Positions 1 to 64,000 of a DNA stretch of 64,000 nt are shown piece by piece. Origin of the DNA: Henricia sp. BOLD:AAB3569 (lineage: Eukaryota > Echinodermata > Asteroidea > Spinulosida > Echinasteridae); assembly GCA_037783545.1 (NCBI GenBank), contig JBBELK010000003.1:2232001-2296000 (forward strand). The letters run 5' to 3'. The position numbers and the translations under genes are program-made. Below the pieces are notes generated by a model that saw only the letters and a program-made list of their open reading frames with translations, searched no databases and had not been told where the DNA came from. Each line of letters starts with the position of its first letter. The stretch's first letter is position 1.

Positions 1-296
1 TCCCCCAAACTTCGTCTGATAGCTCTTGAGAACTTTAACTGGCATATATGTGTCTATGAATTTCGGCAGAAATTGTTCATTTAATTCTCAATAAATCCAC
101 CCTTAGGAATGAATAAAAATGGTTGCAACTTTCATGACTTTCCATTAACATTGTTTTATTCTTTACTCATGACATTAAGTTTGAATTAATATTCAATGAT
201 TTTGTATTGCTTATTTTGATTAAAGCTGAACGTTGGATCGATACCCCTTGTGTGAGTGAATCGAAGCCGGTCTGCCCCCCTGGGTAAGTCATTCTC
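1..296. other. No feature recognised
   Basis: AT-rich DNA upstream of the first MITE. I see no exon with good splice sites and no cysteine-rich reading frame that could be the missing somatomedin-B region of the downstream ENPP gene. It is most likely intron of that gene. Confidence 0.4.
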
Positions 297-733
297 AATA
301 CACAGTTCCGACCTGTCAATCAACCGAACCTATCAACCAATCACAACAGAGCGCGCAGACAGCGCGCAGATCACAGCGCGCGTCATCGCGCACATGTCAA
401 ATATCACGCGATATTTTGCCGATACGTTGTGTACGGCCTATGCGGGGTTCCGGGTAAATTTTTGGTTTCCAGGGCCGGGAGATTCGCTGTTCAAAGGTAA
501 GAAAGCGAATTGTTATGAATATATGACATCTCTGTATCACTGGCCTTTTACTCAGTGTGTGCTACGGTAACTGTCGACCCAGAAACATGAATAACTTTGA
601 GTATTCTCCAATGAATCTGTGCTTTCCGTTGAAAGTCCCATTGGTTTGTGCATTGGTTTGATGATAGCGTGTGAGGCGTAGCAACAATATCCAAGAGGGG
701 CGGGGTTAATTTGCAATCTCGGAACTATGCATT
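297..733. mobile_element. MITE family A, copy 1
   Basis: Begins with a degenerate form of the AATGCATAGTTCCGA end and closes with TCGGAACTATGCATT. Shares the internal blocks CCTGTCAATCAACCGAACC, AACTGTCGACC and the GGCGGGGTTAA near the 3' end with the other copies. Lies in the first ENPP intron in the window. Non-autonomous; short spurious ORFs. Confidence 0.7.
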
Positions 734-898
734 CAGTCTTAATAAGCATTTAAAAAAATTAAAATACATTGAAATAATAACCAGGCACAACCAAGCACAT
801 TTCTTTATTTTGAATGACTGTGGAACCGCCATTGTAAAGATTTTATTTATTTGTTTACGTTTTACTTTTTATTATTATTATTATTTATTTTATTTCAG

Positions 899-3800
899 CG
901 TTGACCGCCCACCTCTAATTCTTGTGTCTTTAGACGGCTTCAGAGCTGATTACCTCGGCCGAAAGTTAACCGATCACATTAAAAAGCTCAGTAAGTATCG
1001 TCCCAAACCACAAATTCACGTAGGAACTTAACTCTTAAAGGGCCCCCTGAAATGCCTGATAACTTTATGCACAGTTTTTGCTGCATATGAAGGATTACTT
1101 GTTTAGAAAGACACTACTACTGTTCATTTTGATGCCCCATGGCATTTTTCAACTTTCTTTTGTAAATTGCTTCACATAAACTCACAGAAAGAGAGCGCTG
1201 TTTGGAGCATGTCACTTTAGGAACACACAGCAGAAAAGCAAAGAAAACACATTATTTAAAACTGGAATTGTGGAAAAATGCTGCAGTTTCCAGCCTTAGT
1301 TTTTTCATGGTTTGCAACAGGCAACATGTAAAACAAACCTAAACTGTCATGGGTTACAAAAGTTTCAGCAAATTGAAGACAATTTTGCAAACTTTTGTGC
1401 ACAGTTGATTGAGATTTTCCTGTGTTTTCCTAATGTGACATCACCACTTTGCTCATGCATATGTAAATTTTCATTAGCATAAAAATCAAAAACCTTGATT
1501 TTAACCCCCCTAAACAACTTCCAAGTAGGGTTTTTATGATTGTAAATTAATGGACTAGTTTCATAGCACATATTTCATTAAATAAAAACACCATTTCAGG
1601 GGCCCTTTAAACTAAAGCACACTGCTCGCAGCGGCTTGAGAAACATCTACTTTCGTCCTTAAATCCCCTTTCAGAAGCTCGCCTGTACACAAACATCATT
1701 TAATTCTGTCAGTTTAAATATTTAAAGATAGTATACATGATTGGTAAACTGTTACAAATAGTTTTATCCCCCTGTGTGATTGAAGATATGCATGATTAAA
1801 ACCAACCTGAGCAAAAACTAGCTCCGTACTTCGTCTAACTTTTGAGAAAACAGTCAAAAAAGGGTTTGCAGTCATTTCGCCCCAAAACCACTTCGCCCTG
1901 AACCATTTCGCCCTGAACTACGGCCTTTGCACAAAGTGGTTTTTGGGCAAACTAGCATTTGGGCGATGTAGTGTTTAGACGAAGTGATTTTGGGCGAAAT
2001 GGCACTCGGGCGAAGTGGCTTGGGGGCGAAATGGCACTTGGGCGAAATGGTTTTGAGGCGAATTAAATTTTCGTCTCATGAGACGAAAACTAATTGTTTT
2101 ACTCATTTCTCAAAGACTGTAGCACTTTAGACAAAACCATTTCAGGGGAAATTTTCCTACGGTCATCATGTTTAAATTGTGTAAGTTAGGCGTAAATCTG
2201 TGAACATTTCTGATTTTCGAGATACCAATCATGTATACTGCCTTTAAGGATATTTTGTAATTACAGCAGTGCAGTTGTTACTAATTTTAAAAGCTTGAGG
2301 TGTATCAATTCTTTTCTCCAGGCGATTGTGGGACGCATTCACCATACATGCTTCCTTCGTTTCCGTCGGTGACATTCTCAAATCACTACACCATTGTCAC
2401 GGTAATAAAAGATTTTGCAGAAATTCTAGTAATTTAAAGAGATTTGCAAAATTTTCCAAATCTGATTCTTATCTTTGTTCGAAGATTGATTACTGGAGTG
2501 GAAAACTGTTACCACTGGCGTTATCTCCATGTGTGATTGAGGATGTGTATGATAAAAACCAACTTGTGTATAGGTCAGCTCAGTACCTTATCTACTTTCC
2601 AAGAAATTTTTTTAAAATGTGTCCATTGTCTTATTTATGCCCTTCACTCAAAAACCACTTCGTGCACAGGTCGTGGTTCAGGGTAAAGTAGTTCGGGGCG
2701 AAGTGGTTTTTGGGCGAAGTGACTCTGAAGCGTTTTTGGACTGTTTTTCTCAAAAGATAGACGAAGTACAGAGCTGGTTTTTGCTCAGGTTGGTTTTAAT
2801 CATGCATATCTTCAATCACACAGGGAGATGAAACTATTTGTAACGGTTTACCAATCATGTAGACTATCTTTAATGCATAGTTCCGACCTGTCAATCAACC
2901 GAACCCCCCGACCAATCACAACAGAGCTAGCAGATATCACTGACATAGGTCAAAGTGCACTGTCTCACAACAACATGATCACGCGATATGTTCTGCCGGC
3001 CCCATACAATTTGTACATTGCATGTTGTATGCGATGATCCGGGTTAATTTTTTGTTTCAAGGCTGGTCGTTTCGTTGTTCAAAGGTACGAAAACACGTAT
3101 GTCATTTAAATGACATCCTTGTATTACTGGCCCTTTACTCTGTGTGTTCTAAGATAACTGTCGACCCTGAAACATGAATACCTTTGAGTTTTCTCCAATG
3201 AATCTGTGCTTTCCGTTGAAAGACCCATTGCTTTGTGCGTAGCGTGTCGCCATTTTGACGATAGCGTGTGAGCCATAGCAACAATATCCACGGGGGCGGG
3301 GCTAACTAGGCAAACTCGGAACTATGCATTTCAATCAATTGTTTTATATATTAACACAATCCCGCCGTGAAAATGGCCACTGATGCTGGCACGGCATTAA
3401 ACCCAAAACTCACTCTATTTTCCATATTAGTTGAAAATTCTGTATGCTTTAACATGTTCTTTTATTCTGTGAAAAAATGTTTCCTTACAGGGGCTTTATC
3501 CTGAACATAACGGGCTGATCGCTAACTCCATGTTTGATCCCATCCTTCGTAAGAACTATTACATCGGAGGTTCAGAAACCCGAAAGAAGGAATGGTATAG
3601 TGGAGAACCGGTACGACAACCAATTATCTTTAAGGAAGTCTTGATCTTAATTGGTCTGTCCATGGCAACAGACAGCGGTTTTGGGGCGTTTCAAAATAAC
3701 ATCAAAATTTCATATTCTAGCCCTGTAACAGGCTGCTCAGCAATTACTATCAGTTTATTTCACAAGTTTCATGAAATGTCTTGTGCGTTCGGTAAATACC

Positions 3801-6800
3801 AAGCCTTATGTGGAGCCACAAGTTTCATTGTAGAATGATTTAAAAAAAATTGTAATATGCATGGAATACCTTTGTCTGGTCTCAAAATAAAAGAAATGAG
3901 TTTAAGTTGTTCTGAAGAGATAGCTTAGGCCCAAAAAGGGTTACAAATAACTTGTGTTACATTGTAGGCCGTTCCGGTTACGAGCGTATATTGGAAATTT
4001 GTAGACAGGGTTTTTAGAAAGGCATGTTGTCACACTATTTGTAACCCTTTTTGGGCCTAAGTTATCTCTTCAGACCAACTGAAACTTATTTCTTTTATTT
4101 TGAGGCCAGACAAATGTATTTTCTGGAAAAAATGGTCTGCGTTGCCAAAATGCCCCCTTTACCGTTAAAAGACTTACATGGCTACGTTATTGTTATTTTT
4201 CATCAGCTTTGGAACACAGCCTCCAAGAATGGCCTTCGCACAGGTTGCTATTACTGGGTGGGATCCGATGTCGATATTCAAGGTGAGACAAACAGAAATT
4301 GTACTTTTAACCTTGTTTGTATAGATTTATGTGTTTATTCATTTATTCCATAATTTTATTTTCCAAATTGTTATTTTTTTTCAGATATGAGACCAGACTA
4401 CTTTTTCTTGTATGATGGGTAAGCATTTTCGTTTGTTATTTGTAGTTTATTAAAAAGTAGTGTTCCAGGTACATGTACTAAATGGACAATTTTGTAAATT
4501 TAAGAATTTGAACCTTTTGAAATAAGGGAAACAAAATAATTTGTTATTATTATTATTATTATTTCTTTCTGGTATTCATACCAAGGATTCCTCAAAAGTG
4601 CACATTGCACTGTCACTCGCAAGCGTGAGGAAACCCACGAAAAATTATAAATGGCCAAAGACATCGCGGAATCCCCCTGCTCTTTACGAAAGAATGCTCT
4701 GGGATCTTCAAAGTGCGTTACCTAACACACTGGACCAACGGCTTTACATTTCCTCCGAAGGATGGAGCAAGTGTGGTTGAGTGTCTTGCTCAAGGGCACA
4801 GGTACCGCAGCCGGGGGAGGTTCGAACCCGCAACACTAAGTGTTTACTTATGATTGCAAGTCAATGACCCAAACCACTCGGCCACTGTACCCCACATGAT
4901 TGCATGATATTGACATGCAATTTGGCCTTTTTTTTCAATAATATCTAGAATGTGCACACTGTGGTTTCACAGCCAAACGTGATGACAGATTAGAAATAGA
5001 ATTTTCATAAATCATTGATTTTTTTGGTATTATTTCTTGACAGTAAGATCTCTCCGGAACAGAAGATTGACACTATTCGTGGATGGCTGCAGCTTCCAAC
5101 AGGCAAAAGGTTCACTCATGTTTTTTCTTCATATATCCGTAACATGTATAGACCATTCTCATAACCATGGAAGCCTTCCCTGTATGTCCGCCATAGCTTG
5201 GACGCGGTCAGTGCATGAACTACATGCGTTATGTGATGATGCTCATTGTGTCGTCACTTCGAACAATTAGTGCGTTTGTTGTAATGGTGAATTCACTCTA
5301 AGCTTTTTCGCGCGTGAGTAATTGTGACGCGCGTCGCTTTGAGAAGAAGTGATGATACACTGAAAATCACTGAATTATGAAGACACTTTTCGTCCAACAT
5401 GTTTAAGCTAATTCTGTGGTTTTTGGTGCGTTGTTTCACCCCAAATTCCTTTCACAGAATTAGCTTGGATGTAAAGTGTTTTTATAAATCAGTGATTTTC
5501 AGTGCATCGTTTCACTCAAAATTCCTTTCACACCGCTTTTTCTCAAAGCGACGCGCGTGGCAATCAGTGTGGATTTGTGTGTGCGAAGAGCGCGTTGCGC
5601 GCATCATGGAGGCGAGCTGTTTGATTAACAGCAACGCAAAACACACAGTCCATGCAATGGAAAAAGCTGTGTCCCAGCTATGGCGGACGTGTACAGGAAA
5701 GGCGTCTTGAAAATGGTCTATTCAGTTATTGAATTACCAGTGCACGTGGAGGTCGTTATTTGTTGCATTAGGCCCATACCTCTTTATTATGCCAATGGCA
5801 TCTTTGACCCCATTCACTTGTGGGAAATTGCTTCGTTTAATGAAGATTGGGAGCTGTTTCGTCTCAAAGTTGTCAACATTTTAATAAACAAACGTCATTT
5901 GTTCGCGTTGCACATTTGGTCAGTCAAACTAATAAGTTGTTTGTTTTTGTTCCGCCAGACCCGATTTTATCACGCTGTATTTTGACGAGCCTGACCATGA
6001 AGCGCATAAATTCGGACCAGATTCACCTGAGGTATTGATTTTGTCAAAATCTTTACTGTTTTGGATAAATAATGTAGTATTCTGACACATTTTTAGGTGA
6101 TGTCTAACTTGAAATTTTTTTTCTTCTAATTCCTTCCATCTTTATCATTTTTATATATTAATAAAACAGACAAATGACAAGCTGAAAGTCGTGGACAAGT
6201 ACATTGCGGATTTGATGGACGCATTACTAGCCGTCAAGATGCATCAATGCGTTAACATCGTAATACTGGCAGACCACGGCATGGCTAACCGGAGTTGTGA
6301 AGCAAACATTCTACTGGGAGATGTAAGCTAAAGAAAGATTTCTGCGAGATTTTTGTCAGTTTATTTTGTGTTACTGCACTCTTGAGCGCGTAGTACACAT
6401 GCGCAATCCATTCATTCGATGCACGACGTGCGCGAACACGTGTGCTTGGGTGCACCCAGCGTGCCCGTGCATCAGATTGGGGCTCTTTGCTGCACAGTAT
6501 CAGAAATGCACGGTGTCTGCAAAAGCTTCATTTTATATAATAATAGCTAACATCGTTTCGCCTCATTTTGTGAAAAGTAATAAAAAAGTAAATCTCTGTT
6601 TAGTTACGTTGCAAAAAGGTTTCCATAAATGCGACACAACTGAAATAAAGCATTATATTTCTTTCATTGCTTGTTTACTGGCGTGTGATTTTTAATATAA
6701 ATATATTTATGCAAAAAACTGCAGAAGTGAATACGTCATTTTTTGTTAGTTGCCTAGGCAATGGCTCCACACTAAAAATCACTGAATCGTGTCCCTGTGC

Positions 6801-9800
6801 TTTATCAATGGTACTTTTTCCGACGGCCATGATGTTTAGAGCCAATTACCATGGCAACCTACGTCACACTTCCGCTGTCTATTATTTACGGGATAACTGC
6901 AGTTTACTTTGATCACATTTTTTTTTTTTTTTAAATTTTCAGGTAGATGGCATAAACTTCCCATCCAGTGAATATTACAGCAGGACTACTGCAGGCTGCA
7001 TGATGCGATACGCTCCCAAAAGTGATGGTAAGAAATAGTTAAGCGGCGTTCACATGATCGCAGAAATATCACGTTCTTGCATTGTCAGGGCTGAAGCTGT
7101 GTCCCCACATTCCAAGTACGAGTACGAGTCCGAGTCCGAGTCTGAGTCCAAGTCCTAGTCCGAGTCCTTGAGTCCGAGTCCAGCAAACATCCCGAGTCCT
7201 CGGCAGGCCGAGTCCGAGTCCAAGTCCCGAGTCCTTATTTTAATTTCAAGTACAAGTGTCAATGATCGTGCCTTTGATCTTTGGCAGCTCCTCGTAAGTT
7301 TGCTTTAGGCTGAGAATAATGTTTCTTTAGGAGGTGAGATACATTTCAAGCTCAGTATTATTTTAAGTGGTAGAAATGATTTATTTTGCATTCTCAGAAT
7401 TTTATTTCACATGTTCAAAAAACTTTTGACCCCAAAATAAATTACAATAGACACTACAAATAATTTTCAGCTCCTATTAAATGAACATTTTGTAAAATAT
7501 TGTATAAATTTTTACTGGACTCGGATGGACTCGACCCAAATCTCCGAGTCCTTACTGTCTGAGTCAGCGTTCGAGACGAAGTCCTTACAAATCGGGACTC
7601 GAGTCCGGACTCGAGTCTCACAGCATTGTGCGCTGTGCTCACTGCTTTTCATCTTTTTTCTCCCCCAATTTCAGCTGTACTGAAGAAGCCTGAAGACATT
7701 GTCAACAGGTTGAAGGTAAGGAATTGTATGTGTATCTTTTAATAAAATGGCTGAGTTTTATAAAAAGTTTGACTACAGTTGGCTTGTGGCGACCTGCCCT
7801 GTTCATATCCATGAAATACTGACTCGGGTTCTATTCCCGTTTTGTTTAAATAGTTTAATGTTGCTAGACACGTTTCTAGGTGGGCGGGGTTTACTGGGTC
7901 TATCTATGTGGGCTGTGCCATTGTGCATGTACCCTTGGGCAAGATACTTTGCCATAAATTGCCTCTGTCTGTTTTCTTAACAGTGTCGAGACCCACGCGT
8001 TATTCCCTACATCAAAAAGGACATGCCTAAACGATATCACTACATGGACAATCCACGTATTGAAGACGTGCTCATTCCTGTCGACCAGGGGTACATCATA
8101 GGCAAGTAAGATAACACACATCATTCTTATAGTAGTGTCCGGATGCAGCAGTTATGTCATGTTGAACTCAATTTGTAAAAGTTTACAATTGTAGTCAGGA
8201 GTTTACATACAACTGTGTTAAAACTGGTGTGCTTAAACTTGCGTTGTCATCATTTTTGTAACAGTCATTACTAAATTCTTGATTTTGTGGAATTCCTCAC
8301 GTGCTTGCAGTACTCAAAACATAGCTTGCACACCTTGCAATGGTTCGGGTGGTCCTGTTTACCATTTCGGGTGATGATGGTAGTGGTGTACATGTATTTA
8401 TACTTCTGACTTCAACTGTTGATATAACAGTGGTTCAGTGTGGAATTCATTTCGTAATGCTCACAGAAGATTTTTAAAAATTGGGTTGTGTATGTGCTGT
8501 GATAACGTTTTTGCAATTATTATAAAACTGTTACAACTCTTTACGAAACCAATGAATTTCTTCTGACATTTTCTCTGAATTTGCAGTAAGCAAAAGAGTT
8601 CAACATGCGATGGTGGTGGTCATGGTTACGACAACTTAGCTCGTCAGATGCAGGTATCTTTAACAATAATTCACAGTAGACAGTTTGCACATTCGTATTA
8701 GTGGAGAGTAATCTTCAAGAGTAATCTTCAAGAGAAAGGTTTTTTCTTGTGAAGAGTTACTTTTAATAATTACCGTGGCACTCAACCACACCAGTGCTCC
8801 ATCCTTCGAAAGGGATGTAAAGCCGTTGGTCTAGTGTGTTAGATAACGCACTTTAAAAATCCCAGAGCATTCTTTCGTGAAGAGCAAGGGAATTCTCGGT
8901 GTCTGTGGCCATTTCTAATTTCTAAATCTTCATGGGTTTCCTCACGCTTACGAGTGACAGTGCAATGGGCACTTTAGAGGAATCCTTGGTATGAATACCA
9001 GAAAGAAATAATAATAATAATAATATTTTTCTTTGCAATTGCAGGCTCTTTTCCTTGCCTACGGTCCAGCTTTTAAGAAAAACCTGAAAATAGAACCGTT
9101 TCAAAATATCGAGCTGTTTAACATGCTGTGTGGTAAGTTTAATTATTTCTTAAAATGTATTTTATTCACTGCTTCTATCCTTTATCTTCTATCCTCTTTT
9201 GGTCAAATGGTTCAATAAAAGTTTGGGACATCGCAAGTAGGCTTGGGCGATTCCACGCCGGAATCGAGTAGAATCGATTCCACTTTAGGAATCGGAATTG
9301 CGATTCCAGATTTTTGAGGAATCGATTCCCAGTAGATATGGATTTCCTTTTATTTAGATTTGATTTCCATTGATAGCTTGCTGATTCCAGAAATTACCTA
9401 GCAATTCTGAAGGCAAATCTCCAACTTTTGTAAGAATATTTAGCCTCTGATTATTTCCACATTACTAAGAAAGTGTGTGTGGTACAGGTCGGCATCATTT
9501 CGGGGACGTTTAGTGCCACTTGGTGCCCATAATTGGGTCGTCGTCGGCACAATAAGACGTATCGTCATTGTACATGTACATAAACACGCTCATTTACCTA
9601 TTAAATTGCCCAAGCCTAATTGCAAGTCCTCTAAAAAAAAGAGACACACTTAAATTGTTTTTGACAACCATCGACTACAGTATAAAAGGTTAAAGGCGAG
9701 GCTCATCAAAACGCGTGCGAGGAACAAATTCATGCCATGAAATTCACCGCTCCACGCCTTTCTATGGAGCTGTGCATTTCGTGGCACAAATTTGTTCCGC

Positions 9801-12800
9801 GTGTGCGCATTGTCAAGCCTGCGTCTTTAAGTGCCAGTCAGTCAGCAGCAGGAGTATTATTTTTGTCTCAACAGATGTCATGGGCATAACCCCTCCACCA
9901 AACGACGGTGAACAGGGCAGTCTACATCACATTCTGAAAAACCCTCCAACACTCTCGCCTATAGATGAATCTAATTATCCTACATCACTCGCCTGTCCGT
10001 ATCCTAGCAATGACCACGAATACAACACTCGATTGGCTAAAGATGCCTCGATGTGTTCGTGTACAGATGAGTTAGCAGTAAGCGCCCTTATTATAGAAAC
10101 TTAGTTTTTAAGTGTTTTAAAATAACGGGAAATATCTGTCGATCAAATTTCAAGTGATGTGAAATGACCATAAATGACTTGATCTGAATTTTTGACTTGG
10201 GTCTGCCAAAAATGAAATTGAACTTTTATGTATTTTTTTGTCATTTTGAGGACCGAATTGTTTTTCAGAACTAAAGCTTTCTTTTAACATGGAGTACTAT
10301 TGGCCAGAACAACCAAAATACCCTACATTAATGCAAGATTCAGGGTTTGGACTTATTATGAAATTAACTTGAACAAATATTAATTGATTTGAACTGACTT
10401 GACCAATATGCCTGACTTGACTTGACTTGACTTGGGACTCGAGGGCAGTTTGACTTGACTTGACTTGGGACTCGAGCAGAGGGAGACTCGTTACAAATGG
10501 AGACTCGTTACAAACCTGGCACAAGACATTTCAAATGCAACTAGTGGCATTAGGGGGGATTCCCAAAATTAGGGGTCCAAAAGTGTGACATGCTTTTTAA
10601 GATTACCAAGTGTTTTTAATGATTGAAAGTGGTTTCCCAGTAGAAAATAATTATTTTTATTTGAACAAATGCCACTCAAATTTAATGTTTGTGTGTAGAT
10701 ATGGCATCAAGGTTAGTGCAAACTCATTCTACAGCCAATTTTCATTGGCGTAGGTAACTCGGGACACCAAACTCCTATCTAATACCATGGAACAAATTAT
10801 AAGCCTTTATGGTCTTTTGTTTTGAATATTTTTCAGGAATCAGAAAACAAAATATTGAAGAAAATGATGCTGCCCCCTATAATCACAGGCCACAGTCCAT
10901 TACTGAGAATTTGTGGTCAGAAGTGGTGATTTTTGAAGCAGAGAGTGTCGTACGTAACTGGGACACTAAACATTTTGGACCCCTAATTTTGGAAATGACC
11001 CATTAGTCGTGTTTCTAGTCTGATGAGTCCTCACTAAACCTCTGTTTATTCCGCAGAATGTAACAACCAAAATGATCAAAGCCTTTGACGAACAGCTGAA
11101 GTTATCAGATAGTGAAGGTTAGTGCAAGATGTTTGTGTAAACAATCATGGACTATTCATCAAGTCTCCAGGTTATCTCGGAGGTAACGGCAATACCCCGG
11201 GGCGGCGCGAGCAGTCCCACTACTCCTTGTCCGCCCCAGGTTAGGACAAAAAAATGTTGCCGTTACCCTAGAGTTCATTAACCTGCCAGCGACCAGGGTT
11301 AAGGATAGCAATCTTGGGGTTAACGGCCAAATCCAGGGGTAAGTGTTCCACAGGCAATCAGCCTCTGTAAAGATTGTCCGCATGCAGTGGGATACCGCAT
11401 CGCATTAATCCAGGGCAAGTTCGCCCCGGGTTTACGGAAACTCCGGGTTAATGAAACAAACGACAACAGGTTAACGAAAAGCTTAACCCTGTGCAACAAA
11501 TCTCCCGGTAAAACAGTTTGTAGTAGGAAAAGGGTATTTGTCTCTGGGGCTAGAAACTCGATGACTAGTTTTTATTTCAAGTCGTAAATCAATTTTATTT
11601 TCCAAGTCTGGTCACAAGTCATTTTATCCAGAGTCAAGTCACAGATCAAAAACCCAAAACTGACTTAAGCTCTGGCCTAGTACTGACCCATGGGCTAATT
11701 CTGTATAACAGCCCCCAAGACACTCGCACTTAAAACTGCAGGTCGCGAAGGGGTTAAGAAGAATTTGTAACGTCTTCATTATCAAAGATGAACTTTTCCT
11801 GAGATGAAAACTTCATAATTTTTTCCTATTCTCAGTGTTGGTATCAAAAGCCAAACATTTGCTGTATGGCGCCCCCAAGGTGACCTTTCAGACCAACTTC
11901 TGCGAGTTGACGCAGACAGATTATGTCACTGCATACAGCCACGAACTCAAGATGCCGTTGTATACGGCATTCACCATCGAGAAGAAAAACGTACGTAATT
12001 CATTAAAGTCCTAACATTTTGTATTTGCTAAATTACAAATTTGGTTTTTGTAATGTAATAGTTGAATATGGGTCTTTCCACGGTATAAGTGGCCGTCCAA
12101 AGTTGTCAACATTTTCACGGTTCTACAGAGCGTAGTATTTTTCAAGACCCCCTCCTTCCCCCCGAAATACTACTTATCAACATTTGTTTGTCACTACCAT
12201 GAAATGTCAACATTTTATAGTGCATGTAAAGTCGTACTTGGCCCTAATCCCTTCTCTCCCCCTTCCTACGCTTTGTAGAACCGTGAAAATATTGACAACT
12301 TTGGACGGCCCCTGATAGGGTACATTTGAAAAACAAGTAAATAATTCCCTTCAGATTTCAGATGTCTTTAGTTTATGTTGGAATTTAAAAAAATTCTTTG
12401 TGGTCTTTTTAGGAGATAACTTTTGCCCCAAAAAGCAATAAATTACTGCCACAACATACATTTCGGAAAACAGTGTGAACAAATTTTTCATTGTACCTAT
12501 TTAACATGGACATTTTTTTCTGTACACGGGATTTTCAGAATTTGTCAGGGTAGTAGTCGAGTCCATCACAAGTCTATCACAAGTCCAGAGCTAATAAAAT
12601 CACAAGTCCCGCACAAGTCCGTCACAAGTCCCGCACAAGTCCGTCACAAGTCCAGTAACAAGAAGCAAAAGATGAACATGCACAAAAGAATGCCTTTGTT
12701 GGAATTCATTTTAATAGCTTGTGACTTGAATTAAGACCCAGGTACTTGTGAAGGCTTGTCACGACTTGTGATGGACTCGACTACAACCCTGGAATTTGTA

Positions 12801-15330
12801 CACAGAATTTTCAGAAATGTATGTTCAGAAATGTATCCCAGTAACAATCCGTAGGAAATTTCGAACACAGATAATAAATATAATTTATTCCAAATTGAAC
12901 TTGTTCATAGTCCCGAAGTAAAGCTCCGACCCTCATGTGCACAAGACCTGATGTGCGTGTTGAAGCCACTTTGAGTCCCAACTGCTTAAACTATGATCTT
13001 CCAGCCAATGAAACCAGCATGACGAACATGACCAAAGGATTCTTATATTCACCAGGTGGGTTCTCTCAGCAGATCTGTGGTCTTGGGTTCAGGTCCCATT
13101 TCAATCTTTCTTTGTCCACGATGTTGCATTTTTTGCATATTGATAGATACTCCCATCTTCCATGTGTTGACAAGAAAAAGCTTTTAATACTTGAATTTGT
13201 GCAAATCAAAGAAATGCATAGTTCCAACCTGTCAATCAACCAATCACAACACAGCTAGCAGACAGCGCCCACAAGTGTTTAATACAAGTGTTGCCGCAAT
13301 GGTAACAAACACCACAATAATTTATTTCAGTAAGAACCTAACTGAAGGCGGTTTAAAACGTGTGAACATTAATTTGTCAAGCATTTACTTAACACAAAAC
13401 CATGATTTTAAACCATTTCTGAAACATTTCTGTTTCTATGGAGCTGAAATTTCTGCAAGCTAATTTACGAACAAAAGTTGTCATTTATTTGACATTCAAT
13501 TTTCATTTTGTTTTATTTGGTCCAGGATTGACGGAAACTCTAGAAGCCAAAATGGACGCTCTGATCAGCTCAAACATGGTCCCTCAATTGGCAGGATTTA
13601 TTCGAGGTAAAAGGGTTTTGTTTTGTCTTGATGAAACAATATATTAGGTTGAATTTCCAAAACAAATAAATGCAAATAATATGCTTTGACTAAAAGATCG
13701 GAGGCTAAGAAATGTAACATTTTATTGGTAATAGTAATGTGTGTGACCTCCACTTGTGGCAAGACTTTTATGTATTATATCTTTCTAACTTACAAAACAT
13801 GTTTCCATTCAACCAATTTTAGCATCAAAACATTTTGTTGTTGTTAATATGCATTATATTTATACTGCAATGCTCTTTAGATGTTTGGAGTGGCTACCTC
13901 GATGAATACCTCCCAAAATGGGCCGATATGTACAACGGCATCAACGTTGTAACTGGTCCGATCTTTGACTATGATTTGGATGGGCTAAGGGACACTATGG
14001 AAGTTTTACAGCAGAAAGGGTGAGTTCAGAAAGATATGACCATGTTCTGGAGTCGATTTCACAAATGTTAAGACAAGTTTAATGCATCCTAATTCTCATA
14101 CCAACGTCCCAAGATAAGAAGAGTGACCCTTCTTAAGATGCGTCTTAGCGCTGCTTAAATGTCACTATATCATTTGCAAGATGAAACGTTTTTTAAGGAT
14201 TTCTAGTATAAGGACATAACATAATCTAAAGAAGAATGTTGGTAAACTATAGTGTGCAGAAAATTTCAGCTCCATAGATGCAGCGATGCTTCAGAAAACC
14301 TTTAAAATCTGTGCATGTTTTTTTCTTAAGTCTATGGTAAACAAATGTGTGCATGCATTTTTTAAAACCACTTTTAGTTGTGAAGGAATCATCTTGAACA
14401 GTAATAAATTAATGTGGTGTTTGTTACCATTGCTATCAACACTTTGAGTAAGGTTTTTCTTGTCAACTCGTGAAGTAACATTTTGGGTAACTGCAAATGA
14501 TAGCATATCAGGGGAAAATAAGCATTAAACTTGAACAAATTTACTTTTTACACCCTTTAACCTTGACTGAGTTTTATCTCCTTAAAACTAAACTTTCTTC
14601 TTTCTCAGCTAACATTTAGCACGGTTTCCTTGTACTTGTTTTTCTTTTGGCAGTAAAAAGCTTGGAGACATGTTCATTCCAAGTCACTACTTTGTCATCG
14701 TAACCAGGTGTTCATCCCAAGACGCCAGCCAGCCTTTGACAAAAGACTGCTCGCCGCGTACCCCACTAGCCTTTATACTTCACAATAAAGATGGTATACA
14801 GAACTGCCAGGTAAATTCAGTCTTGTACTCCATCAAATGTGAGATGAAAGAAATCATATGGTCCTCATCGGGATTTGAACCCGAGACCTTTGACATTCCG
14901 GGCAGATGTTCATCCATGCAACACCAAGAGAAAATTTGCTTCATAAGGAAATACCCGACGGGTTAACCTCTGTGCCTCATAGCTCAGCTTGGTGTGTCAA
15001 AGGTCTTGTGGAAAACCTGATGGAATCTACCACTGTGCCTCATATAGCTCAGCTGGTAGAGCATCTGCCCAGTGAGTCAAAGGTCTTAGGTTCGAATCCC
15101 CATTAGGGTCATGTGATTTTGCTCTTGTTCAGTAGTGATTAACTCTATTTTTTTATTTGTTTGTTCAGAGTCAGTTAGACTACATGGAAACAAACACGGC
15201 TCGAGTGAAAGATGTCGAACTGTTAACCGGTCTGCGATTTTACCCCGATCTCGACCGATACGAAGCTATACGCCTCAGGACCTTCAACATCGAGCGTGAC
15301 CACTTCTTCAAGTATTGGGCTCGGAACTGA
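899..15330 (+). CDS. ENPP: Ectonucleotide pyrophosphatase/phosphodiesterase (ENPP1/ENPP3 type), 3' 21 exons
   Basis: Zinc ectoenzyme that hydrolyses nucleotide phosphodiester or pyrophosphate bonds (NTPs, NAD, dinucleotides) at the cell surface or outside the cell. Exons: 899-990, 2322-2401, 3491-3610, 4207-4282, 4385-4418, 5044-5109, 5959-6031, 6170-6322, 6943-7027, 7675-7715, 7984-8105, 8587-8653, 9045-9132, 9875-10077, 11057-11117, 11836-11990, 12911-13055, 13526-13606, 13881-14019, 14654-14810, 15169-15330. All phases join into one 732-residue frame ending in TGA. Metal and nucleophile motifs occur in family order: SLDGFRADY (D), SVTFSNHYTIVTG (catalytic T), FDEPDHEAH (D, H), ILADHGM (D, H), GGGHGYDN (H). 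A nuclease-like C-terminal domain follows, as in ENPP1-3. The first exon here starts with the last base of a codon, so the signal or membrane segment and the somatomedin-B domains lie upstream of the window. Every invariant catalytic residue I can check is present, so the enzyme is probably active. The family is certain; the paralogue is not. Confidence 0.93.
1035..1610. mobile_element. MITE with TTAAAGGGCCCC ends
   Basis: Inverted ends TTAAAGGGCCCCCTGAAAT and ATTTCAGGGGCCCTTTAA about 575 bp apart. The interior is unique here and holds no coding frame. Non-autonomous DNA transposon in the first ENPP intron. Confidence 0.65.
1721..2247. mobile_element. MITE family B, copy 1
   Basis: Inverted ends TTTAAAGATAGTATACATGA and TCATGTATACTGCCTTTAA. 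The centre (1875-2060) is a degenerate array of a GGCGAAGTGGTTT-type motif in both orientations, as in the other B copies. Confidence 0.75.
2322..2401 (+). CDS. ENPP: ENPP exon carrying the catalytic threonine
   Basis: Encodes DCGTHSPYMLPSFPSVTF and then SNHYTIVT. The threonine before F-S-N-H-Y is the nucleophile in this family. The usual lysine two residues before it (PTKTF in vertebrate ENPP1-3) is valine here, a difference beside the active site rather than in a metal ligand. The exon is bounded by a good acceptor (cttttctccag) and a gtaata donor. Confidence 0.9.
2490..2873. mobile_element. MITE family B, rearranged copy 2
   Basis: Carries the B outer block (GGAAAACTGTTA, TGTGTGATTGAGGATGTG), the GCGAAGTGG core and the other B end (ACTATCTTTAA) where MITE A copy 2 follows. 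One arm is replaced by a second copy of the same outer block, making it inverted-repeat-like. Confidence 0.6.
2872..3330. mobile_element. MITE family A, copy 2
   Basis: Complete copy with both ends (AATGCATAGTTCCGA and TCGGAACTATGCATT). It starts at the very end of a family B element, so it landed in or beside an older MITE. Confidence 0.75.
3345..3425 (+). mobile_element. (CACT)-tail SINE, 3' fragment
   Basis: TATATTAACACAATCCCGCC, GATGCTGGCACGGCATTAAA and CACTC match the 3' end of the element at 56193-56439. Confidence 0.55.
3859..4181. mobile_element. Foldback MITE family E, copy 1
   Basis: Palindromic: AATACCTTTGTCTGG and AACTTAGGCCC-like blocks repeat in inverted order around GTTACGAGCGTATATTGG. 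Ends about 25 bp upstream of ENPP exon 4207-4282. Outer end truncated relative to the copy at 17503. Confidence 0.68.
4541..4896 (-). mobile_element. tRNA-derived SINE family S1, near full length
   Basis: Reverse orientation. On the minus strand: tRNA-like head (GTGGCCGAGTGGTTTGGGTC, box B GGTTCGAACC), body GAGCAAGACACTCAACCACA, CTCCATCCTTCGGAGGAA, GTTGGTCCAGTGTGTTAGG, and an (AAT)n tail. A tRNA-Leu or tRNA-Ser origin fits the head. Confidence 0.75.
5149..5722. mobile_element. Inverted-repeat element in ENPP intron 6
   Basis: TAGACCATTCTCATAACC at the left and GAAAATGGTCTA at the right; TGTCCGCCATAGCTTGG and CCAGCTATGGCGGAC also pair. A second pairing inside (GCTAATTCTGTGG with CACAGAATTAGC) makes a compound hairpin. 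No coding content. Confidence 0.6.
5959..6322 (+). CDS. ENPP: ENPP metal-site exons 7 and 8
   Basis: Exon 5959-6031 encodes PDFITLYFDEPDHEAHKFGP, with the D and H ligands of one zinc. Exon 6170-6322 encodes VNIVILADHGM, with the D and H ligands of the second zinc. Both junctions keep frame (phase 2 in, then phase 0). The 138-bp intron between them shows no repeat. Confidence 0.92.
7110..7625. repeat. GAGTCC-rich repeat element
   Basis: Clusters of GAGTCC/GAGTCY hexamers at both ends (7118-7240 forward, 7515-7620 mixed, with GGACTCGAGTCC palindromes) around an AT-rich centre. Same flavour as 10380-10475, 12550-12795 and 62320-62420. Confidence 0.5.
8587..9132 (+). CDS. ENPP: ENPP exons 12-13: last metal histidine and end of phosphodiesterase domain
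   Basis: Exon 8587-8653 contains STCDGGGHGYDN, with the final zinc-binding histidine. Exon 9045-9132 contains ALFLAYGPAFKKN and EPFQNIELFNMLC, the conserved end of the catalytic domain. A SINE fills most of the intron and stops about 20 bp before the exon 13 acceptor. Confidence 0.92.
8776..9024 (+). mobile_element. SINE S1, headless copy
   Basis: Body GGCACTCAACCACACCAG and CTCCATCCTTCGAAAGG through an (AAT)n tail. Ends 20 bp before ENPP exon 9045-9132. Confidence 0.72.
9238..9618. mobile_element. MITE with TAGGCTTGGGC ends
   Basis: TAGGCTTGGGCGATT and AATTGCCCAAGCCTA ends, with clustered GGAATCGATTCC-type palindromes near the left end. ENPP intron 13. Confidence 0.65.
9692..9830. mobile_element. 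Short foldback MITE, copy 1
   Basis: TTAAAGGCGAGGCTCATC and AGCCTGCGTCTTTAA ends; centre CTCCACGCCTTTCTATGGAG. Same family as 57011-57151. Contributes the false N-terminal extension of a long ORF over ENPP exon 14. Confidence 0.6.
10385..10475. repeat. TTGACTTGAC simple repeats
   Basis: Two blocks of CTTGACTTGACTTGGGACTC separated by GAGGGCAGTTTGA. Part of a degenerate element similar to 62380-62420. Confidence 0.55.
10551..11003. mobile_element. MITE family D, copy 1
   Basis: Inverted ends GATTCCCAAAATTAGGGGTC and CCCTAATTTTGGAAATGACC, about 450 bp. ATTAG flanks both sides and may be the target duplication. Ends about 50 bp before ENPP exon 15 (11057). Confidence 0.7.
11836..15330 (+). CDS. 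ENPP: ENPP nuclease-like C-terminal domain
   Basis: Exons 16-21 encode the non-catalytic nuclease-like domain of ENPP1-3. Recognisable blocks are TAFTIEKKN, RPDVRVEATLSPNCLNY, TKGFLYSPG, ALISSNMVPQLAGF, NGINVVTGPIFDYDLDG (the EF-hand-like calcium loop region), PSHYFVIVTRCSS and RVKDVELLTGLRFYPDL. The protein ends in DHFFKYWARN and a TGA stop. No clear AATAAA follows in the next 500 bp; an ATTAAA occurs near 15853. Confidence 0.9.
12069..12400. mobile_element. Family E-like MITE interrupted by another palindrome
   Basis: Left TGGGTCTTTCCACGGTA and right GGGTACATTTGAAAAACAAG plus TCAGATGTCTTTAGTTTA match the short E-like element at 37433. Between them sits an inverted repeat (12091-12310) with ends GGCCGTCCAAAGTTGTCAA and TTGACAACTTTGGACGGCC. 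Confidence 0.6.
12550..12795. mobile_element. MITE with GTAGTCGAGTCCATCACAAG ends
   Basis: GTAGTCGAGTCCATCACAAG and CTTGTGATGGACTCGACTAC are exact inverted ends. The left part holds a 22-bp tandem duplication (CCGCACAAGTCCGTCACAAG). A reversed, shorter relative lies at 26665-26790. Confidence 0.65.
13213..13275. mobile_element. MITE family A, 5' fragment
   Basis: About 60 bp of the family A 5' end. The 20 bp before it (gtgcaaatcaaag) are shared with copy 3 at 15907, so the element or its host repeat is longer there. Confidence 0.6.
13281..13466 (-). mobile_element. MITE family C, reversed fragment
   Basis: CAATGGTAACAAACACCAC and GAAATTTCTGCAAGCTAATT are reverse complements of interior family C blocks. 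Sits before ENPP exon 18. Confidence 0.55.
14052..14155. mobile_element. MITE with GCCGATTTCACAA end, partial
   Basis: Reverse-oriented match to 41957-42067 (shared blocks TGCATCCTAATTCTCATACC and AAGATAAGAAGAGTGACCC). Its second end is degenerate. Confidence 0.55.
14158..14512. mobile_element. MITE family C, copy 1
   Basis: Ends resemble CTATATCATTTGCAAGATGA and CTGCAAATGATAGCATAT. Shared interior includes GTTGGTAAACTA, CATAGATGCA and GTGGTGTTTGTTACCATTG. Lies in an ENPP intron. Confidence 0.7.
14860..15115. mobile_element. tRNA-like SINE heads in ENPP intron 20
   Basis: GGGATTTGAACCCGAGACC (reverse box B) at about 14869 and TATAGCTCAGCTGGTAGAGC (D arm) with GGTTCGAATCCCC (T arm) at about 15045-15103. 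The acceptor ends do not pair, so these are SINE heads, not tRNA genes. Confidence 0.6.
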
Positions 15331-15517
15331 GACGGCATGTAAAAACCTCAAGTTACCTCAGGTTTTGTTCAAAAAGGGACCGAAATTTCTCATATTTTTA
15401 TAATTTTACAGCCCCCCAGTTAATGAGTCTGACATGCAATTCTCCTTGCAAAAAGAGAAGAAATTTTATTTGGAATGTTCAATTTTTTGATGCAGCTGTT
15501 TAAAGGATACGAAATGA

Positions 15518-15625
15518 GACTAAGGCTGGATCCGAATAAGTGGCTATGGCTGTTGCTATGGCCAGACAATGACAGTCCTTAGAAACAGCATAGCAACAGC
15601 CACTAATTCAGATCCAGCCTTAGTC
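15518..15625. repeat. Short inverted repeat downstream of ENPP
   Basis: GACTAAGGCTGGATC and GATCCAGCCTTAGTC ends with further pairing of GGCTGTTGCTATG and CATAGCAACAGCC. Lies 190 bp after the ENPP stop, probably in its 3' UTR. Confidence 0.65.
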
Positions 15626-15906
15626 GACTTGACTCCGACTTAAATATAAAGATAATTTTCATACAACGGCTTTTGTTATTTTTTGCAGAACTCTTTAGCG
15701 CGATTTGGTAAGTTATTATATAATCAAGATTATCTTTTGAGTTTTTACTTTCAAGTTTGCATTAATTAACAAACTGTTCTAATTTTATCAGTTTTTTGTT
15801 TATTTTCAAAAGTTGTTACTGAAATTTGCATGCTGTTTTTATCTTTTTGTTCATTAAAATTACATTGATTTTCTTACAATGTTTAAGAATTTGTGCAAAT
15901 CAAAGA
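15626..15906. other. Spacer after ENPP
   Basis: AT-rich, no repeat or ORF recognised. It could include the ENPP 3' UTR end. Confidence 0.4.
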
Positions 15907-16303
15907 AATGCATAGTTCCGACCTGTCAATCAACCGAACCAGAGCTAGCAGACAGCGCCCACATAGGTCAAAGTGCATTGCCTCACAAGCCAACATCACG
16001 CGATATTCTGCCCATACGTTGTACGCGGTGTTCCGGATGAATTTTTGGTTTCAAGGCCGGGCAATTCACTGTTCAAAGGTAAGAAAGCGAATTGTTATGA
16101 ATATATGACATCTCTGTATCACTGGCCTTTTACTAAAGTGCGTGGTACGGTAACTGTCGACCCTGAAACATAAATACCTTTGAGTTCTCTCTAATGAATC
16201 TGTGCTTTCCGTTGAAAGTCCCATTGGTGTGTGTGGACATTTTGACGATAGCAACAATATCCAAGGGGTCGGGGTTAACTGGGCAATCTCGGAACTATGC
16301 ATT
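15907..16303. mobile_element. MITE family A, copy 3
   Basis: Nearly full copy downstream of the ENPP stop codon, with an internal deletion relative to copy 1 near the 3' end (the GTGTGTGGACATTTTGACGA stretch). Confidence 0.72.
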
Positions 16304-16437
16304 GCAAACTGTATATAAGGTAAGACTTTTTGGCCATAATTTTGTTCATGTTCATAATGCCCAATGATAACACGTACATAAATTTGCAGCAATAAGGATT
16401 TTATCAAAATCTTTTTGTTTGGAAGTTTGAGTTTTAA

Positions 16438-16952
16438 GTCGTGGTTACACAGACCGATTTTTGTAAGTCAGCCGATTTCGAGAAAAACAAGCAGTGGTTA
16501 TACTGCCCGATTATCGCCCAGTTTACCTAAATACAGCACTCTGCGAGTGCCATCCCACTCGTTTAGATACCGAGAGTCACCAAGTTGACTTAGATTGTGG
16601 AATAAGTCCACTTAGCGAGATATTTTATATTGCCAAGTTGACTTCCTGAAATCAATAACGGAAGACACAAATCTAACTGGCGGTACCGCCTGCATGAAGG
16701 GAGGAAGATTGTGGTTTCTCCCTTCGTGTAGGCGGTACCACTAGTATCTAAACAAGTAGGATGGTACTCACATAAGAGTATCGGCCGACATAATCGGTAT
16801 AACGTTTACACAGCCCAACACCGATTTTATCGGCTGACTGGAGTCTGTCAGACTCCAATCGGCCACCGATTCTGTCGATGAATCGGCCCCAAAAAGTGTT
16901 TACACAGACCGATCATGTCGGCCGACAAAATCGGTCTGTGTACCCACGGCGT
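16438..16952. mobile_element. MITE with ACACAGACCGATTT ends and nested MITE
   Basis: GTGGTTACACAGACCGATTT and AATCGGTCTGTGTACCCAC ends; many CCGATT/AATCGG blocks inside. A second element (about 16546-16771) with TGCCATCCCACT...TAGATAC and TATCTAAACAAGTAGGATGG ends is inserted within, itself carrying a GGCGGTACC hairpin. Confidence 0.62.
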
Positions 16953-17502
16953 TACTTAATGTTTTATAAATGATCAAAATTGGTCGCTGTATTGCAGTGA
17001 CCAATCATTGTGCAAGAAATTTATGATGAAATAATTCAGCATTTTTATTGTTACTAATATGGGTGTGTCCCGGTCTTTCATTTTTCTAACTTCGTTTTGT
17101 TCAAAACCACTTAGTTAACCTTTCAAGTTGTAAAGGAATTCACAAAAAAATACTTGTAACAGCATTAACAATTTGTTTTATTACATGTACATGTTAGATT
17201 TTAGTGATTACGTTGCAGGTAATACATACACAGCAGTATGGAATATTTACAATTTGTCTGATTAGTCAAACTTATAGATGATGCGCTCTGTTTATATCTT
17301 AAGCGCCCTCTGTGGGAAAATTGGTCGTCGTTATGCGCACGTATCCTGTTTTGCATAAATTTGGTTTGGTAATGATGCCAAAGGACAGAAAATTCAAAGA
17401 CGATTTGACATGTGACCTCATTCCTAAACCACATTTATGTAAAGCGTGTGCACATAATGCCATGGTTTGTTGTGACGTCAGAGGGCACATCGTCTATACA
17501 TG
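16953..17502. other. Spacer, nothing recognised
   Basis: Between two MITEs. ORFs on both strands around 17200-17500 have no codon or domain signature that I trust. Confidence 0.4.
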
Positions 17503-17909
17503 TGGGTCTTTCCACAGTAAAAGGGGAATTTTTGCAACACGGACCATATTTTCAAGGAAATACCTTTGTCTGGTCTAAAAATAAAAGAAATAAGTTTCAG
17601 TTGTTCTGAAGAGATAACTTAGGCCCAATAAGGGTTACAAATAGTGTTACAACATGCATTTCTAAAAAACCTGTGTATAAATTTCCAATATACGCTCGTA
17701 ACCGGGACGGACACTTACATTGGAAATTTGTACACAGGGTTTTTAGAAAGGCACGTTGTCACACTATTTGTAACCCTTTTTGGTCCTAAGTTATCTCTTC
17801 AGAACAACTGAAACTTATTTCTTTTATTTTGAGACCAGACAAAGGTATTTTCTGGAAAACATGGTCTTGTGTTGCCAAAATGCCCTCTTTACCATGGAAA
17901 GACTCATGT
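17503..17909. mobile_element. Foldback MITE family E, copy 2
   Basis: TGGGTCTTTCCACAGTAA at the left and CCATGGAAAGACTCATG at the right. Arms of about 190 bp form a near-complete palindrome. Lies in the spacer between ENPP and ASXL. Confidence 0.7.
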
Positions 17910-18257
17910 ACATGTAGTCCCCAGAAACAAAATCGTTATTGCTTGTAATGAACTGAACAGGCCACACCACTAGTATAAAATTCCATTTTCTTTCACTTAA
18001 AAAAAAAAACCATCCATAGAGAACATTTGCTAAAGACAGCGACGCAACAACATACCAGTGAACTGTTTCCCTCAGCTTTAGCAATGGACGTTCCCGATTA
18101 CCAGTGAATATTTAGACTTTAGTAGTCTTTTTTTTTTAGCAGACTAATCTCTGTTTTGTGGTTACAATGCAATGCACCCTGTCTCCACACCAAATCTAAT
18201 TATCCAACGAATTTGCCGTACTTCGTAGCAGCATGCAGGAAAACATTAAAGCCATGC

Positions 18258-18616
18258 TTAAAGGAGCGTGACCAGAGTTTCTGGAAAATAGTTTTCGATG
18301 TAACTTACCAATATTATCAAGTAACTCCCATACACACCTCCCATGTCCCAAAAACCCGAAAACATTCGCAATTTCCAGTAAAAAATTGAACAAAACTATC
18401 GAGTATGCTTTCAGCGGATAAACGTTGATACTGGAAAATTAGTTTACAAATAATCGGTGGATTTTCGACGATATCTTCGGAAATATGCGGCCTAGAAGCG
18501 CGGGAGTTTCAGTTTCGTAATCAGAAAAATATAACGGATATAAAAATCTCATGACCCATAAGGTAAGTCCCGGGGAGTTATGGGTTAAAAAAAGTGATCT
18601 GGTCACACTCCTTTAA
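18258..18616. mobile_element. MITE with TTAAAGGAGCGTGACC ends
   Basis: TTAAAGGAGCGTGACCAGA and TGGTCACACTCCTTTAA ends about 360 bp apart. Same end family as 35663-36001 and 46836-46940. Confidence 0.65.
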
Positions 18617-18789
18617 AATAATAAACTTAACATAGATAACGTAGATTGTATAAATTAAATATCAGGAACAATACATAAAGTTTACATTGAACATAAGAAT
18701 GTATATGATCTCCCCTGGTTAAAGCAACAACTAATTATGCCACAGTTCTGCTACGGTTAAGTTAGGCTTTGTTCAATAAAGACCCAGTC

Positions 18790-19055
18790 ACTAGAGAAAA
18801 ATAGCTTCATTCGACGAAGCAAATTTGTAATATGAACAGCTCCCTTCGTTCGACGAAGCGATTTGACGGGCCTGTTGCGCATTGTATATCGAGCGCCTAG
18901 CAAGAGTTGTTTTTGACGCGCCGCTGGAAAACCACACAGCGTGTCTAGACGCTTGATGCGCGACGCACATGTACGACCTCTCGCATCTTCGTTAAGTGAT
19001 ATATGAACGCACGCTTCATTAACTAATCTTCGTCGAACGAAGCGATTTCTCTAGT
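18790..19055. mobile_element. MITE with ACTAGAGAAA ends and CGACGAAGC repeats
   Basis: ACTAGAGAAAAATAGCTTCA and GAAGCGATTTCTCTAGT ends. TTCGACGAAGC occurs several times inside in both orientations. Confidence 0.62.
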
Positions 19056-19133
19056 AAGAACGGAGTCCAAGATCAGTTAATCATTATTTGCAGCATACCC
19101 ATCCACTTAATGAAGATCAAATGGAAAGAATAA

Positions 19134-19479
19134 GGGGTCATTCCCAAAATTAGGGGTCCAAAAGTTTGACATGCTTTTTAAGATTTCCAAGTGTTTTCCC
19201 AGTAGGAAATAACAAATGCCACTCAAATTTAATGTTTGTGTGTAGATATGGCACCAAGGTTAATGCAAACTCATTCTACACCCTATTTAATACCATGGAA
19301 CAAATTATAAGCCTTTATGGTCTTTTGTTTTAAATATTTTTCAGGAATCAGAAAACAAATTATTGAAGAAAATGATGCAGGCCACAGTCCATTACTGAGA
19401 ATTTGTGGCCATAAGTGGTGATTTTTGAAGCAGAGAGTGTCGTACGTAACTACCGGTAGGACACCAACATTTTGGACCC
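19134..19479. mobile_element. MITE family D, copy 2 (3' truncated)
   Basis: Begins GGGTCATTCCCAAAATTAGG and shares over 300 bp with copy 1, ending at TTTTGGACCC. Near the ASXL 3' end. Confidence 0.68.
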
Positions 19480-19713
19480 ATAAGCTTTGTGACATCCATA
19501 TCTCATTATGTGACAAAGCGCCATATGTTCACATTAGGAATCTCTTTATCGAACAAAGCGATTTTCCGGATGTCATAGGGTCACAGATGTTGGTTTAAAT
19601 TTCTTTTGTTCAGCTTGCGAAGCCGTGACAAATTCAATCTGGGTTTACAATAGTAAAAATATATTCTGTTCTGAAGGACTACGGCTGTGCTGTACAAAAT
19701 GTGTACACTTAAA

Positions 19714-21612
19714 CTATCTAACCACACATGCCATACACAGACTCGAAGGGCTTATGCAGCCATCATGACAAAATGCTCCACATCCCTTACATATGACCAT
19801 CGCACCGAGACGACACGAGCATTTTCCCGGTGAAGCGTTCAAACTCTCCGCACTGTCGCGTCCATTTGCAGTCATATCAACTCGTTGAAGCACAATGCCA
19901 ACAGGTGGTCGACCTGAAAACGCGTTGGTTTTTGGGTGCATGTCTGTGCTCGTCACAAACTTAATAGAATCGGAACGTACAACTTGTACGACTGATGTTG
20001 AATGGGATACGGGATTCGAAGCCATAGTGATTGGTTTCTGTCCTAAGATGGTAGTTTGTGAATTTGCTGCCTTGAAGCTGGTTGTTGCGGGACTCCTTCC
20101 GTTCAAAAGGGCTAAACTGGTTGGTTTTTTATCTGACAAAGCATTACTATTCAGCGATTCTTCAGATGCCTTCTGCATGCTCAGAAGATTCTTAATAGAG
20201 TTTGGTCTTTGGGGTGTCGAGGACGTAGACCCTGGTACAACGATGGTCGAAGTCTGTGGTAGCGATTCTACAACCACCTTTGAAGTTTGCGACATTGTGA
20301 CCGGTTTAGCAAGGCTTGTGGTCTTGCTTTTCATTTGTTGGATGGCCGGTGCGGAAGTGGGAACTAACGTCATCATATTGGGCTGGGTGACGTAAACAAC
20401 GCTGACGCCACTTCCTGGTTGGGTTTTGATGAAAAATGGAGGGATGGTTTGCAGGACCTTTTGATTCGTTGTGTCGATTTGGACCACGTGGTTTGGTAGC
20501 TTAGACTTTGGCGCGTCTCTCGACGAGGTCGAAGACACGACACTACTTGACGCGGTAGCTTTCAAACCAGTCACTGATTTGACGATGTTCCACTGCGGAG
20601 TGCGGGACCGACTGAGAATCGTCGGGGTGTGCGTGGCCGCTTTGGACTGCCCATGCACTTCGGCCTGAGCTGCCGATCTAGCCATTAACTTAGCCGATGT
20701 CTGGGCCTTGATTTGTGCCAGTGTGCGAGTTTGTCCGTGCGCCTGGGCTCGAGCTTGCGTTTGTGCCTTAATCTGAGCCAACGTTTTAGTGTGATGATGC
20801 CCCTGCTTCGCAACCATTACTGGTGATTTGACGCTAAACAGTATCTTAGGCTTGACATCGGTTTGAACCGTAGATGGCGCCATAACCTGGTTGAGGATAC
20901 TGCTCCTGTACGAACCCGTCAAAACTGCCACGGTAGACTGCGTGGAACTCGAATGACCTTGTGAAGACACCACAACGTTACCGCTCTCCAAACGTATTTG
21001 CTTTTTACTCTGTTCACCTTTCTCTTCAAGCGGCCTCTTGAGCGAAACCGTCTCCCTGTTTTCCGAAGATAGCGGAACCACCTTCGAAGACGAAGTGACT
21101 GTACTCGTAGCTGCCTGATGGCGCTGGCTTTCCATAGCCATGCTGGAAAGAAGCGAACTGCAAGAAAAATTGGTCTGGGATGTCTGCAAACTTGCCGCCT
21201 GCTTGGAATTTACATCCGAGGTAATTGAACGACTGTCTGCATTATTGCTTGCCTGTTCTCGTTTCAAAACACTCTTAGCTTCAGCCAAACGATACTTCTG
21301 CTCCTTATCGAGTGCTCGCTGCAACCTCCTAGTTTCCCGAGCAGACATACTCCTATGATGCCTCGGTGACGCCTCATAACCCAACTTATGGTAATGATGA
21401 TGGTGGTTACCGGACGTTGCAGATCGCGTGTTGCGATACACGGTACTAACGGAGCTAACGTTAATGTTTCTTCTCTGCGCTGAACTTCTAGTGTGCATGG
21501 CGGGGCTTTTTCTCTCCTCTGGCGGGATGACACCCATGCTTGCAAAGGATTCTGGGATTTCCGGAGCAGTGGCGAGGACAGACTGACCCCAGGACGGCTC
21601 AAAATGCTTGGC
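19714..21612 (-). CDS. ASXL: ASXL last exon: low-complexity region and PHD finger
   Basis: A single 1.9-kb exon. It starts [18 protein letters not shown], runs through Ser/Thr/Gln/Ala-rich sequence, and ends in the ASXL-type PHD, whose cysteines follow CSC, ICKGC, FCHDGC and LCMAC. A local duplication is visible: TLAQIKAQT occurs twice in a QAxAQAHGQ-rich stretch (plus-strand 20680-20800). Antisense ORFs over this exon are composition shadows. Confidence 0.95.
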
Positions 21613-24600
21613 CTAAAAGTGAGCAACAAGTTACAGAAAGATTTGAGGTATGAAATTTCTAAAGCTAGTGCTTGGTCGAATAATTGTTAACTTATCCATA
21701 AAAAAAGGTAATATAAATTACGCTTTGTCTTTCATGTATTGGCTCGCTCAATGTTGAAAGGGTAACACTCCTTGTTAAATTTGTTTTGATATCAAAAGTT
21801 TCACATTTTATTCACGAAAATGCTTATTTCCGTTATTAAACATAGCTGACAGAAAGCGCATCGAGAGATTCAGATGATCTGTAATGCGCTATATAAGAAC
21901 TGCCTATTATTATTACTGTGAACTTTCTAACTATACATAACTTTTTGTTAAATTTTTTTGCAATATACTACTTTTAATAGACCTTTTTCCACAGCGAGTC
22001 ACATTTTATAAATCTTGTATATAATTGTGCTTGCAAGCAAAACAGGGACATTTTTAAAAATTTTTTCAGCGTACCTTCCAGGGGTCCAACTTAATCCTGT
22101 CTTTCTCTATTTCCTGCTTCATCCGGAGCTGGGTTTCAGGCGTAAACTCCCCTGCCGATAGTCGTTCACGCCACTTGCTGCAAGCTCTCGCGAAGAATTC
22201 GTTGTCAAGCGCCGAGCCGTTCATCCTAGCAAAGACAGAAAATTATAACCAAGTTATTGTTTTATTTTCCTTTTGTAACCGTAAGAGTTGACAATGCCTT
22301 GGAGTCTCCCCTTATGTTGTTCAACAATATTCTCAACAATTATATAAAAACTATGGGTCCAGGTCCCACCAGAGCACTCGTGGGGTGTTATGGCCGAGCG
22401 GTCTAGTGAGTCAAACTTAAGTTCCTGTGCTAGTACTAGAATGTAGGTTCGATTCCTGGCCGTGACGGGTTGTTGCACCTGTGCCCTTGAGCAAGGCACT
22501 CAACCACACTTGCTCCCATTCCTGTAATTGGCGGTCCCTCCGCTGTTGGATGTGGTATATAAATAAATAAATAAATATGAAGTTTTTCATAGTGTCTCGG
22601 GAAAGCACTGAGTATACAGTGTTAATAATTACGTCATGTAAGGGCAAAACAAACCCTAATTAACATTCAGTCTCCCCAATGCAAGTTAAATCAATTTCTG
22701 ATATGATACAAAACACGTCCGTTTGAACAATATTTTAAATATTCTACAGTATTTATAAATTACATGAGAATTTCTTTTTTTAAAATTAATAACCTGGACA
22801 AGTCATTTTTACAAATGCCATTTTTATGTCTTCAAAAAGTCTCCAAGAAGTCTTGTTGATGCAATAACATTGACATTTTGTCTCACTTACCTTAGGAAGC
22901 TGTCGCTCGTCTGGACCCGGTCGACCTTGGGCAACAAAGTCAGTAACTTATACTGGTAGTGGGCTGGCAGACTGTGAATAGTGTGCTTATTTATCAAGGC
23001 CTGTCGGAATACAAAATAGGTAGTTTCGACTTATTAGTACCTAAGACAGTTTACGCATTTCTATTGGTTGAGAGCATGTCACATGAATTGTCTTGAACGG
23101 ATGATAAAGACCAGCAGCCGATTTCACAAAACTTTACGCAATTGCGCAAGTCCACTTACGCCATTACTTGCGCAATAATTTATGGCGTAAGTGGACTTGC
23201 GCAATTGCGTAAAGTTTTGTGAAATCGGCTGCAGGGGCCAATTTCATAGAGCTGCTTGACAGCCTATTTTCTCTTAACCGAGCGTCAGGCTATTTCACAG
23301 ACATTGTTAACGGTAAGCAACTGAAATTATCCCTTAACTGCAATAGCCGTGTGCATGCTTAACCACGCCGCGACCATGAAATAGCGCTTAATTCATCTGC
23401 TATGCTAAGCACGTCATTACTGCTTGTGCTTAAGCAGCTCTATGAAATTTTTAGTCTCTGACCCTAGTAAGTTTTAACACGCTTGCCCAAAAGCAAAATG
23501 GGTTTAAATCCAGGCAGCTCTGTCTGCGCGCTGCATGTGCCCTTGGGCAAAGTACTTAATATAAATGAGTAAGAGAGCAGGGATTGAAAACCTAATTAAC
23601 ATATTGACCCAAACAGGATTCGAACCCGGGCCACACCAACTAGATCTGCTATATTTTACCTTAAGGTTGACATTGGCCAAGATGGAATCGGGAGTTTCTA
23701 GATCAACATGTAGACTCATCTTTTTTGGAGGATGCAGCTTCGATAAAACTGAAAATATAATAAAGTGTCCTTAATGTACATGTAAATCGATAAAGATAAA
23801 ACGGCTAAAAATAAAATGTTGGCCTGCAATGTAAATAGATTTATGCTTAAAGTTATCCAGTTTTTTTTTTAGACGAAACTGAAAATAAAATAAGCATTAT
23901 CCATATCAAATGTCAGAGATTAAAGTTAAACCAACCACAACACAACAAAAATTGATTATTTTACAGAAATGTTAGTGTCAGTTTTAAAAATTATATTTTG
24001 AAATAATAAATCATCTTACCTGGAAATTTCTTCTCTTTATTTTTGAGCTGTAGGATTTTTAAAAAATAGAAGAAAGTATTTAGTATGTACTATATCACAG
24101 TCAAATTTGTAAAATTCAAAAGTGTTGTGTTTTTATCCAAATGATTTGTAAGTGTGACCAGGCCAGCTTGTCTGGTCATGGTAATCTTTAAAAGCTCAGC
24201 CATCTGCATGTTGGGGGTGCCACTGTGTGCAATTGTTCCTTAGAATTTCTAGAATACTTTTGTAAGGAACGGTTGCATTTACAGTGGGTCCCCTGGCTGC
24301 AGGTGGCAGGAGCTAGCCTACATTATTTTGTTTTTATTCTGGCAATCTTGGGATTCCAGGTGCTCAGTCTGTTTTCCTATATAAGGGAGTGCAGGCCAGG
24401 TTTCTGCAGTTCTTCTGTTCTGGCTGCTGGTGGAACACAGGCTGTGCACTGCGTGTGCATGGGCCGTGGTGCTATATTCTGCGTCATTTATCAAGTAAGT
24501 TTATTTCTTTAATTGAAAAGTAGCTTATTTTATAAATTGTTTAAATACGTTTTGCTGCTTTTTTTGTTTTCTTGTAGCTCAACTTATGCTACTTGACTGC

Positions 24601-27600
24601 CGTTTTGCTGCCATTTTGTTTTGCATACACCAATATCGTGCAATACATTGTGAAAGAAATTAATACTTTAAACGCCAAAAAAATTATTTTAAATAATTAA
24701 CCCACTACTTTTAAATCACATCTGTTTTGTGCATTATTTTACGCCTCTGTTCGTCATCCCTATTTTCTATTATTTTACCAACTCGGTTACATATAATTAT
24801 TAGTGTTTTTGGTTTTGAGATAATCACCTTGTTACCAAATGCTGAAACATTAGCCGTGAGTTTGCCCATGGTCTGGGACCTAGTCTGCGTCTGCAGTGGT
24901 AGAGGCTGCCGCATGCTGATCCGTAACGACACCCGACTAGCCTGGGGCAGATCAGGTTTATTTACAACAGGCGCTGCATTAACTTCAGTACCGGGCACCA
25001 GACTATTACGCTGATCGGTTGCGACACCCGACGCAGTCGCGGGCTCACTGATTGAGCCACGGTCGTCTGCGGTAGTAGCGTTACTTGGCCGCGTCTCCAT
25101 GACGTGATTTTCGTTCAGTACGTGACCGTTTTCGGAGTTGTCGTCTTTACTTGTATCTGTGTCAATATCCTCGTCTGGCGTGGTCTGAGAGTCCCTTTCG
25201 TTGTCGCTCGGAGACGGCGTTAAATCGATCACCTCGGCTGAAAAGGATTTTTACAAGGAAAACAAATTACAAAATCATTCTCAAGTACTGTGGGATATCA
25301 TGGCTGAGTGGTTTAGGTCATTGACTCGCGATACTGGGGTGAAAACCTGGGGTTGCGGGTTCGATACCCGATTGTGGTACCTGTGCCCTTTAGCAAGGCA
25401 TTTAACCACAATTGTTCCATCCTTCGGAAGGGATGTAAAGCCGTTGTGTAACACAATTTAAAGATCTCAGAGCACTCTTTTGTAAAGAGTTAAGGGGATT
25501 CCCCAGTGTCTCTGGCCATCGGCTGCCAATGGCACCACCCACCTTTGTTTAGGTGGAAGACACTTGTAAAGCTTCATGAAATTCAGCCTACGTGCTGCAA
25601 AATGAAGTTCAATAAAAACCTATTAATTGCTAGAAATATGGGAAATACCTACCAGCATAATTTGGTTCCTTTCCCGGTGGTGATTTTAACGGTTTTAAAA
25701 TAATCCTGGGCACAATTTGTTGTTTCCGTCTTTGATGCCTATGATGCAGGGTGAACTTCAACCTCGTCGGGCTGTGCATCTGGGCGGTCGCCTCCAAACC
25801 CCGAGTACGATGGTGTGAGTGGTGATGCGAGTGGTCCTCCGGCTCAGACAGCGCCCTCGGTGGCGACCGATGGACCACGACACTATCCGAGGAACTGGAC
25901 GAAGCGGGGACTTGACAGAGAGTAAATCTGCGCAGCGCTGGGACAATGTGATGAGCTTTCTCCGGTAAAACACCAATGGCTTTTTAAAAAAACAGAAAAA
26001 AATGTTAGGGGAGATCTTTTTTTAAAAGTGCATTTTTATGAGGTGTAATAATCAAGTGCAATTAATTCTTGCGTTCGTTTTACTTACGCATTTTCTTGTT
26101 TCCAGACTGTTGCTTGTTAACCCCCGTTTCAGCCTCCGTCAAATCAACGACGTCTCGGTTTCCGGACGCATCTGTCGTTTCGTCCTGCTTGTATTCAAGC
26201 ATCTGTCGCGCTTCGTCCGGTAAGTGGCTCTGCAAAGTTCAACATATTAAATACGTGTACTTAAAGATAGATTACGGGTTTGGATAACTGTTATAAATGG
26301 CGTTATCTCCACGTGTGATTGAGAATGGTAAAAACCAACCCATGTATAAGTCAGCTCAGTACCTCATCTACGTTCCAAGAAAAAACTATCTTTGCTATCA
26401 AGAAATTATGCAAAGCCTGAAGCCGAATCAAGTGATTTAAGAAACAGCCATGGTTTACAAAAATCAGGAATAATTTGTAATTTGCTCACTGACCCTAAGA
26501 CCATAAACTCCTGACATTTCGGCAACTTTGTAGAAGGTCCCGTCTGGTCCCCGACATCCTCCGTGTAAAACAGAATTGAGACAAGCAGAGGGGACTGTAC
26601 CACTGTTAAAAATTAAAAAAAACAGCCAGAAATTAAAAAAAAAAATTATTGAAAAGTTAATTACCACAAGTCCCTGGGTCTTAATTCAAGTCACAAGCTA
26701 TTCAAACAAAGGCATTCATTTGTGCATGTTCATCCTTTGCTTCTTTTACTGGACTTGTGATGGACTCAACTTCAACCCTGGTTGAGGCATAACATCACTG
26801 TGCCCTAATATTTTTGTTTGTTGTGAATGTCATGCATGCATAAACAGTGTTTTTGAAAATGGTGCAGTGCCTAATTATTGCGTGTTAATCATATGTTTCC
26901 AAGCAAAACATTTTTCCCAGTACAGAAAGACATACATAGCAACCATTACAATTACACCAAGTCAAAAACAGCGTGGAATATTTAGCACACGAGTCAAAAC
27001 ACCCTTTTCTCTTAGTCTTACCTTCTGAGAGAGAGGAATCCATTTTGTAGTGATGAGGTGTTAGTATGATCATGAAAGTTAAAGAAAAATATTTTTCTTT
27101 TAGGTAATAATACTTGTGATTGGAAGACGTTTATAATACATGTACAAGTCAGCCGAATGTTCCTTATAAAAGGAATTTTTAGTGGTCTTCATCAATTTGA
27201 ATTATAAATTTGCAGACTTATGAGGGAAATTTAGGAGGAAAAAATTAAGATTTTTTCAAGCACACATCAATAACCCCATGGTGTCAGAATTTTTCAGTGG
27301 TCAAAGACAATTTAGGGAATATAGAAAGGATTATCAGCAATTTTTTCCAGAAACCATTGCACAAACTATCCACCACGGCTGTCACGGGTCACTAAACATC
27401 TCCCGTGTTTGTCCTCCAGAAGGGAAGAGAACAATAGAACCTCGTGCTTTTCTGCTAGCAGCCACGTGTGTTTCCCCACGTGGCTCTATTGTTCTCTCCT
27501 CCATCTGGAGGACAAACACGGTAGGGTTTAGTGAGCCGTGACAGCGTGAAACCGCCCTATATTTGTATTTTACCTAATGTCTTTAAGATTGGCCTGTTTG

Positions 27601-28728
27601 ATGTTTCGTAAGATCTCTTTACAACTCATGGGCGTGTTGAACTGTCTTTCCAACACCTGCAATCAAAAGAATAATTACATATTTTAAAATTTTAAATTTT
27701 TAAAGGAGAAAATAGAAAAAGGCAAGAATTTCCCCATAGGTGTAGCGGAGGACTTGATGACACGTTTAGGGGAAATTCATTTGTTACTGCTTTTATCGTC
27801 TATACTCGCAGTAATTGACGAGGACAATGGGCAAAACAGTTTATAACAAAGCAACATTGGGGGAGGGGGGTGGGGGGGTGTACAATGACAGTGCATTGAC
27901 ATAACAACAATACTTCACTGCGCATGGTTAATCAGTTCAGTTGTTTTACTTCCTCCATGCTTCAACTAAAAAATAAACCCACGCCTACGAACAGCAATGT
28001 TTGAAATAATCCCGGCATTAACTGGTTGAAATTATTTTAATATCCAGCATCATTAACTGCAGATTTGATAGAAAAAAATCCCAAATTTAAGAGTGGGGAA
28101 AAAAATAAAGCTTTTCTTAGAAAGCAATTTTGTTCAGCTAGTATCATACTAGACATAATCATGTTTGTACACAAGGACGGTCTAAAAACATGGTGAACCT
28201 GTAATTTTGAAATTCCAGAATTTATCCCAGGCAACACGTTTCCAATATTTCCAACTAGCCTAAAGTTGCATTTTATTTTAAAATATGGTCATAATGTGAA
28301 CATGATGTGAACCTTAATGTGCGTGCACTAACTTTTTACTGGGAAACATCAACAGCGTCAATTCCGCGTTTTTAACATTTTTATTTAACCAACTCACTTG
28401 AACATGTTGAAAAAATATGATTATTGTTAAAACAAATGGTTTTGAATAATGTGGCGAAATCACTTGAGACTAGTTCATCAGTAGAGTGTCCTTGTTTAGA
28501 TGTTCCAGGCCGCTAACTTCAAATAGACACCCTCAAAATACACCCTCCCATCCCTTTCCCCCGCCCACGTAGTAGTACACCAAAAAGGCGCCAGCACACA
28601 TTCGATTCATGATTCAACATCAACATGTTCAACGTTCGTTACAAACACGATTTTATCCCGGTTATACTCACAATTTGCGCAGCCTCTGCCCACGTTCTAC
28701 CTTTTCTACGTCTGTGTTTATCATTCAT
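19714..28728 (-). CDS. ASXL: Additional sex combs-like protein (ASXL), complete, 10 coding exons
   Basis: Chromatin protein; in known animals ASXL/Asx binds and activates the BAP1/Calypso deubiquitinase that removes ubiquitin from histone H2A K119 (PR-DUB). Coding exons in transcript order: 28728-28672, 27656-27574, 26602-26494, 26229-26088, 25979-25653, 25237-24836, 23748-23660, 23000-22891, 22225-22075, 21612-19714. Lengths sum to 3369 nt, 1122 residues plus stop, with every phase matching. Domains: HARE-HTH at about residues 10-83, a [11 protein letters not shown] motif at about 225, DEUBAD/ASXH at about 385-495, a long low-complexity Ser/Thr/Gln-rich middle, and an atypical C-terminal PHD finger in the last 35 residues. 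The start is the first ATG of exon 1 and resembles the vertebrate N-terminus (basic stretch then RTWAEAA). At 1122 residues it is shorter than human ASXL1-3 or fly Asx, mainly through a shorter middle. Confidence 0.95.
22075..23748 (-). CDS. ASXL: ASXL exons 7-9: DEUBAD (ASXH) domain
   Basis: Three exons encode the BAP1-activating module: [16 protein letters not shown], then [20 protein letters not shown] and [14 protein letters not shown], then [34 protein letters not shown] and DRIKLDPWK. The order and spacing match the vertebrate ASXL domain closely, including the N-x-x-F motif (NEFF) and the ETP-x-SIL lead-in. This is the most conserved part of the protein. Confidence 0.95.
22381..22577 (+). 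mobile_element. SINE S1 variant with clear tRNA-Leu-like head
   Basis: Head GTTATGGCCGAGCGGTCTAG, a long variable-arm region and GTAGGTTCGATTCCTGG resemble tRNA-Leu. Body GAGCAAGGCACTCAACCACA, then a different tail of (AAAT)n. Confidence 0.7.
23114..23232. repeat. Perfect 51-bp inverted repeat with 17-bp loop
   Basis: Arms start GCAGCCGATTTCACAAAAC and end GTTTTGTGAAATCGGCTGC; I find no mismatch across 51 bp. Ends resemble the GCCGATTTCACAA MITEs, so this is a very young copy or is kept identical by conversion. ASXL intron. Confidence 0.8.
23234..23452. mobile_element. MITE with CAATTTCATAGAGCTGC ends
   Basis: GGCCAATTTCATAGAGCTGC and GCAGCTCTATGAAATTTTTA ends, directly adjoining the perfect hairpin at 23114-23232. 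Confidence 0.65.
24153..24494 (+). mobile_element. Possible solo LTR with TATA box
   Basis: TGTGACCAGGCC start, CCTATATAAGGGAG TATA-like box at about 24377, and GTAAG immediately before and after the 342-bp segment. The right end is AA rather than the usual CA and no AATAAA is seen, so a chance match or an unrelated promoter is possible. Confidence 0.25.
25289..25616 (+). mobile_element. SINE S1, full length
   Basis: Head ATGGCTGAGTGGTTTAGGTC with box B GCGGGTTCGATACCCG, body to GTGTCTCTGGCC, then a 3' extension (CCACCCACCTTTGTTTAGGT) also present in the copy at 41517. ASXL intron. Confidence 0.75.
26264..26382. mobile_element. MITE family B, terminal fragment
   Basis: Outer block only (TAGATTACGGGTTTGG to TACGTTCCAAG) in an ASXL intron. 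No core array. Confidence 0.6.
26494..28728 (-). CDS. ASXL: ASXL exons 1-3: HARE-HTH domain
   Basis: Exon 1 encodes [19 protein letters not shown], exon 2 continues [20 protein letters not shown], and exon 3 gives [16 protein letters not shown] and [16 protein letters not shown]. This is the winged-helix HARE-HTH domain proposed to bind DNA, with the W-A-E-A-A start and the G-x-F-Y-K-V wing conserved. Exon 3 uses a GTCAGT donor; exons 1 and 2 use GTGAGT and GTAAAA. Confidence 0.93.
26665..26790. mobile_element. Relative of the ACAAGTCC MITE
   Basis: CACAAGTCCCTGGGTCTTAA to GACTTGTGATGGACTCAACT and CAACCCTGG match one half of 12550-12795. It adjoins the ASXL HARE exon 3 upstream side. Confidence 0.55.
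27374..27547. repeat. Palindrome in ASXL intron 2
   Basis: CACGGCTGTCACGGGTCAC and GTGAGCCGTGACAGCGTG pair, as do CCGTGTTTGTCCTCCAGA and CTGGAGGACAAACACGG and the central CACGTG-containing arms. Foldback-type MITE, 174 bp. Confidence 0.65.
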
Positions 28729-29454
28729 GCTTCAATCGGTAATAGATCGCGGACCGATAGAATGTTTACAACGACAATAAAATGAAATATTTCAGATCAT
28801 TTTTGTAAGCAATATCACCCCACTTCACCTTCCGCCATTTTCCACAGGAGAAACCATTTACTGGTGGGTGTTTAAAAAGTGCCGTCCCATTTGTAAATTT
28901 GAAATCGACACTACTTTAACCAAATTATAAATGTTTACCTCATGTAACACTTAAAATGAAATGTGTTGATAATATCAAGTACATTTTTGCTACTTAAGTT
29001 ACAAAGTTTTTATGAATGCCACTCTCTTTGCTAAATATCTACCCTTCAGAAAATAATGAAACAATCCAAGCAAAGGTCATTGCTATTTTTAGAACAGTTT
29101 ATACCGATGCACTTTCGGCAATTGTCGGAATTGTTCGTTACGGGTCGTTACTTGGAAACAAGAAGCGAAATGGCGACCTGCATAGAAGTGCATGACTGTT
29201 TTATTTTTCATCACACCAAATTTTGAGGAATATTGGCTGAAGAAATCATATGGGATGGCAGGAAATGAGTAGCCGTGGCACAGTTTTGAACTGAGCAAAA
29301 ATGTGTGTGTTTTTCATTCGTTTTTCATGCTGTTTTTAGAAAAGAATTGTTTTCTTGTTTTCAGAACTTTTTGTTTTATTTGCTCTGCATCACTCGAGTC
29401 ACTGTGCATGCTCTGCATGCACTGCATGGGGGAAATGGAAGAAAAGTGTGCCCT

Positions 29455-29508
29455 GTGCTGTGGGGGAGGGGGAGGGGCAAAGGGGAGGGGGAACAGGGGA
29501 GGGGTCGC
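29455..29508 (+). other. G-rich tract with quadruplex potential
   Basis: At least four runs of four or more Gs within 54 bp (GGGGGAGGGGGAGGGG, AAAGGGGAGGGGG, AGGGGAGGGG) between the divergent ASXL and CCDC178-like genes. Confidence 0.7.
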
Positions 29509-29509
29509 T

Positions 29510-29786
29510 CGCAGGCATGAGAAAACCCATGAGAAGACGATAAATTAGAAAGAAACGGCCAGAGACATCGGGGAATCCCCTTGCTCTTCACGAAAGAATG
29601 CTCTGGGATCTTCTTTAAAGTGCGTTACCTAACTAACACACTGGACCAATGGCTTTACATCCCTTCCAAAGGATGGAGCAAGTGTGTTCAGGTGCCTTGC
29701 TCAAGGGCACAGGTACCCTAGCCGGGTATCGAACCTGCAACCCAAGTTTTCACCTAAGTATTGCAAGTCAGTGACCCGTCTGTAAC
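29510..29786 (-). mobile_element. SINE S1 in the divergent promoter region
   Basis: Reverse copy; head truncated. Ends 18 bp before the first CCDC178-like exon seen (29805). Confidence 0.7.
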
Positions 29787-29804
29787 CATCATTTTTACTT
29801 GCAG

Positions 29805-29861
29805 ATGAAAGAAATGCCGACTTTAAGGAATAACAACCCTCTCGGTAGAATGTCAAATTAA
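29805..29861 (+). other. Upstream ORF in the CCDC178-like 5' UTR
   Basis: The exon begins exactly at an ATG after an acceptor (ttacttgcag). This 18-codon ORF (MKEMPTLRNNNPLGRMSN) ends with TAA two bases before the main ATG at 29864, close enough for reinitiation or start-site competition. Whether it is translated is inference. Confidence 0.45.
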
Positions 29862-29863
29862 GA

Positions 29864-32800
29864 ATGGCTTCATCACTGAATGGGACGACAGGCTCTGGTC
29901 AAGCCCAAGTTGGAATCGACGTGGGATCCCAACTTCAGAGTGAAGATGAAAAACTCAAGGCATTCCTGACGCAGCCTAGGACTGGTTCGAAACTTAGCAC
30001 AAGATCGGAGGGGACTGGGGACGTGTTAACAGTGGTCCCTGGTCAACAGAAGACGACTTCCGAGAATTTGCCTTCTAAGAAAGGTATTTGCTTAGAAAAG
30101 AAAGAAAAAATCAAATACACTATAAAAATCATAATAAACCCATCATTTTGATAAATGTAAAGTAATAGTGACTATCAGTTTGGGATTTTTACAGTTTCTA
30201 AAAGTAAAAGCATAACTTTTTAGCTTTAAAATGATGCTCGTCTCAAGTTCATACGATATTCAGAAGAGGAGTTATAGTTCAATGAATGTGCGAGAAATCT
30301 AGGTTAAAGTTAGGCCAATGAAATTAGATTACTAGTTTCTCGTCAACCATCTATCAAATTTTGGTGAGGGATTTTTTTCATTATTCATTATTTAATTAAG
30401 GAAAAATACAACCTTTACACATACACAAACTGCCATTTAGAAACTGATTATTAAGGCTCTAAACTCGCCCAGAAATGGTTTGGTGCCAGTATCAATCAAG
30501 GGAAATGACAAAGGAGATGTCTGGTTATGAAAGAGCAATATATTTGAATATAAACACAAAAGCTGCAAAACACAGATCGCGACTGCACAATTCAAATATA
30601 AACTTTTCAATTGGGAGTAGTTTGCATCTGAATTTTGCCCTTTTTTTGCAAAATAATGAAATGTTGGCATAATGAAATTTGTTGGTGCGGGGTCAAAATC
30701 ACATGCGGGCGCTGACGAGAAACTAGTAATCTAATTTCATTGGCCATAGTGACCCAAAATTTGGTCTGTTTAAAATGTTAAGATGTGAATCTCCATAGCA
30801 ACCACCATGTTCTGAATAAGCTACAATCACCAAATTTCACATAAACAATGTTTACACCTTTATTATAACATCACGGCATTTTGATTTGTAGTGCTAAATG
30901 AACTTTGCCAGCTTTAGACCTGTTTTGTGGCAGACAGTCACTATAAATCCTTTTCATGGATTTTACAGGAAAGAAGACGGTGCAAAACAGACGACACAGA
31001 ATATTTCCCAAGGATGAGCATACTCAATCTGGAAGTGAAATGGAACAGACATGCACTGAAATAGATGAGCCTCCAGTTGAAGCAAGATTGAAAGAGCTTG
31101 GTAAATTTTTCGTTCAATTTTAACAAAATATCACCCAAATGCATTTTGGATACATTTCTTGTAGTGCAAGTATATTTAGTGCAAGCTTCATATTAAAGGC
31201 CCTATGTATCATTTGCAAGATGAAACTTTTTGTAGATTCGTGGAATAAGAGTGTAACATATCTAAGGAAGAATGTTGGTAAACTAGCCTGAAGAAATTTT
31301 AGCTACATAGATGCATCAATGCTTCAGAAAACCTTGAAAATCTATATATGGATTTTGTGTACAAGTGATTGGTAAAAAAGTCCCGTGCACAGGACTTTTA
31401 TAGAAAACCACCTTCGGTTGTTAATTTCCAGCATGAAATATTATTTTGGACGGAAATAAATTCATGTGGTGTTTGTTACCATTGTTATCAACACTTTGAG
31501 TAAGGTTTTTCTTGTCAACTCATGAAAAACAAAATTGGGTCATTGCAAATGATACAATGGGCCTTTTTAAAGTTATATTGTCTGTGGTCCTCAGCAAATT
31601 CCTTTTTTTTCTTCTCTGAACGAATTTTTAAAGCATTTACTTTATTTTAACGAAAAAACATCATTCTTTGTATTTAAGAATTACGTGTCTAGAAAAATAT
31701 CAAAATCGGGAAAACCATTATTTTTCAAGGTGTCGCACCCAAAACGCACGGACAATACATCTTTAAATAAAAGTTTGTTTAACTTCATTACTAGATGAGC
31801 TGTACCCAATCCCAGAAGGATGGCCACGACTCCACGACAAAATCTTCAAACGTCATGCCTTGTTCATTCGCAAGCCTACCTGCCCGGCCGTCGCCAAGGC
31901 CTTAGAACACCTCAAACAACTTCAAGATCGCATCGAACTGTGGAGCAGAGAGGTGGAATGGGAGATTCTAAGCAGACGATCATCTACGATAGCTGGCAGC
32001 GTGCCAGGCTCGGCACGGGCATCTAGTGCGGCGGAAACATCGCACAGTCGACTGACGACAGAAAGCGGTCAGTGTTTGTCTAGCGGAAAACTTAAAGGCA
32101 GTACACATGATTGGTATCTCGAAGAATCAGAAATGTTCACAGATTTACACATAACTTACACAATATAAACACTTCCCCTGAAATGGTTTTGTCTGAAGTG
32201 CTATAGTCTTTGAGAAATGAGCAAAACAATTATATTTTGTCTCGCGAGACGTAAAATCAATTCGCCCCAAAACCATTTCGCCCCAAACACCACTTCGTCC
32301 AAACACTACTTCGCCCAAGTACTTCTTCGCCCAAAAGCCACTTCACCCCAAAACAACTTCGTGCACTGGCCGTGGTTCAGGGCGAAGTGGTCCAGGGCAA
32401 AATGACTGTACACCCTTTTTTTACTGTTTTCTCAAAGGTTAGACAACGTACAGAGCTGGTTTTTGCTCAGGTTGGTTTTTATCATGAATATCTTCAATCA
32501 CACGGGGATAAAACTATTTGTAACAGTTTACCAATCATGTATACTATCTTTAAAGGCCCAATATATCATTTGCAAGATAAAACTTTTTATTGATCTCTGG
32601 AATAAGAACATACATGTATCTAAAGAAGAAGGTTGGTAAACTAGCCTGCAGAAATTTCAGATACATAGATGCATAAATTCAGAAAACCTTCAAAATCCAT
32701 GCATGGTTTTTGAATGGTCTTTGCCAAGACTTAGCAAACACCTTGTGTAATGTGGCCCTGTAAACATTCTCCCTAACACAGTTACATCTTTTCTTATTCT

Positions 32801-35800
32801 TCAGGTCGTAAGCAGCTGAAGTTCATTTCAGACCCAGCTCTGTCTCCTACACTCAACAATCTTGCCAATGTACAGTCATCTGTATTTCCTTCGCCTCGCA
32901 GCTCCACACCCACAACGCAAATGCCAACCTCGACCAGAACTCAAGAACTATCAATACAAGGCATGGGGGCTGTTATGCCTAAAGGTACTAACACTTACAG
33001 GGTTTCCCTTACGTGTAAAGCGGGCCTCCCACTGTGCGATTTTTGCCACGAATTAGGTACGATTGGCTACGATTGTGTGTAGAGTCTATGGATAGTCTCT
33101 GGTAGCTAATCGTACAAAAATCGCACAGTGGGAGGCCCGCTTTATGTTCTATAGAACATATACTTATATAGAACTATAGACGACCAGTCCCTATTCAAAT
33201 AACGTTGCCGCGACTGTAATTAGGACGGTACCTGACTATTTGGCAGATTGGGGGGAAATTTTTTTTCAGCGTGTGCACAAACATAACGGGGCGCCGAGAA
33301 ATAAATTTGGTTTTTCTGACTGAACAAAATCCATACTTATTCATTTGCGAAATTTCACCATAATTTTACTTGGTTATGTATACCTACTTTTGTTCAAGTA
33401 GTTTTGAAGCATGAAAAGGCTGGTAATTCGTAAAAAAAAAAGAGCTAAACAAACTGCTGATCAAAAACTGCAAGTTGTGTTTAATAATGCGCGTCTTGTG
33501 TGTCATACGCTGCTTGCGCGTCAGCTGCACGCAATGTTTTAAAAATGCAGAGTCATGCCCCCAATAATTATTTCCAAGGCTGTAGTTTCCTGGAGCTAAT
33601 TTTGAAAACGGGACTCATTGGGAAAAGCTTTTTTGCTTAACCTACAATGAGACTTATGAATTCTTAAAATGCATCTTAGGACATTTATAAAACAAACCCT
33701 TGCTTTTCTTCAATTTTAGCTGAACCAGCGATGGCCGAGATCGAACAAGAAATACCCCACCTCGGGGCGGAGGAAGTAATCGATGAAATCCTAGTCCTGT
33801 TGGGTCGTTTAGAGACAGACTACCGAGACACACGATCACTGTATGAGAAGGAATGTAAACGGTTTCAATGGTTGCAGTCAAAGATTGATCGACTGGCTGC
33901 TAAGAGAATGTATGAACTGCCCAGAGCTGTGCAAAGAGGTATAATTCTTTTATTTTATACGGATAGAAAAAAAACAACACAAATTATTCTTCGACTGAAA
34001 TATCAAGGAGGTTGATGCAAGAGAAACGGCCGGCCTTGCGGGACCCATTTAGACAGGGTGCCGTGTGTCTGGGGGATCCTCCATAGCCTGCCTCCCATGG
34101 GCTTCTCCTGGAAAACTGCCCAGAATCAGTCTACCGTAATACTTCTATACAATGGTTCTTCAATCCTTTTAAAATGTCTCTCATTCTTTTCCTACGTGAT
34201 AATTGTTCCTTCTGATGACTCCAAGTTTTTACTTACTCCACAATTCACATGATTATTTTTGATTACTACCTATTGTTTTATATATTTACATATTCCCGCC
34301 AGCTGTCGTTATTGTCGTTATGCATTAGAGCACGAAGCCTGTGCCACAGACATTGCGGAGATGAAATGGCATTGCTCATACCGCTCAAGGCAGAAGAATC
34401 GTGTCCAGAGCCAAGTTGAAGCAGCTGAAATGATGAATGCTAGACTTCTAGAGGACATTACGTTCGTCCAGAAACACTGGTAACATTAAGCTAATACTGA
34501 GTTTTCTTAGCTAGATAAATCCATTCTCAAAACCAAATCAAACCTTTGTTGAATATTGGGAATAATAATGTTTACTGTTTAATTATTAAATTATATATAT
34601 TGGATTTTGTTCAGTCCCCTGGTTGAAGAAAAGTTGGAACTGGAGAGAGACGCCATGAGAAGAATTGACGAAGCTCAGGCCCAGGTATGGGATCATGCCT
34701 TCGTATCCCTACTACGTCCATTTCTTTTTTGCCGCACACCCTTTTCACACCCCCGGTCATTCTCAAGACTTGAAGTGCACTCTGCCCTATGGGCAGTTCC
34801 CAATTTGGGCGACAAAAAGTACCCCCATAATTTTGATGCTTGAGAGTTTTCATGGTGCACCACAATAATATCCTGGACGAAAACAAAAAATGCCTACGAC
34901 ACTCGGTATTCCCAGGTGGTCTCCAACCGCGTACTGACCGAGCCCAACGTTGCTTAACTTCGGTGATCAGACGGGAACCGGACCTTAGCTTACAAGTTCT
35001 CAGTGAGATACCTATCTTTGTTGATGATTCTGTTTTAGAATATCTGTTTTTAACCAGAGTTTAACAAAACACTTCTCCATATCATCCTTTTAGTTCACAA
35101 AGTCCAGTCAGATTTTAATCTGTGATTCCACGGTATTTCTAAAGCTGCTGGCATATCATTTCAAAACTATGCCAATTTTGTATTTTCAGACGACCGACAT
35201 GCTCAACAAAACATGTGAGAAACTCAAAAGAACGGAAGAGAAGTCAGCAGAGGCTCATGGGAAGGCTGACATGGAGCGCGCTCACATCAGACGAGAACTT
35301 GAAGCCGTCCGTAACGCTCTGAAAGAGATCAGGTAAGGCTGCCGAGTTTTTGTGACCAGTTATAAAAATCAGCAGCTGATCTAGGATCAATAAAATATGA
35401 TTACATCATGAACATTCTGAAAATTTTAGGTGGTACCTGTATAACAGAATATAACAGAATTCCTGTTATATTGTCGCATTTTAATGGCCATGGATCCACT
35501 ACTGATTTATGGATATAGATGTAAAAACTCGGCCTAAATTGTGTGGCATCCAACTCATTTCGCACGGTCAGGTCACAAATGGTAATATATCACATATATT
35601 CAAACATTTGGTTTAAAGTCCCAAACCTGAATTTAAGTCTTGAGTATTTTACTGGCATGTCATTAAAGGAGCGTGACTAGATCACATTTTTGGACACCCC
35701 ATTTTCCTCATGGGTGTTGAGATTTTGATACCATATTATTTGTCATATTTTTCTCATTACCATCCTGAAATTTCACGTTCTTTCAAAATTATCGCCAAAA

Positions 35801-38800
35801 AAACCCACCGATTTTTTGTAAACTAATTTATCCATAAAGTAGTGTAGTACAATTACACCAACCTTTTTGCTTCCACATCTAAATTAGAGCTTGCAAATTT
35901 CCTGTTTTCTTCCCATGGATAGTATTTTGGGGAGGTAATTTATATGATTCTTAGGTTAAAATGAAATCCTTTTCTGGAAAAATCTGAACACGCTCTTTTA
36001 ATTTCTTTCTTGTTTTTGCCAGTTCTGAGCTTGACGAAGCCAAGTCCCTCCACTTGACCTACTCCCATCAATGCAATGACCTCAGACAAAAACTCAAGGA
36101 GGCCGCAGAGGAGAAAATAGTGCTCTGTGAGTAATTAGCTAATGTCATTGGTGCCCTTAGGCATTAGACAAACTAGTTTACTGTAGTGTTGCTAGGCAAC
36201 TAGTGGGATAATAGTCGTGTATAGACCTTTATCCCGAAGCAGCCATCTTCCCTTTTCTCCCTATTAAAATGAACGTGACAAAAGCGAGGCTTGCAGGAAA
36301 ATAGTTTGGTACCATGTTGAAATTGTTCATTGTGTGCTTCGCAAGGCGCAATCAAGAAAATGCGCAGCACTGACCGTGATTCTCTCATAATTACAACGAG
36401 AGATTACACGCGCAGACGCACTGATCATGCTCGATACTGGGGAACAAGACAAAGATGGACGCAGTGTGATAGCTGGTCAATGCATAGTTCCGACCTGTCA
36501 ATCAAGCTGAACCCGCCGACCATTCACAACAGAGCTAGCAGACAGCGCCCACATAGGTCAAAGTGATGCAATCATCACACAATCACGCGATTTTCTGCCC
36601 ATACAGTTTGTATGTTGTATGCGGCAGTAACCGCGTGAATCAGTGGTTTCAATGTCGGGTGATTCGCTGTTCAAAGGTAGGAAAGCGCATTTGTATGAAT
36701 ATATGTCATCCCTGCATTACTAGCCCTTCGCTCAGTGTGTGTGCTACGGTAACTGTCGACCCTAAAACATAAATACCTTTGAGTTTTCTCCAATGAATCT
36801 GCGCTTTCTATGCCGAGTCCCGTTGCTTTGTACGTTGTGTCGCTATTTTTTTGCGATGGCTTGTGAGCACATAGCAACAATATCTAAGGGGCGGGGTTAA
36901 CTGGGCAATCTCAGAACTATGCATTGATAGCTGGTGGTGAAGTACGTGTCCACATCTTTTTGTTTCTAGTGTCAAATTGCGAGAATGCAAAAGCAGCAGA
37001 GAAGATACAGTCCAAGCGAGTCAAGTTGATACAAGAAAGGATTATTGAGGCCGAGTTTGAGCACCGTAAAGCGGCCGATCACAACTTCCAGTTAACACGC
37101 CAAATTGAGAGAACGGTACGTTACGAGCTTCAGTCGCAATAGGCCTATTTCTTAACAGATTTCAAGATCTTGGGTCTGGGTCATTTTACTTATTTTGTGC
37201 AGATGATCTTCAAAAGATTTGGCCAGGGGCGCAGGCAAGACCTTTCTGAGAACTTACTAAACGTCCGTTATTTTTATTTTTGGCATGACACTTAAAAAGG
37301 GGATGTTCCCTTAGAACTGAAACATACATATTAATAATTTCGTAGTTTAACACTTCCATACTCAGATATATTAAATTATGCGGGAAGATTATGTCGGATG
37401 TCTCAGAAAGGTTTCGTGCTGGAGAGTCGCATGTGGGTCTTTCCACAGTAATGGGGTACATTTCTGTGACATTCAAGATCTTAGGTCCCAGTTCACTTCA
37501 AATGTACAAGGAAATTTCTTTAATTTTGAGATAAACTAAAGACATCTGAAAGGAATTATTGACTTATTTTTCAAATGTACCCCATTACTGTGGAAAGACC
37601 CATATACAGATCAAATTTCCTTAATGTTTTATTGTTGAGATGACTAATTTTTTTCTCTACTATCCACAGAAAAATGAACAAACGAAGGAGATTTCTGACC
37701 TGGAATCTGAATCTAAGAGGAAGTTGGCCGATTTGAGAGAGCGTCAGCAGGGTTGCCGAAAGTTATCAATGGAGATCGAAGACTCGCAACAAAAGCTCAA
37801 GAACTGGTACGTTGGGTGATTTAAGCAATCGCCAAAAATATTTACTTCATTCGTTGATAAGAACAGTCACATAAACATCGATCCCTTACTCTTCACGAAA
37901 GAATGCTCTGGGATCTTTTAAGCGCATTACACAACACACTGGACCAACGGCTTTACATCCCTTCCGAAGGATGGAGCAAGTGTGTTTAAGTGCCTTGTCC
38001 AAGGGCACAGGTACCCCAGCCAGGTGTCGAACCCACAACCCCAAGTTTGCGAGTCAACAACCGAAACCAATCAGCCATAGAACCCCACATCATTTTAACA
38101 CTTTCTTTTTTCACCGACAGCGGCAAACAAAAAATATCCAACGAGAAGAACATGGAACGCATAAAACGCGAGATGACGAAAGTCGACTCGCAGCTGAGCG
38201 TGGTTGACGAGGAATACGATAAAATCAACGCCATTAACACGGCGGTGCGCAATCAATTGATCGGAGAAGAGGACAAGGCTAAAATGACGGAGGAAAACTT
38301 ACAGGCAAGTTTTATAGTTTTATGCCCTTAAAAATAGATTACGGGTTTGGAAAACTGTTGAAAACAGCGTTATCTCCATGTGTGATTGAGGATGTGTATG
38401 ATAAAAACCAACCTGTGTATAAGTCAGCTTCGTACCTGTTTCCAAGAAAACAATGAAATAACTGTGTCTGTAATATAATGTATTAAATATTGTTGTCTTT
38501 GCTTAAAGGCAGTATACATGATTGGTATCTCGAAAATCAGAAATGTTCACAGATTTACGCCAAACTTACACAATATAAACATGATGACCGTAGAAAACTT
38601 CCCCTGAAATGGTTTTGTCTGAAGTGCTATAGTCTTTGAGAAATGAGTAAAACAATTAGTTTTCGTCTCATGAGACGAAAATTCAATTTGCCCCCAAACC
38701 ACTTCACCCGAGTGCCATTTCACCCTAAATCACTTCGTCCAAACACTACATTGCCCAAATGCCACTTCGCCCCAAAACCACTTCGTGCACGGGCCGTGGT

Positions 38801-41800
38801 TCAGGGGGAAATGGTTCAGGGCGAAGTGGTTTTGGGGCGAAATGACTGCAAACCCTTTTTTGACGGTTTTCTCAAAACTTAGATGAAGTACAGAGCTGGT
38901 TTTTGCTCAGGTTGGTTTTAATCATGCATATCTTCAATCACACAGGGGGATAAAACTATTTGTAACAGTTTACCAATTATGTATACTATCTTTAAATAGG
39001 GTACCTACGAAAGCCTACGGAAGCAAGTGAAAGAGGAAACGCATGCTAGGACCGTCCTCCAAGCTCGAATCTCGTCCGACACGACAGACTTGGTCAAGCA
39101 GCGAGTTGAAGCAAAGAAAAAGAAAGCCAAAGTCTCTAAGAAAGCAACGGAGCTTGAAGAAGTTTTAACGAGCACTCTTGCCAGCGTTAAGGTGTTGAGA
39201 GAAAAACACACGCAGGGACTCGAGGTGAGTTTTGTGCTTTTTTCAGAAAGTCTAACAAATAATAATCAAATATGTGACCTGTCACAACAAAATGAGCGCA
39301 AAGTCGCACTCCGCTATTTCCTATAACGACGGTTCAAAGTTAAAAATTGAAGGGAGGTCAATTTTAGGGGTTTGTAATATTTGGAAAGAGTAACTCTTAT
39401 TCTATTTGATTTTAAATATTGAGCGTCATCCATCAATTAAAAATATCATTTTCAGACCAATTTTGACGATAGCTTTTTTTCGTGCCTCATAAGAAATTTT
39501 GTAGGATTGGTTTTAACACTACCACTTCTCCAAGCTGTGTTGCATTTGGGGAATAGTTTTACCTTATGTGTTATATACTATTGGAAAGCTGTTTTTCTGC
39601 TGAATTCAAAAAGACCAATATCAAATTTTTGACTTTACACTCATTTCGTTGGGACAGGTCACATATTGCACGTGTGCTCATGAGTTTGAGCCCCACTGGT
39701 GCCAATGTTTGTCCCAGGGCAAGACACTTAATCTCAATTGCCTCGTCGACCCAAGCGATATTTAGGAATCTGTTAATAGGACAAATGCCACAATCTAACT
39801 GCTGATAGGGTTGTGTGCCTTGGCCAGGTAGCCACTTAGTTGAAGTGAAATGGTTCTGATGATTCCTTGATAGCAGCGATAATAATGGCAACAGCGCCAG
39901 GAGTACCCTGTAGGGTAGACGTGCGCTATGCAAGAGTCCACCATTATAACTGATCAGCATTCAGGTTTTTTTGTATCATTTTTTGGCCCTTACAGAGGAT
40001 CGAAGAACTGAACAAGTCGACGGCAGAGTTGAGAGTGCATCATGAGCAAACGCAAAAGTCCTTTAAAACGGAAGTCAGTGATCTTGAACCAGAGTGCGAA
40101 GAACTGAAGGTGAGCATTATTATATTCCTATAATGAATATTTATGAGTTAAAATGGGCGGAATATTTTCTTGAGTTGAAAGATGGAATGTTTTATTCACG
40201 AAGCAGAGTTGAATGGAACATTCCAAGTCAAATGGAAATGTCAACTTCCAAGTCATACATATCATGTGGCAAATTTATAGGAACATACAGTCGAACCTTA
40301 ATAAGAAGAGCACTGTTGAAGGGTCTGTGTCACAGTTTGCGCATGCGCAAATCCTTTTAATTTTTAGCTCATGAATGTAGTGCAATTTCGTTACACAACG
40401 CCATTGGTTCGTGTGCGTTTTGGACATCGTGTACTTAGCATATGTGCTGCATGGGCAGTGTGTGTTCGTTCACGAGTGTTTACAATATGCAGAATTCAAC
40501 TACATAGTACATCGTGTTGCGTGCCTTCGTTCGATTCTGTTTGACTGTATCATGGTGCTATAGCATTCCTTACTCGAACCTTCTCAACTCCCTGTGGAGT
40601 ATACATCCCCAGCTGCCCGTTAGGCTCTTATGAGCTAATCCAACACACAACACCTTCACTACTCCCACAGGTACCCATTTGCTCCAGGCTGGAGAGAGGC
40701 AATGTCTAGCTAAGTGGCTCGCTCAAGGACACACGCACCATGGACGCAGGCAGGCCTGGATTCGAACTCACAACCTGCAAAATTAACCACGGTCTCGAGT
40801 TTGACCATCGTACTCTATAGAGTACTGAAGTGGAAACATCATCCTTTGTGTTGCTAAGGCTACTGGGTCTGCCCTAAAACCAGTAAACTGTTTCCCTGTG
40901 CTTTAGTAATGGAGTTTTCAGATTACTGGCAATTGTTTAGAGCCAGTTACCCTGGTAATGACGTTACACTTTAGTAGTCTATTTGACGTCATAATTAATG
41001 TGTAATGTTTGCTGATTCCTGATCCACACAGAAAGAAATCTTGAACGCATCCAAGCGACTGGACTACATGGCATACCGCACTGATTTACTGAACAAGAAA
41101 CTCATTGACATGGCTAAGTCTAAGGGAGTCATGGACAAAATAATCACAAGCACACAGGAGACCATAACGGAGCTCGAGTAAGTAGTGGGCAGAACTTTTC
41201 AATTGTGACAACAACCGTAATAGACCGTATTCCTGAACGCGTGAGGGCGCTCGAACAAGGTGATTTGGGGAGAAATGTCCATAGATTACAGTAGAAAAGT
41301 GCGGATACGTACATGGGGAAAAGTCGCGTACGCGAAGCGCGCAGGCCTGTGGCGCGCGCACAGATTTCCATTCAAAATCAACGTTTGGAAGGCGTGTGCG
41401 CATTTTGTGTTCGAACATAATGCACGATGGGCGCGGACCACTTGACAGCGCCCTTACAGGTTCAGGAATACGGCATATTGTATTTTTATTCTAGCTGTGA
41501 GTCCAACATGGAGATTTTATATTTTTATTTATTTTATTTAATGGGTTTAATGAACTTCAATTTGCAGCCCGTAGGCTGAATTGCATGAAGCTTACAAGTG
41601 TCTTCCACCTAAACATCAAGATACATAGGTGGGTGGTGCCATTGGCAGCCGACGGCCAGAGACACCGGGGGATCCCTTAACTATTCACAAAAGAATGCTC
41701 TGAGATCTTTTAAGTGCATTACACAACACACTAAGCCAACGGCTTTACATCCCTTCCGAAGGATGGACCAATTGTGTTTAAGTGCCTTGCTCAAGGGCAC

Positions 41801-44800
41801 AGGTACCCCAGCCGGGTGTCGAACCCGCAACCCCAAGTTTTGACCCGAGTATTGTGAGTCAGTGACCTAAACCACTCGGCCACGGTACCCCACAAGAAGA
41901 TGGTTTGTCATCTCTCAAAATAAATTGGAGGATTTGCATTTGAGTAAGATTTTTCTGGGGCCGATTTCACAAAGCGTCTTAGGAAGGGTCACTCTTCTTA
42001 TCTTGGAACGTTGGTATGGGAATTAGGATGCATTGAACTAGTCTTAACTTTTGTGAAATCGACCCCTGATTAAATAGTTCATTTAAACTTTAGGACATTA
42101 CGGACATGTAAACTCGTCAAAGAAAGTTCGGAAAGTCAAGTTTGACTGACGATTTCTCTCTTGTTGCAAAATAATTGTCCTTGAATTTTATATCATTGGA
42201 AAGCCCTGTTATTCCTCTTTACGATGATGTGTCATTTGTTATGATTAAGCAATTGGGGGATGTGCACCACAGCTAAATACGGGGGCGGGTGTAAAGTGAA
42301 ATGTCACAAAATGCATTGCTATTGTCAAAAAGTGCATTGACACATTCCCATCCTCCAAGCAAAAGGGGAATGCACTGCATGACAATAGCAGTGAATTTTG
42401 TGACATTTCACTTTCCACCCACCCCTGTATTCCGCTATACTGCACATCCCCCCCAATTGATTAATCATAACAAATGACACATCACTGTAAAGAGGAATAA
42501 CAGGACTTTCCAATGATACCAAATTCAAGGGAAATGATTTAGTAACCAGAGAGAAATCGTCAGTCAAATCTGACTTTCCAAACTTTTTTTTAGAAGTTTA
42601 TATACAGGCTTTAAAATTAAAAGTATATCTGCTCAATCTTTCCACCACACATACAATCGCAGCGTCTAAAGACAGCTAACTGTAGGAGTAGTCATGTATT
42701 AAAAGTCATTCTGATATTGGACGCATAATGACAACATTTTATATTTACCCTCGATCACAGGATGGATCTGGAAGAGATCACGATTCAGTTAACCACGGGT
42801 CAGAAACAGCAGGATGATCTGAAATCATCGTTGACCCAAGTCGGTCAGCGAATCGAAGATGGTGATACCCATCATGTACAGTACACTAACGAGAGAAGAG
42901 AAATGCTGGAAAAACTGTGGGTAAGACCCAAGAAAATATGTGACTGTCCAACACAAACAGGCTGTAAAGTTGGTGAACTTTATTTTGTGCTACAGAACAA
43001 AATACTGTGATGTTAGGGCCGTTTCAAACGTCGTGCTTATGCCGTGTCAAATCAAATTAAATTTGGCGCGACGGTAGCACGGCGTTAGCACGGCAGTGGT
43101 TTTAAACGTCGAACTTAATTGCAAACTCCCAGTCTAACTTAAATACATCCCATGGCGGATGAGTCGTATGGCTGTTACGCACGTGCGTTTTCCATTCTGT
43201 CCATTGTAAGTCGCCATATTTATTATTTTGATGCGCTTGTTTGTTGGTTATTCCTTTACTTACATACGCGCTGCGACCATGCGCATTCTTAGTTGTGAAC
43301 ACAGTTGTGGCCCAACTTCGAACAGGTATTAAATTCGACACGGCAGAAGCACGACGTTTGAAACCATGCTGTGCTTGTGCCGCATTAAATTAAGTTAGCA
43401 CGGCAGACCCTGTCAAGCTAATTTCTTCTGCCGTGCCGAATTCAATTTGCTGAGCCAAATGGTTTCAAACGTCGTGCTTGTGCCGTGTCGAATTTAACAA
43501 AAGTCAAGTTGAATTTAATTCGACACGGCACAAGCACAACGTTTGACAACGGGCCTTTACTGACCGTAATGAATAGCCGCCATCTTGTGGGGCACCTTTT
43601 GTTACTTAAACTGGTCAACAATGTACATGTAAGCACAAAATGTGCAACCATGCATGTCCTCAAGGAACAAAGAAACTGCCCTACAAGACGGCAGCTATTC
43701 GATACGGTCTACAATAAGGTGTGAACAAAAACTTCTGTGAAATGGTGATTGTAGCCAATATTGGGAACATAGTGATTACTGTATGGGTAATTCCCAAAAT
43801 TAGTGGTCCAAAATTGTTGGTGTCCCAGTTACGTATGACACTTCCTGGTTCAAAAATCACCACTTATGACCACAAATTCTCAGTTATGGACTGTAGCCTG
43901 TGATTATAGGGGGCAGCATCATTTTCTTCAATATTTTTTTCTTCTGATTCCTGAAAAATATTCAAAACAAAAGACCATAAAGGCTTATAATTTGTTCCAT
44001 GGTATTGAATAGGAGTTTGGTGTCCCAGGTTACCTACGCCAATGAAAATTGGCTGTAGAATGAGTTTGCATTAACCTTGGTGCCATATTTACACACAAAC
44101 ATTAAATTTGAGTGGCATTTGTTCAAATAAAAATAATTATTTTCTACTGGGAAACCACTTTCAATCATTAAAAACACTTTTGGACCCCTAATTTTGGGAA
44201 TTACCCATAGTTGTTGATGTAGTTTGGTACCAGAAGTCGTTATCACCCATTAGTGTAGAGCAGTTGCAAGTGAGATGCAAAAAATCAGTCAGGACTTGAT
44301 ATACATGTATCATCACTTTTTCAGAATGATCTCAAGGAAAGATTGAAGGAGAACAAGGAACTCGCTCGTCGGTATCGCTTGACGCAACATGAACACCTCA
44401 AGTTGAAGGAAGCATTCTTGGAAGGCTTCGAGGGTCGCATCAACCTGGAAGCTAGTCTTAAAGATCACAAACAGGTTAGTAAAACAGACATTTGGACAGA
44501 TTGAGGGGACCTTAGAATGGACTAGAGGGTCGTATTAACATGGAAACAAGTCACAAAGATCACAAACGGGTTAGGAAAATGGACATTAAGACAGATTGAG
44601 GGGACCTTAGAATGGACTAGAGGGTCGTATTATTACATGGAAACTAGTCACAAAGACGACAAACAGGTTAAGAAAATTGGCATTGAGACGGATTGAGGGG
44701 ACCATAGAATGGACTAGAGGGTCATAATAACGTGGAAACAAGTCATAAAGAGGTTAGGAAAATGGGCATTGAGACAGATTGAGGGGACCGTAGAATGGAC

Positions 44801-45979
44801 TAGAGGGTCGTATTAACATGGGAACAAAGACCACTAACAGGCATGACAGGTTAGGAAAATGGACATTGAGACAGATTCAGGCTATGTCTTAGAGAGGCTT
44901 CAGAGGGCCATATTAGTTTGAAGACCATCTTCAAAGACCTCAAGCAGGTGATGTTCAAGAACACATTTATTGGTAGGGCGTCTGCACGTTAAACAGAAGG
45001 TCCGCGGTTCGAATCCCGGTGAAGCCAAGTCGTTTATCACTGCATCCAGATTTCCCAAACTCATGGACATTTGTCCACATTTGTGTCAAGTGATACAGGC
45101 TGCATCTCCAAGTTATACTGTAAGTAATACATAGGATCACATCAGACTGACTGATCTAAAGCCGGCCGTACACCTTGCGTTTCGTCCGTGATCCGATCAT
45201 GATAGCGCATGTTGTGCAGTCGCATCACAAGGTGTAAGGGTTTTGTGATGCGTTCCGATGGCGATGTGGTCACGATTTTGTGTACGTGTCCGTCGCAACG
45301 CAATCTCAGAATGCTCGAAATTTTGCGTGTCTGTGCAATGGCAACGGAGTCGGAACGCAAGGTGTACGGCCGGCTTAGGTTTGCAAGCATTGTGTTTTTG
45401 TATCAGCCTTGAATAGTTGAGGAAATTATAGAATCGTATAGCAGGATGTATGTAGGTTTCCTTACAATTTATGATAGGCCACATGGGATAGAAAAGCTTA
45501 GGAACAGGCCTAGATTTATAGTACACATGACCTATGACCCCGATCACATTAGGGAAATGGGTTTGTTTAACTAAGATTAGTTAATCATCGTGGTTAGTTA
45601 ATCATCGTGGTTTGAAGAGTGCATGATCCAACCACTTTCTGTTCTTTCAAGTTCATTTCAATCCCATTTCTTGTCATGTTGCAATCTTTGTGCTCCAATA
45701 CAGTTAAGCGGTCTGCAGTTGCGGCTTCACCACGCACTAGTCCGCTACTACTACATCCGGGGGCTCTTCAACCAGAACGAGCTTCAGCGATTTGAGGAGA
45801 TGTCGGCCGAAAATGGCCGTCGCGTCCAGTCATTACAAGGCGAGATGGACAAGGCCATTCAGACTATCACATGCTTCCTGACTGACCAATTGGACGGCAC
45901 GGCTGCCCGCGTTGTGCACGCTGCAGCCAATGCGGCGCTGTTAAAGGATGATGGACAGGCAGTGGGCGTGGTTACATAG
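29864..45979 (+). CDS. CCDC178: Long coiled-coil protein, probably CCDC178 orthologue
   Basis: Eighteen coding exons: 29864-30083, 30969-31100, 31795-32067, 32805-32984, 33720-33938, 34329-34479, 34615-34684, 35190-35332, 36023-36126, 36970-37115, 37670-37806, 38121-38304, 39000-39224, 39996-40109, 41032-41177, 42761-42920, 44325-44474, 45704-45979. They sum to 3030 nt (1009 residues plus stop) with consistent phases. Residues 1-117 are polar and probably disordered. Residues 118-175 form a conserved-looking block (ELYPIPEGWPRLHDK, RKPTCPAVAKALEHLKQLQD). From about 270 to 980 the protein is Glu/Lys/Arg/Gln-rich with heptad-like repeats, i.e. extended coiled coil. No catalytic motif or membrane segment is seen. 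The CCDC178 name rests on overall architecture, the Cys-containing helical block and the position beside ASXL; a plain search hit is still lacking. Vertebrate CCDC178 is poorly characterised, so no function is assigned. Confidence 0.8.
30313..30745. mobile_element. MITE with GGCCAATGAAATTAGATT ends
   Basis: GGCCAATGAAATTAGATTAC and GTAATCTAATTTCATTGGCC are exact inverted ends extending through ACTAGTTTCTCGTC, 433 bp apart. Confidence 0.7.
31193..31570. mobile_element. MITE family C, copy 2 (best ends)
   Basis: TTAAAGGCCCTATGTATCAT at one end and GATACAATGGGCCTTTTTAA at the other define the inverted ends of family C, about 378 bp. Confidence 0.75.
31795..32067 (+). CDS. CCDC178: CCDC178-like exon 3 (second after start exon): conserved head block
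   Basis: Encodes DELYPIPEGWPRLHDKIFKR, FIRKPTCPAVAKALEHLKQL and QDRIELWSREVEWEILSRR, then a Ser/Ala-rich tail. Its P-x-C-x-x-V-x-K-A-x-x-H-L pattern is the best family marker in the protein. The donor is GTCAGT. A MITE (32092-32554) starts only 25 bp downstream. Confidence 0.8.
32092..32554. mobile_element. MITE family B, copy 3
   Basis: Full copy with TTAAAGGCAGTACACATGAT and ATGTATACTATCTTTAAA ends and the GCGAAGTGG core. Its 3' end abuts a family C fragment that starts TAAAGGCCC. Confidence 0.75.
32551..32760. mobile_element. MITE family C, 5' half
   Basis: TAAAGGCCCAATATATCATT through CAAAATCCATGCATGG. The rest is lost. Shares its first bases with the end of the preceding family B element. 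Confidence 0.65.
33017..33143. mobile_element. Short MITE with AAAGCGGGCCTCCCAC ends
   Basis: AAAGCGGGCCTCCCACTGTG and CACAGTGGGAGGCCCGCTTT, exact 20-bp ends continuing into CGATTTTTG. Begins 32 bp after the CCDC178-like exon ending at 32984. Confidence 0.7.
34090..34315 (+). mobile_element. (CACT)-tail SINE, partial
   Basis: CTGGAAAACTGCCCAGAATC through ATATATTTACATATTCCCGCC matches the 5' and middle part of the element at 56193. It ends 13 bp before the acceptor of CCDC178-like exon 34329-34479. Confidence 0.6.
34892..34983 (-). pseudogene. Truncated 5S rRNA copy
   Basis: Read on the minus strand, this matches the 3' three quarters of animal 5S rRNA: CCCGTCTGATCACCGAAG, TTAAGCAACGTTGGGCTCGG, TCAGTACGCGGTTGGAGACC and ACCTGGGAATACCGAGTG, ending GTCGTAGGC. 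The internal box A/C promoter region is largely kept and a T-run (plus-strand A6 at 34885-34890) follows the 3' end as a terminator would. About 25 bases of the 5' end are missing and several positions differ, so it is a pseudogene or a 5S-derived SINE head, inside a CCDC178-like intron. Confidence 0.8.
35663..36001. mobile_element. MITE with TTAAAGGAGCGTGACT ends
   Basis: TTAAAGGAGCGTGACTAGAT and ACACGCTCTTTTAA ends. It stops 21 bp before the acceptor of CCDC178-like exon 36023-36126. Confidence 0.62.
36479..36925. mobile_element. MITE family A, copy 4 with target-site duplication
   Basis: Intact ends. ATAGCTGGT occurs directly before the element (36469-36477) and again directly after it (36927-36935), a 9-bp duplication if the ends are CAATGCATAG and CTATGCATTG. 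Ends 44 bp before a CCDC178-like exon. Confidence 0.8.
37433..37602. mobile_element. Foldback MITE family E-like, short copy
   Basis: TGGGTCTTTCCACAGTAATG and CATTACTGTGGAAAGACCCA are inverted ends 170 bp apart, followed by GGGTACATTT blocks also inverted. CCDC178-like intron 11. Confidence 0.7.
37880..38090 (-). mobile_element. SINE S1 partial
   Basis: Reverse copy lacking the tail. Ends 30 bp before CCDC178-like exon 38121-38304. Confidence 0.7.
38121..39224 (+). CDS. CCDC178: CCDC178-like exons flanking a GC-AG intron
   Basis: Exon 38121-38304 ends ENLQ at TTACAG|GCAAGT, the classic strong GC donor context. Exon 39000-39224 resumes in phase 0 with GTYESLRKQVKEETHARTVL. No GT donor nearby keeps the frame. 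The intron consists largely of two MITE copies, and its 3' splice site abuts the second one. Confidence 0.75.
38329..38444. mobile_element. MITE family B, terminal fragment
   Basis: Same outer block as 26264-26382, just inside a CCDC178-like GC-AG intron and 60 bp before a full B copy. Confidence 0.6.
38503..38996. mobile_element. MITE family B, copy 4, abutting a splice acceptor
   Basis: Full copy. Its last bases TATACTATCTTTAAA run directly into TAG|GGTACC, the acceptor of exon 39000-39224, so the element supplies the pyrimidine and branch-point region of that splice site. Confidence 0.8.
39271..39666. mobile_element. MITE with TATGTGACCTGTC ends
   Basis: TATGTGACCTGTCACAACAA and TTGGGACAGGTCACATA ends, 396 bp, followed directly by a SINE. 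Confidence 0.65.
39667..39955 (+). mobile_element. SINE family S3
   Basis: Box B-like GAGTTTGAGCCCCACTGG, then CAGGGCAAGACACTTAATCT and CGCTATGCAAGAGTCCACCA at the 3' end: a tRNA-headed SINE next to a MITE. Confidence 0.55.
40548..40815 (-). mobile_element. SINE family S2
   Basis: Contains CCTTCTCAACTCCCTGTGG, GTTAGGCTCTTATGAGCTAA and, on the minus strand, box B GGTTGTGAGTTCGAATCC. Shared with 47755-48015. Confidence 0.62.
41226..41474. mobile_element. MITE with CCGTATTCCTGAAC ends
   Basis: CCGTATTCCTGAACGCGTGA and GTTCAGGAATACGG ends, GC-rich interior with CGCGCGCACAG, 249 bp. Confidence 0.62.
41517..41897 (-). mobile_element. SINE S1, full length
   Basis: Reverse copy with tRNA-like head and the long 3' extension shared with 25289-25616. 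Confidence 0.75.
41957..42067. mobile_element. MITE with GGGGCCGATTTCACAAA ends
   Basis: GGGGCCGATTTCACAAAG and TTTTGTGAAATCGACCCC ends 110 bp apart; same end sequence type as the hairpin at 23114. Confidence 0.65.
42109..42602. mobile_element. Full-length foldback element, copy 1
   Basis: Almost the whole element is a palindrome of about 245-bp arms: GAAAGTTCGGAAAGTCAAG with TGACTTTCCAAACTTTTTTT, CATTGGAAAGCCCTGTTATT with AATAACAGGACTTTCCAATG, GAAATGTCACAAAATGCATT with GTGAATTTTGTGACATTTC. Confidence 0.75.
43014..43558. mobile_element. MITE with GGGCCGTTTCAAACGTCG ends
   Basis: GGGCCGTTTCAAACGTCGTG and AACGTTTGACAACGGGCC ends. Repeated GCCGTGTCGAATTYAA / AATTCGACACGGC blocks inside. Confidence 0.65.
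43785..44206 (-). mobile_element. MITE family D, copy 3
   Basis: Reverse orientation, intact ends GGGTAATTCCCAAAATTAG and CTAATTTTGGGAATTACCC, in a CCDC178-like intron. Confidence 0.72.
44325..44474 (+). CDS. CCDC178: CCDC178-like penultimate exon, parent of an intronic array
   Basis: Encodes NDLKERLKENKELARRYRL, then EHLKLKEAFLEGFEGRINLE and ASLKDHKQ, with a GTTAGT donor. Its last 45 bp plus the start of the intron are repeated five more times downstream (see the array at 44430-44960). Confidence 0.85.
44430..44960 (+). repeat. Tandem array derived from an exon end and its donor site
   Basis: Units starting GAGGGTC at 44430 (the exon), 44525, 44620, 44717, 44803 and 44903, spacing 95, 95, 97, 86 and 100 bp. 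Each repeats the end of exon 44325-44474, its donor (CAGGTTAG or CGGGTTAGG) and intron sequence (CAGATTGAGGGGACC, GAATGGACTAGAGGG). The second unit is still open (EGRINMETSHKDHKR); the third is frame-shifted. Confidence 0.85.
44970..45028 (+). pseudogene. tRNA-like fragment
   Basis: TGGTAGGGCGTCTGCACG, AACAGAAGGTC and CGGTTCGAATCCCGG give D, anticodon and T arms, but the 5' acceptor strand is missing. A SINE head or tRNA pseudogene. Confidence 0.5.
45158..45377. mobile_element. MITE with TAAAGCCGGCCGTACACC ends
   Basis: AAGCCGGCCGTACACCTTGC and GCAAGGTGTACGGCCGGCTT, exact 20-bp ends; interior GC-richer than its surroundings. Confidence 0.7.
45704..45979 (+). CDS. CCDC178: CCDC178-like last exon
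   Basis: Encodes LSGLQLRLHHALVRYYYIRG, LFNQNELQRFEEMSAENGRR and an Ala-rich end before TAG. The helical character continues to the end. No confident AATAAA lies nearby; the first candidates are near 47213 and 47286, beyond a Tc1 remnant. Confidence 0.85.
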   Translation, partial: LSGLQLRLHHALVRYYYIRGLFNQNELQRFEEMSAENGRRVQSLQGEMDKAIQTITCFLTDQLDGTAARVVHAAANAALLKDDGQAVGVVT

Positions 45980-46344
45980 ATAGTGGGCGTTAATATACAG
46001 GGTGGATAAAAAAAATGAAACTGAGATATTATTGCTAATTGTAACTAAAGTATGGCACATAAGAATCAAAGGGAGATATCGTCTGTTAGGGTTGAATCTC
46101 CTCTTTACAATGACACCCTGATCATGTCATTATGTTTTTGGTTGACCGAGCAGTGACCAATGTTAAGCAAGGGGCTAGTTTGGGATTTGCGCCACTTTCG
46201 TCAATGGCGTCTAGTGGCCTAAACTATGGCATAGCCTGTTTGGCAATTAAGTATCCATTGGCAAAACCTAAGATACCTACAAAAAACCTGCATTTTCTCA
46301 AACAGAACACATTCAGGGCGACATGAGAATGCAGTGATTTTTAT

Positions 46345-46575
46345 CAGTCAGTAACGTGTATGAACATTTCTTGTGACAAGGCTGACTGCACCAGCCTTTG
46401 TAAGAGCCACTGAGGCAGAGTGCGCCACTCTGCCTGAAGTGCCTCCCAGAGCTCCTGTACTTCTAAAGCTCTTTTGGGAGGTGCGGCTCCAGAGGTGAGC
46501 TCATTCCGTAAAGGCTTAATCAGGTTGATTGTTCAAAGAGGTCCACTTGGACCTAGACAAAATCACTGCAGCAGA
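46345..46575 (-). pseudogene. Tc1/mariner transposase C-terminal remnant
   Basis: Minus-strand translation gives PPKRALEVQELWEALQAEWR and TLPQWLLQRLVQSAL before a stop, matching the C-terminal pattern of Tc1-type transposases (E-L-W-x-A-L-x-x-E-W-x-x-L-P). Upstream the frame is interrupted (PSGPL, stop, TINLIKPLRNEL in place of the S-P-D-L-N-P-I-E block). A terminal-repeat-like ACAGGGTGGATAAAAAAAAT lies at about 45999; the other end was not found. Inactive. Confidence 0.65.
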
Positions 46576-46835
46576 ACGGTCTTAAAAGCGATTCCAAAGT
46601 GATTGGTCGATCAGTGCCTTGTTATCTACAAGTTTACAGTTTCACTTCTGTTCTGATCAAGAATTTAAGAACATTAAACAAAATTGCATTGCTTATTAGG
46701 GAGATTAGAGCCATGTGGCCAGGCAATGGGCGTTACCAAATCAAAGCCAGTGGGCATAAAGTTTACAGTTTTTATGCTGATAATCTTTCCCAAAGAGGTC
46801 CCCATTTTGTAACGGGCCTGCAGCATCTCTAAATG

Positions 46836-46940
46836 TTTAAAGGTGCGTGGTCGGACTGTTTCAGAAATATTGATTGGAAATCGCATTGCCTTTCGACATA
46901 AGTTGGGGATGATTTTGTTGATCTGAACACGCACCTTTAA
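46836..46940. mobile_element. Short MITE with TTTAAAGGTGCGTG ends
   Basis: TTTAAAGGTGCGTGGTCGGA and GAACACGCACCTTTAA ends, 105 bp, downstream of the Tc1 remnant. Confidence 0.6.
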
Positions 46941-47754
46941 TTTGTAAACTACAATACATGTATTTTAAGTTAGCCATTGCCAAATAATCGAACATCCACC
47001 GATTTATTGAACATTTTAACTATGATTGACGAGTAGAATTATTGATTAATTGATTGCAATTTTAGTACAAGTTGAAAAAAAATGTTTCTCAATCCAGAAT
47101 ATTATGTTTAATTTTTTACTGTATACAGCAAGTTCAGCAAAATGTACATTTACTGTTAATATTTACTAACAAAATGTTTTCTTCTAAAAATGTTCACAAA
47201 TTATCTAATGTCAATAAATCATTTTGAAAGTTTGTAATTTTTGTAACAAAGAAAACAAATGTGTAGATTTTAACTGCTTCCATTAATAAATATTTCATTT
47301 ATTTTCCTTGAAATGACGAGATAAAAAAAAACTCACATGATTCAACATTAGTTGAGTCAAACGTGATTATATTCAACTGTCTGCTGATTTGTGTTATTAT
47401 TATTGTTTTTATTTATTCGACCGTAGTACATATATACAAACAATATTTTAAAAAGACAATTTGAAACAGAGTTACATAAATAACGAACGACACGCATGAA
47501 CTCCTTGTGGGAATAACAAGCAATGAGGGCATGACATAGCCTAAATATGCTAAAAGGGTTCCCTAAAGAAAACGAAGGTGACACACAAATGTGTCAAATT
47601 GACTAGATTTCCCCCAAAAAAATGATAAATGATAACTTGTACTTTTTGCTATGATCCTCTTCTTTATATGAGGTTTCAAATAAAAATGAAAATGTCAATA
47701 TAGCACGATAATGGACTGAAATAGCAACAATTGCAAATATGAAATAGAATATAA
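46941..47754. other. AT-rich spacer
   Basis: Several AATAAA-like hexamers (about 47213, 47286) that could end the CCDC178-like transcript; otherwise nothing recognised. Confidence 0.4.
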
Positions 47755-48015
47755 ATAATAATAATTCCAATTTATATGGCGCACGTATCTATGCTCGAGG
47801 CGCTTGTACATTATTGTTACCCCTGGCCATTGGGCTCTTGATAACATTCCATATTTAAGCCTTCTCAACTCCTTCGGGAGTATGCAGCCCCGGCAACCTG
47901 TTAGGCTCTCATGAGCTAATCAAACATCTTCTTGCTCCTGGGTAGAGAGAGGCAACGCACCATGGATGTGAGTCGGCCTGGTTTTAAACCCACGACCTGA
48001 AGATTTAACCAAGGT
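47755..48015 (-). mobile_element. SINE family S2, second copy
   Basis: CCTTCTCAACTCCTTCGGG, GTTAGGCTCTCATGAGCTAA and a decayed box B; preceded on the plus strand by an (AAT)n run, i.e. its tail. Lies between the CCDC178-like and fourth genes. Confidence 0.62.
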
Positions 48016-48599
48016 CTAGCAATTTTTCGAAATTCTGAATGAACATTTTAAAGCCCGTATGAATGATTTGCAATATCCCAAAATTGTAATAAACCATATT
48101 TAGCCCAACAAAATTTCCCCTAAATGAAAGATAGGCCGGAAAGTGGCTCCAAGTGTTCATTGATCGCAATGTTATATTTTGCAAGAAAAGATTATTAAAG
48201 ATGAATTAATATAAATATCTGTGCATACGCATTTTTATTACAAGGGCGCCGTCGTCTGAACGAAACTATTACCATATCTTGATAACTAAGCTTTTAGATA
48301 ATAATTCAGGCATTTTTTTTGAAGGTAATTACCAAACGAGTAGTAAGAGCTACCTTTAGGCCTAAGCAAATTTTTCTGCTAACACTAACAGCTTTATAAA
48401 CTGGGCTCCTGAGATCTTCAATTAATTAAGTTATCAACAGTTTTTTGGTTAATTACGGTAATTAAGAATCATTTTGTAAGTACGATAATTTAATCGGCCA
48501 AAACACGGGCAGTGCAACTTTAACGTAATTGTTTACACTGTTGGGGGTTTAGCCAACGAGTTAGTGCTGGGGCCTGTTTTTGCGCCCGCAGCCAGAACC

Positions 48600-48790
48600 A
48601 TGTTTCTAACATAATTATTAGTTCAACCAATGAGCGACTTCCATTGCCGACGACCAAAGATAGCCATTGGTTAAATCGGCATACGTCAGAAACATTTTTC
48701 TGGTTTTGTCGCGAAAACAAGCCTCTCTGCCCACGCCACGTGGCGCTTATGGCTCGCGCGCGCGCATTATGAAATGACGCCACGGCACGT
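48600..48790 (+). promoter_or_regulatory. Probable promoter of the fourth gene
   Basis: A locally CpG-rich island in AT-rich DNA. It has two CCAAT boxes in opposite orientation (CAACCAATGAGCG near 48614; GCCATTGGTTA near 48663), an E2F-like TTTTGTCGCGAAAAC near 48704, a palindromic CCACGTGG E-box near 48734 and a CG dinucleotide run at 48753-48764. This pattern is typical of TATA-less housekeeping or cell-cycle promoters. It lies just upstream of an exon-like segment with a GTACGT donor. Confidence 0.5.
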
Positions 48791-48934
48791 GCAACACGGA
48801 GTCAACAAAATGTCTCGCTTTTTCAGCAAATTTTCCCTTCTTTTGTGCCGTATGGACAGCCAAAAACCAGAATTTTACCAACTCAGAGATTTCGCAAACA
48901 TTGCTGCAAGAATGTGACAGTTATATTTGAAAAG
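48791..48934 (+). other. Probable 5' UTR exon 1 of the fourth gene
   Basis: The segment ends in GAAAAG|GTACGTAG, a strong donor, directly after the CpG-rich promoter. ATGs inside it (for example 48810) run into stops before the donor or do not fit downstream phases, so I read it as non-coding. The 5' edge is a guess. Confidence 0.4.
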
Positions 48935-49307
48935 GTACGTAGATTTTTGGGGCACTTTGCTCGCGCGAAGTTTGTGGTATGGTCAGAAAGTCCAAAAAAT
49001 ATGATTGCCCAATTTTCGGACAAATTTACCTTTGAAGATAATGCGCGGGAAGAAGGGGAAAACGCGAGGTAAGAAATTACAAGTCGGACATCACTATTTT
49101 TTGTAAGAAATTAGTAAGGTTTTACTTTAATATCTGCACTAATTTTTCCTTTATATTATTATTACAGTTTATAGGCCACCAAAAAGTGAAAATATCTGAT
49201 GAGAAATATTTTTTTTTACTTGTTTAGGCATGGTTCAGATTGGACAAATGTTGACAATTTTGTTAGGAAAAATTTCAAGAGAATAATACACAGAATAAAA
49301 GGAAAAA

Positions 49308-49488
49308 ATACCATACACCCTCGCCAGTTGACACTCCATGCACTAAGTCTTTCGAGCATGACATAAACAAGTGTTTTCAAAGGAAAATTTTCTCACTGCT
49401 AAATTCATGTTTCCTCTGACACTATATTTACACTTTCTGGAGTGTGAGACCTGTGTCATGAGGAATTAGTGGCGAGGGTGTATGGTAT
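49308..49488. mobile_element. MITE with TACCATACACCCTCGCCA ends
   Basis: TACCATACACCCTCGCCA and TGGCGAGGGTGTATGGTA ends; ACTCCATG.../TTTCTGGAGTGTGAG also pair inside. Confidence 0.65.
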
Positions 49489-50430
49489 TTAGGCTAGCTA
49501 TACCGGATAGAAAGTGCAGGTATTAAAGTAAATTCTTTCCGTAATTAATATGTGAGTTTAAAAAATTTTAAATTACATTTTTTATGTGCAGATTCTTTCA
49601 CTGACAAATGGCAAAAAGATTCTTATGGAGTTTGTATTTTTCAAATGTACATGTATGCAAATCATAGTTTTTGCTCTCCTACATTTTAAAACTGGATTAG
49701 GCCTAGGCGTAGGCCTATGTTGCTTTCCCTGTTGCATAAGATTTTATGTAGTTTGTATTTCTGGTAAGAATTTGAAAAGACCTTGTGCACAAAACATGAA
49801 ACTGGCTGAAATTTTTCCTCAAATCTTAAATTTTTTTTACACCTAAATTTGGGGTTTTTTATCAAATCTGTACTTCCCAATGCTTGATGAGTCATTTTTA
49901 TGAAAAAGGTATTTTTTCCTGTATAATATACATTGAACAAAGATTTAAAGGAAATTATCTCCTGGAATCACATTTTCTCTTTCAAAAATTGCATTCAGTT
50001 AGTGCACAACAAGTATTCTCGCGTGTGCGCAGCGCCCTCTGTTATCGCGCTTTAATACACACGGACTGCTCACGCCATAATTTTGTGCATTACTTTATGC
50101 AGTATTTTATCATTTATTTCACTAAGAAATGCAACATTTCCGACAGAAGTACAAGTGGGTAGTATTAAAATTGGATGATTTGTTGATTCCAGGAGGTAAT
50201 TTCATTCAAATCTTTGTTCAATGTATACTGAAAAAATACCATGAAAACATTTCTGATCAACTTCTCAACTTAGTCTTACCGTATTTCCTTACCGTACATT
50301 GAAAAAATACTTTGAATTTTGTTCTTTTGCAGAGCGTCTTTGAAGCTGGCGAGGATCTTGGATAGATGTTTTCGTCATCAATGGAGATTGTGATCCTTAG
50401 TGCACCGGAAGCAACAAGTCCTTGGCTAAG

Positions 50431-53400
50431 ATGAAACGGTACGTTGAAAATTAAATGAAATTTCTTAAAGGCCTATTTTAATAAACTCCTCAAAAAAAGT
50501 TCGGAAAGTCAAGTTTGACTGACGATTTTTCTCTTGTTTATACTAAATCATTTCCCTTGAATTTGGTATCATTGGAAAGCCCTGTTATTCCTCTTGACAG
50601 TGATTTGTCATTTGTTATGATTAATCAATTGGGGGATGTGCAGTATAGCGGAATACAGGGGTGGGTGGAAAGTGAAATGTCACAAAATTCACTGCTATTG
50701 TCATGCAGTGCATTCCCCTTTTGCTTGGAGGATGGGAATGTGTCAATGCACTTTTTGATAATACATGTAGCAATGCATTTTGTGACATTTCACTTTACAC
50801 CCGCCCCTGTATTCAGCTGTGCTGCACATTCCCCAATTGCTTAATCATGACAAATGACACATCATCGTAAAGAGGAATAACAGGGCTTTCCAATGATATA
50901 AAATTCAAGGAAAATCTTTTTGCAACAAGAGAGAAATTGCCAGTCAAACTTGACTTCCCGAACTTTTTTTGAGGAGTTTATATCATTTGCAGTTAATATT
51001 TGTGCAAAACCATGAAACAGTGCTCAGAGAGAAAAAATGTTGCTAAACTAGGCAGCTACATAGAAAAATGAGTGCGCACACTCATATAAAAAAAAATTAA
51101 AACCACTCTCAGTTGGGTCATTCCGTGTCAAAACAGCCAATATCCAGATATCTCGTGCAGTATATGACACCTCTCAGATTTTGCTGAAACTTTTTCAAAA
51201 ATACTTTAGGTTACCATACGAAGGAATCCCGAGTTTTAGCTCAATATCTTTAACGGTTTTTGCAGGACAACCTTTTGAAATTCGAGTGTCCGGTCCTTTT
51301 TGACAAATGTGAATTGCTCAATGCAGTTCGTAGCATCTTTGAAGCCCCCATAACTTATTTTCTAATGGTAATAAGGAGCTAAAATTTGGTTTGCTTGTAG
51401 ACTCCTGCCCAGATTGGAAGATTCTGCAGTCTGAATCAATAAGTTGTATTATTTAAGGGAGAGGTGGACCCCCAAAAATCCTAATTTCTGTAGGGGCGCT
51501 GACTAATTTTCAAATTTTGGAGGTCCCTATATATATAGGTCTCAGTTCATTTACTTTTTCTAGTTGGAATGTGGTTTTTCTTGGTATTTGGGAGCTTTTC
51601 CAACACAAGAATGGTTTTCAGGGCTATAGTGCCACTGCTGGGGAAATTGTGGGGGTCTGAAAACCCCGTCATATCAAAATTACCCTTCTGACCCCCTAAA
51701 TTCAGACTCCCAGATGACCATGTGGGCACTTGATGACGATGATGAGACTTTCACCAGACAAACATACACATTAATTCATTCATAAAATAAAATAAAAGGT
51801 TTGATTATCAGCCTCCGTCATTATAAACATAATTTTTGAAAATATGCATTCTCTGATCCTTGTTGTACAAGTATGTAATTCAACAGAAATTTCAAAGTAG
51901 AGAAACTAGGTCAAGGAGGATTAGGTGACAATCGGCCTTTTGCGTGTTTCCCATGAATAGCGTCTGTTGTATTTATGTATTTCCTTTCATAAATGCACAT
52001 ACAGCTAGACCTGACTAAATTTGTTTTGCTATGTGGTGCATGTGGCACAGGTATGAAGTACATGTTCAAAGTTTTATTACTTTTGAATAAATGTTCAAGT
52101 AGCTAAATGCATACAACTGCTCCCCCTCACCCCTTCCTCTTTCTTCCACCACCAGCATCCCCCCTCCCCCCCCCCCCCCTCCCCTCCCCCCTCCCCTCCC
52201 CTCCCTCCACATCCCTCTTCCCGGACTACCCTTCCTAAGAGGTTGTATTGATACTTTTTAAGGACAGATTACATGATTGGAAAACTTTTAAAAACAGGAA
52301 CAGCATTACATACGGTAACTAAAGAATGCACACATAGTATCCACTTGACGAGACTAATTTGTTGTTGCTATGTGGTGCACGCAGCAGATGTGAAGTACAG
52401 AATCAATACTGTGTTTACCGTAGGAGAGAATAGCATAATAATCACATCAAAATCAGCGCACATGGGAGCAAAACGTACATGTTTAGCACCAATGGGTGGG
52501 GATTTGTTCATCTAAATTTTGCCCTAGGGTTTAATAGGCACTTGTTAAGTTTCTCACTAAAAGGGGGTGGGGGTGCTGCACAGTTGTATGACAAGACATT
52601 TGGGTCATTCCGTGTCAATTCAACGAGCTTTTGGACCTGACCATCACGGATTGAAATGAAATTTGGTGTGTTGATTGGACTCCTTGAGAAACCCCGAGAA
52701 CTGAAATTATATGTAATTCAGTAAATTAATTTTTGAGATACGGGTCAACGAACTTTGGACTAATTAGCATAACCTGCTATGCTTAGACAATTATATCTCT
52801 AAAAGTAATGGACCTACAGAGATAAACTTTACATCATTTTTAAGCTCTTGAAATGGCCTTTATTTTATAATATTACATCAAAATTGTATCTCGTACCACA
52901 AAAAAGTTATGTGATTTTATAACCTTTGACCTTGATTTGCAAAAATGCGTATTTGTCAAAATGCGTAATTTTTTTTTATTTGTTAGCTTAAGATGTAAGG
53001 AACATTTCCAGAAAGATTTGGGATGGGCACTCTAACAGTTTTTGAGTTACGATAATTTAAACATTAAATAACATGTAAATATCATGTAAATACCATGTAA
53101 ATAACATGTAACTGTGTACATGCACTGTAAGAGTGCCCATCCCAAATCTTTCTGGAAATGTTCCTTACATCTTTAGCTAACAAATAAAAAAAAATTACGC
53201 ATTTTTGCAAATCAAGGTCAAAGGTTATAAATTCACATAACTTTTTTATGGTACGAGATACAATTTTGATGTGATTTTATAAAATGAAGGCCATTTTAAG
53301 AGCTTTAAAATGATGTAAAGTTTATCTCTGTAGGTCCATTACTTCTAGAGATATAATTGTCCAAACATAGCAGGTTATGCTAATTAGTCCAAAGTTCGTT

Positions 53401-56400
53401 GACCCGTATCTCAAAAATTAATTGACCGAATTACATAAAATTTAAGTTCAAGGGGTTTCTCAAGGAGTCCAATCAGCACACCAAATTTCATTTCAATCCG
53501 TGATGGTCAGGTCCAAAAGCTCGTTGAATTGACACGGAATGACCCCATACTGTGTTTACCGTAGGAGAGAATAGCATAATAATAACATCAAAATCAGCGC
53601 ACATGGGAGCAAAACGTACATGTTTAGCACCAATGGGTGGGGATCTAAATTTTGCCCTAGGGTTTAATAGGCACTTGTTAAGTTTCTCATTAAAAAAAGG
53701 CCCAATATATAATTTACATTATTTATTTACCAAAAATTTTGCTTCACGAATTGACAAATGCCACATGATTTTTTCCCATGTAAAATCGTACCTTCGTGGG
53801 AGAAATTGCCAACTGAAGGTGTTTTTTTTTTTTTTTAAATCATCTGCTGATTTGTTTTACCATTCATTTAAACACTAAAACTATGCATGGATTTTTAATG
53901 TTTTTCTAAAATATGACTGCATCTATGTGGATGAAATTTCTGCAAGGCAGTTTATCAACCATATGTTTAAAGTTATGTATATGTAATGCTGTTTTCTGTT
54001 TTTAAGGTTTTTTCTCAATCATGTAATATGTCTTTAAAAAGTATAAATCCCACCTCTTAGGTATATTAGTCTGGGAAGGGGGAGGGGGGTGGGGGGGGGG
54101 GGGGGGGAGGGGGAGGAGAGTAAGGGTGAAGAGGGGGCGAGGGGGAGTGCTGCACAGTTTTATTCATTTAATAAGCTACTGACAAGACATTTGTTCAAAA
54201 GTAACAAAAGTACATGTACTTCATACCTGCCACGTGCACCACATAGCAACAAACATTTAGTCTGGTCTGTATTTTTAAGGAAATACATCATTACACAGAC
54301 ACTATTCATAGGAAACGCGCAAAAGGCCGATTGTCGCCTAATCCTACTTGACCTAGTTTCTATACTTTTCTGTTGAATTACATTACATATAAAGGTCCGA
54401 GAATGCATATTTTCAAAAATTATGTTTTAATGAAGGAGGCTGATCATCAAACTTTTTATTTCATTTTATGAATAAATTAATGTGTATGTTTGTCTAGTGA
54501 AAGTCTCTTTTATCGTCATCAAATGCCCACATGGTCATCTGAGGGTATGTTCAGACGGAGGGCTACTTTTTTTAGCTCCAATCCAATTAAAGGACTCAGT
54601 GGGGGTTCGCTGGAGCTAAAGTGAGTTAGTCCAAAATGCCCTCCCGTTCAAACGATGATGATAACTCCGGAGCTACAGAATGTGGTCAAATTTGATAGCA
54701 TATTAACATTGGCCAGATGCCACAATGCGAGGTCAGTTGTGTTCAGTCAGTAAATAATGGTGGAGCTAAGTCATAAAAAGAAACCCCGCTGTGCTGAAAG
54801 TGGGGCTAGCCCCACAAATTTGTGGGGCTACATTTGGGGAGAGCTAGCTCCGGAGCTAGCCCCAGAGGTGGAGCTAGTTGCGTTGTGGAGCTAGCTAGCT
54901 CCGGAGCTAGCTCCAGAGATAGCCCCTCGTCTGAACGACCTCTGAGAGTCTAGATTTGGGGGTCAGAAGGGGTAATTTTGATCTGACGTGGTTTTCAGAC
55001 CCCCACAGTTTTATCACCATTGGCACTATAGCGCTGAAAACCATTTTGGTGGTGGGTCATTCCGTGTCAATTCAACGAGCTTTTGGACCTGACCATCACG
55101 GATTGAAATGAAATTTGGTGTGCTGATTGGACTCCTTGAGAAACCCCGAGAACTGAAATTATATGTAATTTGGTAAATTAATTTTTGAGATACGGGTCAA
55201 CGAACTTTGGACTAATTAGCATAACCTGCTATGCTTAGACAATTATATCTCTAAAAGTAATGGACCTACAGAGATAAACTTTACATCATTTTAAAGCTCT
55301 TGAAATGGCCTTCATTTTATAAAATAACATCAAAATTGTATCTCGTACCACAAAAAAGTTATGTGATTTTATAACCTTTGACCTTGATTTGCAAAAATGC
55401 GTAATTTTTGTTTAAATTTGTTAGCTTAAGATGTTACAAGGAACATTTCCAGAAAGATTTGGGATGGGCACTCTTACAGTTTTTGAGTTACGATAATTTA
55501 AACATTAAATAACATGTAAATGCCATGTAAATGCCATGTAAATACCATGTAAATACCATGTAAATACCATGTAAATAACATGTAACTGTGTATGTACATG
55601 TGTTGTACATGGTATTTACATGGCATTTACATGTTATTTAGTGTTGAAATTATCGTAACTCAGAAACTGTAAGAGTGCCCATCCTAAATCTTTCTGGAAA
55701 TGTTTCTTACATCTTTAGCTAACAAATTTTAAAAAATTACGCATTTTGACAAATACGCATTTTTGCAAATCAAGGTCAAAGGTTATAAATTCACATAACT
55801 TTTTTGTGGTACGAGATACAATTTTGATGTAATATTATAAAATAAAGGCCATTTCAAGAGCTTTAAAATGATGAAAAGTTTATCTCTGTAGGTCCATTAC
55901 TTTTAGAGATATAATTGTCTAAGCATAGCAGGTTATGCTAATTAGTCCAAAGTTCGTTGATCCGCATCTCAAAAATTAATTGACCGAATTACATAAAATT
56001 TCAGTTCTCGGGGTTTCTCAAGGAGTCCAATCAACACACCAAATTTCATTTCAATCCGTGATGGTCAGGTCCAAAAGCTCGTTGAATTGACACGGAATGA
56101 CCCTGGTGGAAAAGCTCCCAAATACCAAGAAAAACCACATTCCAACCAGAAAAAGTAGTTGCACTCAGACCTAGGGACCTTCAAAATTTGATGCCTTGGA
56201 AAACTACCCAGATTCCACGTAGTACTTATATACAATGTTTCTTCAATTTTATTGAAATATACCACTTGTTATCTATACAACTAATTCCAAGATCATATAT
56301 TTTCCACAACTTACATGATTTTATTAATTTTAATCAAAACCAAGCATTTTTATATATTAACATAATCCCGCCATGAATATGGCCTCTGATGCCGGCATGG

Positions 56401-59400
56401 CGTTAAACCACAAACTCACTCACTCACTCACTCAAAATTTGAAAATTAGGATTTTTGGGGGTCCACCTCTCGTTCTAATAATACAACTTGATGATTCAGA
56501 CTAGCGAATCTTGCAATCCGGGCAGGAGTCTACAAGCAAACCAAATTTTAGCTCCCTAGCACTACTAGAAAATAAGTTATGGGGCTTCAAAGATGCTACG
56601 AACTGCATTGAGCAATTCACATTTGTCAAAAAGGGCCTGACACTCGAATTTCAAAAGTTGTCCTGCAAAAACTGTTAAAGATATCGAGCTAAAACTTTGG
56701 ATTCCTTCGTTTGGTAACCTAATGTATTTTTTAAAAAAGTTTCAGCAAAATCTGAGAGGTGTCATATACATGGGTGGCTGAGTTGACACGGAATGACCAA
56801 GTTGTTAATTTCAAACAAAAAGATGTCATTTTGAACAGCAAAGGTTCATGTGGTGCTTGTTACCATTGATGCAACACTTTCAGTCAGGTTTTTCTTGTCG
56901 GCTCATGAGGTCAAATTTTTCATCACTGCAAATGATAAAATGGGTCATTAAATCAGTACAGAGTTTGTGCAGTTGATGTCACACGAACAATGCCCAACAT
57001 ATTTGTTTTAGTTAAAATCACAGGCTCGTCAGCAATGCGCGAGTGCCAAATTTGTGTCACGAAATCGCAGCTCCATGCCTTTGCTATGGAGCTGTGTATT
57101 TTGTGGCACGAATTTGGCGCGCGCGCATTGCTGACGAGCCTGTGCCTTTAACATGTCTGCTTGCTTGTCAATAACAATTTTGCAAATTGGTTTAGGTAAA
57201 CTGAAGTTGGCTAGAATCGATTCCAATCTGGGAATTACAATTTATACCACTATTTTTGTTTTCTTTTTTTTTGGAGTAATTTATTCCCAAAGCACATCCT
57301 GAATCCCAAAGAGTTATAGAGTAGTGGTGCCCCTTTGGCAAATGGCCACTACTCTTTAGCAATCAGCCACTACCGTACCCTTTCACATTCAGAGCTTTCA
57401 ACAAATATTCTTAGAGAATATTGCTTTCTGAGCTCTCAGAGATTAAAATTGATACAAAAAGACAATGAAACTCATAAATGTACAATAAACGAATTGAAAA
57501 CTCTCCAGAAATCCACTGTTTGTATCATGGCAGTATCACAGTATTATATGGCGAAAGTGAACAGACAACGTTTGTCATCTCAAATTATTTTCGAATATTT
57601 TACAAATGATTCAAAACAAATGATTCAAAAACACTAACAATTTATGCAGAAACTGCACATTGAAGAAAAAGCTGAAGAAAAAAGTGATTGCATGGTTATT
57701 TCTTTGTTAAATTTTGCCAGAAAAAATGGAATTGAATCTGAATGGAATCAAGATTCCTAGAAAAATCACAATTCCAGAAATTTTGGATCAGCTAAAGTCG
57801 AAATTGATGATTTTTGAACAATTGGTTGGTGTTGTTCCATTTTGAATTCATGATAGACATATGTGGATGTTGATTATTAAGAAATAGTTACAAACTTTGT
57901 CTACAAATTCCAAAATGAAATGCAAAGTTCTTGATGCAGAGTTCTTGATAAATTTCGTGAAATCAACCCAAAAATATTTTTGGTGATTTGGTGAGTAAGA
58001 AAGGAGGACATTTGTTTTGTGGGAGTTTATATTATGCAAATTAGTTCACTGCCCTATTTGCATATAAATCTTTCAATGAATATTTAAATACTGTTCTCAT
58101 GCTCATCAAAGGTCATAAGGGGACATCACGTTGCTCCCAACTAACCCAATTCAGCAATGTATAGGTGGCACCCATGGTTAGCAGACTGTGCTATTCCATT
58201 CCACTCTGTGAAATACGATTATGTGCCATAATCTTCTCATTGACTTCATCTACTAATGAGTCATGAGCGTGCTGGATTGTCCGAATATGTCATCTTCAGA
58301 AATTATTGGCGCACCAAGATTTGTATAAAGCAGACAAATTTTGCTTAATACACAATTTGTCTGCTTTATAAAAATGTATTAATAGAAAATGCACATCAAA
58401 CAGTGTTTTTAGCCCTTATAATCCCCCGGTTGAAACCGTCAGAAAAAAACACCAACCATCCAAAAAATCAAAAAATAAACGAATCTCCACCGCATTCTAC
58501 ATGTACGTGGCTCCCGCCAACCATGTTGTTTTCCTTCCTCCATGCACCAACATAACACCAACCATAAAAAAAACAAACAAAAAACAAAAAACCCAAGCGA
58601 AAACACTGATCGGAAGTATTTCAGTAGGCCTATATCGTTTATTTAATGACAGAAAACAGTCGTTGATGCACCCGTGACAGTGCTTGTACGTGTGCCGTGG
58701 TTGCGCGTGGTTGTTTTTTCCAACTTTTTACATTCACACCATCTCAAGCAGTGATCATAAGTACCAGAAGAAGGCACTAGAATGATCTCTGGGAAGTCTA
58801 GAATGCAGGAAGTGCATTTTCGGCCAGGTTGAAAGTCTGTTTGGTTGTTTTATGGGGTAGTTTCTGGAACGCATCATTTGCAAAAAGTGCCTGAATCGTT
58901 AAGCGAAAAGAAAAAATCAAAAATCGTCAAAAAACAGAGCCAACGACTCAGTTACTGGGTCTAAGTTGGTATACTCCCTCAAGTTTTCCCTATGGACCCA
59001 ATTCTTCTCTCGGTGTTGCATGGTAGCGCAACTGGGCAAAGTAACGTACACAACATCTGGTATGGTGCCTGATGACCATTGAAATGAAACAACCAAACTT
59101 GCACTAAGGGCCTTATCGGGATTCGAACCCGAGACCTCTGATTCACATACCCAGTATACTTTATACTTGGTAACGGTAACGCACTTTAAAAATCCCAGAG
59201 CATTCTTTCTTGAAGAGCAAGGGGATTCCCCGGTGTCTCTGGCCATTTCTAATTCTTCATGGGTTTCCTCACGCTTGCGAGTGACAGTGCAATGGGCACT
59301 TTTGAGGAATCCTTGAATACCAGAAAGAAATATTAATAATAATAATAATAATCTCAAAAGTTCATTCTTGGTTTTTGTTGTTTTTTGCAGGACTGGTAGC

Positions 59401-60054
59401 AAGCGGAAGCAAGTACAAGCGGAAGCAAGTACAAGCGGAAGCAAGTACAACCGTTCACCCTTTGAGGTACACTAACGTTTCGGTGGCGTACTGGTTTAGG
59501 GCTTAGTGTACGCGGTTAAATAGGGCTAAGGTTTAGATTTCACGAAGGGAGGAAGTATTAATGCAAAGTTTGCAAATGTAGACAGTGGATAAACTTGAGT
59601 TATCCAGGAAACACGGTTGAAAAGTTTGACAGCTATTGAAATATAAGAACAACTTTTTGAAAAGACTCTAAATCGAACACTTCCTCCCTTCTACAACCAG
59701 ATATGCCACTGAACACTTCTCTTTCAGAGGCTCAAATTGAGTCGGGGTGAACAAGGATTCGCAAGAGGATGCAAGGATCTGGTAGCGTTCTGTGGTGAGT
59801 TATCAATTATCAGTTGTTTTCTATCCCTATATCTCCACGACCCACCCTTTATGAGTGGGTTGTGCCTTTCTTTCTTCGTGTTTGTCTTGTAAACTGGTGG
59901 TTGGGTTCTTATGGGAATAGTGCAAGCAAAAGCGTCAATTACAATTCGTCCGCAGTATTATTTTGTGTCAAATTAAGTTTTTATATCGTCCCTTTCTCCT
60001 TGGTGGAGTTTTTTTAGCACATCACTTTGCCATGGAGGCATCTAAACAACTTGG
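50431..60054 (+). CDS. Unrecognised gene, N-terminal coding exons
   Basis: Four exons join with matching phases: 50333-50438 (ATG at 50431, in-frame TAG upstream), 59391-59466, 59728-59794, 60018-60054. The frame reads MKRTGSKRKQVQAEASTSGS, KYNRSPFERLKLSRGEQGFA, RGCKDLVAFCAHHFAMEASK and QLG, then stops at a GTAAGA donor with two bases of a codon left over. All sites are good: ctttcag/gcag/tttttttag acceptors and gtacgt, gtacac, gtgagt, gtaaga donors. The start is basic (possible nuclear signal) and the FERLKLSRGEQGFARGC part looks like a folded domain start. I do not recognise the family. I found no further exon before 64000, so the gene probably continues beyond the window. Exon 59391-59466 contains a 16-bp triplicate. 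Confidence 0.5.
50482..50980. mobile_element. Full-length foldback element, copy 2
   Basis: Same element as 42109-42602 in the opposite orientation, ends TAAACTCCTCAAAAAAAGTT and AACTTTTTTTGAGGAGTTTA. It is inserted near the left end of a family C MITE. Confidence 0.75.
52152..52213. repeat. C-rich low-complexity run
   Basis: CCCCTCCCC-type tract in the left arm of the large inverted repeat; mirrored by the G-rich tract at 54073-54145. Confidence 0.85.
52602..53545. mobile_element. Nested foldback in the loop
   Basis: A 940-bp palindrome with ends GGGTCATTCCGTGTCAATTC and GAATTGACACGGAATGACCC, the same termini as the large element around it. Centre carries ATGTAAATAACATGT-type short repeats. 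Confidence 0.8.
53695..53965 (-). mobile_element. MITE family C, degenerate copy
   Basis: AAAGGCCCAATATATAATTT at the left and a reversed interior block (GAAATTTCTGCAAGGCAG) at the right, within the loop of the large inverted repeat. Confidence 0.5.
54073..54145. repeat. G-rich low-complexity run
   Basis: GGGGGAGGGGGG-type tract in the right arm, the inverted partner of 52152-52213. Confidence 0.85.
54544..54940. mobile_element. MITE inserted in the right arm, with 6-bp duplication
   Basis: GGTATGTTCAGACGGAGGGC and TCGTCTGAACGACC ends; interior of repeated GAGCTAGCTCCGGAGCTAGC-like palindromes. TCTGAG occurs at 54538-54543 and 54941-54946. The left arm lacks the insertion. Confidence 0.72.
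55054..56103. mobile_element. Nested foldback in the right arm
   Basis: Second copy of the same palindrome, 1050 bp, with an expanded central run of CCATGTAAATA units (55507-55640). TGGTGG flanks it on both sides, and the other arm of the large element preserves the uninterrupted site. Confidence 0.8.
56193..56439. mobile_element. SINE-like insertion with (CACT)n tail
   Basis: Starts TTGGAAAACTACCCAGATTC and ends CATGGCGTTAAACCACAAAC followed by CACT repeats, a 3' end type common in marine invertebrate SINEs. Related pieces lie at 3345-3425 and 34090-34315. It interrupts the right arm of the large inverted repeat. Confidence 0.65.
57011..57151. mobile_element. Short foldback MITE, copy 2
   Basis: CAGGCTCGTCAGCAATGCGC and GCGCATTGCTGACGAGCCTG are near-perfect inverted arms around CTCCATGCCTTTGCTATGGAG, in the intron of the fourth gene. 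Confidence 0.7.
57152..59108. other. Intron of the fourth gene, mostly unique
   Basis: AT-rich with one 17-bp hairpin (58324) and poly-A/AAAC tracts near 58560. An open frame at 57335-57637 has no recognisable domain. Confidence 0.4.
58324..58370. repeat. Perfect 17-bp hairpin
   Basis: TATAAAGCAGACAAATT and AATTTGTCTGCTTTATA around a 13-bp loop, in the intron of the fourth gene. Confidence 0.7.
59169..59353 (+). mobile_element. SINE S1, 3' half
   Basis: CAGAGCATTCTTTCTTGAAG to an (AAT)n tail, 37 bp before exon 59391-59466 of the fourth gene. A tRNA-like fragment (GGGATTCGAACCCGAGACC, 59109-59127) precedes it. Confidence 0.68.
59401..59448 (+). repeat. 16-bp triplicate inside a coding exon
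   Basis: AAGCGGAAGCAAGTAC three times exactly. Because 16 is not a multiple of three the three copies are read in three frames. Confidence 0.9.
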
Positions 60055-61008
60055 GTAAGAGTTAAAAAGTTGATCAGAAATGTTATTCTTTAAAAGGGCT
60101 CAGCATCTAGCACTGGTCTCAAACCCACCTCGTGCACAAAGCATTTGATCATATGTAGTTTTCTTTAATAGTGTGAAATTTGTATTTCAGCACCCTTGAG
60201 GGTGGAAACGTTGCGCTATATAAATATTCATTATTATTATTAAGTGCAGATTTGATGGAAAAACCCAAAAATTTTGAGTGAGAAAAATTTCAGATTTTGT
60301 GAGGAAACACAAATTTGAGCCATGATCAACTTCTCAATTCTTGCCGTAACTTGCATGCGTTTTCCTGAATGTTGTGGTTGTCTGTGGTGGTGGCGTCGGC
60401 TCAAATTGAGCAAGAAGAGGACATCGAGATCAGCAGCGGACGATGGGATCTGTATATCCCTAGGTCCTGCCCAGCATCGGGTTATGGGATCAGTTATATC
60501 CCTATACCACATCGGCATTTCTTCGGGACTATGGGATTAGTTATATCCCTACGTCCATCTGGGGGCAGAGGGGGCGGATCTGAGGGGCAGAGGATAAAAT
60601 TGCATCACCCACTTTCACTTTATTGGGGATATACTTATTTTTTCTCCTTTGGTGGAGTTTGAAAACTACCCCCTGTGGTCGCACAGGCACCCCTTTCGAT
60701 CTTGTTTTGGCCGGGATTGCCCCAAAGATTCGCCTCTGCTGCAAGTCATCAGCCAAGTAAATAGGGCCTCTTTACACAACGTGTCTTCTTTACATGTTCA
60801 GTGTAAACCATGGTGCACCGCCTTTAGGGCATAAACAAACCACCCTTAGGGACCTTTTATTGTTTACTCGTACGCATTCGTGGATCACGGTGGAAAAGGC
60901 CTATCCACCCTCAGCTATAGATCTAATGAATGGGGTGTCGCAGCTCCATTCCAAAAGAGACCATGGGATCAGTTATATCCATCCCTATGTCCATTAAGTT
61001 TAAGGAGG
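60055..61008. other. Probable intron with spaced GGGAT...ATATCCC motifs
   Basis: A SINE-type tail (GCGCTATATAAAT then ATT repeats) at about 60213-60240, and four GGGATYWGTATATCCC-like motifs at 60445, 60486, 60533 and 60965. No exon could be added to the fourth gene here. Confidence 0.4.
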
Positions 61009-61476
61009 CCATTGGAGTTCGTAGGTCATCTCCAATTAAAACATGAAAAACCTAGTTGGGCCATTGGAGTTCGTAGGTCATCTCCAATTAAAACGCGATA
61101 AACCTAGTTGGGCCATTGGAGTTCGTAGGTCATCTCCAATTAAAACGCGATAAACCTCGTTGGGCCATTGGAGTTCGTAGGTCATCTCCAATTAAAACGC
61201 GATAAACCTAGTTGGGCCATTGGAGTTCGTAGGTCATCTCCAATTAAAACGCGATAAACCTAGTTGGGGCATTGGAGTTCGTAGGTCATCTCCAATTAAA
61301 ACGCGATAAACCTCGTTGGGCCATTGGAGTTCGTAGGTCATCTCCAATTAAAACGCGATAAACCTAGTTGGGCCATTGGAGTTCGTAGGTCATCTCCAAT
61401 TAAAACGCGATAAACCTAGTTGGGGCATTGGAGTTCGTAGGTCATCTCCAATTAAAACGCGAAAAACCTAGTTAAA
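61009..61476 (+). repeat. 52-bp tandem array, 9 copies
   Basis: Units begin CCATTGGAGTTCGTAGGTCA every 52 bp from 61009 to 61425. Copies are almost identical; variants are CATG/CGCG, CTAG/CTCG and GGCC/GGGC single changes. CCATTGGAG with CTCCAATT in each unit gives a small hairpin. Confidence 0.92.
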
Positions 61477-61898
61477 CCGGAGCGGGTCGTTTACCCGTAC
61501 CAACGGCTATTTACCTACGGGTTTTGGTGCCCTGTCTTAAAGGTGCGGTTCGCCGTTATCACAGTCGGTGGGGCAACGCTGGTACGTCCTGCCGTTTTCG
61601 GCATGGGCGGCGCGCAAGTAGGTGAGAGGTTCTCTTCGGAGACAGTCTGGCAGAAGCCAAGTTCAAACCACTGGCCTTGTGGCCAGCGAGTGTACCACTG
61701 ATAGCGAGCTGTCGGTCTCTAAGATCCGAAAACGTGTGGGGCTGGTGTCCTGGGACCTTCACGTGGTGGCCCTGTTTCAAACAGACCTTACCAGGACAAG
61801 TAACACAAACAGACATTCAATCGTAAAAAAATGTTCATCAAACATCTGCTACTTTGAACTAATCTCAGTTCTTGGGATTGAAGTGATTTGATGCAGAA
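61477..61898. other. GC-richer segment after the 52-bp array
   Basis: Distinctly GC-richer than its surroundings. On the minus strand GGCCACAAGGCCAGTGG and GTTTGAACTTGG look like anticodon and T arms of a tRNA-derived element. It may be the body of a retroelement whose 5' end is the 52-bp array; not proven. Confidence 0.35.
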
Positions 61899-62007
61899 CT
61901 CACCCATGCATGCTAGCCAGCATTCACCCATGCATGCTAGCCAGCATTCACCCATGCATGCTAGCCAGCATTCACCCATGCATGCTAGCCAGCATTCACC
62001 CATGCAT
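61899..62007 (+). repeat. 24-bp tandem array, about 4.5 copies
   Basis: CATTCACCCATGCATGCTAG plus CCAG repeated without visible change. Contains ATGCAT and GCATGC palindromes. Open on both strands only because 24 is a multiple of three. Confidence 0.92.
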
Positions 62008-62811
62008 TTAAGAATAGACGTCAAATTATGCGTTCATATTTTTTTATCAAGGTTCGGTTATACAAAATAAAAACAAATGCAAATTCTTGCTTATTATCTA
62101 GCATATTGCTTATCGAGCATTTTAGTCCTGTTCATAAAAGGCCCATTATTTACAAACCTTTTGATACCAACATGGTCGGCTCTGTACCTCATCTACATGT
62201 ACACTGCAAGAATACGATAAACTTTTCAAGAAATATTAGGCTTATTATCTTATTAGGCTTATTTTTTTTGCTATAATGCAGAGGAGATAATTAAAGCCAT
62301 ACTACCACCCAGGGTTGTAATGACTCGGACTCGAGACCCGGACTCCAGTCGACTTATGTCCTGATTTTCACTGACTTGACTTGAGACTCGAACATCAAAT
62401 GACTTGACTTGATACTCGAACATGGGTGATTCCATAAATTCAGGCCCAAATGGCATGAATTGGTAGATTGTACTTTCATGTTAAATTGTCAAGTTACTTT
62501 AGTCCACATGTTATTTTTTGAGTTTTGCTTGTGTCACCAACATTAATTTGTACTAAACAAAACCTTTAACATTTGTATCATGAATATTCGTTGTCCTAAT
62601 TCTGACTAAAAATAGGCTAAAATTATCACTTTCAGGCAAAAATCTGTGACATTTTAAACACATCATTTTAAAACTAAGATTTTCCTTGTTTTCGGTGGGT
62701 TAGCTTGGTTATTTGTAAACTGAAATGATTGATAACGCATTGCTTTTGACAATAAAACCCACATTTGATGAACAATTTGATAGTTTCGCAATAAAAAAAG
62801 GTTTTGCAAAA
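62008..62811. other. Spacer with GACTTGACTTG element fragment
   Basis: GGTTGTAATGACTCGGACTC and GACTTGACTTGAGACTCGAA at 62314-62400 belong to the GAGTCC/ACAAGTCC element group. The rest shows nothing. Confidence 0.4.
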
Positions 62812-62865
62812 AATGTGTTTCACGCGTAAGAGTTTGGTGTCCCCCTCTTACGCGTGAAACATTTA
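62812..62865. repeat. Hairpin at the retrotransposon boundary
   Basis: TGTTTCACGCGTAAGAG and CTCTTACGCGTGAAACA pair around TTTGGTGTCCCC, immediately upstream of the degraded non-LTR element. Confidence 0.7.
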
Positions 62866-62899
62866 TACGTAACTTTTAAGTGTTCTCGCCACAACATTT

Positions 62900-63985
62900 C
62901 AATTTCCATGCATAATGTAAGCCTGTACTTAGTTTCAAATCACTTAAATGTTTGGACATGGAAATTTAGGCAAACAATAAAAATCGAAACAAATAAAATA
63001 AAAAACACCATTGTAGGACTAATCTATAGACCACCCGGACAGAATATCACCAGTTTGAATGATGAGCTTGAAAATGTTCTTGAAAAAATAACATTAGAAA
63101 ACAAGAACTTTTACTTATTCGGTGACTTTAATATAAACCTCCTTAGCCTTGACTCCCATAACCCAACTATGGATTTTTAAAATATTTTGTATTGGTTTTC
63201 CCTCCGCCCATTAATTAATAAGCCCACACGTATAACGGCGACCACTGCCACTTTAATTGATAATATATTCACAAATGACTATAGTGATCATGTATCGAAT
63301 ATTCTTCTATCAGATTTGAGTGACCACCTCCCAATCACTTGCTTTGGACACAGCATTACTAAACAGTATAAAACAACTTATTACTGGAAGAGAGATACCT
63401 TGCAAAATAACTTATCGGCATTTATCAGAAGGTTAGAATCTGTAGACTGGGATCTTTCAGTAGTAACAATACCAGCGATTGTTATTCCCGATTTATATCC
63501 AAACTGACTGCATTATATGAACAGTGCATTCCACTTAAAAAAATTAAACGTACAAAACATACAACACATCCCTGGCTTAGTAACAGGATACTAAAATCTG
63601 TAAGACGTAAAAATAAGCTCTATAAAAAATATATTTTGACCCTTGTATGTCTAATAAAAACAAATACAATGTATATCGCAATAGACTAACAAAGCTCATA
63701 CGAGCTGCTAAGAAAAAATATTTTGTTGAGTCCTTTGAAAAAAATAAAAATAATATGAGAAATACTTGGAAAGTTATCAATAAGGCTCTCAATAAAACTG
63801 GAAAGAAGTCTAGCACACCACCAACTTTTAACATTAGTACTGCTACAGTAAGTGATCCAATATTAATTGCTACAGCTTTTAATGATTTTTTTATCAATGT
63901 AGGCCCCAAACTACATGTAGCATCCAAAATCCCTAATTTAAATGTTGACCCTGTTGACTTCATCCAATATGATTGTTCACATTAA
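62900..63985 (+). mobile_element. Degraded non-LTR retrotransposon (Jockey/CR1-like), endonuclease end and pre-RT region
   Basis: Successive frames read GLIYRPPGQ and YLFGDFNINLL (C-terminal part of the AP endonuclease), NKPTRITATTATLIDNIFTN and SDLSDHLPI (endonuclease end), then HTTHPWLSNRILKSVRRKNK, YRNRLTKLIRAAKKKYF and AFNDFFINVGP (linker leading to reverse transcriptase). At least three frame breaks occur, near 63180, 63505 and 63640. The 5' end is truncated and the RT core lies beyond the window. Clade is judged from these motifs only. Confidence 0.8.
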
Positions 63986-64000
63986 TTTGTCTTATCTCCA

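Follow-up and report, generated by a model that had tools for sequence, protein, structure and literature searches.

Foldback elements are often found without a helper, as described for Tetris (PMC4079207), which was proposed in that account to be a member of Mutator. Inversions have been caused by long-armed elements of similar shape in the case of Galileo, whose arm-only copies were initially classed as Foldback according to the description in PMC3573991. The transposase of Sola2, to judge from the member described in Dictyostelium fasciculatum (PMC3627910), is large (888 aa).

Here we analyze a locus within a 64-kb stretch of DNA (the window, taken at its full length) in which a long-armed element spans positions 51115..56799 on the plus strand. 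This element is very probably a non-autonomous foldback transposon of the cut-and-paste DNA type, carrying insertions and moved in trans by a related transposase group. The features of this structural class were all found, namely long arms forming most of the element, no transposase gene, and dispersed copies with target-site duplications. For the window itself the outcome is mostly one of annotation, that of a nested transposon whose general kind is already known.

Structure of the outer element

The ends proposed in the initial annotation, GGGTCATTCCGTGTCAA at 51115 and TTGACACGGAATGACC running to 56798, were both found in the window with inverted arms between them. The element belongs to family 1, with an L-type end at 51115 and an R-type end at 56799; the left limit of the span first given (51115..56798) was kept, whereas the right one was shifted to 56799, where C has changed to A. 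With the end set there, the element is flanked by a perfect target-site duplication, AGTT at 51111..51114 and AGTT at 56800..56803.

The two long inverted arms that had been reported were borne out, as they pair in four pieces, each with E < 1e-25: 51160-51487 with 56443-56769 (91.5% identity), 51510-51605 with 56104-56191 (84%), 51600-51714 with 54941-55055 (85%), and 51703-52312 with 53980-54549 (77% over 630 columns). The arms are imperfect inverted repeats of about 1.2 kb, the left one at 51115..52312 (plus strand) and the right one, which is broken by three insertions, at 53980..56799 (minus strand). The C-run noted earlier in one arm and its mirror G-run in the other are both present, starting at 52159 and 54073, respectively. 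Between the arms, the center of the element is present as a 157-bp direct duplication, with its first copy at 52406..52562 and its second at 53547..53695, both on the plus strand.

The initial annotation had described a single 5.7-kb palindrome. Its foldback-type, non-autonomous and transposase-free character stands, whereas the palindrome itself measures about 2.86 kb, the remainder of the 5.7 kb being made up of nested elements and other insertions (about 2.8 kb) and one local duplication. Family-1 copies without interruption measure about 2.3-2.8 kb, and the window copy exceeds them in length because of four inserts: two of these are shorter palindromes of family 2, the third is an element of 397 bp with inverted repeats, and the fourth is SINE-like and 240 bp long.

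Insertions within the outer element

The first family-2 palindrome (inner 1; 944 bp; 52602..53545, plus strand) has no matching target duplication and was apparently rearranged in its place beside the 157-bp duplication. The second (inner 2; 1050 bp; 55054..56103, plus strand) is flanked by the target duplication TGGT (55050-55053 and 56104-56107), and the left arm of the outer element preserves the corresponding empty site. Both share a 17-bp end with each other and with the outer element. The 397-bp element (54544..54940), with inverted-repeat ends starting GGTATGTTCAGACGG, lies in the right arm between copies of a 6-bp duplication, TCTGAG (54538-54543 and 54941-54946), and the SINE-like insertion (56192..56431, plus strand), so labeled by eye, has an (ACTC)n tail and an 11-bp duplication, TCAAAATTTGA (56181-56191 and 56432-56442). 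For these two the left arm again shows the empty site, which brings to three, out of four, the inserts whose site is seen unoccupied in the other arm. None of the four was found at the same place in any of the 14 other copies aligned.

The two shorter palindromes jumped or were rearranged into the outer element, whose 17-bp end they share, and were probably mobilized by the same enzyme group as that element; the unrelated 397-bp element and the SINE-like copy are likewise inserted there.

Coding capacity and candidate helper

The claim that the element holds no transposase frame was upheld. Its longest stop-to-stop frame encodes 111 aa, a length equalled or exceeded in 54 of 200 shuffles; a Pfam search with its two ORFs (111 and 109 aa) gave nothing at E <= 0.1; and tblastn of four related transposases against the window produced no match inside the element and a single one (E 0.48) outside it. 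The element lacks a transposase of its own and probably depends on a helper from elsewhere.

The same genome also contains coding elements whose ends (GGGTCATTCCATGTCAA) are related to those of the window element, and a piece of transposase found 60 matches in it. In three of these coding elements (L040, L042 and L043) the inverted repeats are about 0.7 kb long, at 94.8-97.5%, and the frames encode 582 (the longest), 418 and 454 aa, respectively. When five ends from four coding or half-coding elements were compared by BLAST with the 64-kb window, 23 matches were obtained at E <= 0.01, all of them at the six ends of the outer element, inner 1 and inner 2, and shuffled queries gave none in 200 trials. 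Both ends of the half-coding element L036 match all six palindrome ends, the left end of the coding element L040 matches five of the six, and the end of the coding element L044 matches four.

An autonomous partner with the same ends, as called for in the initial annotation, did not emerge: none of the coding elements recovered carries exactly the subterminal sequence of family 1 or family 2, so that the helper is tied to these families through related ends alone. Among the coding and half-coding relatives with both ends (L036, L037, L038, L040, L042 and L043), a perfect 4-bp duplication was seen by eye in L038 only; the ends of L040 and L042 are degraded, and those of L043 are intact but flanked by a 166-bp direct repeat. 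Proteins of the coding relatives gave nothing above the curated cut-offs of Pfam and NCBIfam, and that of L040 had no match in the PDB (best E 0.72). In viral contigs, 40 stretches fitted the transposase peptide pattern, none of them a relative, and the terminal 17-mer had no match. We infer that this coding group, or a close relative of it, supplies the actual helper, which is presumably a DDE enzyme.

Other candidates were rejected as coding partners. A 10.7-kb end pair on C366 encloses an LTR retroelement, as judged by eye from the reading frame, and L035 (C104) has no frame above 146 aa. The integrase-like ORF of L026 (Pfam rva_4) lies outside the element, and L045, the sole transposase relative seen beside a family-1 end, is a broken remnant outside that element.

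Copies across the genome

A search for other copies with the same ends recovered 599 family-1 ends in the 740.7-Mb genome, along with 614 exact terminal 17-mers and 666 family-2 ends (reversed controls, 0 in each case), and 353 ends of further related families; the counts of 599, 666 and 353 overlap slightly. The condition first named as one that would refute the element, namely that its ends occur in no further copy, is thereby contradicted. With such numbers, an element described at first as unusual is not so in this genome. Literature searches with the end sequence returned nothing on this transposon group among the matches listed, and no paper was found with the transposase motifs.

In self-comparisons of seven copies, four (L015, L019, L027 and L028) showed continuous arms of 1.09-1.18 kb within 2.7-2.8 kb, and the arms of L012 paired in three pieces; the filter applied dropped full-length self-pairs, and L018, L020 and the family-2 copies therefore show no arms there. 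Within 12 copies, including that of the window, the two arms are 86.8-95.5% identical, in a sample from which L035 was dropped for a substitution in its L-type motif and which did not take in L017, L020, L026 and C366. Arms of about 1.2 kb would, as their anatomy implies, give a long hairpin if transcribed, and the element could be regarded not simply as mobile DNA but as a palindrome with a function, such as supplying long hairpin RNA for silencing. However, the arms diverge freely within copies and Rfam had no match at gathering score in 50000-58000, and we regard this explanation as highly improbable. A tRNA scan of the window was likewise negative.

Target-site duplications were scored among the family-1 loci retrieved, 22 in all (L009-L028, L035, and L033 with L034 counted as one), omitting seven (L010, L018, L020, L021, L023, L024 and L025) in which the second end was unreadable or the first end altered. 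Of the 15 further copies in which the two ends could be read, 13 are flanked by a perfect 4-bp duplication and two lack it, and a duplication of at least 5 bp was found in 0/14. Two of five family-2 copies (inner 1 and L031) have no perfect duplication. The duplicated sites are mostly AT-rich (TTAA, AATA, AAAA, TTCA, CATA and AGTT), but inner 2 has TGGT and L030 has ACCT. These lengths bear on whether the element is a classical Foldback/Mutator-type or a P-type, Galileo-like transposon, as are most described foldback transposons. The gross anatomy is alike, with long inverted arms, little unique center, no transposase, and chimeric or rearranged copies (as described in PMC4079207 and PMC3573991); on the other hand, the duplication is of 4 bp and not of the 7-10 bp given in those accounts for Galileo and Tetris, and Pfam searches with the coding relatives matched neither Mutator nor P transposases, which leaves such an assignment even less probable than a functional palindrome. 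Least probable of all is a collapsed or inverted misjoin having created the arms, since, difficult as long palindromes are to assemble and with inner 1 adjoining a direct duplication without a target duplication of its own, the same arms recur in independent copies on other contigs, most of them perfectly duplicated at the target, and for three insertions the facing arm preserves the uninterrupted site.

Proposed mobilization and origin of the arms

For the non-autonomous foldback transposon that we favor, a transposase encoded at another locus of the genome would recognize the end of about 20 bp, GGGTCATTCC[AG]TGTCAA, and also a putative binding site, the subterminal block CTCTCAGATTTT..TGAAACTTT that lies some 30-75 bp from the end. 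The enzyme would then excise the element and reinsert it at a target that is mostly AT-rich, 4 bp of which are duplicated. The two ends of an element differ in how deep the block is set: among five families examined, four show an offset of 9-10 bp, roughly a single turn of the helix, whereas the fifth shows 0; in the outer copy of the window the offset is 15.

The arms may stem from a coding element of which one side was duplicated in inverted orientation, as suggested by L036 and L037, in each of which the two halves share one stretch of transposase coding sequence. We advance only tentatively, as a possibility short of an even chance, the broader proposal that elements with the GGGTCATTCC end make up one transposon group, in which coding members already have arms of 0.7 kb and a transposase without Pfam match, and in which such members have time and again been reduced to pure palindromes through one-side inverted duplication, the L and R end blocks being kept distinct. 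If true, foldback elements would have a further, independent origin that lies outside Mutator and P and can be dated, its stages being preserved in one genome. Because coding copies with 0.7-kb arms, half-coding palindromes and pure ones with related ends coexist in this genome, the steps from coding to foldback element can be ordered and tested, and the series bears on how foldback elements originate.

Comparison with known systems

The 4-bp AT-rich duplications are shared with Sola2, of which the element is by this feature a candidate member; the terminal repeats of Sola2 in Dictyostelium are of 12-13 bp (as described in PMC3627910), compared with arms of 0.7-1.2 kb here. Galileo, of the P superfamily, resembles the window element in its long arms and in having chimeric copies without matching duplications, and differs in its 7-bp duplications and P-type transposase, according to PMC3573991. 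The likeness to Tetris and the Drosophila FB type, as set out in PMC4079207, extends to the long inverted arms, the non-autonomous state, and ends held in common with a shorter inverted-repeat element, one helper having been inferred for both. Tetris differs in its 8-10 bp duplications, against 4 bp for the window element, and in the tandem repeats of about 220 bp in its arms (PMC4079207). In contrast to Tetris, the element described here has coding relatives in the same genome.

Structure of the foldback element

The outer element starts with GGGTCATTCCGTGTCAA at position 51115 of the window (bases 2232001-2296000 of contig C3, in a 740.7-Mb genome), and its right end, at 56799, reads TTGACACGGAATGACC followed by an A replacing the expected C. 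Once this A is included, the element is flanked by a perfect 4-bp duplication (AGTT/AGTT). The long inverted arms of the initial annotation were recovered as four paired blocks of 77-91.5% identity (about 1.2 kb in total), within which lie the C-run starting at 52159 and its G-run counterpart starting at 54073. Equally, no transposase frame was present, the longest open frame (111 aa) being equalled in 54 of 200 shuffles, which is chance level. The outer element is real and well accounted for; by structure it is a foldback element.

The originally proposed length of 5.7 kb is spanned by the ends, but the excess over approximately 2856 bp, the size of the window copy minus its inserts, consists of four inserts plus a direct duplication (157 bp) of the central part of the element. 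Complete copies elsewhere in the genome measure 2739 bp (L015), 2723 bp (L019), 2771 bp (L028) and 2793 bp (L027), and none of the 14 other copies aligned with the window element, short or rearranged ones included (L011, L017, L026), carries any of the four inserts at the same place. The first, inner 1 (52602-53545), is a family-2 palindrome adjoining the 157-bp duplication. The second is an inverted-repeat element of 397 bp (54544-54940), bordered by the 6-bp duplication TCTGAG. Inner 2 (55054-56103), another family-2 palindrome, is flanked by a duplication of TGGT, and the fourth insert, a SINE-like piece of 240 bp (56192-56431), by one of TCAAAATTTGA. Each of these last three has its empty site visible in the opposite arm. 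No matching duplication was found at the flanks of inner 1, and before it lies an apparent shortened copy of right-arm sequence, so that this insert looks rearranged.

Other features were found in the window. A palindromic element just upstream (50481-50981) has arms at 50481-50538/50924-50981 (93%) and 50545-50697/50768-50920 (88%), and a short palindrome at 57011-57152 has 55-bp arms (87%) with 32 bp between. An inverted-repeat element at 43782-44209 has 37-bp arms (95%) and ends, TATGGGTAATTCCCAAAATTAG, similar to GGGTCATTCC, from which several further window sites differ by at most one base. A 632-aa open frame on the minus strand (19717-21612), with an Asx-type PHD domain at its end (PF13922, E 1.2e-18), is probably an exon of an ASXL-like host gene.

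Family size and asymmetry of the ends

Searching by the terminal sequence, as the initial annotation had proposed, revealed other copies, the exact 17-base end occurring 614 times in the genome and the reversed pattern never. Family-1 ends, to which the outer element belongs, were found 599 times genome-wide (25-mer, up to 2 mismatches), family-2 ends 666 times and the related end GGGTCATTCCRTGYCAAATC 353 times, each with a control of 0; these three counts overlap slightly. Pairing by hand the facing ends of neighbouring places among the matches listed (100 exact family-1 places) gave 23 pairs less than 12 kb apart, 13 of which span 2.3-2.7 kb. Same-orientation GTGTCAA ends approximately 1.5 kb apart (C79:103006/104557 and 164927/166480; C3:1795784/1797294) suggest tandem or segmentally duplicated arms.

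A perfect 4-bp duplication flanks 13 of the 15 other family-1 copies with both ends in hand; when duplication length was compared in 14 of these, 12 showed a match for 4 bp, and a 5-bp match was seen in none. In family 2 it was present in three of five copies (inner 2, L030, L032) and absent in inner 1 and L031.

All 16 family-1 copies examined, the window's included, have one L-type end (AACAGCCAATATCC or one base off) and one R-type end (CTCAGCCACCCATG or one base off), and 22 of the 23 facing-end pairs among the matches listed are L/R, the single L/L pair being on contig C129. The subterminal block begins 40 bases in at 13 of 16 L ends (45 in two, window copy included; one not measurable) and 30 bases in at 12 of 16 R ends (36 and 38 once each; two not measurable). 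Common descent accounts for this offset being shared inside a family, which leaves its reappearance in separate families as the only informative part. A 9-bp difference between the two ends was seen in three more families (L036/L037; L038; L040/L042/L043), allowing for one- or two-base cutting errors of the script at the L037 and L040 ends. Family-2 ends are symmetric (36/36, three copies).

Arms within one copy share a mean identity of 91.0% (12 copies), and an L arm and an R arm taken from different copies are about as alike (90.6%). L arms compared with each other (95.2%) and R arms with each other (92.4%) both exceed the within-copy value, and all 12 R arms group together in the arm tree (support 0.986). 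The arms look old, without homogenisation inside copies.

Coding relatives and a candidate transposase source

Palindromes L036 and L037, which end in GGGTCATTCCATGTCAAATC, each carry transposase-like frame pieces in both halves. A protein search with one transposase piece gave at least 60 genome matches, with open frames of up to 908 aa; the gene-less family ends (>1000) outnumber them. Three coding relatives, L040 (582 aa), L042 (418 aa) and L043 (454 aa), are mutually 98.6-100% identical across long stretches and have inverted repeats of about 0.7 kb (94.8-97.5%), with intact ends in L043 and degraded ends in L040 and L042. In L043, a 166-bp direct repeat (1-166, 4175-4340; 99.4%) flanks the coding copy, with no clean 4-bp duplication. 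Identity to L040 is 45% for L044 (479 aa) and 25-27% for L039 (908 aa) and L041 (784 aa), and D242, D325 and D366 (L040 numbering), with other acidic residues, are invariant in the alignment of these four proteins. Judged only from this acidic pattern, the relatives would encode a DDE/D enzyme; Pfam and NCBIfam searches gave no match above the curated cut-off, and the best PDB match of the L040 protein had an E value of 0.72. A 370-aa integrase-core frame (L026:3002-4111, minus strand; Pfam rva_4, E 3.9e-69) lies outside the nearby family-1 copy.

Five end sequences of 86-90 bases from four of the relatives (L036 contributing both its ends; L038, L040 and L044 a single end each) produced 23 BLAST matches at E <= 0.01 in the whole window, every one of them at one of the six termini of the outer element, inner 1 and inner 2, whereas 0 of 200 dinucleotide-shuffled queries matched it. 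Each L036 end matched all six, L040 five, L044 four and L038 two; one match was short (27 columns, 89%), and the others covered 64-85 columns with 66-75% identity. No coding element with an exact family-1 or family-2 end was found, so the helper, which would act in trans, is identified to group and not to element.

Such a transposase would bind the ~20-bp end plus the subterminal block, a putative binding site, then excise the element, which would reinsert with a 4-bp stagger at mostly AT-rich targets. Judging from the half-coding palindromes, foldbacks may arise through inverted duplication of one side of a coding element.

Comparison with known superfamilies

The GGGTCATTCC ends may be those of Sola2, and the outer element is not placed there on this putative tie. 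According to passages of PMC4079207, most foldbacks are seemingly Mutator, with exceptions, and a passage of PMC3573991 assigns Galileo to P; the 4-bp duplication length counts against both Mutator and P for the outer element. For Sola2, a 4-bp AT-rich duplication is reported in a passage of PMC3627910.
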